A stretch of DNA of 45,385 nt from contig CABXGK010000003.1 of NCBI GenBank assembly GCA_902511735.1, forward strand, positions 1 through 45,385, given 5' to 3'. Both the position numbers and the translations under genes were made by a program. The notes under the pieces are model-generated. The model was given only the letters and a program-made list of their open reading frames with translations, searched no databases and was not told the DNA's origin. This DNA comes from an uncultured marine group I thaumarchaeote. GTDB lineage: Archaea; Thermoproteota; Nitrososphaeria; Nitrososphaerales; Nitrosopumilaceae. Below are positions 1 through 45,385 of the stretch, piece by piece. How positions within the stretch are numbered: position 1 is the first letter of the stretch; every line of letters begins with the position of its first letter.

Positions 1-246
1 AGTTTTAAAATCAATATTATTTGATTTTTCATAGATATTTGATAGCATTATGTCAAGATTTTGGAAGATGTTTTTACAGATATAGCATTTTGTGTCAGAA
101 GATTTGGAAAATTTTTTGAGATACTTTTTTCCTAGTAATTTTGATGATGGTTTTCCTGTAAGTTTTGAGATTAATCTACCAGCACAATATTCACAAAGAA
201 CATAATTTTTGAATATTTTAGAAATTGTAACTGATTGAGGTTTCAC
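1..246 (-). CDS. pus10: Pus10-like tRNA pseudouridine synthase, N-terminal part (truncated by window edge)
   Basis: Reverse strand reads from GTG at 246: VKPQSVTISKIFKNYVLCEYCAGRLISKLTGKPSSKLLGKKYLKKFSKSSDTKCYICKNIFQNLDIMLSNIYEKSNNIDFKT. It is open to the window edge; the CxxC...CxxC pair resembles the Pus10 N-terminal zinc region. Not in the ORF track. Confidence 0.7.
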   Translation of the reverse strand, partial: MKPQSVTISKIFKNYVLCEYCAGRLISKLTGKPSSKLLGKKYLKKFSKSSDTKCYICKNIFQNLDIMLSNIYEKSNNIDFKT

Positions 247-302
247 ATAATTGAATATGTAATTGATTTAATGAGTATTTGTCATACAGACTAGTATTAA
301 AT

Positions 303-878
303 ATGAGATTTTTTGAAGATGTTTTTATGGAGTATGTAACAAAATATCCAAAAACAGTTTTAATTGATAATGATAAAAATAACAAAATTCATGTTGATAA
401 AATGACTGGAGTAGAAGAATTACATTTAATTGTTAAAGAAAGTGCAGAGAAAATGAGAAACATTCTGTTTAATGAAGGATTCACTACAGTAAAATTTGAA
501 CACAAACAACCGCTTCAAATTGGAGATGGATTATCATTGAAATTGAAAAAACCATGGGAGATGCATGTGAGATTATTTTCTAATACAAAAGATAGTATTT
601 CAATTCAAGGTGAAGTTGAGATATCAAGAGACTATTTACAACATTTGTTTAGTCAACGTACTGCTGTCATTTACGAGATTGAATCAATTTTAAAGAAAAA
701 TGGAATAAAATATGATATTTTAAATAAAAGAATCAGCAAATATGTAAACAAAGTTTTAGATGAATACAAAATAAAATTAGTTACTCCAGATATACCAGTT
801 TTTGCATGGAAACCAATGTTGTTTATGATTGGAACTGTAGGCGCAATGTATTTGTGGAAATATTTGCATACACTTTGA
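303..878 (+). CDS. Conserved hypothetical protein with C-terminal hydrophobic segment
   Basis: ORF 279..878; the first codon given is TTG and ATG at 303 (MRFFEDV) is a likelier start. C-terminus MLFMIGTVGAMYLWKYL looks like one TM helix. Confidence 0.6.
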   Translation: MRFFEDVFMEYVTKYPKTVLIDNDKNNKIHVDKMTGVEELHLIVKESAEKMRNILFNEGFTTVKFEHKQPLQIGDGLSLKLKKPWEMHVRLFSNTKDSISIQGEVEISRDYLQHLFSQRTAVIYEIESILKKNGIKYDILNKRISKYVNKVLDEYKIKLVTPDIPVFAWKPMLFMIGTVGAMYLWKYLHTL

Positions 879-910
879 AGCTTTAATTATTAATTAGAAG
901 AATAAACTTC

Positions 911-1450
911 GTGTCAAATCAGATAAAACCATTATTCATTAAGCATTATGGTGTTTCACCATGGGAAATTAATGTAATTCGAAGCATACTTGATAAAAGA
1001 TTCCAAACAGAAGATGAAGAAATTGAAAATACATATCAAGAAAAATTTGTCAGTCATTTAGAAATATCTTTTCCATATTCATTTAATAGTGAATTTTTCA
1101 AATGGTTTGATTTCAAAGAATGGGATAAACTTAAAGGAGTTTTTAAGGAAATGAAACGAAGAAGAGGAAATGGAAAAGCGTTAAGAATAAAATTAAAATT
1201 TTTAGGAGAACCAGATATTGAATTCATTATCGAATCAGATGAAAGTCAATGGTTCAAAATGGAAGTTGAAAAAATAGATTTTGTTGTAGAATTATTGCCA
1301 TATCATTTAGATAAAGAAAAGATTCCAAAAGATGTTAAAAGTGTGATTTATAATTTTGATCAAGAAGCAGCAAGATGGAGATTGAGTACAGTGTTTACAG
1401 GTGAGAAGAAATTTGTAAATTCAGAAAATGGATGGAAATTAACTACTTGA
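911..1450 (+). CDS. Conserved hypothetical protein
   Basis: 179-aa ORF, GTG start, soluble charged composition; no family recognised. Confidence 0.6.
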   Translation: MSNQIKPLFIKHYGVSPWEINVIRSILDKRFQTEDEEIENTYQEKFVSHLEISFPYSFNSEFFKWFDFKEWDKLKGVFKEMKRRRGNGKALRIKLKFLGEPDIEFIIESDESQWFKMEVEKIDFVVELLPYHLDKEKIPKDVKSVIYNFDQEAARWRLSTVFTGEKKFVNSENGWKLTT

Positions 1451-1877
1451 TTTCTTTTTCAAGTGGCTCAACTAATCCGTGTAATTCTTTATATTTTGAT
1501 TCAATAAAATCAAGAGATTCATCTAACTTCTTAGATTTTCCATATTTGTAACGAACTAATTCACGATGGTGCCAGAAATTTTTTCCTTCTTCTACAGAGA
1601 TTGTTGTGAAATAATCAGTTCCCTTTAGATTATCAGGTAATTTCATTTGATATGGAAAGAGAAATTCGGCAATGAACCATTCATCTCCATCAGGATAATC
1701 ATTACCAGTTTCAACATCAAAGAAGATATGAAGAAGATTGGATTGCATTAAACCGTCAGCAGATATTTCAGGATGTTTTACATTTGATTTTTTGAAATCA
1801 AGCTTTGTTAATTCAGGAATAAAAAATTCATTAATGATTGATTTTCGAAATATTCTATTTACGTCTATTATATTCAA
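1443..1877 (-). CDS. Hypothetical protein
   Basis: 144-aa ORF, converges on the previous gene with an 8-nt overlap; no family recognised. Confidence 0.55.
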   Translation of the reverse strand: MNIIDVNRIFRKSIINEFFIPELTKLDFKKSNVKHPEISADGLMQSNLLHIFFDVETGNDYPDGDEWFIAEFLFPYQMKLPDNLKGTDYFTTISVEEGKNFWHHRELVRYKYGKSKKLDESLDFIESKYKELHGLVEPLEKEIK

Positions 1878-1967
1878 TAGTTGTTGAATAGAAAAAACTG
1901 TCTAATAATCATTTGTCATGTACATAATAGATGGATTAAATATCATAAATGATTTAAGCATACATCA

Positions 1968-2936
1968 ATGAAAAAACATTTCAATGTGTTGGTTACAAGA
2001 CGTCTACACAAATCTGCATTAGATGAGTTAGAAAAAAAATGTAATGTTTTTTTGCATAACGGTAAGATCCCAATTCCAAAAAAGAATTTAATTAATAAAA
2101 TTAAAGATATGGATGGTTTGATTTGCCACCCATATGATACAATAGACAAAAAAGTCATTAAAAATGCAAAAAATCTCAAAGTGATCAGTACTTTTAGTGT
2201 AGGATTTGATCACATAGATATTGATTTTGCAAAGTCACTTGGAATTAAAATTGGTTATACACCTGAAGTTTTGACAAATGCAACTGCTGAATTAACAATT
2301 GGATTAATTCTAGATGTTTTAAGAAGAATTTCAGAAGGTGACAGAATTATTAGAAATAAAAAATGGAATGTGATATTTGGCGCTTATGACTACACAGGTA
2401 CAGAAGTTTCAGGTAAAACTATTGGAATTATAGGAATGGGACGAATTGGTAGAGAAGTTGCAAAAAAAACAAATGGCTTAGGGATGAATGTGATTTATCA
2501 TAACAGAAAACCTGTATCAAAGAGTATAGAAAGAAAATTAAAAGCAAAATATGTATCAGAAAGTGTACTCTACAAAAAAAGTGATATAATTTCACTGCAT
2601 GTTCCATACAATAATGATACACATCATTTAATGAATTCAAAAATTTTTAAAAAAATGAAAAAGACTTCTTTTTTAATAAATACATCTAGAGGAAAAATTG
2701 TGAATGAGAAACAATTAGTGACTGCATTGAAAACAAAAGAGATTCAAGGTGCAGGAATGGATGTTTATGAATCAGAGCCGGTTCATAGTAATAGTTTATT
2801 ATTAAAATTAGAAAATGTTGTTTTAGCACCACATGTTGGAAGTTCTACTAATGAAACAAGACAAAAAATGTCCGATATTACTGTAAAAAATTTAGTTTTT
2901 GCATTAGAAGGAAAAAAATTACTTTATTCGGTTTAA
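1968..2936 (+). CDS. D-isomer-specific 2-hydroxyacid dehydrogenase (glyoxylate/hydroxypyruvate reductase-like)
   Basis: Rossmann motif GKTIGIIGMGRIGREVAKK, NTSRGKIVNE, and LAPHVGSST with catalytic His. Confidence 0.88.
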   Translation: MKKHFNVLVTRRLHKSALDELEKKCNVFLHNGKIPIPKKNLINKIKDMDGLICHPYDTIDKKVIKNAKNLKVISTFSVGFDHIDIDFAKSLGIKIGYTPEVLTNATAELTIGLILDVLRRISEGDRIIRNKKWNVIFGAYDYTGTEVSGKTIGIIGMGRIGREVAKKTNGLGMNVIYHNRKPVSKSIERKLKAKYVSESVLYKKSDIISLHVPYNNDTHHLMNSKIFKKMKKTSFLINTSRGKIVNEKQLVTALKTKEIQGAGMDVYESEPVHSNSLLLKLENVVLAPHVGSSTNETRQKMSDITVKNLVFALEGKKLLYSV

Positions 2937-3199
2937 TCTAATTGAATTAAAACATCATCAGGATTTCCTTTAACACAATCAGTTCCAACAGATTTAAGTT
3001 TTTGAAATTCAAGTATGCCTTCAGGGATTTTTCCTATTTTTTGAAGTTCACCAATTTTTACAGTTACAACATCCTTGTGTTTTTCACATGTAATTCCAAC
3101 CATGTAAGAATCATCATTGTGAACAATTTCTACAACATATTCTGGTGGATTAACACAATCTCGCCCACTTTGTTTTACAGAGCATCTATCAGGGAGCAT
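2933..3199 (-). CDS. Small hypothetical protein, cysteine-containing
   Basis: 88-aa ORF (MLPDRCSVKQSGRDCVNPPEYVVEIVHNDDSYMVGITCEKH...); Cys/His spacing suggests metal binding. Confidence 0.5.
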   Translation of the reverse strand: MLPDRCSVKQSGRDCVNPPEYVVEIVHNDDSYMVGITCEKHKDVVTVKIGELQKIGKIPEGILEFQKLKSVGTDCVKGNPDDVLIQLD

Positions 3200-3222
3200 A
3201 AAATTCTAATTTTTATGGAATA

Positions 3223-4521
3223 TTAAATCTCATCTATTATTGAATTAAAGTTCCATAACTGATTCTTTTGAGAATTATGTTCTTTTAAAATCCCTTTATC
3301 TTGTAATTTTTTTACAACCAAGGCAGAATATGCAGGGGCTCCAGTTGCACCAGGAGAATTATAATTTACAATATGAAATGAATTATGACCTTCCCGTTCC
3401 ATTACATCAGATATAAAATTTCCATCTGGAGAAATTACAGGAGTGCGTATTCCTGCAGTTCCTTTTTTTGTGAAATAATCTGGTTTCAAAGATGGAATAA
3501 AATCCATAACACGCTGAACCATTGAATCTTTTGAAATTGAACTTCTAAATTCATGACTAATTAATGACAGAAAATCAGGATTGAGAAATAATTTTTTTGC
3601 ACCACCAGTAAGAATTTCCCCTAGTTTAGATACAGTTGATGGAATGTCAGTTACAAAACCATCGTATGTTTCAGGTGTTGGTACAGGTACAGCATTCGGA
3701 CCAATCTCAGTGGTTCCATTAGCACGTTTTATCCAATGAGGATCAAGAAAAGGAAATTCAGGATGTCTTGCTACTGAATAGATGTTTGTTTTTACAATGT
3801 CAGCATAATTATTATCAGCTATCCAATATTCACCCCTAAAATGAAGATCAGAATAAGATTCGAATAAGTCAAATTGTTTTGCAATATCAAGAGAATTTCC
3901 ACCAGAGCAATTAATCAAGTAATTACATTCAATTGAAGAATTATCTGTAAAGTTGATTTGAATTACATCATCATTCATGAAAAATGATTTAACATTTTTT
4001 TGAAAAAGAAATTCAGTAGAATTCTGAACAGAAATTTTCTGTATTTCTTGTGTGAGTTTAGAATAATCTGTAGATACATCACTTTTACATAATAACCCAG
4101 AATGGCATTCAATGTTTTGTTCTTTCTGTTTTAATTCATTTGAATCTAATAACAAAAGATTATCTTCAGATACACCATTTTCTACTCCCCATTTTTGGTA
4201 TTTTTCTAATGTTTTATGTTGAATTTCATTTAAAGCAACTTCTATGGTTCCTACTTCATTCCAAGGAGACATTTTGTTTTTTGCAAGTGATTTCCATAAT
4301 TCACGAGATACATGTGCAGATTTAGCAAAAATTTTTTTCTTTTCAGGATTTAGATAAAATGGAGTGTGAACAACTCCAGTATTTCTTCCACTAGTATGTT
4401 GAGCTACATTAGATTCTTTTTCAATTACACAAACACTTGAGTTGTAAAGATTAGATATCCAATATGAAATTGTGGTACCTAAAATTCCTCCACCTATAAT
4501 TGCGATATCAAATTTTTTCAA
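3223..4521 (-). CDS. lhgO: FAD-dependent oxidoreductase, L-2-hydroxyglutarate oxidase-like
   Basis: N-terminal FAD motif IAIIGGGILGTTISYWIS, HTSGRNTGVVHTPFY, and C-terminal NYNSPGATGAPAYS, typical of LhgO-type DAO family. Confidence 0.75.
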   Translation of the reverse strand: MKKFDIAIIGGGILGTTISYWISNLYNSSVCVIEKESNVAQHTSGRNTGVVHTPFYLNPEKKKIFAKSAHVSRELWKSLAKNKMSPWNEVGTIEVALNEIQHKTLEKYQKWGVENGVSEDNLLLLDSNELKQKEQNIECHSGLLCKSDVSTDYSKLTQEIQKISVQNSTEFLFQKNVKSFFMNDDVIQINFTDNSSIECNYLINCSGGNSLDIAKQFDLFESYSDLHFRGEYWIADNNYADIVKTNIYSVARHPEFPFLDPHWIKRANGTTEIGPNAVPVPTPETYDGFVTDIPSTVSKLGEILTGGAKKLFLNPDFLSLISHEFRSSISKDSMVQRVMDFIPSLKPDYFTKKGTAGIRTPVISPDGNFISDVMEREGHNSFHIVNYNSPGATGAPAYSALVVKKLQDKGILKEHNSQKNQLWNFNSIIDEI

Positions 4522-4559
4522 TATACAACAACATACAGTCTATAATTTTAAATTAAAGA

Positions 4560-4660
4560 TGGCGCCGAGAGAGAGATTTGAACTCTCGATCCCTTGCGAG
4601 AACGTGCTTTATGGTTTAAGATTTCCAGGCACGCGCCCTACCAGGCTAGGCGACCTCGGC
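4560..4660 (-). tRNA. tRNA-Ser(GGA), apparently with a 14-nt anticodon-loop intron and encoded CCA
   Basis: RC GCCGAGGTCGCCTAGCCTGGTAGGGCGCGTGCCTGGAAATCTTAAACCATAAAGCACG...GAGAGTTCAAATCTCTCTCTCGGCGCCA. Acceptor pairs, T-arm GAGAG/CTCTC, long variable arm. Anticodon stem CGTGC/GCACG closes only if about 14 nt are removed. Confidence 0.88.
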
Positions 4661-4714
4661 ATTAGCTTTCGCTAAATAATAATTCGATAGTGATTATAAA
4701 AATGCATTATTAAT

Positions 4715-5161
4715 TTATTTGAAAACATGAATTATGATAATTTTTTCTATTATACTTTCATCAAGTGTTATAGCTTTTGATGTTATTTTGTATGTTCCTT
4801 CCAATATATGATCACCATTATTTTTTATTTGATCCCAAACAAAAGTTACTTCTTCATGAGAATTCAATTTAGAAATTACTTGAGCTGATGCTGGTGAAAA
4901 AATAGGTATGCTGTCTAGCTGCTTTATCACTAAACCATACGAAGCGTCGGGAAATCTTAGGTCATCAATACCTGAATTAACAATTGTAATAGAGATGGGT
5001 TCACCTAATGTAAAATTGGTTTTTTCTGTAACAATTGATAATGATGTTCCATCAACAAAGACTAATTGATCCTCTACACCATATTCATACAAAATAATTC
5101 CAAAAATTGGTCCAGCTACGACACCAAGAATTATTGCAAAAAGTAAACCTTTAGGAAACAA
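4715..5161 (-). CDS. Membrane-anchored or secreted hypothetical protein, Ig-like / proteinase-inhibitor-like fold
   Basis: N-terminal TM/signal (LLFAIILGVVAGPIFGIILYEYG), then a beta-rich domain (TNFTLGEPISITIVNSG...); TTG start. Confidence 0.5.
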   Translation of the reverse strand: MFPKGLLFAIILGVVAGPIFGIILYEYGVEDQLVFVDGTSLSIVTEKTNFTLGEPISITIVNSGIDDLRFPDASYGLVIKQLDSIPIFSPASAQVISKLNSHEEVTFVWDQIKNNGDHILEGTYKITSKAITLDESIIEKIIIIHVFK

Positions 5162-5164
5162 TTT

Positions 5165-6160
5165 TTATTCTTTTTTTGGGGTACTGGTACGCCAGTTTTT
5201 TGGATAAGTGTTTGGTTTCATAATGATTCGTTTTGTTTGAAAAGCATAACCTTTAGTTTGTTCTTTAAGTTCAGTTTCAGATAAGAGTGATTCTGCTAAT
5301 GCAACAATCTCACCTTTTTGAGAATAAATTCCAACTAGATCACCTTTTTCTAAATATGGAGATATTTGTAAAACTCCTGGTATTGCTAATTGTGCGCCAT
5401 GACACATAGAATCTATTGCAGAATCACGAATAACTACAGATTTAATTTCACTAAAAGTTTCTTCTACTGGCCTAATAATTTTCAAAAGTTTTGATTCATC
5501 TTTATTTTCTTTCCAAGTTGCATATGCATCAGCTAATTCATGCATGGTGACAAGATTCTTTTCACTGAATTGATGTACACGTGAACGACGTAATTCAATC
5601 ATAGAACCACCAGGTCCAAGTAATTCACCCATATCATAATATAATTTTCTTATGTATGTTCCAGCCTCACATAAAATTCGTAATAAAACCAGACGTTCTT
5701 TTTGTTCTAACAGTTCTAATTCATAGATTGTTCTGCTTCGTGTTTGCCTTACTACAGCAGAACGTTGTGGAGGTTTTTGAAAAATTTCACCACGGAATAA
5801 TTCAAGTATTTGTTCTAATTTTTCTTTGGAAGGTAACGAATGTAGTCTTCCCAATGCATGGTATTCTTTTGGTCCCAATAGCAATACTCCAAGAGCTTTT
5901 GTTCCCTCACCTAAACCAAGAGGTAAAACACCTGAGACTTGTGGATCAAGAGTTCCGCTATGACCTGCTTTAGGAATTTCTAGAATTCTTTTTGCCCAAG
6001 CAACAACTTCATGACTTGTAGGTCCTGGCGGTTTATCAATCAAAATTAAACCATAATCAAGTAACTGTTCAATAGTTCGTTTGTCATAGTATGTTCCATT
6101 TTCAGGATTAGTCAAATCCTCATCTATTTTCACAAGATTTTCAAGTTGTTTTAGAGTCAA
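5165..6160 (-). CDS. cbf5: Archaeal Cbf5 (TruB-family) rRNA/tRNA pseudouridine synthase
   Basis: LIDKPPGPTSHEVVAWAKRIL, AGHSGTLDPQVSGVLPLGLGEGTKA, GTYIRKLYYDMGE, PUA domain at C-terminus. Confidence 0.95.
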   Translation of the reverse strand: MTLKQLENLVKIDEDLTNPENGTYYDKRTIEQLLDYGLILIDKPPGPTSHEVVAWAKRILEIPKAGHSGTLDPQVSGVLPLGLGEGTKALGVLLLGPKEYHALGRLHSLPSKEKLEQILELFRGEIFQKPPQRSAVVRQTRSRTIYELELLEQKERLVLLRILCEAGTYIRKLYYDMGELLGPGGSMIELRRSRVHQFSEKNLVTMHELADAYATWKENKDESKLLKIIRPVEETFSEIKSVVIRDSAIDSMCHGAQLAIPGVLQISPYLEKGDLVGIYSQKGEIVALAESLLSETELKEQTKGYAFQTKRIIMKPNTYPKNWRTSTPKKE

Positions 6161-6717
6161 AGTAATTCTCTCACACTTGATTTTGCAATTTCTAACACTT
6201 GTTCTGCATTAATTCCATCAGTTTGAATGATTTTATCAAAAACTGAAAGATCATCTCCAAATTCAAAATTGTAGAGATTTTTGTAAATTAATTTATTTTC
6301 ATTAAATCTTTTGTTAACAACTTCAAATGCAGAAGATTCTTCCATATTATCACGATTTTGCATACGTTTTGCGCTATTTTCTATAGTTCCGCTTAACCAT
6401 AATTTTATTCCACTATCAATTAACCATGGAAGTGTATAGCTAGTGATAACAACATCACCTTTTTCAAATAATTTGATTAATTTTTCATCAACTTTTTTAT
6501 CAAATTCTGGATTTTCTTTTCTTTGATTAAGGAATTTCATTCCATCTTCAGTATCCCACCAATCATCACCACTAGAAGAAAATCCTTGTTCACTGGCAAG
6601 TTCTTTCAAAATATCACCACCGCTAAGATAATTTAGATTGAATTCTTTTGCTAGTCCTTTTGCTACAGTTGTCTTTCCAATAGCAGGAGGACCAGATACT
6701 ACAATGGATTTTGACAA
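6157..6717 (-). CDS. cmk: Cytidylate kinase
   Basis: P-loop VSGPPAIGKTTVAKGLAKEF, 186 aa, between EMC3-like gene and cbf5 as in other archaea. Confidence 0.87.
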   Translation of the reverse strand: MSKSIVVSGPPAIGKTTVAKGLAKEFNLNYLSGGDILKELASEQGFSSSGDDWWDTEDGMKFLNQRKENPEFDKKVDEKLIKLFEKGDVVITSYTLPWLIDSGIKLWLSGTIENSAKRMQNRDNMEESSAFEVVNKRFNENKLIYKNLYNFEFGDDLSVFDKIIQTDGINAEQVLEIAKSSVRELL

Positions 6718-7338
6718 TTATCCTAAATCCATTTGTGTTTTAGTTAGTTTCATGATGAGCCCACTAAATGCAATTGATGATAGGAAATACCAAGCCCATA
6801 AATATAATGCATTTTCGTCTTGACAATATGCACCCTCTTCAACTTTAAGAGCAGTGCATGTTAGTTCAAACCAATCACCAGGAATAACATTTAGTGGAAT
6901 TGGTGAAAGTGCAACAGTATATGAGAATAATTGCGGGAGTACAAAATAGAAAATTAACATTAAAGGAATGATTGTAATCATCATTGGACGTATATTCATC
7001 TGCATCATTTCCATATTCATTTTATTCATGTAAGCAGATTTTTTGTTTGCATTAGCAATTCTTGCTTGATCTTTTGATCTAAATGCAGCCATTCTTTCTT
7101 TTTGCCAAGCTCGAACCTCTTTTGTGATTCGTCTCTGTTTTACTTGATCAACCATTTTTTTTCTAATAGATGAGTTGATCAGATTCAACGCAATTCCAAA
7201 TCCAGCAACTGCCAACATTGATAAAATTGCACCTTTAATCATAGGATCGTCTGTACCCAAAGGACCTTCTCTCATACCAAAGAAATCCATTTGAAGAAAA
7301 ACTGCATCAATGAAGTTTAGTATAAAATTAAATTCCAT
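6718..7338 (-). CDS. EMC3/TMCO1-like (DUF106) membrane protein, Oxa1 superfamily
   Basis: Three hydrophobic segments around a basic coiled region (KERMAAFRSKDQARIANANKKSAYMNKMNMEMMQMNIRPMM); located in the secY-adkA cluster. Confidence 0.82.
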   Translation of the reverse strand: MEFNFILNFIDAVFLQMDFFGMREGPLGTDDPMIKGAILSMLAVAGFGIALNLINSSIRKKMVDQVKQRRITKEVRAWQKERMAAFRSKDQARIANANKKSAYMNKMNMEMMQMNIRPMMITIIPLMLIFYFVLPQLFSYTVALSPIPLNVIPGDWFELTCTALKVEEGAYCQDENALYLWAWYFLSSIAFSGLIMKLTKTQMDLG

Positions 7339-7932
7339 TTATTCATCGACTCCTATTGCATCTATTACATTTTGTGCGGCTTCTTCAATTTTACCTTCAT
7401 TATTCAATATGACTTTCATTGGAGACCCTGATAAAACTGAACAGCTTGATAACATAGCATCTTGTACTGCAAGTTCCTTTTTTATTGCTTCGATTGAAAT
7501 TTTATCACGGTTTCTAGAATCATCCTTCATTCGACGATTGTAAATTTCTTCAGGACGTGCCGAAATTGCTATGAAATGTGTTGGTTCAAGAATTTGAATT
7601 ACATGATTTGGTAAACCAGGATAAAATCCTTCTTTGGTGGAAATGAATGCATGTGTATCAATGAAGATTACATCATCAGTCAATTCAGCAATTTTTGATG
7701 CTGCCTTTTTCTGTAATGCTTTTTGTTCTGAAACAGGTAATCTTCTTAAAGAATCTCTGTCAGAAAAACCACCATCTGTTGCCTGCTCCATCATCATTGT
7801 TCCATAGCTATGAACACATGCTTTGTGTTTGTCAGCTTTTAACATTTCGACAATACGCTCTACTAGAGAAGTTTTTCCAACTCCCGGAATTCCAACAATT
7901 ACGATTTTTTTACGTTCTACCAAGCAAAGCAC
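7339..7932 (-). CDS. adkA: Archaeal-type adenylate kinase
   Basis: IVIVGIPGVGKTSLVERIVEML; directly after secY. Start is GTG 7932 or TTG 7923, overlapping secY. Confidence 0.9.
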   Translation of the reverse strand: MLCLVERKKIVIVGIPGVGKTSLVERIVEMLKADKHKACVHSYGTMMMEQATDGGFSDRDSLRRLPVSEQKALQKKAASKIAELTDDVIFIDTHAFISTKEGFYPGLPNHVIQILEPTHFIAISARPEEIYNRRMKDDSRNRDKISIEAIKKELAVQDAMLSSCSVLSGSPMKVILNNEGKIEEAAQNVIDAIGVDE

Positions 7933-9340
7933 CTAACCGTGGCATGACAACTTCCACCTGTTCTTTTACTAATTGGTTATAGTAATTAATTAGAATATCT
8001 ACAGAAAGCAAAATTCCAATTCCGGTACCAAATACTCCTAATACATCCGAAACACCTGCAATTAATCCAAGAATTGCAGAACCGATTATTGTAACTGATG
8101 GAATGTATCTGTTAAGTAATGTTTCAATTGGTTTGTTTGAACGTCTAAATCCAGGTACTTGTACATCTGCATCTAAAAGATTTTGTGCCGCTTTCTTTGG
8201 AGAAAGTCCACCAAGTTCTACCCACAATCTTCCAAAAACAATTACAATTCCGATCATGAATATCACATATCCAATAGCACGAATAGGATCTTGTGCTGCT
8301 AAATCTAAACCTCTTGGAGGAGTGATAAAGTAAACAATTCCACCGATCGGAGATGACGGACTTGTAGGATCAAATTGTCCTAAAATATTCAAGAACACAT
8401 TATTGTTACGCGGGTTAAATTGTGACCAAAACATTTGTCCAATAAACACAGCGTTTGCAGTTAATGCAGAAGCCAAAATTACAGGAATGTTTGAAACATA
8501 CATCATTTTGATTGGATAAGTTGCAGCAAAACCCCTATACTTTGTAGAAACAATTGGAATTTCTACCTTCATACCTTGAGTGTATACAAGTATCGCAAGT
8601 ATTCCCGCAGTTAAGAACAATCCAAAGACACTCGGCAGTTGATTTGACCGGAACAACGCATCTGCTACATCACCATACGCAGCCATCTGACCAATGAATG
8701 GAAATACACCAACTGCACCACCGTCACCAGCAGGCATTGGACTAAACAGACTCCAGAGAATTTGTTGAGCAACTCCTGCCATAATGAATATACTAATTCC
8801 ACTACCTAGACCCCATCCTTTTTGGATAGTTTCATCCAAGAACATTACAATTACAGACGCCCCCATTAACTGCCCTATCAGTATGTACATCACATGCGGC
8901 TCAGAAATTCCGGGTCCATAAACAGCAATTGCATATACTATAGACTCAGCAACAATTACGATGTAAGTTACAAGCTTTGTAGCAGTTTGAAATACACCAC
9001 GTTCTGCGGGGTTTTTAAAATCAAACTTTAAGATATCAGAACCACGAAGTAATTGCATTAATAGACCACCAGTAACTATTGGTCCAATGCCTAATTCAAC
9101 AAGAGAACCTTGTGCTGATGCAAAAATTACTCTTGCAAATGCTAGAAAATCAAATTCAGGTGCAGATGCGCCAAACAAAGGAGTTTGACCCATGACTAGA
9201 TAAATTACAAGACAACCAGAAGTCCATAGGATTTTTTGTTGTAAAGGAATTTTCCTTTTTGGTTTTGGAACTTGAGGAATGTAAGGTTCAGCCTTGGCTA
9301 CAATTTTTCGTATGGTTTCAGTTAGTGTTCCTTCAGCCAT
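7910..9340 (-). CDS. secY: Preprotein translocase subunit SecY (Sec61 alpha)
   Basis: 476 aa, about 10 TM segments, GGLLMQLLRGSDILKFD, YVSNIPVILASALTANA. Confidence 0.97.
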   Translation of the reverse strand: MAEGTLTETIRKIVAKAEPYIPQVPKPKRKIPLQQKILWTSGCLVIYLVMGQTPLFGASAPEFDFLAFARVIFASAQGSLVELGIGPIVTGGLLMQLLRGSDILKFDFKNPAERGVFQTATKLVTYIVIVAESIVYAIAVYGPGISEPHVMYILIGQLMGASVIVMFLDETIQKGWGLGSGISIFIMAGVAQQILWSLFSPMPAGDGGAVGVFPFIGQMAAYGDVADALFRSNQLPSVFGLFLTAGILAILVYTQGMKVEIPIVSTKYRGFAATYPIKMMYVSNIPVILASALTANAVFIGQMFWSQFNPRNNNVFLNILGQFDPTSPSSPIGGIVYFITPPRGLDLAAQDPIRAIGYVIFMIGIVIVFGRLWVELGGLSPKKAAQNLLDADVQVPGFRRSNKPIETLLNRYIPSVTIIGSAILGLIAGVSDVLGVFGTGIGILLSVDILINYYNQLVKEQVEVVMPRLGALLGRT

Positions 9341-9812
9341 CGTTGTTTTCTACATCTTCAGTTTTTTCTTGTGTTTTTTCTTCAGTTTTTTGAATAGGAA
9401 GAATTACTTCACCACCTGCTTGTTTTACTTTTTCAATTGCAGAAGGTGTTGCGTTTTTTACTTTAATTGTATATGCAGTATTAATTTGACCTCCACCTAG
9501 TAATTTTTCAATCTTTAGTGATTGTAGATCTAAAACGTTTTTGGAATTTTCAGATTTTCCAGATTTAGAAAATAAATCATTCAAGTCTCTAACATTTATC
9601 CAAATCTTTGTGATGCTTGGATGTGGAGAATGAGTTCCTTCATGACCAAAATGATCTTGATCTTCTTTAATTACAGTACTTGCTAAGTGTTTGAGATGTC
9701 CAGAACGTCCTAGACCACCTTTATGACCAAATGATCTATGTTGTGCAACTTGACCCCATCCCATGTGTCTTCCACCTCTTAATCTTCTAGTTTTTCTTAA
9801 TCTTGTTGCCAT
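9333..9812 (-). CDS. rpl15: Ribosomal protein uL15
   Basis: RLRKTRRLRGGRHMGWGQVAQHRSFGHKGGLGRSGHLKH; position before secY. Confidence 0.95.
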   Translation of the reverse strand: MATRLRKTRRLRGGRHMGWGQVAQHRSFGHKGGLGRSGHLKHLASTVIKEDQDHFGHEGTHSPHPSITKIWINVRDLNDLFSKSGKSENSKNVLDLQSLKIEKLLGGGQINTAYTIKVKNATPSAIEKVKQAGGEVILPIQKTEEKTQEKTEDVENNDG

Positions 9813-9813
9813 A

Positions 9814-10281
9814 CTACATCATCCTCTTTACAATAACTAAAAGTTCTTTGTTATATCCCAAAACACCTTTTTGACCATAAAGTCGTTTACAACTTCTTTT
9901 GAATCCATGTCTTGGAGGATCTAGAGCAAACCAAGGTTTTAGTGGTTTTAACTTTGTAAGAGAAGTTTTACCTTCTGCTAATGCAGAAGCTAATTCATCT
10001 ACAGATTTGTATCCTAATGCGGTAATATCTTCAGGAGTGATTTTCTTATAACCGGATTTTCGGGCCTTTTTATCTAAAAGTTCCTTAGCAGTTTCAACAT
10101 CAAGTTCTTGCCAGGCAACATAATGTTGGACTTTTCTTAACATTCCAATTGTATTATCTATTTCAGGAATGATTACTGCACGATGTTTCTTTTCTAATTT
10201 TAATAGATTCATTGTAGTGGTAGCCCAATAAGGTACATCTGCTGTTCCACTAATTCTTACAACAAGATATGCTTTAGACAT
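9814..10281 (-). CDS. rpl30: Ribosomal protein uL30
   Basis: MSKAYLVVRISGTADVPYWATTTMNLLKLEKKHRAVI; the internal ATG at 10281 is a better start than the ORF-track start at 10317. Confidence 0.93.
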   Translation of the reverse strand: MSKAYLVVRISGTADVPYWATTTMNLLKLEKKHRAVIIPEIDNTIGMLRKVQHYVAWQELDVETAKELLDKKARKSGYKKITPEDITALGYKSVDELASALAEGKTSLTKLKPLKPWFALDPPRHGFKRSCKRLYGQKGVLGYNKELLVIVKRMM

Positions 10282-10286
10282 AGTAC

Positions 10287-11045
10287 TCATCCCTGACTGA
10301 ATGTCTGTCTTAGACATTCAAGTAATGCTTTTGATGTTGAGTTCATTGTTGCAGTAGAACCATTTGTATGAGTCCATGCATCTTTTACACCTGCTAATTT
10401 TAATAAATTACGAATTTTTCCACCTGCAACAAGTCCTAATCCTCTTGGACCTGGTAAAATTTCAATTGTTACACTTCCACCTTTACCTTTAACGGTAAAT
10501 GGAACAGAATGTTTTTGATCACATCTACATTCCCAACTTCCACATCCAAGTTTTATTGGACTGACATTTAGAAATGCAGCGTTATTTGCTTTTTCAATTG
10601 CAATTCTCATTTGTTTTGATTTTCCAAGACCAATTCCAAGCCAACCATTTTGGTTTCCTGCTGCAACTAGAGCTTTGAATCTTGTTGATTGACCATTTGG
10701 TGTCATCTTTTGGATTAAACCAACATCAATAACTTCAGTTTTTAAATCAGGTAATAATTTTTTAATAATTCCTGCTTCTTGAATACGTAAACCTTTTTCA
10801 TAAATTTCTTCCATAGTAGTGATTTCACCAGATGCAACTTTTTTTCCTAAGATTGTTTTTGGTTCCCAAACTTCTACAACAGGTTCACGTCTTGGTCTTC
10901 TTGGTCTATCACCTTGACGACCGCCTCTACCTCCAGGTCCACCAGGTCTACCTCCAGGTCCACCAGGTCTACCTCCAGGTCCACCTCCAGGTCCACCTCT
11001 AAATTGTTGTTGTGGTGTTTTTTTAACAGTTTTTTCAATACTCAT
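10287..11045 (-). CDS. rps5: Ribosomal protein uS5 with Gly/Arg/Pro-rich N-terminal extension
   Basis: FKALVAAGNQNGWLGIGLGKSKQMRIAIEKANNAAFLNV, GPRGLGLVAGG; N-terminus QQFRGGPGGGPGGRPGGPGGRPGGPGGRGGRQGDRPRRPRREP. Confidence 0.95.
   Translation of the reverse strand: MSIEKTVKKTPQQQFRGGPGGGPGGRPGGPGGRPGGPGGRGGRQGDRPRRPRREPVVEVWEPKTILGKKVASGEITTMEEIYEKGLRIQEAGIIKKLLPDLKTEVIDVGLIQKMTPNGQSTRFKALVAAGNQNGWLGIGLGKSKQMRIAIEKANNAAFLNVSPIKLGCGSWECRCDQKHSVPFTVKGKGGSVTIEILPGPRGLGLVAGGKIRNLLKLAGVKDAWTHTNGSTATMNSTSKALLECLRQTFSQG
10927..10998. repeat. Tandem repeat, about 21-bp unit (ctacctccaggtccaccaggt), in rps5 5' coding region
   Basis: Two exact 21-bp copies at 10927-10947 and 10948-10968, followed by diverged copies. 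Confidence 0.9.
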
Positions 11046-11530
11046 TATGCTTTAACCTCACTATCAATTTTTGATTTAACACTTGAAATATCATTTTTAA
11101 CTTTAAGATGTTCACCGTTAATTCTTTCATCAGCTGGAAATGATTCTTCATCAGCTGGAACCTTTACACCTGCATCAATTACTCCTTTCAATGCAGCAGC
11201 CATTCTATCAGTATATCTTCTAGTACCACTATACAAAATTGCATCAGTGACTCCATTGGATAATGCTTTTTTTCCAGCCATGTAACCGGTCAAATATGAT
11301 GCAGGAATATTCTTTCGTGAACCTTTCCAACCATCTTTTAATAGAAATCTAGAATGAGCAGAAGCTAAAACCTTGTCTCCTTTAATTTCAGGTTTTACAA
11401 TTTGGACTTGAGTATTTTCATTTGTAACATTAACTGTAATGAAATCACGCTTTCCCATAAGCATGATTTTTCGTTTCCGATAGTTAGTTTTCTCACTACG
11501 AATTCTTTGTAATATCTTCGAATATGCCAT
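11045..11530 (-). CDS. rpl18: Ribosomal protein uL18
   Basis: RRIRSEKTNYRKRKIMLMGKRDFITVNVTN-type N-terminus, TGYMAGKKAL; upstream of rps5. Confidence 0.94.
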   Translation of the reverse strand: MAYSKILQRIRSEKTNYRKRKIMLMGKRDFITVNVTNENTQVQIVKPEIKGDKVLASAHSRFLLKDGWKGSRKNIPASYLTGYMAGKKALSNGVTDAILYSGTRRYTDRMAAALKGVIDAGVKVPADEESFPADERINGEHLKVKNDISSVKSKIDSEVKA

Positions 11531-11566
11531 CTATAGAGGAAAAACTTGAGATTGGTATTATAAACC

Positions 11567-12487
11567 TTAGACGCCAAGAAGGTGAACTAGCAATGCTTTT
11601 TGAACATGTAGACGATTTTCAGCTTCATCCCAAACTACAGATTGAGAACCATCAATAACATCAGAAGTTACTTCTTGATCACGTTTTGCAGGAAGGCAGT
11701 GCATGAAGATAGCATCTTTTTTTGCCTTATTCATTAAAGATTGATTGACTTGAAATTTTGGAAGGAATTTTTTTACGCGATCAGGATTGGTGTTATGAAT
11801 TGAAACAAAAGTGTCAGTCATTATAACATCTGCATCTTTTACTGCTGCTTCAGGATTGTCAGAGATTTCTAAAATTTCAGATTCTTTACCAGTTTTTACA
11901 ACATCAAAATCAGGTTCATAACCATCTGGAATTGCAACAGAGAGTTTTATCTTTAATTTTGCACATCCTAATATCAAAGAGTTACAAACATTGTTTCCAT
12001 CACCTATCCAAGCGATTTTAATTTTCTTTAGATTTTTTTTATGTTCTTTTATTGTCATTAGATCTGCAAGTATTTGACACGGATGAAATGAATCTGATAG
12101 TCCATTAATTACAGGTACAGAAGAATTTCTTGCAAGATTTTCCAAAGACTTATGATCATAAACACGAGCCAATATGACATTTACGTAACGAGAAAGTGTC
12201 ATTGCAGTATCAGAAATTGATTCACCACGAGATAATTGAAGATCATTTGGAGATAATGTAAGTGCATGACCACCAAGTTGAAACATTCCTGTTTCAAAAC
12301 TTACACGTGTTCGTGTAGAAGGTTTTTCAAAAATCATTGCTAAAGTTTTATTTTGTAATAGTGGTTTTTCTTTTCCCTTTTTTTGTTGTTTTTTAAGATC
12401 AATTGCTAAATCAATAATATTATTAATTTCCTTAGATTCCAATTCATCTAATGTGAGTATGTCAACATTGTGCGGTTTTTGAGTCAT
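11567..12487 (-). CDS. argF: Ornithine carbamoyltransferase
   Basis: FEKPSTRTRVSFETGMFQLGGHA (STRTR), FHPCQILADLMTI, HCLPAKRDQEV. Confidence 0.95.
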   Translation of the reverse strand: MTQKPHNVDILTLDELESKEINNIIDLAIDLKKQQKKGKEKPLLQNKTLAMIFEKPSTRTRVSFETGMFQLGGHALTLSPNDLQLSRGESISDTAMTLSRYVNVILARVYDHKSLENLARNSSVPVINGLSDSFHPCQILADLMTIKEHKKNLKKIKIAWIGDGNNVCNSLILGCAKLKIKLSVAIPDGYEPDFDVVKTGKESEILEISDNPEAAVKDADVIMTDTFVSIHNTNPDRVKKFLPKFQVNQSLMNKAKKDAIFMHCLPAKRDQEVTSDVIDGSQSVVWDEAENRLHVQKALLVHLLGV

Positions 12488-12526
12488 AGATTACAGAATA
12501 GAAGATGTTTCTTATAGTTTTGTAAA

Positions 12527-13729
12527 CTATGGTTTTGGCCTTCCATCTTGAATCCATTTCTTAATTTGACTAGCTAATTTTTTTGCTTCATTATCAGTTT
12601 CTGGTGGAGGAACATCATACAAATCAGCATAGTTGTTGATGTCATCAGTTTCAATTCCATCAAACGGATCATCACTCTCCTGTGGTTCTGGTTGTGGTTC
12701 TGGTTGTGGTTCTGGTTGTGGTTCTGGTTCTGGTTGTGGTTCTGGTTGTGGTTCTGGTTCTGGTTGTGGTTGTGGTTGTGGTTCTGGTGTTTTGATTTCA
12801 TCAAGTGATGGAACATCAATATCAGTAGATTCAAAAACATTTTCAAGAAATGTTTGTTTATCAAATTTTACAATATCATCGTATTCCTGACCTACGCCTA
12901 CATAGATAATTGGAGATGAAGTAACTTTTACAATAGATAGTGCCGCACCACCTCTAGCATCTGCATCACTTTTTGTTAAAATTGAACAATCAAATTTCAC
13001 ATGATTATGAAACTCACGTGCTTGATTTACAGTGTCATTTCCTGCTAATGAATCACCGACAAATATTTTCATATCGGGATTAACAACTTTTGTAATCTTT
13101 GCAATTTGTTCCATTAAATTAGAACTAGTCTGCATTCGTCCTGCAGTATCAACTAAAACACAATCAACCTTATGAGATTTAGCATACAAAACAGCATCTT
13201 TGGCAACAGCTGCAGGATCTGAGCCGTAATTTTGTGCAATAATTTTAAGATTTAATCTGTTTGTATGTTCACGAAGTTGTTCAATTGCTCCGGCACGATA
13301 AGTATCAGCAGCTGCAATCACTACAGAAAATTTCTCATTTTTTAACATATTTGCAACTTTTGCTAATGATGTTGTTTTTCCTGTACCATTAATTCCAACA
13401 AATACTATGATAAACGGCTCATTTGATGACTTTTTCTCATTAATTCTATCTTTCAAGTCAATTTGGCCTGCATTGTCGAAAGTTTCACTAATGAATTCAA
13501 TCAGGCTTTGTTTGACAAAATTTTGGATATTTTTCTTTTCAACTCTAGAACCAATAATTTTTTCTTTGAGACTGTCTTTAATAGAATCTATTACTTCAGT
13601 AGCCACATCAGATTCAAGTAAATTAATTTCCAGTTCAAACAAAACATCTTCAATATCTTTTTCATTAAGATCTTTTTCACTAAATCCAGTAGATGCATTA
13701 GAAAATGCTTTTTTTAGATTATCAAACAT
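12527..13729 (-). CDS. ftsY: SRP receptor FtsY with extended C-terminal tail
   Basis: GINGTGKTTSLAKVANML, AADTYRAGAIEQL, VDTAGRMQTSSNLM, TKSDADARGGAAL; then a PEPQ repeat linker and about 50-aa tail. Confidence 0.95.
   Translation of the reverse strand: MFDNLKKAFSNASTGFSEKDLNEKDIEDVLFELEINLLESDVATEVIDSIKDSLKEKIIGSRVEKKNIQNFVKQSLIEFISETFDNAGQIDLKDRINEKKSSNEPFIIVFVGINGTGKTTSLAKVANMLKNEKFSVVIAAADTYRAGAIEQLREHTNRLNLKIIAQNYGSDPAAVAKDAVLYAKSHKVDCVLVDTAGRMQTSSNLMEQIAKITKVVNPDMKIFVGDSLAGNDTVNQAREFHNHVKFDCSILTKSDADARGGAALSIVKVTSSPIIYVGVGQEYDDIVKFDKQTFLENVFESTDIDVPSLDEIKTPEPQPQPQPEPEPQPEPQPEPEPQPEPQPEPQPEPQESDDPFDGIETDDINNYADLYDVPPPETDNEAKKLASQIKKWIQDGRPKP
12681..12790. repeat. Low-complexity repeat (ggttctggttgt-type hexamer mix) encoding the PEPQ linker
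   Basis: Alternating ggttct/ggttgt blocks visible directly. Confidence 0.92.
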
Positions 13730-13730
13730 A

Positions 13731-14153
13731 TTATTTAGGTGGAGATTGTGATTGCTGCATAATTTGTTGCATCTGTTGTTTTCCTTGTTCTAGATTTGCT
13801 GCAATTTGTTGTCTTTGTGCATTTGTTTCTTGTAATGCAACTTCTAGTTCTTTAATTTTTGATTCCAAATAACTAAGTGCTGAATCATGATCTTTTTCAA
13901 TTGCAACACCAGCGCCAACATTAACTACAATTTTTTCATTTGGAATATTTTTTGTTTTGACAAAAGTACCCATTCCAACTGGAACCAGACTTTCAGAATC
14001 AGGATTTGCTTTAATACCTTGAATTGATTTTATTGCAGAGTCAGCATCACGAATAACATTTTTTATGGAATTTTCTTTTTGTGATAATTCTGCATACATA
14101 TTCTCAAGCATTTGCATTTGCTGTAACATCTGTTGGGCTTGTTCTTCACTCAT
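13731..14153 (-). CDS. pfdA: Prefoldin alpha subunit
   Basis: 140-aa coiled coils flanking a short beta region (ESLVPVGMGTFVKTKNIPNEKIVVNVGAGVAIEKDHDSAL); next to ftsY. Confidence 0.9.
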   Translation of the reverse strand: MSEEQAQQMLQQMQMLENMYAELSQKENSIKNVIRDADSAIKSIQGIKANPDSESLVPVGMGTFVKTKNIPNEKIVVNVGAGVAIEKDHDSALSYLESKIKELEVALQETNAQRQQIAANLEQGKQQMQQIMQQSQSPPK

Positions 14154-14220
14154 GACTTTGAGACATGTTAACTGTATAAAAATTAGAGTTTTTAGAAAGA
14201 AAATAAAAAAGGAAAGAGAA

Positions 14221-14841
14221 TTACTTTGCTTTTGAGAATCGATCGTTTACCTCATCCCAATTGATGACATTCCACCAAGCAGCTATGTAATCAGGTCTTT
14301 TGTTTTGATACTTGAGATAGTATGCATGTTCCCAAACATCTAGTCCTAATAGCGGAACTAAACCTTCAGTTCTTGGACTAGTTTGGTTTGACATTGCCTT
14401 GTATTCGACTTTACCAGAATTTGGATTGTATACTAACCAACCCCATCCGCTTCCTTGAATTGGAGCTGTTTTGCTAGAGAATAATTCTTTAAACTCTGCA
14501 AATGATCCAAAGGAATCGTTTATGGCATCAGCAATTGCACCAGTTGGTTCACCACCACCATTTTGTTTCATACTGTTCCAAAACAGTTTATGGTTATCGT
14601 ATCCTCCACCATTAAAGTTAATGGCACCCTTAACATCGTCAGGGACTTGATTGATGTTTGACAAAATTTCTTCTATGTCCTTACCTTGTAATTCAGGACT
14701 AAGTTTTTCCAATGCACCATTCATACCATCAGTGTATTTTTGATGATGTTTTGAATGATGTATTTCCATTGTTTGTGCATCAATATGAGGCTCTAGTGCA
14801 TCATATGCATAAGGCATCTCAGGAAGTGTGTATTTTCCCAT
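14221..14841 (-). CDS. sod: Fe/Mn superoxide dismutase
   Basis: LPEMPYAYDALEPHIDAQTMEIHHSKHHQKYTDGMN, LGLDVWEHAYYLKYQNKRPDYIAAWWNVINW. Confidence 0.97.
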   Translation of the reverse strand: MGKYTLPEMPYAYDALEPHIDAQTMEIHHSKHHQKYTDGMNGALEKLSPELQGKDIEEILSNINQVPDDVKGAINFNGGGYDNHKLFWNSMKQNGGGEPTGAIADAINDSFGSFAEFKELFSSKTAPIQGSGWGWLVYNPNSGKVEYKAMSNQTSPRTEGLVPLLGLDVWEHAYYLKYQNKRPDYIAAWWNVINWDEVNDRFSKAK

Positions 14842-14913
14842 ATGAGGGGTAATACGGAAAGTAATTTATTGTTTTTCTAAAGGAATTATTACCAATTAAA
14901 GATTATAACACAT

Positions 14914-16974
14914 ATGAGAAATTTTTTACTTTTCACATTACTAGTAGGCGGATTGTTTTCGCTAGTTATGACAAATTTTCTTACATTAGATGAAAACTCT
15001 GAATTATTTTTAGACAATAGCGGACCATACATAGGTGCAGAGTTTCCAAAACAATTGGGTTTTACCGGCAAGGGCATAAAGATTGGAGTGATTGATACAG
15101 GGGTTAATCTAAATCATCCAGATTTTTTTAATCAAGATGAAACATCCAGATTTTTGAAGGGATACGACTTTGTTGATAATGATTCAATCCCACAAGATAC
15201 AAATGGACATGGAACTCAGGTAACAGGAATCATAGCAGCTGATGGTCAGCTGAAAGGTATAGCACCAGAATCAAAGATTTTTTCATACAGAGTTTCATCT
15301 GATGGTGAATCAGTTCCATCAAATTTGATCATTGATGCTATCAATCAAGCAGTAGAAGATAGAGTTGACATCATAAACATTAGTCTTGGAGTAAACATGA
15401 CTCATGACAAAATTGACGAGGCAGTAAATAATGCAATAAATCAAGGAATAGTAGTAGTAGCAGCTGCAGGAAATAGTGGACCAGATAAGAGTACAATTGG
15501 CAGTCCAGCAAAAAATCCTAACGCAATAACAGTTGGAGCCACATACAATAATCGTGATTCAAGTATGGTTTCAACATTAGAGGTTGGAGAAACACAATTC
15601 CAAGTTTTACCAATGTTAGGAACAGACACGATTTCAGATCCTATATCAACGGAAATTGTATTTGGAAAATATAGTAGAGAAAATGATTTTGACGGAATAG
15701 ATGTAAAAAACAAAATAGTTTTGGCAGAAAGAGGAGGAGAAACTCCAGATGAAATTGTTTTTTTCTCAGATAAAGAAATTTTTGCATCAAAAAATGGTGC
15801 AAAAGGATTAATCGTGTATAACAACCAACCAGGAATATTTTTTGGAGAACTAATTCACGAATATGTTAGTGAAGATTACTATCCATCAATACCAACAGTT
15901 TCAATGACAAGAGAAGAAGGGTTGGAGTTAAAAAAAATTATTGAGAGTGAATCTGTAGGGACATTGAATGTATTTAATCATCCAGATTTTCTTGCAACAT
16001 TTAGTTCTAGAGGACCAGTATCTCCATTTTATCAAAAACCAGATCTTGTTGCACCAGGAGTTTTTGTAAATACAACTTCATTGAAGAATTTCTATAACAT
16101 AACAAGTGGAACAAGTTATGCTGCACCACATGTTTCAGGTGCAATTGCTTTACTATTAGAAAAAAATCCAGACTTGACGCCACATGAAATAAAATCCATT
16201 CTAGTCACAACCTCAGAAGTAATCACAGATGAATATAGAAAAGAATTTGAATTTGACGCAGGAGGTGCAGGAAGAATTGATTTGAAAAAAGCATTTAATT
16301 CAGAATTAATTTTTGAACCGCCAAAATTAATTTTCAATCTATCTGAAAATAAAGCATCAGAAGAACATGAAATTAAGATTGATTCGTTAGGTAAAACAAC
16401 AAATATTCAACAAGTAGAGTTTTCAAATACAGATAATGTAGTGTTTGATTATGAAATTAAAGATTCATCATTATACATTACTTCAAAATTAATTAAAAAT
16501 GAATTAGGTAATTTTGAGACTAGAGCATTCATTACTAATAATGACATAGTGTATCAAATTCCTATGATTGTTAAAGTTAGTGAGGCATCAATAGTTATTT
16601 TAGAATCTGAAAATGAATTATCTTTTCAAGTGAAACGACCATTAGATTGGGAATATGCAAAGATTACAATTACAAATAGTGAAACATTTGAAGAACGAAG
16701 TATTTCTATTACACCAAAAAAATTTGAGAGTTTGAAATTGTACGATGCGGGCAAATATTGGATTGAAGCCAATGTGAAGAATTCAGATGACACATTTGAC
16801 GTGTATGAGTTTTATGAAATCAAAAAAGATTTGAGTGATCAAAAACCAATCGTTGAGAATTCAGAACTACCACAAAGAGCATTAATAATTTTAGGAATAA
16901 TTTTCAGTATTGTGATAATTGTGGGTTTAAAATTTAGAAAGAAATCTACTGAAGTGGTGGACCAGCATCTCTGA
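14914..16974 (+). CDS. Subtilisin-like (S8) secreted serine protease with PA insertion and C-terminal TM anchor
   Basis: Signal peptide; GVIDTGVNLNHPDF (Asp), GHGTQVTGIIAA (His), SGTSYAAPHVSGAIALLL (Ser); C-terminal ALIILGIIFSIVIIVGLKFRKK. Confidence 0.94.
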   Translation: MRNFLLFTLLVGGLFSLVMTNFLTLDENSELFLDNSGPYIGAEFPKQLGFTGKGIKIGVIDTGVNLNHPDFFNQDETSRFLKGYDFVDNDSIPQDTNGHGTQVTGIIAADGQLKGIAPESKIFSYRVSSDGESVPSNLIIDAINQAVEDRVDIINISLGVNMTHDKIDEAVNNAINQGIVVVAAAGNSGPDKSTIGSPAKNPNAITVGATYNNRDSSMVSTLEVGETQFQVLPMLGTDTISDPISTEIVFGKYSRENDFDGIDVKNKIVLAERGGETPDEIVFFSDKEIFASKNGAKGLIVYNNQPGIFFGELIHEYVSEDYYPSIPTVSMTREEGLELKKIIESESVGTLNVFNHPDFLATFSSRGPVSPFYQKPDLVAPGVFVNTTSLKNFYNITSGTSYAAPHVSGAIALLLEKNPDLTPHEIKSILVTTSEVITDEYRKEFEFDAGGAGRIDLKKAFNSELIFEPPKLIFNLSENKASEEHEIKIDSLGKTTNIQQVEFSNTDNVVFDYEIKDSSLYITSKLIKNELGNFETRAFITNNDIVYQIPMIVKVSEASIVILESENELSFQVKRPLDWEYAKITITNSETFEERSISITPKKFESLKLYDAGKYWIEANVKNSDDTFDVYEFYEIKKDLSDQKPIVENSELPQRALIILGIIFSIVIIVGLKFRKKSTEVVDQHL

Positions 16975-18538
16975 TTTCAGGAGATACATCTTTGAATTTT
17001 GTAAAGTTCTCACCAAACATTTGTGCCAGTTTCTTTGCAGATAAATCATAAGAATCCTTATCCACCCATGTGTTTTTTGGATCTAATACATCAGAAGGTA
17101 CATCAGGACACTCAGTAGGAACGTCTAGATTGAAAGTGTCATCATGTCTGAATTTTATCAAATCGAATTTTCCAGTTAATGCTGCAGTTACCATAGCACG
17201 ACTATACTTTATGCTGATTCTTTTTCCAACTCCATATGGACCGCCAGACCATCCAGTGTTAATTAGATAGACAACTGTATTGTGATCAAGAATTTTTTCT
17301 CCTAACATTTTTGCATATACTGATGCAGGACGAGGCATAAATGGAGAACCGAAACATGCAGAAAATGTTGCTTTTGGTTCTTTAATTCCACGTTCGGTGC
17401 CAGCAAGTTTACTTGTGTAGCCCGACATGAAATGAAACATTGCACCTTGTTTTGTTAATTTTGATACAGGAGGTAGTACACCTAACGCATCTGCTGTTAA
17501 AAATATTATAACTTTAGGATGACCACCTACACTTGGAATTACAGCTCCTGGAATGTAATCTAAAGGATAAGCTGCACGAGTGTTTTCAGTTAAACTTCCA
17601 TCATCAAAGTCTGGTTTCAAAGTATCTTTGTTTACAACAACATTTTCAAGAACTGCTCCAGATTTGATAGCGTTCCAAATTTGTGGTTCTGCTTCTTCAT
17701 TAAGATTAATGCATTTTGCATAACAACCGCCTTCAAAATTAAAGACTCCATTTTGAGACCAACCATGTTCATCATCACCAATTAACATACGTTCAGGATC
17801 TGCAGACAAGCTTGTTTTTCCAGTGCCAGATAAACCAAAGAAGAGTGCAGTATCACCGTCTTTGCCAATATTTGCAGAACAGTGCATTGGAAAGACATCT
17901 TTTTTTGGCATCAAGTAATTCATTACAGCAAACATAGATTTTTTCATTTCACCTGCATAATTGGTTCCACCAATCAATACAATTTTTTTTGATAAATTAA
18001 TCAAAATGAAAATATTTGTTCGAGTTCCATCAATTTCAGGAATTGTTTCAAAGTCATTTAGACATACAATAGTAAAGTCAGGATCATGTGAATCTAGTTC
18101 TTCTTTTGATGGTCTGACAAATAATTGTCTGCAAAAGAGATTTTGCCATGCGTGGTCATTAATTACACGAATTGCCAATCTATTTTCTTTGTCAGCGCCT
18201 ACAAATCCATCAAAAATATAAAGATCTTTTCCTTCTGCATGTTTTTTCATTTTCTCAAAAACAGAATTAAATTTTTCAGTTGGAAATTGCCTGTTAACAT
18301 CACCCCAGTCAATTGTTTCGTGAGTTTCATCATCATAGATAATGTAACGGTCTTGAGGAGAACGGCCAGTGTATTTTCCAGTTTTTACAGATAATGAACC
18401 AGTAGAAGTTAACATTCCTTCATTTGTTTTGATTGATTGTTCAACTAGTTTTTCAACAGGTAAATTTCGATGAATTGATTGAGGTGATATTCCAAATGCT
18501 ACTAATTGATCATGTACTTTTGAGCTAGTGTCGGACAT
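16946..18538 (-). CDS. pckA: Phosphoenolpyruvate carboxykinase (ATP)
   Basis: FFGLSGTGKTSLSADPERMLIGDDEHGWSQNGVFNFEGGCYAK; TGRSPQDRYII. Confidence 0.97.
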   Translation of the reverse strand: MSDTSSKVHDQLVAFGISPQSIHRNLPVEKLVEQSIKTNEGMLTSTGSLSVKTGKYTGRSPQDRYIIYDDETHETIDWGDVNRQFPTEKFNSVFEKMKKHAEGKDLYIFDGFVGADKENRLAIRVINDHAWQNLFCRQLFVRPSKEELDSHDPDFTIVCLNDFETIPEIDGTRTNIFILINLSKKIVLIGGTNYAGEMKKSMFAVMNYLMPKKDVFPMHCSANIGKDGDTALFFGLSGTGKTSLSADPERMLIGDDEHGWSQNGVFNFEGGCYAKCINLNEEAEPQIWNAIKSGAVLENVVVNKDTLKPDFDDGSLTENTRAAYPLDYIPGAVIPSVGGHPKVIIFLTADALGVLPPVSKLTKQGAMFHFMSGYTSKLAGTERGIKEPKATFSACFGSPFMPRPASVYAKMLGEKILDHNTVVYLINTGWSGGPYGVGKRISIKYSRAMVTAALTGKFDLIKFRHDDTFNLDVPTECPDVPSDVLDPKNTWVDKDSYDLSAKKLAQMFGENFTKFKDVSPEIRDAGPPLQ

Positions 18539-18668
18539 TCAAAAATTCTCCTCAATGTAGTGTTTAGTCAAGGTTTTTTGGGAAAAATTGAATATTATTA
18601 TCTCTTTCTCAGATCCATTAATCTGAAACTTAGATACGTATTTATGTAAAAATTTAAGGTTTATCTCT

Positions 18669-19067
18669 ATGCCAATCAATAAAGAAAAACTCCAAGCAAG
18701 AGAACAAGCTAGAGTTAGCAGACCGGAATTCATTCGTCCGGAGAGCTGGAGATATGTAAGATTGGAAACTGGTTGGAGAAAACCAAAAGGAATGGACAAC
18801 CATCAAAGAAAACAGAAAAGTCGTGGTCGTCCAGGATTAGTTAAAGTAGGATATGGTACACCAAAAATTGCATACGGATTACATCCATCAGGTTATACAG
18901 ATAATTTAGTACATAATGTAAATGATTTAGAGAATCTTAATCCAAAAGAAGATGGAATTAGATTTGGTCATAGTGTAGGAGCAAAAAAGAGAAGAGACAT
19001 TATGAAAATTGCAATAGAAAAAAAATTCAAAGTGTTTAACGCAAGAGTGAGTCAAAATGCCAGTTAA
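18669..19067 (+). CDS. rpl32e: Ribosomal protein eL32
   Basis: SWRYVRLETGWRKPKGMDNHQRKQKSRGRPGLVKVGYGTPK, VGAKKRRDIMKIAIEK. Confidence 0.95.
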   Translation: MPINKEKLQAREQARVSRPEFIRPESWRYVRLETGWRKPKGMDNHQRKQKSRGRPGLVKVGYGTPKIAYGLHPSGYTDNLVHNVNDLENLNPKEDGIRFGHSVGAKKRRDIMKIAIEKKFKVFNARVSQNAS

Positions 19068-19512
19068 TCTTAAATCAAAAAAGAGACTTGTCTCAAGAAT
19101 TGTAGGCGTAGGTCTTAATCGTGTAAGATTTGATAATGATCACTTAGACGATGTTGCAGACGCAATTACTAGAGATGACATTAGAAGTTTAATCACCGCA
19201 AATACAATTACAATCAAATCCTTTACAGGCACTTCTCATGGAAGAGCACAAGCAAAAAGAATTCAAAAAGCAAAAAGAGGAACAGGACAAGGTTCTAAGA
19301 AAGGTCGAAAAGGTGCACGAGTTGGTAAAAAGACCGTATATGTTAACAAAGTTCGTGCTTTGAGATATCTCCTCAAAGTCTCAAAAGATAGAAAAGAGAT
19401 TACAAATGAATCATTCAAGTCAATTTACAAAAAAATTGGCGGTAACACAATAAGAAATAAAGCACATCTAAGAACTGTTATCGCAGAAGAAATTACTACA
19501 CAAAAATCCTAG
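19057..19512 (+). CDS. rpl19e: Ribosomal protein eL19
   Basis: LKSKKRLVSRIVGVGLNRVRFD, SHGRAQAKRIQKAKRGTGQGSKKGRKGARVGKK. Confidence 0.96.
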   Translation: MPVNLKSKKRLVSRIVGVGLNRVRFDNDHLDDVADAITRDDIRSLITANTITIKSFTGTSHGRAQAKRIQKAKRGTGQGSKKGRKGARVGKKTVYVNKVRALRYLLKVSKDRKEITNESFKSIYKKIGGNTIRNKAHLRTVIAEEITTQKS

Positions 19513-19808
19513 AAACGAAATAGATTTTTTTTAAAATCAGATATTTTGTTATTATTAATTTCCAATCCTTCTTTTGAAAGCATGTGTGTTTTTCTTTCAG
19601 TTCCATATGCATATCCACCTACAGTTCCATCAGATTTTACAACACGGTGACATGGAACAATAACAGGAAATGGATTTTTTTTCATTATTTGACCTACAAC
19701 TCTTTGTCCATTTTTTAGATTAATTGCTTTTGCAAGTTCACCATACGTTGTTACATAACCTGGAGGAACTTCTAACAATTTACGATAAATTTTTTCTTCT
19801 AGTTTCAA
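19509..19808 (-). CDS. ogt: Methylated-DNA--protein-cysteine methyltransferase, short form
   Basis: VPPGYVTTYGELAKAI, NPFPVIVPCHRVVKSDGTVGGYAYG with active-site PCHRV. Confidence 0.93.
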   Translation of the reverse strand: MKLEEKIYRKLLEVPPGYVTTYGELAKAINLKNGQRVVGQIMKKNPFPVIVPCHRVVKSDGTVGGYAYGTERKTHMLSKEGLEINNNKISDFKKNLFRF

Positions 19809-20602
19809 ATTTTTATAACCTCCAGCTTTGTAGTAGAAAGAAGATCAATTAGAGTTTGTTTGTATTTTCCTAAACTCTTCCAATCAAGTAGAGCAGCTTC
19901 TGCACCATTATTTTGAGTAATTAGATGTTCAAAAATAACTGGATTAAGAAATTCCAATGCGTGTTTTGGCATCACAGTTCCAAGAGCATACTTTCCAAAA
20001 AGTAATTCTTTTGTAAATTTTTCAGAATAATGAGTGCCTCCAAAGCAAATAGCAAAGGGGTAAGAATCAATTGACTTTTCCAGTGTTTCAAAGACTAGCT
20101 GTGCTACAGATGAACAAAGAGATTCGTCATTCCATTGTTGTTCAGTGGTACCAACTTCGACAAAGATTGATGGTTTTTTGAGATGAGTAGGTCCATGATG
20201 TGTAGCCTCTATAGTTATCTCAAAATCGGAAAAGGATTCATGATTATCCCAAAGTGTTTGTAAATATTTTTTCTGTAAATTAGGATAAGGTATTGCTAAT
20301 TCTTTTTGATTTCCACCAAATTTCGCTTCATTGAAATTTCCAGTACTGTGACAAGTTAGAGCAAGAGTGCCAGATTCAGCTGCATGTTTTGATAAGAAAA
20401 CAAATCCATCATAGTCATATTTCTCATCCAGCCAATCTGCAGATATTGTAGGAGAGTCAATTTCGATTAAATCAAAGTTTTTGCTATGATATACATCTCC
20501 GTTTTTTTCCATTTTTTGAGAGAGATATTTGGCCATGTTGTGACCAGCAGGGTCATTCTCGAATGCAACTAGTAAATCCATGAAGAAAAGATATATTGGC
20601 AT
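19805..20602 (-). CDS. dtdA: D-aminoacyl-tRNA deacylase, archaeal DtdA/GEK1 type
   Basis: ATHHGPTHLKKPSIFVEVGTTEQQW, FGGTHYSEKFTKELL; 265 aa. Confidence 0.9.
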   Translation of the reverse strand: MPIYLFFMDLLVAFENDPAGHNMAKYLSQKMEKNGDVYHSKNFDLIEIDSPTISADWLDEKYDYDGFVFLSKHAAESGTLALTCHSTGNFNEAKFGGNQKELAIPYPNLQKKYLQTLWDNHESFSDFEITIEATHHGPTHLKKPSIFVEVGTTEQQWNDESLCSSVAQLVFETLEKSIDSYPFAICFGGTHYSEKFTKELLFGKYALGTVMPKHALEFLNPVIFEHLITQNNGAEAALLDWKSLGKYKQTLIDLLSTTKLEVIKI

Positions 20603-20623
20603 TTTATTATTTTTTATTATAAT

Positions 20624-20806
20624 TTGAACCCTAAACTTTATTTCAAGAATATAGTCAATACTATAAAATTAACAAAAAAATCCGATAAGGAGGTTTACAA
20701 ACAACACCTTAGATTAGTCTTATTTGGCTTTGCCACAGTAGGACTCTTAGGATTTGGAATTCAATTCATCTTTGCAACGATTTCACCGGGAATGGTATTC
20801 AAGTAG
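20624..20806 (+). CDS. secE: SecE / Sec61 gamma translocase subunit
   Basis: 60 aa, TTG start, one TM helix (FGFATVGLLGFGIQFIFATI); immediately upstream of spt5. Confidence 0.85.
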   Translation: MNPKLYFKNIVNTIKLTKKSDKEVYKQHLRLVLFGFATVGLLGFGIQFIFATISPGMVFK

Positions 20807-20814
20807 GAGATAAA

Positions 20815-21270
20815 ATGTCTGAAGTAACCAACTCCCACTTATTTGCACTCAGAACTACCGGAGGTCAAGAAAAGGTTGTTTTAAGACAATTAGAAGCAAA
20901 AATGAGAAGTGGCGAACTAGATGTCCAATCAGTCCTAATTGTTGAAAATCTAAAAGGATATGTCGTTATCGAGGCAAATGATCCGCAAGTCATGTTTATG
21001 GCAACACAAGGATTACGACATGTAAAAGGACAACTAAGAGGAGAATTAGAATTTAGTGAAATTGAAAGTTATCTCATAAAGAAATCTACAGTTTCAGAAT
21101 TAGCAGTTGATGGAACAGTAGAAGTTATTGGTGGACCATTCAAAGGAATGAAAGCTACAATTACAAGAGTTGATCATGATAAAGAAGAAGCAACAGTAAT
21201 TTTGTTGGATGCACCATATCAATTACCAGTTACAGTAGATGCAAACTATCTAAAACCGGTTGCATCATAG
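20815..21270 (+). CDS. spt5: Transcription elongation factor Spt5 (NusG family)
   Basis: FALRTTGGQEKVVLRQLEAK, GYVVIEAND, KOW VEVIGGPFKGMKATITRVDHDKEEATV. Confidence 0.95.
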   Translation: MSEVTNSHLFALRTTGGQEKVVLRQLEAKMRSGELDVQSVLIVENLKGYVVIEANDPQVMFMATQGLRHVKGQLRGELEFSEIESYLIKKSTVSELAVDGTVEVIGGPFKGMKATITRVDHDKEEATVILLDAPYQLPVTVDANYLKPVAS

Positions 21271-21306
21271 GAAGGAATAAATCATTAAAAAAGAGACGAA
21301 TTTCAA

Positions 21307-21792
21307 ATGGGCGACAAACAATCAATTTCAGCACAAGTAACAGGAGGAGAAGCTTCTGCAGGTCCTCCACTTGGTCCAGCACTTGGTCCATTAGGGGTAA
21401 ACATTATGGAAGTCATTAACAAAATTAATGAAAAAACAGGTGACTTCAAAGGAATGAAAGTTCCAGTAACAGTTAGCGTTGATGCAGATACAAAAGAATG
21501 GGATATTGAAGTTGGAATTCCATCAGCTTCAGCACTCATACTAAAAGAAGCAAACATTACAAAAGGAACAGGTACAGCAGGTACTGAATGGGTTGCAGAT
21601 ATAGGAATGGATGCAATTGTTAAAGTTGCAAATGTTAAACTCGAAACATCATATGCATCAGAGATTAAATCAGTTGCAAAACAGATTATTGGCACTTGTC
21701 AATGCCTAGGAATCAAAGTAGAAGGTAAAACCCCAAAAGAAATTACCGTTGAAGTAAATGACGGAAAATGGGATGAGAAATTAGTTAACTAG
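21307..21792 (+). CDS. rpl11: Ribosomal protein uL11
   Basis: VTGGEASAGPPLGPALGPLGVNIMEVINKINEKT. Confidence 0.97.
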   Translation: MGDKQSISAQVTGGEASAGPPLGPALGPLGVNIMEVINKINEKTGDFKGMKVPVTVSVDADTKEWDIEVGIPSASALILKEANITKGTGTAGTEWVADIGMDAIVKVANVKLETSYASEIKSVAKQIIGTCQCLGIKVEGKTPKEITVEVNDGKWDEKLVN

Positions 21793-22240
21793 ATAGATAC
21801 GTCGGAGATTTTTCAGTTCTTTCCAACTCTACAAACGTTTCAGTATTTTGAATTCCATCAATTTTTCCAATTTTATCTACCACAATACTGTGTAATTGTT
21901 CTAAATCTTCAGCTAATGCGCCGACCATCAAATCAAATCTTCCAGTAACTTCAATAATTCTATCAATTTCTGCAATTTTTAAGAGGTTTTCATGAATTTC
22001 TGTTTTGAATTTAGGATCTCTATTAATTCCAACATATGCCTTTACGCCAAAACCTAATTGAGATTCATCAATATCTATAGTGTATTTCTTTATCATCTTC
22101 TTTTTTATCAGTCTCTTTATTCTACTGTACAAAACAGATGCGTTGATGTTTAGTTTTTTTGCTAAAAGTGGAATTGAAATGCTTCCATCTTTTTTTAGTT
22201 CGGATAATAAACTGAGATCTAAATTATCTACTTTAGCCAT
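21785..22240 (-). CDS. Lrp/AsnC family transcriptional regulator
   Basis: N-terminal HTH (LDLSLLSELKKDGSISIPLLAKKLNINASVLYSRIKRLIKKKMI) plus RAM-like domain (VTGRFDLMVGALAEDLEQL). Confidence 0.92.
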   Translation of the reverse strand: MAKVDNLDLSLLSELKKDGSISIPLLAKKLNINASVLYSRIKRLIKKKMIKKYTIDIDESQLGFGVKAYVGINRDPKFKTEIHENLLKIAEIDRIIEVTGRFDLMVGALAEDLEQLHSIVVDKIGKIDGIQNTETFVELERTEKSPTYLSS

Positions 22241-22398
22241 TTCTTAAAATAAGTAAATTTTAGTAGTAAATGTAAGTTTTGCCAAAATGAGCCACAATTT
22301 TACCAAAATTTAGAAAAAGATACGTTAATTTTAGAAAAATGATGCAATCGAAAATAATTACTCTAAACGATAATAAGTGAGAGATTAAGGTTTTTGAC

Positions 22399-23055
22399 AT
22401 GGTAAACGAGTCTGAAATAGTTACATTAATCCAAGAAGCAAAGAAAAGTGAAAAAGAACGCAAGTTCAAAGAATCACTTGAACTTTACATTACTCTAAAA
22501 GACATAGATGTGAAAAAAGGATTTGCGTTTAATGAGGTAATTCAACTACCAAATCAAATGTCAAAACCAGCAGCAGTTTGTGTAATGGCATCAGGAGATA
22601 TGGGTCTAAAAGCAAAAGAGGCAAAAGCAGATGAAGTTTTAGATAACGATAGCGTAAATAAATTAGCAGAGGATAAAAGAGCAAGTAGAAAATTAATCAA
22701 CAAATATGATTTCTTTTTAGCAGATACAAAACTAATGCCGGTAGTAGGTAAATCATTAGGACAACTCTTAGGACCTAGAGGAAAAATGCCAACACCAGTT
22801 CCATTTAATGCACCTATAGAATCATTCCTTAGTAGATTTAAGACCTCAATTAGAGTTAGAGTAAAAAATTCACTTTCAATCTCATGCAAAATAGGAGACA
22901 CTCAAATGGATGAACATCAAGTAGCCGCAAATGCAATTGCAGTAATTAATAATTTGAAAACTAAATTTCCAAATGGAGATAAAAATATTCGAAAATATAT
23001 GATTAAAACAACAATGGGAAAAGCAGCAAAACTAGAACACAAGGTGACAAAATAA
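22399..23055 (+). CDS. rpl1: Ribosomal protein uL1
   Basis: KYDFFLADTKLMPVVGKSLGQLLGPRGKMPTPVP. Confidence 0.97.
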   Translation: MVNESEIVTLIQEAKKSEKERKFKESLELYITLKDIDVKKGFAFNEVIQLPNQMSKPAAVCVMASGDMGLKAKEAKADEVLDNDSVNKLAEDKRASRKLINKYDFFLADTKLMPVVGKSLGQLLGPRGKMPTPVPFNAPIESFLSRFKTSIRVRVKNSLSISCKIGDTQMDEHQVAANAIAVINNLKTKFPNGDKNIRKYMIKTTMGKAAKLEHKVTK

Positions 23056-23056
23056 A

Positions 23057-23923
23057 ATGCATGAGAATAGAACTACATATCCAAAGAAAAAAGCACAGAT
23101 GTATCAACAATTACAAGAGCTTCCAAAAAAATACAAAGTACTAGCACTTGTAAGAATGGAGAAGGTTAGAGGATCACAATTACTTCCATTAAGAAAAACA
23201 CTTCAAGGCGAAGTTGAAATTGTCAGCATTAAAGATAAAGTAGCAAGACTTGCTTTTGCAAAAGCAGGAATTACTGGAATTGACAAATTATCTGAAAAAA
23301 TTACAGGTCAATGTGTTTTCATGTTTACAAATATGTCTCCATTCAAACTTAACGTTCTCTTAGGAAAAAACAAAGTCATGTTATTTGCAAGAGGTGGAGA
23401 TACCGCAAGTATGGATGTTGTAATTCCACCAAAGAACACAGGAATTGCACCAGGACCAATGCTTACTGACTTTAAAGAAAACGGAATTGCTACCAAGATT
23501 GATCAAGGTACAATCTGGATTATGAAAGAGACAATTCCAGTAAAGAAAGGAGAACCAATATCTGAAAAACTTGCTGGACTTTTATCAAAATTAGACATTA
23601 AAGCAATCGAGGCAGGCATAGTTTTGAATGCTGCACTAGAAGAAGGATTAGTCTATCAACAAGATGAAATGATTATTGATGTTGAGAAATTCAGAAATGA
23701 TTTGGCTCAAGCCCATCAACAAGCAATCTCACTTTCAATTGAAGCAGCATATATCACTGCAGACAATATCGAACAAATTTTGGCAAAGGCAGCTCAATCT
23801 GCACGTTCTGTTTCAACTGAAGCAGGATATCTAACAGAAGATACCAAAGAGCAAGTATTGCAAAAGGCTCATGGTCAAGCACAAGGCGTAGCCTCAAAAG
23901 CAAAAGACTACACACCAGCATAA
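23057..23923 (+). CDS. rpl10: Ribosomal protein uL10 (acidic stalk P0)
   Basis: KYKVLALVRMEKVRGSQLLPLRKTLQG, VIPPKNTGIAPGPMLTDFKENGI; follows rpl1. Confidence 0.95.
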   Translation: MHENRTTYPKKKAQMYQQLQELPKKYKVLALVRMEKVRGSQLLPLRKTLQGEVEIVSIKDKVARLAFAKAGITGIDKLSEKITGQCVFMFTNMSPFKLNVLLGKNKVMLFARGGDTASMDVVIPPKNTGIAPGPMLTDFKENGIATKIDQGTIWIMKETIPVKKGEPISEKLAGLLSKLDIKAIEAGIVLNAALEEGLVYQQDEMIIDVEKFRNDLAQAHQQAISLSIEAAYITADNIEQILAKAAQSARSVSTEAGYLTEDTKEQVLQKAHGQAQGVASKAKDYTPA

Positions 23924-23924
23924 A

Positions 23925-24560
23925 TTAACTACTTTTTACTTTAGGCAAGTTCCAATTATACTTCATTGCCACCATTCTCAGTCCTGTAGCTAATAATAAT
24001 CCAGAAATCATTCCTGCATAGACATCATTTGTCAAAAATACTACAATATAGAATACTGATGCTCCCAAAAAGCTAGCCGAAGCATACAATTCTTTAACAA
24101 ATACTATAGGAGTTTGGCTAACAAAGACATCACGGAGTATTCCTCCACCAATTGCAGTAAGCATGCCTGACAGTACAATCACTAGGAAGTTCATTCCAAA
24201 CATGTTATAGGCAAAAGTAGCTCCAATTACAGTAAAAACTCCTAATCCAATTGCATCAAATTTTAGAAATACATTCCAATGTTTTTTCATTTTTGAATGT
24301 AAAAGGAAAATTACAATTGCAGATACTACAGTAATTATGACATAGGATGGATCAATTAGAGAGTTAGGAAGAGATTTTCCAAGTATTACATCACGTATTG
24401 TGCCACCTGCAACACCAGTAATAGTTGCAAGAATTATTATTCCAACAATATCGGCCTTGTGTTCAATTGCCTTGAATGCACCAGTTACAGCAAATGCCAT
24501 GGTTCCAAATAGATCTAAAATGTAAATAAAAAATTCAATTGACAAAGATGAATCTGACAA
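23925..24560 (-). CDS. TRIC-like / UPF0126 membrane protein
   Basis: Repeated glycine-rich TM motifs GTMAFAVTGAFKAIEHKADIVGIIILATITGVAGGTIRDVILG and IGGGILRDVFV. Confidence 0.9.
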   Translation of the reverse strand: MSDSSLSIEFFIYILDLFGTMAFAVTGAFKAIEHKADIVGIIILATITGVAGGTIRDVILGKSLPNSLIDPSYVIITVVSAIVIFLLHSKMKKHWNVFLKFDAIGLGVFTVIGATFAYNMFGMNFLVIVLSGMLTAIGGGILRDVFVSQTPIVFVKELYASASFLGASVFYIVVFLTNDVYAGMISGLLLATGLRMVAMKYNWNLPKVKSS

Positions 24561-24615
24561 GACAATTAGAATAGAAAATAGTCACTAATAACGTTGAAAA
24601 GATTTTGGGCTTAGT

Positions 24616-24927
24616 TTAACCGAATAGAGAGGATAAACCTTCCATTGCAGCCTCTTCTTGTTTTTCACTTGGTGGTTCTGCTTTCTTTTCTTTCTTGTCA
24701 TCTCCACCTGCTGCTGGTGCATCTCCTGCTGGTGCTGCTGCGGCAACTGCTACAGGTGCTGCTTTGATAGCATCTTCGATGTTAACATCAGCCAATGATG
24801 CTACAAGTGCTTTAACTTGGGCTTCATTAACTTCGGCGCCTGTTGCTTTAACTACGCTTGAAACGTTAGCTTCGTTAACTTCTTTTTCAAGTTTGTGCAA
24901 CATTAAAGCAGCGTAAACATATTCCAT
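24616..24927 (-). CDS. rpl12: Ribosomal protein P1/L12e
   Basis: MEYVYAALMLHKLEKEVNEANVSSVVKATG...AAPAGDAPAAGGDDKKEKKAEPPSEKQEEAAMEGLSSLFG. Confidence 0.95.
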   Translation of the reverse strand: MEYVYAALMLHKLEKEVNEANVSSVVKATGAEVNEAQVKALVASLADVNIEDAIKAAPVAVAAAAPAGDAPAAGGDDKKEKKAEPPSEKQEEAAMEGLSSLFG

Positions 24928-24974
24928 ATACAAAAAAGCCGTTAGGCATAATAAAAAGCTATCAAAAATTGTCT

Positions 24975-25550
24975 CTAGATCAGGATCTTCAGGCTTCTAC
25001 AAACAGAATAGAGGTTTTTCTTAAGATCTTTATCATAAAGATTCTCCATCTTCTGTTTTAGGATTCTTTTTGCATGATCTTGCTCACTTCCTGCTGGAAG
25101 AGATAACACATTATTGATTAATTCAGATAATGATTCTCTGATCCAACCATCAAAGACGGTGAATGTTCGTTTTGGAATGAATTCAACCTTGTCAGATTCA
25201 ATATCTAACACTTCAGAGAAATTTTCATATTCAATTCTATAGATTAATGCAAGAATACAATTCTCAGAGGTAGGTGAAAGAAGTATCTCTTTTGAACGTG
25301 GACCTGCTTTTCCTTGAGAAACTTTGTTTTTTAATCCAACGGGGTTTACAAAAAAACCATTTACGCCAATTTTGTTTCCATCTACTCCAGTAACGGTACC
25401 AAATATGAAATTATTATAATCACCATCGTCTTTTCTAGAAGTAAATACAAAATCACCCTCTTTTACTTCACCTTTTTTTCTTCCAAACATGAAATGTTTG
25501 TAAATTTTTCTATATTTAACGGTTGAATCGACAATCCTTAATATCGGCAC
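24975..25550 (-). CDS. Hypothetical protein
   Basis: 191-aa ORF divergent from alaS; no family recognised. Confidence 0.6.
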   Translation of the reverse strand: MPILRIVDSTVKYRKIYKHFMFGRKKGEVKEGDFVFTSRKDDGDYNNFIFGTVTGVDGNKIGVNGFFVNPVGLKNKVSQGKAGPRSKEILLSPTSENCILALIYRIEYENFSEVLDIESDKVEFIPKRTFTVFDGWIRESLSELINNVLSLPAGSEQDHAKRILKQKMENLYDKDLKKNLYSVCRSLKILI

Positions 25551-25565
25551 TAGGTCAAAAATCTA

Positions 25566-28259
25566 ATGAATAAAAAAGAGATTCTTGAAAAATTTTCAGC
25601 CGACCCTCAGAGATATTATAATGTTAATCTTTTCGAAGATCAAGGATTCGAACGTAAATCATGTACAACATGTAATAGATTCTTTTGGACTTTAGATTCT
25701 GAAAGAGTAAAGTGTCCAGATCATTCAGATGATACATATTCATTCATTGGCGATCCTCCAACATCAAAGAGATTTGATTATACACAATCATGGAAAGAAG
25801 TAGAATCATTTTTTGTTAAAAATAATCATACATCGATAAACAGATATCCAGTTGTATGTAGATGGCGAGATGATCTTTATTTTACAATAGCATCAATTGT
25901 TGATTTTCAAAGAGTTATGGGAAGTAAAGTTGTATTTGAGTTTCCTGCAAATCCACTTGTAGTTCCACAAACATGTTTACGATTCAAAGATTTAGAAAAT
26001 GTTGGAGTAACAGGTAGACACTTTTCTTCATTTTGTATGATTGGTCAACACAGCATTCCAAATGATAATGGTTATTGGAAAGATGAATGTGTTAATCTTG
26101 ATTTTAATTTATTAACGCAACAATTCGGAATTGCAAAAAAAGAAATTACATTTGTAGAAGATGTGTGGGAAGGAGGAGGTTCTTTTGGTTCATCCTTAGA
26201 ATATTTTGTAAGAGGTTTAGAATTAGGTAATGCAGTATTTACAGAATTTCAAGGTGACCTTTCGGATTACAAAACACTTGATCAGAGAATAATTGACATG
26301 GGTGCAGGTCTTGAGAGATTTGCATGGATTACAATGGGAACACCTACTGCGTACGATTGTTGTTTTGGTCCAATAACAGAAAAATTAATTCAACAAGCAG
26401 GAATTGATACAAATTCCTCAGTACTTGTCCCATATTTCACCGAAATTGCAAAGAATTTGGAGTTGTATGATGATTTATCACAAGTAAGGAAAAATGCAAT
26501 TAAAACAACTGGATTATCTGATGAGCAGATTAACCGTATCATTACTCCACTAGAGGGAATTTATCTAATAATTGATCATATCAGAACACTAATCTTTGCA
26601 ATTTCAGATGGAGCACTCCCTAGTAATGTTGGTGGAGGATACAATCTTCGAATAATGTTAAGACGAATTGTTTCAACCATGGGCAGATTGAAACTAAAAT
26701 TTGACTTGGATGAAATAATTGACATACAAATTGATTATTTGAAAAATACGTATCCAGAGTTAGAAAAAACTAGAGAAGATGTCAAAGAGATAATATCAAT
26801 TGAGACAGGAAGATATGATAGCTCAAAACAAAGAATGCAGAAAATTGTTAGTAAATTAAACAAAGAACCTAAAGTTGAAGATTTGATTACACTTTACGAA
26901 TCTGACGGAGTCACTCCAGAATATCTAAAAGAAATGAAGGTGATATCAGAGATTCCATCTTCATTTTACTCTAAACTTTCTGATTTGCATCAATCAAAAA
27001 AACAAAAAGAACAGGTGAACCTACCATTAGAAGGAGTAGCAGATACAGAACTGTTATTTTATGAAGATGATCCAAGAGAATTCGATGCAAAAGTTTTGCA
27101 ATCATTTGAAAATTTTGTTGTTTTAGATAGAACTGCATTTTATGCAAGGGGAGGAGGTCAAGAACCTGATCACGGAAAAATTGCAGGTCAAGAAATTGTA
27201 GATATTACAAAACATGGAAACATTGTCGTTCACGAAATAAAAGGAAATGTTCCCAAAGAAGGAGAAACAGTTTCTTGTGTAGTTGACGCAAAACGAAGAG
27301 AGGGTATTACAAAAAATCATACAAGTACACACATCATCAACACATCAGCAAGAAGTGTACTAGGATCCTGGGTATGGCAACATTCTGCATTTAAAGAAGA
27401 AGACCATGCAAGACTGGATATCACACACCATTCTGCGCTAACTGATGAAGACGTTAAGAAAATTGAGGATGCAGCTAATTCCATCATTGAAAAATCCATT
27501 CCTGTAAAAATAGAAAATTTTGACCGTGGTACTGCAGAACAGAAATATGGATTTAGAATTTATCAGGGCGGTGTTGTTCCTGTAAAATCAGTCAGGATTG
27601 TATCAATCGGCGATTTAGACATAGAGGCATGTGGTGGAACACATGTAGCAAATACCTCAGATGTAGAACAAATTAAGATCACAAGGACAAAAAGAATTCA
27701 AGACGGAGTTGTAAGAATTGAGTTTGTCTCAGGAGATAGCGCAAAAGAATTTGTGAAAAAGAAACAACAAGACTCTGAAGATAAAGAAAAAGAAGGGAAG
27801 CTAAAAGAACAAGAAAAAGAAAAAAGATTGGAACAAAGACAAATTGCTAAAGAAAAAATTCCAATTATAGCAAAATCACTGTTAGAATGTAAACAAGGAA
27901 CATCTACAATTGACGAAATAACAATTGAAATAGCAGAATCAGGAAAAGTGAATTTCTGTTATTCAACTAGCGATAATTATGACGATGTCTTTCATATTGG
28001 ATTAGGAGAATCATTATGCAAAAATGATCCTAAAATGGTATATTGTGGATTATTTGAACAAGGAGAGAAAATTAGAGTGATAGTTTATGCCGGAGACGAC
28101 ATATCAAAAGAAAAGAGTGCAGGCAATATTGTAAAGAGTATTTCTCAGATTTTAGGAGGCGCAGGAGGAGGAAGTCCCAAATTTGCTCAAGGCGGAGGAA
28201 CCGACAAATCAAAGAAAGAAGATGCAATTAAAAATGCGAAGTCCATGATTATCGAATAG
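25566..28259 (+). CDS. alaS: Alanyl-tRNA synthetase (archaeal type)
   Basis: YARGGGQEPDHGKI, NHTSTHIINTSARSVLGSWVWQHSA, EACGGTHVANTSDVEQIKI. Confidence 0.97.
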   Translation: MNKKEILEKFSADPQRYYNVNLFEDQGFERKSCTTCNRFFWTLDSERVKCPDHSDDTYSFIGDPPTSKRFDYTQSWKEVESFFVKNNHTSINRYPVVCRWRDDLYFTIASIVDFQRVMGSKVVFEFPANPLVVPQTCLRFKDLENVGVTGRHFSSFCMIGQHSIPNDNGYWKDECVNLDFNLLTQQFGIAKKEITFVEDVWEGGGSFGSSLEYFVRGLELGNAVFTEFQGDLSDYKTLDQRIIDMGAGLERFAWITMGTPTAYDCCFGPITEKLIQQAGIDTNSSVLVPYFTEIAKNLELYDDLSQVRKNAIKTTGLSDEQINRIITPLEGIYLIIDHIRTLIFAISDGALPSNVGGGYNLRIMLRRIVSTMGRLKLKFDLDEIIDIQIDYLKNTYPELEKTREDVKEIISIETGRYDSSKQRMQKIVSKLNKEPKVEDLITLYESDGVTPEYLKEMKVISEIPSSFYSKLSDLHQSKKQKEQVNLPLEGVADTELLFYEDDPREFDAKVLQSFENFVVLDRTAFYARGGGQEPDHGKIAGQEIVDITKHGNIVVHEIKGNVPKEGETVSCVVDAKRREGITKNHTSTHIINTSARSVLGSWVWQHSAFKEEDHARLDITHHSALTDEDVKKIEDAANSIIEKSIPVKIENFDRGTAEQKYGFRIYQGGVVPVKSVRIVSIGDLDIEACGGTHVANTSDVEQIKITRTKRIQDGVVRIEFVSGDSAKEFVKKKQQDSEDKEKEGKLKEQEKEKRLEQRQIAKEKIPIIAKSLLECKQGTSTIDEITIEIAESGKVNFCYSTSDNYDDVFHIGLGESLCKNDPKMVYCGLFEQGEKIRVIVYAGDDISKEKSAGNIVKSISQILGGAGGGSPKFAQGGGTDKSKKEDAIKNAKSMIIE

Positions 28260-28268
28260 GTAAACAAG

Positions 28269-31139
28269 ATGGAAATTAAATGGAATCAGCTAGATGAGAA
28301 ATGGAGAAAAAAGTGGCACGAATCTAAAGACTTTGAAACAAATCCTAACGAAAAACCAAAAAAATTCATTACAGTTGCATACCCATATCCAAACTCACCT
28401 CAACATATAGGACATGGACGAACATACACACTAGCAGATGTTCATGCAAGATTTTACAGAATGAAAGGATACAACGTACTATTTCCAATGGGATTTCATT
28501 ACACAGGTACTCCGGTTCTTGGAATGGCAAAAAGAATTCAAGCAGGTGAAAAAGAAATTCTTGATGGATTACGAAACGTATACCATGTTCCAGAAGATGC
28601 AATCAAAACATTTGTCGAACCAATTAAAATTGCAGATTATTTCCATGAAGAGATAAAATCAGGAATGATCGAGATGGGATATTCCATTGACTGGCGACGA
28701 GAATTTACAACCATAGTTCCAGGTTATCAGAAATTTATTGAATGGCAGATTACAACTTTACGAGATAATGATAGAATTATTCAGGGTTCTCATCCAGTTG
28801 GATGGTGTCCAGTTGATCAAAACCCAATATCACAACACGATACAATGGGCGATGTTGAACCAAAGATAAATGATGAAAACTATCTTGTCAAATTCAAACT
28901 AGATGAATTTGTATTTCCAATAACAACGTTAAGACCTGAAACAATTTTTGGTATCACAAATCTCTGGGTCAATCCAAATACAACATACAAAAAAGTCAAC
29001 GTAGATAATGAAAAATGGATTGTTTCACAAGAGTGTGCAGAAAAATTAGAATTCTTTGGAAAAGAAATTTCAATTGAAGGAGACATCAAAGGAACAGAGA
29101 TCATAGGTAAATTTGCAAAAGCACCACATACAGAACAAGAAATCCCAATTTTTGAAGCAGAATTTGTTGAATCAGGAATGGGAACAGGTTTGGTAATGTC
29201 AGTGCCAGCACACGCACCTAAAGATTATCAAGCATTGATGGATTTAAAATCAAAAAATCATGAATTAGCATCTAAAATTGAACCTATACCAATCATAACA
29301 ACAGAAGGATATGGAATAATTCCAGCAAAAGATGTATGTGAAAAATTGGGAGTCACTGATCAAATAGATTCAAAATTAGAAGAAGCAACTGAAGAATTGT
29401 ATCTCAAGGAATTTGTTAATGGAAAATTAAATGAAAAATGTGGGGACTTTGTTAATGAGAAAGTGGAATTTGGACGAAATAAGGTTAGAGATTGGTTAAA
29501 AGATAAAAATCAATTAGAGTCATTCCCAACTCTTCAAAATGCTCCAATTAGATGTCGCTGTGGAGCTGAATGTGTTGTAAAAATCTTGAACAATCAATGG
29601 TTCCTTAATTATGGAGATGAAGAATGGAAAAAGTTAGCAAGAAACTGTCTTGACAGCATGAATATTCTTCCAAATAAAATTAAAACAGAATTTCATGATG
29701 TGATCAATTGGTTACATGAACGAGCATGTGCAAGACAACAAGGACTAGGGACTAAACTCCCATGGGATAAAGACTGGATTGTCGAATCATTATCAGACAG
29801 CGTCATTTACATGGCATATTACACATTATCACGATTCGTAAATGATGGAACTGTAGAAGCAGATAATCTCACAAAAGAGTTCTTTGATTATGTTTTCTTA
29901 GATAAAGGAGATTTGGGAGCAGTAACAAGTTCTTCTAACCTCAATGAGGATATTATCAATACGATGAAAAAAGAGTTTCAATATTTCTATCCAGTTGATG
30001 CAAGACATTCTGGACGAGATTTAGTACAGAACCATCTATCATTTTTTGTTTTGAATCATGCTGCAATATTTGGAGAAAAATTGTGGCCAAAAGAAATTGT
30101 TGTTAATGGTAGCGTCATGATGGATGGAGCTAAAATGTCTAAAAGTATGGGAAATATTATTCCACTTCGTACTGCAATTAGAGATCATGGTGCAGACCCA
30201 ATTAGATTAGCAATAATTTCATCAGCTGAGCTACTTCAAGATGCTGATTTCAATATGGAATCAGTTTCAGGCATTAAAAACAAGTTAAAATCACTATTAG
30301 AAGAATGCTCCATGCTAAAAAAAGGCGAAATTGGAGACTTGCAAACAGAAGACAAGTGGATTTTATCAAAAACTCAAAGTAAAATTGCCGAAGTAACAGA
30401 AGCTGTAGAAAAAATGAGATTAAGAGAAGCACTACATGAAATTTTATTTACATTTGAAAGTGATTTGAGCTGGTACCAAAAAAGAATTCAAGCCAAAAAA
30501 AGAGACAATGTTTCAGGAATTTTGCATCAAATTAATTCATCTAGAGTTGCAATGCTTTCTCCATTTGCACCACACATAGCAGAAGAAATGTGGGAAAAAT
30601 TGGGAAATACTGAACTAGTATCAAAATCATCTTGGCCTGAATTTTCTTCAGACAAAATTGATGCAAATGTAATTCAAGCTGAAGAACTGCTAAAATCAAC
30701 TATAGAAGATATAGCAAATATTCTCAAAGTTACAAAGATTTCTCCACAAAAAATTGTAATCTATGTAAATTCAGATGGTGTAAAATCAAAAATTTATCGT
30801 AAAATTTTGAGTGTGATGGTCGGAGGTCAAAATAACATGGGAGTTGTGATGAAGGAATTAATTGCAGATCCTGAAACCACTGACGCTAAAAAAATGCCAG
30901 ACTATGTTCAAAAAGTTATCAAAGATTTGCATTCTGAATCAGAATTAATCAAAAAGATGAAACTTGAATCAGATTCATTTAATGAAAAAGAATTTCTTTT
31001 GTCAGAATTATCTAGTATTGGACAAAAAGAGTTTGGAGTAGAGATTAAGGTGTATTCTGAATCAGATGCAGATGTTTACGATCCAAAAGGTAAAGCAAGA
31101 CATGCAAGACCATACAAACCAGCAATACTGATTGAGTAA
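28269..31139 (+). CDS. leuS: Leucyl-tRNA synthetase (archaeal type)
   Basis: AYPYPNSPQHIGHGRTYTLADVHARF (HIGH), DGAKMSKSMGNIIPL (KMSKS). Confidence 0.97.
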   Translation: MEIKWNQLDEKWRKKWHESKDFETNPNEKPKKFITVAYPYPNSPQHIGHGRTYTLADVHARFYRMKGYNVLFPMGFHYTGTPVLGMAKRIQAGEKEILDGLRNVYHVPEDAIKTFVEPIKIADYFHEEIKSGMIEMGYSIDWRREFTTIVPGYQKFIEWQITTLRDNDRIIQGSHPVGWCPVDQNPISQHDTMGDVEPKINDENYLVKFKLDEFVFPITTLRPETIFGITNLWVNPNTTYKKVNVDNEKWIVSQECAEKLEFFGKEISIEGDIKGTEIIGKFAKAPHTEQEIPIFEAEFVESGMGTGLVMSVPAHAPKDYQALMDLKSKNHELASKIEPIPIITTEGYGIIPAKDVCEKLGVTDQIDSKLEEATEELYLKEFVNGKLNEKCGDFVNEKVEFGRNKVRDWLKDKNQLESFPTLQNAPIRCRCGAECVVKILNNQWFLNYGDEEWKKLARNCLDSMNILPNKIKTEFHDVINWLHERACARQQGLGTKLPWDKDWIVESLSDSVIYMAYYTLSRFVNDGTVEADNLTKEFFDYVFLDKGDLGAVTSSSNLNEDIINTMKKEFQYFYPVDARHSGRDLVQNHLSFFVLNHAAIFGEKLWPKEIVVNGSVMMDGAKMSKSMGNIIPLRTAIRDHGADPIRLAIISSAELLQDADFNMESVSGIKNKLKSLLEECSMLKKGEIGDLQTEDKWILSKTQSKIAEVTEAVEKMRLREALHEILFTFESDLSWYQKRIQAKKRDNVSGILHQINSSRVAMLSPFAPHIAEEMWEKLGNTELVSKSSWPEFSSDKIDANVIQAEELLKSTIEDIANILKVTKISPQKIVIYVNSDGVKSKIYRKILSVMVGGQNNMGVVMKELIADPETTDAKKMPDYVQKVIKDLHSESELIKKMKLESDSFNEKEFLLSELSSIGQKEFGVEIKVYSESDADVYDPKGKARHARPYKPAILIE

Positions 31140-31183
31140 AAACTGGAATTGTATTTATTAGGTTAATGGACTAGTTAGATCAA

Positions 31184-32197
31184 ATGAAGATTGCAGTTAT
31201 GGGAATGGGAGTTGCAGGAAGTTATCTCATGGCTAGATTAAAAAATACTGAACATGAAGTAGTTGGATACGAAAGAATGCCTGTAGAAAGACATGATTCA
31301 ATTTGTGCATGGGGTACAATAAAACAAGAATTAACTGAATTTTGTAAAAAAACTGGTAGAGATTTTGATGATTTTTTGATTCATGATGGAAAAGAAATGC
31401 ATGTAAAAATGAATAATGATATAAAATTTGATATTGGTTTGAAAGGACTTTGTACATACAATAAACTTGGACTGATAAAAGATTTCATAAAAGATTGTAA
31501 TGTAATTTATGGAAAAGCACCACGATTAGAAGAAATTGAAAATGAATATGACATGATAGTAGATTGTACTGGATTTAACAGAAGTTACTTACCAAAAATG
31601 GAACAGGATTTCTATTTACCAACATACGAATACAAAGTTGAATATGAAAATGGTGTACCTTATGATGATTTTTACATAGAACCATTTCCAGGCATGTCTG
31701 GATATTTCTGGTACTTTCCATTAGGAGAAAAATATGCTCATATTGGAGCAGGGGATTACAATAAAGGCCACATAAAAGCAACTGATGCATTTTTGAAAAA
31801 ACATGGTGGAAAAGTTCTTGCAACTAAAGGTCGCCCAATTCGACTAGCAACACCAAACAAATGCAAGCCATACTATTCTGGAAAAGTAGTAGGAGTAGGG
31901 GAATCTATTGGAACAGTTTATGCATTATTAGGAGAAGGAATTATTCCATCTATGCAATGTGTGGAGATTTTCTTAAAAAATATGCATGACTTTAAGGCAT
32001 ATGAAAAAGCAATTGAGAAACATTACAGTGTATATGCCAAAGTGTTTAATTTTGTAAGAGCAAAAATTCAGAAAGATTTCAATTTCCTAAAAGCACTACC
32101 AGACTTTATAGCAATTTTCAGATATATGAAAAAGAATGAGGATAGATTTGGTATGAATATTAAAATTAGTGACTTGCTTAAAGTAGCAAAAGCCTAA
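31184..32197 (+). CDS. FAD/NAD(P)-dependent oxidoreductase, geranylgeranyl reductase-like
   Basis: IAVMGMGVAGSYLMARLKNTEHEVVGYERMP; GYFWYFPLGEKYAHIGAGDYNKG; VGVGESIGTVYALLGEGIIPSMQCVEIF. Confidence 0.83.
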   Translation: MKIAVMGMGVAGSYLMARLKNTEHEVVGYERMPVERHDSICAWGTIKQELTEFCKKTGRDFDDFLIHDGKEMHVKMNNDIKFDIGLKGLCTYNKLGLIKDFIKDCNVIYGKAPRLEEIENEYDMIVDCTGFNRSYLPKMEQDFYLPTYEYKVEYENGVPYDDFYIEPFPGMSGYFWYFPLGEKYAHIGAGDYNKGHIKATDAFLKKHGGKVLATKGRPIRLATPNKCKPYYSGKVVGVGESIGTVYALLGEGIIPSMQCVEIFLKNMHDFKAYEKAIEKHYSVYAKVFNFVRAKIQKDFNFLKALPDFIAIFRYMKKNEDRFGMNIKISDLLKVAKA

Positions 32198-32898
32198 GAC
32201 ATACTAAGAGAACCAAACCCGTCTTTTAGAGTTCTACTTGATTTCATATTATAATCATAGATTGTTTTAGAATAATCATCAAAAACTTCTTTCATAGAAT
32301 CAAGTGATTCAGAGAGATAAAATCCTGGACAGTCTCCAGTAAATTGAAATGTTGCATGAACCCGTGCACGTCCTTTTTCATTTTGTGCCCACGTTGAAAA
32401 TGGATACAAGTAACAAACACCTGGACGTGTAGGATGTATTCCACATCCACCTTCACCATTCAAAAATCTACAAGAAATGTGTGTTCCATCATCAGCTTCA
32501 GTTTCGTCTGTTTTTCGTTTTAGACTTACATTTGTCATAACAGAAAATCCACCGGATGGTGTAGGTTCTTCATGAGTTGCAACTAGAGTTTCTTGTTTTA
32601 CAAATTCGGATGTTTTTTGATATTTCATTCCTTGACCAATTTGGATTAAATCATCAGATGTTAACGGCAATCGTCCTTGTCTATCACAACAATTGTGACA
32701 ATCAGGCCAATAACATTTCCATAAGATGTATTTTTTTTCTTTTGGTAAATATGGAATGTGAAATATAACATCTTTTACAATTAATGTGAAATCTGTAACA
32801 TCAGTGTATTTTCCTAAAACAAAATCATGTAGGATTGGATCAACATCCCAGTCTTTTTCAAGCAACTCCAACGATTCTTGGATTTCTTTTTGAGACAC
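32194..32898 (-). CDS. YkgJ-family Cys cluster (Zn/Fe-chelating) protein
   Basis: CYWPDCHNCCDRQGRLPLTSDDL...CRFLNGEGGCGIHPTRPGVCYLYPFSTW. Confidence 0.83.
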   Translation of the reverse strand: MSQKEIQESLELLEKDWDVDPILHDFVLGKYTDVTDFTLIVKDVIFHIPYLPKEKKYILWKCYWPDCHNCCDRQGRLPLTSDDLIQIGQGMKYQKTSEFVKQETLVATHEEPTPSGGFSVMTNVSLKRKTDETEADDGTHISCRFLNGEGGCGIHPTRPGVCYLYPFSTWAQNEKGRARVHATFQFTGDCPGFYLSESLDSMKEVFDDYSKTIYDYNMKSSRTLKDGFGSLSMS

Positions 32899-32930
32899 TA
32901 TTTCTTATATCCATAAAGTTTGATATTATA

Positions 32931-33251
32931 ATGTTGAGTGAAAAAGGTAAATACGCATCAGCAACTGAAAATAGAAGATTCGTTTGGAAAGAGATTATCT
33001 GGCCACTCATCATAGAAACTAGCAGTATATCATTTTCTTTAGCACAATATCAGAAAAAGCGTGATGAAATATGTGTAAAATATGGAATTTCAATTAATGC
33101 ATTGTCAAGAGGATTAGCATCATTAATTCAAAGAGGATTACTTTACAAAGAAAAAGATTTGTACTTTATTCATTATAGATTAGTTGCATACATGAGATTA
33201 AACGCAGAAGTTGATTATGGAACTGCGTTACATGAAACTAAGATTAAATGA
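32931..33251 (+). CDS. Small winged-helix-like hypothetical protein
   Basis: ATG at 32931 within ORF 32835..33251; IKEKYGISINALSRGLASLIQRGLLYKE-like HTH reading (sequence: VKYGISINALSRGLASLIQRGLLYKEKDLYFIHYRLVAYMRL). Confidence 0.55.
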   Translation: MLSEKGKYASATENRRFVWKEIIWPLIIETSSISFSLAQYQKKRDEICVKYGISINALSRGLASLIQRGLLYKEKDLYFIHYRLVAYMRLNAEVDYGTALHETKIK

Positions 33252-33295
33252 GTTTACAAAAATGAATATATTCAAACATTTTGTATTTTCTGTAT

Positions 33296-33367
33296 AGCCC
33301 GGTAGTGTAGCGGCAAGCATAGGGGCCCCTGGAGCCTTTGACCTCGGTTCGAGTCCGGGCCGGGCTA
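33296..33367 (+). tRNA. tRNA-Gln(CTG)
   Basis: AGCCCGG/CCGGGCT acceptor, D-arm, anticodon stem GGGGC/GCCTT with loop CCCTGGA, T-arm CTCGG/CCGGG, no encoded CCA. Confidence 0.88.
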
Positions 33368-33416
33368 CTGTATTTTATATGTAAAATTTTTGCAGAAGAA
33401 ATTTTGTATTTTAATT

Positions 33417-34040
33417 CTATCTAGAAGCTTGTGCGACTCTTTCTAACTCATTTTTCTTTTTTACAGAAGGAGCAGCAGGATCGTTGTTTGCAGCCAAAAT
33501 CAAGTGTTCAGCAATATATTCTTCAATTGGTTTTGGGTTTGAGAAAGTTGCTTCTTTGATTGCATCAGCAATGAATCTTAATGCTAGATCAACACGACGA
33601 ATTGGGGCAACATCAACTGAAACATGGTAAACGGTTCCACCATAAACAATTCTAGTTGTATCTTCATTTGGTGCAGAATTTTCAACTGCACGGACTAGTA
33701 CCTCTACAGGGTTTTGACCAGTTTTTAGATTAATTATCTCAAATGCAAGTTTAATAATATTTAGTGAATGTTGTTTTTTACCACCTTGTCTTCCAGTGTT
33801 TTTAGCATATTTTTTACCAAAATGCATTAGTTTGTTTGCTAATCTTTCTACAATGTGAACATCGCCTTTATTGAATCTCTTTAATGCTGAACGACCATAG
33901 TCAATTGGATAAATTTGTGGTTTTAATGAAATTGCTGAAAGTGTTTTATCACCAACAATGTGTGTTTGTAGACCTAAATCTTTAATCTCAATTTCAGAAG
34001 TATCCCATTTTCTAAATAAGAGTAATTTATTTTCAGCCAT
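33417..34040 (-). CDS. rps7: Ribosomal protein uS7
   Basis: GRQGGKKQHSLNIIKLAFEIINLKTGQNPVEVLVRAVENSAPNEDTTRI. Confidence 0.96.
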   Translation of the reverse strand: MAENKLLLFRKWDTSEIEIKDLGLQTHIVGDKTLSAISLKPQIYPIDYGRSALKRFNKGDVHIVERLANKLMHFGKKYAKNTGRQGGKKQHSLNIIKLAFEIINLKTGQNPVEVLVRAVENSAPNEDTTRIVYGGTVYHVSVDVAPIRRVDLALRFIADAIKEATFSNPKPIEEYIAEHLILAANNDPAAPSVKKKNELERVAQASR

Positions 34041-34044
34041 ATCA

Positions 34045-34482
34045 CTATCTTCTTGGTTTTTCCTTCTTTCCTTCGACTAGTTGACGTAATGATGTATTGT
34101 TAACTTTGAAAACTTTGAAACGTACACCAGGAATATCTCCCATTGCACCACCTTGAGTTGCACCCATTCCTTCTACATGTACTTCATCGTGTTCATCGAT
34201 GAAATTCATTGCACCGTCACGTGGAAGAAATGCAGTAATTGATTTACCATTTTTAATTAATTGTACTCTAACACATTTTCTTACAGCAGAGTTTGGCTGT
34301 TTTGCTTCAACACCTACTTTTTCTAAGACAATACCTTTTGCTTGAGGAGCACCTGCAAATGGGTTTGATTTTCTATCTAATCCTAATTCTCTTCTTTTGT
34401 AAGTTGAGATAGCCCAGCGTTGCTGTTTCTTCTTGTTACGAAGATCTCGTCCTGCAAATAGTCCTAGAGGTGATTTTGCCAT
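34045..34482 (-). CDS. rps12: Ribosomal protein uS12
   Basis: [44 protein letters not shown] at 34482. Confidence 0.97.
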
Positions 34483-34484
34483 TA

Positions 34485-34973
34485 TTACCACTCGAAAGCT
34501 TGTTCCTTGCTATTAATCATTACATATGTAATGTTGAAGTATCTTCGTGCAAGTATTCTTGCCTTCTCTGCATTTCGACCTTCACGTCCTACTACGACTC
34601 CTTTCTTTGCACCGTCAACTTCAACGTTAGCTTGGAAAGAACCATCTAATCTTTCAGAAATTTTGATATCAGTAATGTATTTTTCATTTAGTATATTTTT
34701 CAAAAGTTGTATTGGGTCTTCATTATATTCAACAAGTTCAACGCTTCTATCAATTTTGCTTTGAAGTGATTTAATGTGTGCTCCACCTTTACCAATTGCC
34801 AAACCCATTTTTCCTTCATTAACAACAAAGATGATTCTATCACGTTTTTCATCTTCTATACAATCACGAGCAGTGGCTTTAGTAATATTTTGAAATAATG
34901 ACATCAACTTCATTTGATCAGTAGTTAATTTGATTTCTTGTGAGATAGGTTTGATTTCTTGTGTCATAGTCAT
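34485..34973 (-). CDS. nusA: Archaeal NusA-like transcription factor (KH domains)
   Basis: [45 protein letters not shown]; between eL30 and uS12. Confidence 0.94.
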
Positions 34974-35049
34974 TCTAATTATTCAAAAAAATTTTCAGTC
35001 TCATTTAAACCTTGATTGGTTTTTGATTTTGGATAAGTTTTTAACAACA

Positions 35050-35364
35050 TCATTTGGAATCTGTTTCTTTTTGTAGTGTTTTGATATCAGCGTCAGCGAT
35101 GTTGGTTAGTGATATTGCAGAAACTCTAAATTGTAATCCACAGAGTTTTCCAAGGTTAACAGAGGTGTCATCGTATGAGATTGTTGAAACGTTTGATTTT
35201 TTTGCGTCATTTTCTATTTTTTCACTGATATGACTTGGTACAGATCTTGAAAGAAGTACAAGTTTGGATTTTGAAAGATTACCAGAGACTTGTTTTGTAC
35301 CAATAATGTATGCATCTTCTTTGATTGCATCTTTGAGTGTCTTCTCTAGTTGTTTTTTTATCAT
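35050..35364 (-). CDS. rpl30e: Ribosomal protein eL30
   Basis: 104 aa, L7Ae/L30e-like (IIGTKQVSGNLSKSKLVLLSRSVPSHISEKIENDAKKSNVSTISYDDTSVNLGKLCG). Confidence 0.88.
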   Translation of the reverse strand: MIKKQLEKTLKDAIKEDAYIIGTKQVSGNLSKSKLVLLSRSVPSHISEKIENDAKKSNVSTISYDDTSVNLGKLCGLQFRVSAISLTNIADADIKTLQKETDSK

Positions 35365-35413
35365 GTTGCTTGTACGAACAACTCAATTTTAGCGACTTAT
35401 AGAGCTATTGTTG

Positions 35414-35542
35414 TTAGTAACCACGACTGTTACGATCGGGTTTGTCAATGTTGGGATTTCTAAAACCATGTTTTTCCATCATGTGATTTAGAAATCGTAT
35501 ATCACTATCAAATTTTTCACCACAAACAGAACAATTTACCAT
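35414..35542 (-). CDS. 42-aa C2H2 zinc-finger mini-protein
   Basis: RC reads MVNCSVCGEKFDSDIRFLNHMMEKHGFRNPNIDKPDRNSRGY*, with CxxC-x12-HxxxxH. Absent from the ORF track, likely because it is below the length cut-off. Confidence 0.75.
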   Translation of the reverse strand: MVNCSVCGEKFDSDIRFLNHMMEKHGFRNPNIDKPDRNSRGY

Positions 35543-35589
35543 ATTTTGGTACAATGTGGCAGTAACTTATAGTTAATTGAATTAAAAAG

Positions 35590-35705
35590 ATGCCAGCACT
35601 GTTGCTTCCCAACGGCTCTCGCATGTCAGTAACACAGCAGCGACATTTGGTTTGACTTCCAAGTTCGGAATGGGATTGGGTCGCACCCAAACGCTATGGC
35701 CGGCT
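35590..35705 (-). rRNA. rrf: 5S rRNA
   Basis: RC GCCGGCCATAGCGTTTGGGTGCGACCCAATCCCATTCCGAACTTGGAAGTCAAACC...GTGCTGGC; universally conserved CCCATTCCGAAC and paired ends. Exact ends approximate. Confidence 0.95.
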
Positions 35706-35816
35706 TAACATTTTACCAAATTATCTTTCATAATAAGCTAACTAAAAAATCGTGAACAGATTTTTTGAAGAATATTATTCATAGAAGTATAAATTAAACC
35801 GACAGCGAATAACGTT

Positions 35817-37601
35817 ATGACACATCGTGTTGCAGTATTAGACAAGGAATTATGTCAACCCAAAAAATGTGGGTTGGAGTGTATCAAATACTGCCCAGTC
35901 AACAAATCAGGAGCAGACTGTATTGTTCTCAATGAGGAGACCAAAAAAGCAAGAATTGATGAAGATATCTGTAACGGATGTGGAATTTGCGTAAAGGTTT
36001 GTCCATTTGATGCAATTACAATCGTGAATTTAGCTACTGAGCTAAAGACAGATAAAATTCATCAGTATGGAGTGAATTCATTTAGATTGTACAAATTACC
36101 AACTCCAAAAAAAGGTGAGGTAGTTGGATTACTTGGAAGAAACGGTATGGGAAAAAGTACCGTTGTCAATGTTTTATCAGGTGTCTTAAAACCAAATCTT
36201 GGAAATTATGAACAACCACCAGAGTGGGATGAGATTTTGAAATATTACAAAGGTACAGAACTAAAAGCACATTTTGAAAAAATAAAAAATGGTGAGATTA
36301 AAGCATCAATCAAACCACAACAAGTTCATACAATTGCAGATGCATTTGACGGAACAGGAAAAGAACTTTTAGATAAATTCGATCAGAGAGGAACCTCTAG
36401 AGATTTAGTAAAACAGTTAGGACTAGAAAATTCTTTAGAACAGAATCTTAAAGAACTCAGTGGAGGTGAACTTCAAAGATTATCAGTTGCAACTGCAGCA
36501 TCAAGAGAATCAGATTTTTATTTTTTTGACGAACCATCTTCATACAATGATGTATTTCAGAGAACAGGAGTGGCAAGAGTAATTCACGGTCTTGCAGAAG
36601 AAGGAAAAAGTGTGATGGTAGTAGAACACGATCTAACATTACTTGATTTTCTCAGTGATTATATCGAGGTATTGTATGGAGTTCCTGCAGCATACGGAAT
36701 TGTTTCAAATGTATTATCAACCAAAGTAGGCATTAACGTATTTCTTGACGGCTATCTTCCAACTGAAAATGTTAGATTTAGAGATAAAAAATTCACTTTT
36801 GATGCATCAACATCAGGTGATGAGATACTAGAAGGCGATACAATTGTATCATATCCAAAATTAGAAAAAAAATATGATTCATTTTCAGTTTCAATTGAGC
36901 CAGGAACTGTAAGAAAAGGAGAATTACTTGGAATAATGGGCGCAAACGCATTGGGAAAAACTACAATGATGAAAATGATTGCAGGAGTTGAAAACCCAAC
37001 AACAGGTGCAGTTGATAAAAAAATTAAAATTTCATACAAACCACAGTATCTTTCAAATGATATTGATGTGGAGGTAATTGCTGTTTTAGAAAAAGCAAAT
37101 GGCTCTACAATAGAAGGAAGTGCAGAAGAAGAACAGATTTTGGATCCTCTAAAATTAAAAAAATTGTATAACAAATCAGTGAAAAATTTGTCAGGAGGAG
37201 AGCTACAAAAGGTTGCAATAGCATCATGTTTGCTACAAAAAGTGGATTTGTATGCACTAGATGAGCCATCAGCATTTTTAGATGTCGAAGATAGAATTGC
37301 AGTTGCCAAGTTCTTACAGAAATTTGTACGCTCGTTTGGCAAATCTGCAATAATCATAGACCATGATCTTCAATTGATGGATTTGGTTTCAGATTCCATG
37401 GTAATTTTTGAAGGAACATCAAGTGTAGAAGGAGTTGCAACATCTCCAATGTCAAAGACAGATGCAATGAACAGATTTTTAGAATCACTTGATATTTCAT
37501 TTAGAAAAGATGAGAAGACAAGTAGACATCGAGTTAACAAAGAAGCAAGTAGATTAGATAAAGAACAAAAATCAACAGGTAACTATTATTTTAGAAAATG
37601 A
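35817..37601 (+). CDS. ABCE1/Rli1 ribosome-recycling ATPase
   Basis: Two N-terminal 4Fe-4S motifs (CQPKKCGLECIKYCPVNKSGADC; CNGCGICVKVCPF) and two ABC ATPase domains (GRNGMGKST, LSGGELQRL; GANALGKTT, LSGGELQKV). Confidence 0.97.
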   Translation: MTHRVAVLDKELCQPKKCGLECIKYCPVNKSGADCIVLNEETKKARIDEDICNGCGICVKVCPFDAITIVNLATELKTDKIHQYGVNSFRLYKLPTPKKGEVVGLLGRNGMGKSTVVNVLSGVLKPNLGNYEQPPEWDEILKYYKGTELKAHFEKIKNGEIKASIKPQQVHTIADAFDGTGKELLDKFDQRGTSRDLVKQLGLENSLEQNLKELSGGELQRLSVATAASRESDFYFFDEPSSYNDVFQRTGVARVIHGLAEEGKSVMVVEHDLTLLDFLSDYIEVLYGVPAAYGIVSNVLSTKVGINVFLDGYLPTENVRFRDKKFTFDASTSGDEILEGDTIVSYPKLEKKYDSFSVSIEPGTVRKGELLGIMGANALGKTTMMKMIAGVENPTTGAVDKKIKISYKPQYLSNDIDVEVIAVLEKANGSTIEGSAEEEQILDPLKLKKLYNKSVKNLSGGELQKVAIASCLLQKVDLYALDEPSAFLDVEDRIAVAKFLQKFVRSFGKSAIIIDHDLQLMDLVSDSMVIFEGTSSVEGVATSPMSKTDAMNRFLESLDISFRKDEKTSRHRVNKEASRLDKEQKSTGNYYFRK

Positions 37602-38437
37602 CCAAGATGCTAAAGAGAGTCTTACAAGATGTTCTCTCCAAAGAAGAAAATGAACAGTTAATCTCTGCATTTGATCAAATTGGAGATATCATTATTGTAC
37701 GAATTCCTGATTCATTAGTTTCAAAAAAACAGATCATTGGAAAAACATTACTAGAACAGGTCAGTACAGCAAATTCTATTTTTTATCAGTCATCTCCAGT
37801 CGAAGGTGATTTTAGAACAAGAAAACTTGAAGTGATTGCAGGAGAAGACAAAACTCAAACAGAATACAAAGAAAATGGATGTAGATTCATCGTAGATGTG
37901 GAAAAAGCGTTCTTTTCACCACGATTATCAACAGAAAGAGAACGAATTGCAGGATTGGTAAATGATGGAGAGGTGGTAATCAATATGTTTGGAGGTGTAG
38001 GAATGTTTTCCATACTTGCAGCAAAAGATACTTCATGTACTGTATACAATATTGATCTCAATCCGGTTGCAGCACAACTGTGTAAAGAAAATACTCAGAT
38101 TAACAAACTAAAAGGTGAGGTTATCTCTTTGAACGGGGATGCAACTCAAGTAATTGAAGAACAATTGTCAGGTAAAGCAGACAGAGTGTTGATGTTATTG
38201 CCTGAACGTTCGGATGAGTTTTTAGATTCAGCATTAAATGGATTGAAAGATAAAGGAATAATTCATTATTATTCTCACATGCATGCTGATAAAAAACAAG
38301 ATGCACCAAAATTATCTGAAGAACATTTTATGAGCGTAAACAAAACAAAAGCAAAAATAATAACTTCACGAAATGTTAGACCTGTAGGACCAAGATTTTA
38401 TCAAACCGTAGTTGATGTAAAAATTTCTAAAAACTAA
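37598..38437 (+). CDS. trm5: tRNA (guanine37-N1)-methyltransferase, Trm5 family
   Basis: VDVEKAFFSPRLSTERERIAGLVNDGEVVINMFGGVGMFSILAAK; LLPERSDEFLDSAL. Confidence 0.92.
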   Translation: MTKMLKRVLQDVLSKEENEQLISAFDQIGDIIIVRIPDSLVSKKQIIGKTLLEQVSTANSIFYQSSPVEGDFRTRKLEVIAGEDKTQTEYKENGCRFIVDVEKAFFSPRLSTERERIAGLVNDGEVVINMFGGVGMFSILAAKDTSCTVYNIDLNPVAAQLCKENTQINKLKGEVISLNGDATQVIEEQLSGKADRVLMLLPERSDEFLDSALNGLKDKGIIHYYSHMHADKKQDAPKLSEEHFMSVNKTKAKIITSRNVRPVGPRFYQTVVDVKISKN

Positions 38438-38652
38438 TTGTCATCAATTAATGAAGAAGGTTTTGCCGAAGTTGTAGCCATTTGATAACCAATCCAAGAA
38501 ACTATTCCTAAGACACCGCCTACAACCATGAGTATAGTCAATTGTAGAACAATTGGGCTCCATTCAGAAAGCATCAAAAGATATGCATATACAAAAAATG
38601 CTGCTATACAAGATACAAAGATGAAAACACCCATTGCTTTTCGTCTTGACAT
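38434..38652 (-). CDS. Small two-TM membrane protein
   Basis: 72 aa with two hydrophobic segments. Confidence 0.65.
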   Translation of the reverse strand: MSRRKAMGVFIFVSCIAAFFVYAYLLMLSEWSPIVLQLTILMVVGGVLGIVSWIGYQMATTSAKPSSLIDDN

Positions 38653-38676
38653 GTCGATTCGAACTAAAACAGTAAT

Positions 38677-39174
38677 TTAACTGAACTCAATTGACATCAT
38701 ATAGGCATCTTCACCATCACGATAATACGACTTTAGTCTTTGTTTGATATCCATGCCCAAGTCTTGGTATAATTTTACAGCCTCAGTATTACTACAACGC
38801 ACCTCAAGATACATTTCATCACATTGTTTTTCTTTTACACCCTTGAATGCTTCATTGACAAGAATTTTTCCATAGCCATTTCCACGAAATTCTTCTAAAA
38901 CTGCAACAGACACAACGTGACCTTTTTTGACAAATCCTAATTTTTTAAAGTTAGAAAATCCAAATTCAGTTTTACACATGATATATCCTACAAATTGACC
39001 ACTTTTTTCAGCGACTAGAAATGCCTCTGGTGTTTCAGCTAAGAGACTTTCATAGAAATAATCAGAATAGTGTTCAGGGAGTGTTTTCATGTTAATTTCC
39101 ATTACACCAATAAGATCACTAGGCTCACAGCGCCTGAATATGGCTCCATTATGCTCTCTGAGAATTACTTGCAT
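38677..39174 (-). CDS. GNAT N-acetyltransferase, RimI/archaeal Ard1-like
   Basis: VVSVAVLEEFRGNGYGKILVNEAFKGVKEKQCDEMYLEVRCSNTEAVKLYQDLGM. Confidence 0.93.
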   Translation of the reverse strand: MQVILREHNGAIFRRCEPSDLIGVMEINMKTLPEHYSDYFYESLLAETPEAFLVAEKSGQFVGYIMCKTEFGFSNFKKLGFVKKGHVVSVAVLEEFRGNGYGKILVNEAFKGVKEKQCDEMYLEVRCSNTEAVKLYQDLGMDIKQRLKSYYRDGEDAYMMSIEFS

Positions 39175-39247
39175 ACTAGTAGATGAAACCTTCGATATTT
39201 AATCTAGAGCTGGAAAAGCAATTATGGTCTTGTGATCTACGTTTCTT

Positions 39248-40345
39248 ATGATAGAGCCTACTCAAGAATTTATTAGACAAATTGTAAAAAATCACTTTGA
39301 CGTTTCTGATGAGGAAGTAGGTCTTGTGAAAATGCAATTTTATTTTGAGGATCAAGATTTCAAAGAAAAGTTTGTTCGTTTAACACAAGAATTAGAAACT
39401 AACAATTTACTTTGTACACTTGAAAAAGAAGGTTACAGACACATGGTAGTAGTATCAAAACTACCAAAACAAAAAAAGAGAAAGTGGTTATCAAAATCAT
39501 GGACGCCGAGACTGATGTTTGCAGCAACTGTAATCATGGTATTGATTGATGGATATTACAGAACACAAGGACTAAACACATTTCCACTCATCAAACCTAT
39601 TGGCGACCCACTTGGAGTTGCAATTGTATATGCATGGGCATTGTTAGGCATCTTAGGAGTTCACGAAGCAGGACATTTGATTGCTGCAAAATGGCATAAA
39701 ATAAAGACAACATGGCCATATTTCATTCCAGGAATTCCTGTCTTTGGAATACCAACATTTGGAGCGTTCATTCAGTCAAGAAGTCTTACAGTAAACAGAG
39801 ACATTTTGTTTGATATTGCAGTAGCTGGTCCAATAGCAGGATTGGTAGTTGCAGTAGTTGTTGTAATTTTTGGTGCATGGACATCGCCAGTAATTGACAG
39901 TCAAGTGGCAGAAGATCTGATGAGAGGTTCAACACTCTTCCCTATGAATGAAAATTTGATTATGAAAGGTGCACTTGCGCTATTTGACAAGGATGGAAGC
40001 GAGGTTGAAGTGATAATGTCACCAATAATGTTTGCAGCATGGCTTGGATTTTTAATCACATTTTTGAATTTGTTGCCGGCGTGGCAATTAGATGGAGGTC
40101 ACATGTCAAGAGTCATTTTGGGACAAAAATGGCACAAGTTTGCAACGTATGGAAGTTTAGGAGTCTTAGTATTACTGAATTACTGGATGATGGCAATTTT
40201 TATTTTAATTCTTAGTTCAAGAAGTAAAGATGCAAGACCATTAGATGACATATCACCACTGTCAAAGAATAGAAAAATTGTCTATATCGGAGTTATTGTG
40301 TTAGCATTTTTGTGTGCACCACTACCTGCATCAATTTTCCCTTAG
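39248..40345 (+). CDS. Site-2 protease family (M50) intramembrane metalloprotease
   Basis: GVHEAGHLIAAKWHKI (HExxH) and LLPAWQLDGGHMSRVILG; multiple TM. Confidence 0.94.
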   Translation: MIEPTQEFIRQIVKNHFDVSDEEVGLVKMQFYFEDQDFKEKFVRLTQELETNNLLCTLEKEGYRHMVVVSKLPKQKKRKWLSKSWTPRLMFAATVIMVLIDGYYRTQGLNTFPLIKPIGDPLGVAIVYAWALLGILGVHEAGHLIAAKWHKIKTTWPYFIPGIPVFGIPTFGAFIQSRSLTVNRDILFDIAVAGPIAGLVVAVVVVIFGAWTSPVIDSQVAEDLMRGSTLFPMNENLIMKGALALFDKDGSEVEVIMSPIMFAAWLGFLITFLNLLPAWQLDGGHMSRVILGQKWHKFATYGSLGVLVLLNYWMMAIFILILSSRSKDARPLDDISPLSKNRKIVYIGVIVLAFLCAPLPASIFP

Positions 40346-41419
40346 TAAAGTACGTGCGCCATCTTCTATAACCTGTACTTTTTGTCGTGGACCTTGATTC
40401 TTTAGGATATAGTCCATTGATTTTTTGATTCCGTCAACTGGAATCATTCCAAGTTTTTTGATGTACAGTTCAGGTAAGATAGATGTGATTGCTATTTGAG
40501 AATTCTTTTGAATTTCTGATAAGAATAGAAGATTTTCCATTCCATCTTCATATTTTGATGCATTTTTAATTCGTTCAGGAGTTATGCGACCATCAATTAG
40601 TTTTTGAAATGTTTCAGAACCCAAACCAGCCATACATTCAGCAACTAAAATGATTAATCCCTGATTTTTAATCGAGGTGTAAAAGTTCCATATTGAATTT
40701 AATGAAGACGATAATGTTTGATTGCTTGCATCTCTTCCGGTACTAATTATCATTGTACGGAATTTTTCTTCAAAGGTTGCAGTAGATTTTACTAATTCTT
40801 TTGCTACAGATGATGTCTTTGATGGATGACCAACCTGTAATCCTGAGATTCCTTTTTTGTTTGCAGTAATTTCAATACATGACACCTCAAAGCCATCTGT
40901 GAATGATTTTGCGTCATTCATAGATGGAGAATCTTTACCAGGGTTTGGGGTATTTCCTGAGCGATGTGAAAATGCCTCTATCATTTTGTCTGCTCCAAAC
41001 TTGCGGAGCAATCTTGTTGCTACCGTTTCATATCCAAATAGTCCATCAAACTGTGCCTCACCAATGAATACTAAATTTGAGTTTGATAATTCCTGTTCCT
41101 CAAATTCGTTAATACTTACAGTATCAGGATTGTTTGCTTTTACTTGCGGGAGATTTCTTTTATCAACTGATAATTTTGGTTTTGAAAATGATTTGATTTC
41201 ACATTTTTCATATATTTTATCAAGAGTTTTTTGGATAGATTCACTGTAATTTTGAATAACAATTTCAGTTGGTTTTGATAAATCTAATCCCTCTAGATTT
41301 TCATTTATCACAGAGTCATCAATTACTGGTTTTTCAAACTCTATTCTTTCATCTAGATTTTCAGCCATAATATCTAAGACGACTTCATTTTTTCCATAGT
41401 TCAACCAGATTTCAGGCAT
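40331..41419 (-). CDS. Divergent LarA-like (DUF2088) protein
   Basis: N-terminus MPEIWLNYGKNEVVLDIMAENLDERIEFEKP resembles the LarA N-domain; 362 aa. Canonical LarA active-site motifs not evident. Confidence 0.55.
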   Translation of the reverse strand: MPEIWLNYGKNEVVLDIMAENLDERIEFEKPVIDDSVINENLEGLDLSKPTEIVIQNYSESIQKTLDKIYEKCEIKSFSKPKLSVDKRNLPQVKANNPDTVSINEFEEQELSNSNLVFIGEAQFDGLFGYETVATRLLRKFGADKMIEAFSHRSGNTPNPGKDSPSMNDAKSFTDGFEVSCIEITANKKGISGLQVGHPSKTSSVAKELVKSTATFEEKFRTMIISTGRDASNQTLSSSLNSIWNFYTSIKNQGLIILVAECMAGLGSETFQKLIDGRITPERIKNASKYEDGMENLLFLSEIQKNSQIAITSILPELYIKKLGMIPVDGIKKSMDYILKNQGPRQKVQVIEDGARTLLREN

Positions 41420-41528
41420 AATTGATCCATAATACTAGTAAAGATAAAGACATCTTTTGATCGTTCTAGTTTTTTTTTTGAGAAAATTGCCAATACCAAT
41501 TAATTCCAGTTAATTTTTCAAGGAATCA

Positions 41529-43571
41529 TTGTATAAACTCGGATTTCTTTTGATATTAGTGATGGGAATGTCTGTGATTCCTTTTTCATTTTCTGAAGAG
41601 ATTCCAGATTGGGTGAAATATACGGCACAGTGGTGGGCAGACAGAAAAATCTCTCAAAGTGATTTTACAAATGCATTAGAGTCATTAATCAAAGATGGAA
41701 TAATTAACATTCCACCAACAGAAATGGCACCCCCAGGACCTGACAAAACTATTCCAGATTGGGTGAGAAATACTGCAGGATGGTGGGCAGATGACTACAT
41801 TCCAGATTCAGATTTCATCAATGCAGTGCAATATTTGATAAGTGTAGGATTGATAGAAGTCAAAGTATCTACTCCAGAAATTGTTGAAGAAATTGTTGAA
41901 ATTGAAAAAAGTGTTCCGTTAATGTTGTTAGTAGAAGGATATGATACAGTTACACCAGAAAAGAAATTTGTTTTAGATGTCCTAGTGTTTAATGCTGAAA
42001 AATATCCTAAAGCTTCTCCAAAATTCGACAGAAATGCATCATATACTGTGGATGGTGTGAATGTAGAAATAGAATTACATAATGAAGAAGGACAAATTCA
42101 CACTTTTTCTGGAACCACTAAAGATGGATTCTTACGATATGAGATATTAGCACGTGAAACTAGTCAGGATGGTACACTTTGGATGATAAATAATCTGTAC
42201 ACTGTAGATGTTTCTGTGTCATTGGATGGAGAAAGTACAGGAAAAACTCATCAATTTTTTGGAGGTGCCAATTATGATAAAGGTTCAGCAGTAGTAGATA
42301 CATCATGGTCAAAAACAGTTCTCAAAACTGTAGAGATTAATGACTCTACTGCAAATGGACCTGAACTAATTAACAGTGATACCTTTGGTACATCTGTTGC
42401 AAACATTGGGGATTTGAATGGTGATGGAGTAGATGACTTGGCTGTGGGAGCTGCTGATGATAATGGAAGTAATAATCGTGGTGGAGTGCACATTTTGTTT
42501 ATGAACACTGATGGCTCTGTGGATTCGACTGAAGAGATTAACTCATCAACTACAAATGGACCTGATTTGGCTAGTAATGATTTCTTTGGTAGATCTATTG
42601 CAAACATTGGTGACCTTGACAATAATGGTTTTGATGATTTAGCAGTAGGTGCAACTGGTGATAATGAAGGAGGTAATAATCGTGGTGCAGTGCACATTTT
42701 GTTTATGGATGAAGACCCTGGAAATGGTCTTGCAAAAGCAGCTGAAGAGATTAACTCATCAACTACAAATGGACCTGATTTAGACGATGATGATGAATTT
42801 GGTAGATCTATTGCAAACATTGGGGATTTTAATGGTGATGGAGTAGATGACATTGCAGTTGGTGCAGATATGAATGGAGCTAACAATAAGGGTGCCATAC
42901 ACATTTTGTTTATGGATGAAGACCCTGGAAATGGTCTTCCAAAAGCAGCTGTAGAGATTAATGATGATACTGCAAATGGACCTGCAATAAATAACCAGGA
43001 TAAATTTGGAATATCTATTGCAAACATTGGGGATTTGAATGGTGATGGAGTAAATGACATTGCAGTTGGTGCACATGGTGCGGATACAGGTGAGTCAGGA
43101 GGCAATAACGCAGGTGAAGTGCACATTATGTTCATGAACACTGATGGCTCTGTGGATTCGACTGAAGAGATTAATTACTCCACTGAAAATGGACCTGAAT
43201 TAGCCGGTGGTGATAACTTTGGAACATCTATTGTAAACATTGGAGATTTGGATGGTGATGGAGTAAATGACATTGCAGTTGGTGCAGAAAAAGATGAAAT
43301 GGATGAAAATGGTGATTCTAGTGGAGGCGATGATCGTGGTGCAGTACACATTTTCCATATGAACATGAATGGTTCTATAGACTCCACTGTAGAAATTAAT
43401 GATTCAACTGAAAATGGACCTGTTTTAGATGATGCTGATTGGTTTGGTAGAGCAGTTGTAAACCTTGGAGATTGGGATGGTAATGGAGTAAATGATTTGG
43501 CGGTAGGGGCACATGGTGATGATGATTCAGGTAATGCTCGCGGTGCAGTACACATACTATTTTTGGAATAA
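41529..43571 (+). CDS. Secreted protein: two PDWV..WWAD modules plus six FG-GAP/integrin-type beta-propeller repeats
   Basis: TTG start, signal peptide; IPDWVKYTAQWWADRKI and IPDWVRNTAGWWADDYI; six repeats FGxSIANIGDLNGDGVDDIAVGA....RGAVHILFM. Confidence 0.9.
   Translation: MYKLGFLLILVMGMSVIPFSFSEEIPDWVKYTAQWWADRKISQSDFTNALESLIKDGIINIPPTEMAPPGPDKTIPDWVRNTAGWWADDYIPDSDFINAVQYLISVGLIEVKVSTPEIVEEIVEIEKSVPLMLLVEGYDTVTPEKKFVLDVLVFNAEKYPKASPKFDRNASYTVDGVNVEIELHNEEGQIHTFSGTTKDGFLRYEILARETSQDGTLWMINNLYTVDVSVSLDGESTGKTHQFFGGANYDKGSAVVDTSWSKTVLKTVEINDSTANGPELINSDTFGTSVANIGDLNGDGVDDLAVGAADDNGSNNRGGVHILFMNTDGSVDSTEEINSSTTNGPDLASNDFFGRSIANIGDLDNNGFDDLAVGATGDNEGGNNRGAVHILFMDEDPGNGLAKAAEEINSSTTNGPDLDDDDEFGRSIANIGDFNGDGVDDIAVGADMNGANNKGAIHILFMDEDPGNGLPKAAVEINDDTANGPAINNQDKFGISIANIGDLNGDGVNDIAVGAHGADTGESGGNNAGEVHIMFMNTDGSVDSTEEINYSTENGPELAGGDNFGTSIVNIGDLDGDGVNDIAVGAEKDEMDENGDSSGGDDRGAVHIFHMNMNGSIDSTVEINDSTENGPVLDDADWFGRAVVNLGDWDGNGVNDLAVGAHGDDDSGNARGAVHILFLE
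42333..43571. repeat. Six degenerate tandem repeats of about 200 bp encoding FG-GAP blades
   Basis: Recurring 'gagattaa...aatggacctga...ggtagatctattgcaaacattggggatttgaatggtgatggagta' blocks. Confidence 0.93.
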
Positions 43572-43607
43572 TCAACATATATTGAATACAATTGTACAAC
43601 ATACAAC

Positions 43608-44210
43608 ATGGAATTTGCTAAAGAATTTTCAGCATTTCTTTATGAAAAAAAGATTATCAGATTTGGAGATTTCACTTTGGCAAGCGGAAAAAAGAGTCCA
43701 TATTATATTGATTTGAGATTAGTTCCAAGTTATCCAATTTACTATAGAAAAATGATCAAGGGATTACAAAATTTGATTGCAGAAGATATAGGGTTTGAAA
43801 ACTTTCACTCTCTAGTTTCAGTTCCGACAGGTGGATTGGTAGTTGCAGCATCACTTGCAACTGAAATTCTAAAACCGCTCATCTATGTAAGAAAACAAGC
43901 AAAAGAACATGGAACAGGAAAAGCAGTTGAAGGTGTCACATGTCAAGACATGAAACTGTTAATGATTGAAGACGTTGTTACAAGTGGTGGCTCTGTCATT
44001 AATGCAATAAAATCAATCAAAGAAGAAAAAATGACTGTAACTGATGCATATGCAATAGTCGATAGAATGGAAGGAGCAACTGAAGCATTACTAGCAGAAG
44101 GGGTAAAACTTCACAGTCTTTTAACAGTTAAAGAGATTGCAGAAAACTTGTTTGAGCAAAAATTAATCTCACAAGATGTACTAAAGCAGGTTCAAGATAG
44201 AGTAAATTGA
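43608..44210 (+). CDS. pyrE: Orotate phosphoribosyltransferase
   Basis: FTLASGKKSPYYIDLR, MLIEDVVTSGGSVINAI PRPP motif (LMIEDVVTSGGS). Confidence 0.95.
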   Translation: MEFAKEFSAFLYEKKIIRFGDFTLASGKKSPYYIDLRLVPSYPIYYRKMIKGLQNLIAEDIGFENFHSLVSVPTGGLVVAASLATEILKPLIYVRKQAKEHGTGKAVEGVTCQDMKLLMIEDVVTSGGSVINAIKSIKEEKMTVTDAYAIVDRMEGATEALLAEGVKLHSLLTVKEIAENLFEQKLISQDVLKQVQDRVN

Positions 44211-44212
44211 GG

Positions 44213-44273
44213 CAGCTCAGTCAAATGCCTTTACATCATTAATCAGGTATAACTCTGATTCTTCATTGCAGCC
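44213..44273 (-). ncRNA. Candidate dual-guide C/D box sRNA
   Basis: RC GGCTGCA ATGAAGA(C) ATCAGAGTTATAC CTGA(D') TTA ATGATGT(C') AAAGGCATTTGA CTGA(D) GCTGCC; guide lengths 13 and 12 nt, D'-C' spacer 3 nt. Ends approximate. Confidence 0.6.
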
Positions 44274-44309
44274 AATACGAGTAGAATTTAGCTGGAATTA
44301 AAATTTTAG

Positions 44310-44383
44310 TGGGCCCGATGGGCTTCGATCCCATGGCTCCTCGGTTATGAGCCGAGTACTCTACTAGGCTGAGTTACGGGCCC
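44310..44383 (-). tRNA. tRNA with CAT anticodon (Ile2 or elongator Met)
   Basis: RC GGGCCCG TA ACTC AGCCTAGTA GAGT A CTCGG CTCATAA CCGAG GAGCC ATGGG ATCGAAG CCCAT CGGGCCC A; all stems pair. Confidence 0.9.
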
Positions 44384-44421
44384 TAGAAAAAAATAATTTC
44401 AACTGGGTAAAAAGTGTTAGA

Positions 44422-45057
44422 TTAGCAGTAAGCTTCGTAGCAACTGTCTAACAAGAGATTTTGTGCGTCAACAGATTTTTGTGCTGTTGATAACATCAAG
44501 GAGTCATCCAATTTTGTATCGTTAATGACTTTTTCCCATGATGCTGCATGTCGAATGTCAGCAGTCATGTGCTCTTCAAAGTATTCTGTTGCATCTTTTG
44601 TATCAATGCCATAGAATTCTTTCAATCCTTCTAGTTTGGTTTGACTTACTTGAGGAATTTCTTTTTCAAATGCATACATTGCACATGCTCCATTATCATA
44701 AGAATTCATAAGTGAATCCAAGTTAGATACTGCTTTGTTGGTTTTCTCAAGACCTTGATAGCCTTGTAGTTCTGATTCAGAAATTCCCATAGAACCTGCA
44801 AATTTCTCCCATAGAGGAATGTGCTCGGCTTCTTCTTTCATGTTCTGAATTAGCTCATCTTTCATTTCAGGAGTTGCATCATTTACCAATGGTTCCATGA
44901 ATTGTGGGACCTGTTTGACTAATTGATAATATTCTTTAGAATAACCCTTTAGTGATTCTAGTTCCAGTTTTCCATCAGACCACATCTCATAAAATGGATG
45001 TTTGAGTAAACTTTTCTCTTCAATAATTTGATCGATTTGTTTGATTAGAGAACCCAT
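44422..45057 (-). CDS. TenA/PqqC-superfamily haem-oxygenase-fold protein, CADD-like; candidate pABA synthase
   Basis: LLKHPFYEMWSDGKLELESLKGYSKEYYQ, NMKEEAEHIPLWEKFA, AMYAFEKEIPQVSQTKLEGLKEFYG, EHMTADIRHAASWE (HxxxDxxH). Confidence 0.82.
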   Translation of the reverse strand: MGSLIKQIDQIIEEKSLLKHPFYEMWSDGKLELESLKGYSKEYYQLVKQVPQFMEPLVNDATPEMKDELIQNMKEEAEHIPLWEKFAGSMGISESELQGYQGLEKTNKAVSNLDSLMNSYDNGACAMYAFEKEIPQVSQTKLEGLKEFYGIDTKDATEYFEEHMTADIRHAASWEKVINDTKLDDSLMLSTAQKSVDAQNLLLDSCYEAYC

Positions 45058-45135
45058 GAATGATGTTCTTGGATTTAGGATAAAAAAGCTTGTGATTACA
45101 AAAAGTTTTATGGATTAGAAGAGCCGGAATTTTAA

Positions 45136-45210
45136 GCTCCTGTAGTGTAGTCCGGTCAAGCATTTAGGCCTTTCACGCCTGAGACTCGGGTTCGAATCCC
45201 GACGGGAGCA
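45136..45210 (+). tRNA. tRNA-Glu(TTC)
   Basis: Acceptor GCTCCTG/CGGGAGC, anticodon stem TAGGC/GCCTG with loop CTTTCAC, T-arm CGGG TTCGAAT CCCG. Confidence 0.94.
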
Positions 45211-45245
45211 TACATATTTGACTTAGAAGCCCAAAAATGAAAAAA

Positions 45246-45385
45246 TTATTTTAATAGATTGTAGAGTTCGTGGATATTATATTCGCACATATTCATTCGT
45301 GGGTTAATCACAACATCAGTCCCATAATATTGAGTATAGAATTTATGATGTTCAATGATTAATTTTCTTAATTTTGTACGAGTTA
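45246..45385 (-). CDS. C-terminal fragment of an unidentified protein (runs off window)
   Basis: RC open frame ...TRTKLRKLIIEHHKFYTQYYGTDVVINPRMNMCEYNIHELYNLLK*. Confidence 0.5.
   Translation of the reverse strand, partial: TRTKLRKLIIEHHKFYTQYYGTDVVINPRMNMCEYNIHELYNLLK

Follow-up and report, generated by a model that had tools for sequence, protein, structure and literature searches.

The source of p-aminobenzoate (pABA) in folate-using archaea is largely unexplained. The stretch of DNA analysed here (the window) comprises 45,385 nucleotides from an uncultured marine group I thaumarchaeote, and an open reading frame near its end raises the question of whether ammonia-oxidising archaea, which rank with the most abundant cells of sea and soil, make pABA with an enzyme that is consumed in doing so. 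A reading from sequence alone had placed there a CADD-like protein of the haem-oxygenase fold, a candidate O2-dependent, self-sacrificing pABA synthase. We conclude that the gene very likely encodes an O2-dependent enzyme that sacrifices its own Tyr and Lys to make pABA for folate, although this activity is inferred from bacterial homologues. The conclusion is based on family, fold, residues, distribution, the lack of a recognisable chorismate route in relatives and the presence of FolP, all of which the analysis shows, and it provides a concrete, testable answer for ammonia-oxidising archaea. In the literature that we searched, no paper linked archaea with a CADD/PabS enzyme, though papers beyond our search could; a review (PMC13108848) and the paper on NePabS (PMC11965152) mention bacteria only.

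Family and fold of the protein

The open reading frame lies on the minus strand, with its ATG at 45057 and its stop at 44422, and translates into 211 residues; read on the plus strand, the same interval contains 16 stops. The proposed frame thus held once the strand was corrected to minus. The four motifs quoted for it were all found in the translation: HPFY (residues 20-23), EEAEHIPLW (75-83), FEKEIPQVSQTKLEGL (130-145) and HMTADIRH (163-170). The frame and motifs are kept in more than 100 independent archaeal loci, and the Pfam, NCBIfam and PDB phmmer E-values show that the motif matches are real and not chance. The features of the locus are listed in Table 1.

Table 1. Positions in the window of the gene, its functional codons and its conserved neighbours.
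Feature	Position	Strand	Basis or remark
pyrE-like phosphoribosyltransferase, conserved neighbour	43608..44210	+	PF00156; syntenic in G108 and G451
tRNA-Met, downstream flank of the gene	44309..44383	-	ARAGORN; same tRNA at the G451 locus
CADD/PabS-like haem-oxygenase-fold dimetal protein, predicted self-sacrificing pABA synthase, 211 aa	44422..45057	-	TIGR04305 9e-50, best PDB sequence matches, AlphaFold2 model
H163-x3-D167-x2-H170 metal ligands and Tyr159 (= NePabS F177, CADD Y170)	44548..44583	-	Alignment
Codon of Lys141 (= NePabS K159, CADD K152), amine donor	44635..44637	-	Alignment; role per PMC11965152
Glu131 (metal ligand) and Phe130 (= NePabS F148, CADD Y141)	44665..44670	-	Metal-selectivity role per PMC11965152
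First metal ligands Glu76 and His79 (E-x2-H), plus Trp83 (= NePabS W99)	44809..44832	-	Ligand spacing
Stretch with Tyr39 and Tyr43 (= NePabS Y41, essential, and Y45, proposed radical path)	44929..44943	-	Roles per PMC11965152
Codon of Tyr23 (= NePabS Y25, CADD Y27), sacrificed Tyr	44989..44991	-	Alignment; role per PMC11965152
tRNA-Glu, upstream flank of the gene	45136..45210	+	ARAGORN; same tRNA at the G451 locus

The best NCBIfam profile for the protein is TIGR04305, the CADD family (E = 9e-50, 169 bits), and the best Pfam profile is Haem_oxygenas_2 (E = 7e-19). When the protein was compared with PDB sequences by phmmer, the best matches were CT610/CADD of C. trachomatis (8e-31) and the 4-aminobenzoate synthase 9pj4 (2e-29). 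We treat the latter as NePabS of N. europaea, since the seven residues described for that enzyme all occur in it at their published numbers. The curated cut-off of TIGR04305 is 200 bits, which is missed not only by the window protein but throughout the 250 sampled genomes of the order, none of which has a copy above it. Because every archaeal copy tested scores below the family cut-off, archaeal CADD is overlooked by current annotation. The cut-off is a naming threshold, not a biochemical one, and is one reason for classing the protein as an archaeal variant.

An AlphaFold2 model built on 41 archaeal sequences had a mean pLDDT of 97 and a pTM of 0.92. In a fold search against the PDB the four best matches of the model were CADD structures (TM 0.92-0.93, rmsd about 1.5 Å, E about 1e-12), including 1rcw (TM 0.93, rmsd 1.5 Å). 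UndA came after them (E about 5e-7), followed by PqqC and TenA (about 1e-6 to 1e-5).

The alternative left by the sequence-only reading was a TenA thiaminase or PqqC-like enzyme, with a role in thiamine salvage or PQQ synthesis. Such an enzyme would have the same fold, both families are among the fold matches, and Pfam TENA_THI-4 is also matched by the protein. However, the NCBIfam search matched no TenA family at E <= 1, and the PqqC profile gave 27.5 bits against its cut-off of 240, far from the 169 bits of CADD; BesC gave 24 bits. The fold E-values for TenA and PqqC are about six orders of magnitude or more worse than those for CADD. What is more, PqqC has no metal cofactor (PMC11363339), yet all six metal ligands are invariant here, and the Cys near the active site that could have pointed to TenA (C125) is not conserved, being Ala in many relatives. 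We rejected the TenA/PqqC identity on profile, fold and residues, and regard it as all but excluded; the CADD-like identity held in the profile, the PDB sequence matches and the fold.

Predicted catalytic residues and metal ligands

In NePabS, Tyr25 is cut out of the protein, Lys159 gives the amine and Tyr41 is essential, while Tyr45 and Trp99 are also important, probably in radical transfer, and F148 and F177 set the choice between Fe/Fe and Mn/Fe (PMC11965152). The counterparts of Y25, K159, Y41, Y45, W99, F148 and F177 in the window protein are Y23, K141, Y39, Y43, W83, F130 and Y159, and the set of three His and three carboxylate dimetal ligands is complete (E76, H79, E131, H163, D167 and H170). 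All 128 archaeal relatives match the window protein at the five pABA residues (Y23, K141, Y39, Y43 and W83) and at every one of the six ligands, in a group whose members are about 27-38% identical to NePabS. The HMMER alignment also bore out the correspondence proposed in the sequence-only reading, namely that the Tyr of HPFY corresponds to CADD Y27 and the Lys of QTKLEGL to K152; the absence of either residue would have refuted the proposal, but both are present and invariant. The claimed ligand pattern held too, with all six ligands in place.

Natural negative controls are provided by six paralogues, found in the same order or in bacteria. They are 22-28% identical to NePabS and keep all six ligands, but only 0-1 of the five pABA residues, so that the match of the archaeal sequences exceeds mere conservation of the fold. 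The HDO paralogues L072, L073 and L077, from family f63 of the order, retain all six ligands but are without the sacrificed Tyr and Lys, and Met/Leu, Trp and Arg stand where the pABA synthases have their tyrosines; they form an uncharacterised dimetal oxidase group.

On a second rival reading, the protein belongs to the CADD lineage of dimetal oxidases but has a small molecule as its substrate instead of itself, its Tyr and Lys being ordinary active-site residues. In its favour, most characterised HDOs act on small molecules (PMC13108848), and the archaeal sequences share only about 30% identity with the enzymes of proven activity, score below the curated cut-off and differ in the spacing of the first ligands. 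Against it, each of the 128 sequences keeps all five pABA residues, compared with 0-1 in paralogues with the same ligands, and the folate pathway has a hole at PabB/PabC despite the presence of FolP (see below). We consider this reading very unlikely. Against a pABA synthase stand the lack of activity data for the archaeal members, their scores below the cut-off and the different first-ligand spacing.

Two features had not been seen in the sequence-only reading: the ligand spacing, which is unlike that of bacteria, and the F130/Y159 pair, which bears on metal choice. The first two ligands are arranged as E-x2-H, a spacing of 3, in 128 of 128 archaeal sequences, versus 7 or 9 in seven bacterial sequences. 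As the spacing of the first ligand pair is known to vary among HDOs (PMC11363339), we interpret E-x2-H as a lineage trait and not a defect. Position 159 is Tyr in all 128 archaeal sequences, while position 130 is Phe in 98, Leu in 16, Tyr in 13 and Ile in one. The F130/Y159 pair of the window protein equals that of the NePabS F177Y variant, which switched from Fe/Fe to Mn/Fe (PMC11965152), and from this we predict, by inference, that the archaeal enzyme uses Mn/Fe or mixed metals.

The reaction of the proposed pABA synthase, its radical path and its single turnover are inferred from the characterised bacterial homologues. The dimetal site would activate O2, and the oxidising hole would travel by way of Tyr159, Trp83 and Tyr43/39 to Tyr23. 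The side chain of Tyr23 would then be cut from the backbone and oxidised to become the benzoate ring; the carboxylate oxygens would come from O2 and the amine from Lys141, and the protein would be left spent. FolP, encoded elsewhere in the genome, would condense the pABA with a pterin on the way to folate.

Distribution, descent and the folate pathway

The closest copies in named genomes are those of Candidatus Nitrosopelagicus (87-88%) and of a marine group I thaumarchaeote single cell (90%). The gene was matched in 164 of the 250 sampled genomes of the order, including 80 of 82 in the window's family, f1; in a phylum-wide sample it was absent outside the order, apart from three weak matches without the pABA residues. 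Archaeal AmoA was found in 32 of 61 genomes tested for it, and 30 of these 32 carry the gene. A few AmoA-less relatives (families f56, f58 and f59) have intact copies too, so the gene is not strictly tied to ammonia oxidation. It is an order-wide core gene of ammonia-oxidising archaea that co-occurs with FolP, which the sequence-only reading had not seen. One further copy, on a contig binned as a Woeseiaceae bacterium (L141, JAPKEL010000080.1), encodes a CADD about 60% identical to that of the window, inside the archaeal range, and the contig looks like an archaeal contaminant of that assembly.

In the tree the archaeal copies form one clade (support 98/97). In G108, a closed 1.23 Mb genome of the same genus as the window, Nitrosopelagicus, and in G297, the immediate neighbours of the gene are a polyprenyl synthetase gene and NADH-dehydrogenase-like (nuoLMN) genes; G197 likewise has genes of these kinds close by. 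The clade and the shared neighbours point to one old acquisition followed by vertical descent. The tree did not resolve a bacterial donor, the bacterial and outgroup branches being long and weakly supported, and a search of IMG/VR and PLSDB found no viral or plasmid relative. We describe the proteins as an archaeal variant clade of CADD/PabS synthases, monophyletic, conserved across ammonia-oxidising archaea and set apart from the bacterial enzymes by the E-x2-H spacing and the invariant Tyr159; if the inferred activity is correct, the enzyme is probably their only source of pABA.

Two genomes of family f1, G446 and G451, are without the gene. G451 is a reduced, amoA-bearing genome of 0.8 Mb, and its corresponding locus (L180 5864-6321, G451:C1) reads pyrE, tRNA-Met, 146 bp, tRNA-Glu, polyprenyl synthetase and nuo genes, the CADD gene being cleanly missing between the two tRNA genes with no remnant. 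FolP is kept in both genomes, and from their gene content we predict that both are pABA auxotrophs that need an outside supply. Elsewhere in the window, positions 41529-43571 encode a large, secreted-looking protein with FG-GAP/integrin-like repeats; the matching place in G108 holds a different-looking protein of 740 aa that begins with a signal-like segment, and the difference suggests a surface protein that varies or has been swapped.

The window's own genome encodes dihydropteroate synthase (FolP; 206.8 bits, curated cut-off 162.6) next to an MptE-like hydroxymethylpterin diphosphokinase. The CADD gene is unlinked to folate genes. The FolP and MptE-like genes (L058 2920-4569, G000:C17) are adjacent and divergent in Nitrosopelagicus, so that two enzymes of pterin cofactor synthesis, one bacterial-type and one archaeal-type, are paired there. 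FolP was present in 22 of 22 gene-positive genomes tested. RFAP synthase, which uses pABA for methanopterin-type carriers, was found in none of these 22, compared with 17 of the other 25 relatives, in full or weakly. We therefore rejected use of the pABA by way of methanopterin.

The pathway argument also requires that no chorismate route be hidden. We looked for a second chorismate-binding gene (PF00425) in 119 genomes. Among the 87 gene-positive genomes of amoA-bearing families, 86 have exactly one such gene and one has none, and no second PF00425 gene was found in these members. In the window's genome and in G108 the gene is trpE, located in a trp operon and with archaeal TrpE as its best model. 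Both class-IV aminotransferases (PF01063) of G108 score as IlvE over the cut-off, with the PabC models far below theirs, and PabC was rejected. With a sole chorismate-binding gene, TrpE where examined, and aminotransferases of the IlvE type, PabB and PabC both appear to be missing; the search for pabABC that could have refuted the proposal found none. The window's genome is only 57% complete, and the absences rest on relatives, mainly the closed G108. Two amoA-less genomes of genus g147 (G317:C32 and G336:C49) have both an intact-looking CADD and a second chorismate-binding gene, possibly for PabB or an isochorismate-type enzyme.

Physiology provides further support. Nitrososphaera viennensis could be carried through several transfers in the absence of vitamins, and it is sensitive to trimethoprim only when vitamins are omitted (PMC11897584); Thaumarchaeota carry the formyl-folate enzyme PurN (PMC3261824). 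It follows that at least one ammonia-oxidising archaeon makes folate, and so pABA, de novo. The family of N. viennensis shows no chorismate route, and we infer that the species carries the CADD gene from its presence in the tested genomes of family f3, which we take to be Nitrososphaeraceae.

A third rival reading holds that pABA comes from another unidentified archaeal route, or from a promiscuous TrpE/TrpG together with IlvE, and that the protein is a moonlighting or regulatory relative. Methanogens make pABA by a non-chorismate route whose genes are unidentified, so that a missing PabB does not alone require CADD, and TrpE/TrpG are present here. In addition, G446, G451 and several CADD-less relatives have FolP with neither CADD nor a second chorismate-binding gene. 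Some pABA uptake or other source must therefore exist in the phylum, and we dropped FolP presence alone as proof of de novo synthesis. However, this reading gives no reason why 80 of 82 family genomes, and genomes across the order, keep a single copy of a gene whose suicide residues are intact, or why a clean in-situ deletion is seen only in the reduced 0.8 Mb genome. We judge it very improbable. The pathway argument for the self-sacrificing synthase is supportive, not conclusive. The proposal that this archaeon lacks the chorismate route and makes pABA from a protein side chain and O2 is thus supported, with the enzymatic activity still inferred.

A bolder joint reading, towards which the balance tips only slightly, is that ammonia-oxidising archaea as a whole make all their pABA with an enzyme that needs O2 and is consumed as it reacts; that their ancestor exchanged the methanopterin-type branch of pABA use (RFAP synthase) for folate made through FolP and fed by this enzyme; and that the enzyme is by nature a Phe/Tyr hybrid between the Fe/Fe and Mn/Fe types, with a predicted preference for Mn/Fe. 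With a pABA synthase of this kind, a self-consuming enzyme that the literature searched describes only in bacteria would be extended to a second domain of life. It would tie folate synthesis to oxygen in an aerobic archaeal lineage, and its cost in protein would be a real one for cells whose genomes are tiny and whose iron is scarce. The more than 100 natural variants, in which the ligand spacing is different and one residue beside the metals is always Tyr, could be used to study the choice between Fe/Fe and Mn/Fe.

Comparison with known systems

UndA, BesC, PqqC and TenA share the fold of the window protein, and UndA and BesC also share the dimetal ligand set, but all four are weaker matches than CADD in sequence and fold. 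CADD itself (CT610, Chlamydia trachomatis; PDB 1rcw and 8va9) is the best fold match (TM 0.93) and has the sacrificed Tyr, the donor Lys, the ligands and a Tyr at the Y170 position in common with the window protein. The two proteins are 30% identical and differ in that the window protein, like 98 of its 128 archaeal relatives, has Phe at the position of CADD Y141, and has a shorter ligand loop and no folate operon; there is no reason to suspect that it has a role in host cell death. NePabS (NE1434, Nitrosomonas europaea; PMC11965152; PDB 9pj4) is 32% identical to the window protein. The latter comes from an archaeal host and is missing a stretch of roughly ten residues that precedes the first ligand helix in NePabS. 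NePabS has its first two ligands as E-x6-H and the window protein as E-x2-H, and F177 of NePabS is replaced by Tyr159. In other respects the two are alike, each being a single small domain of the HDO fold with Phe at the F148 position and with Y25, Y41, Y45, W99, K159 and the six ligands conserved.
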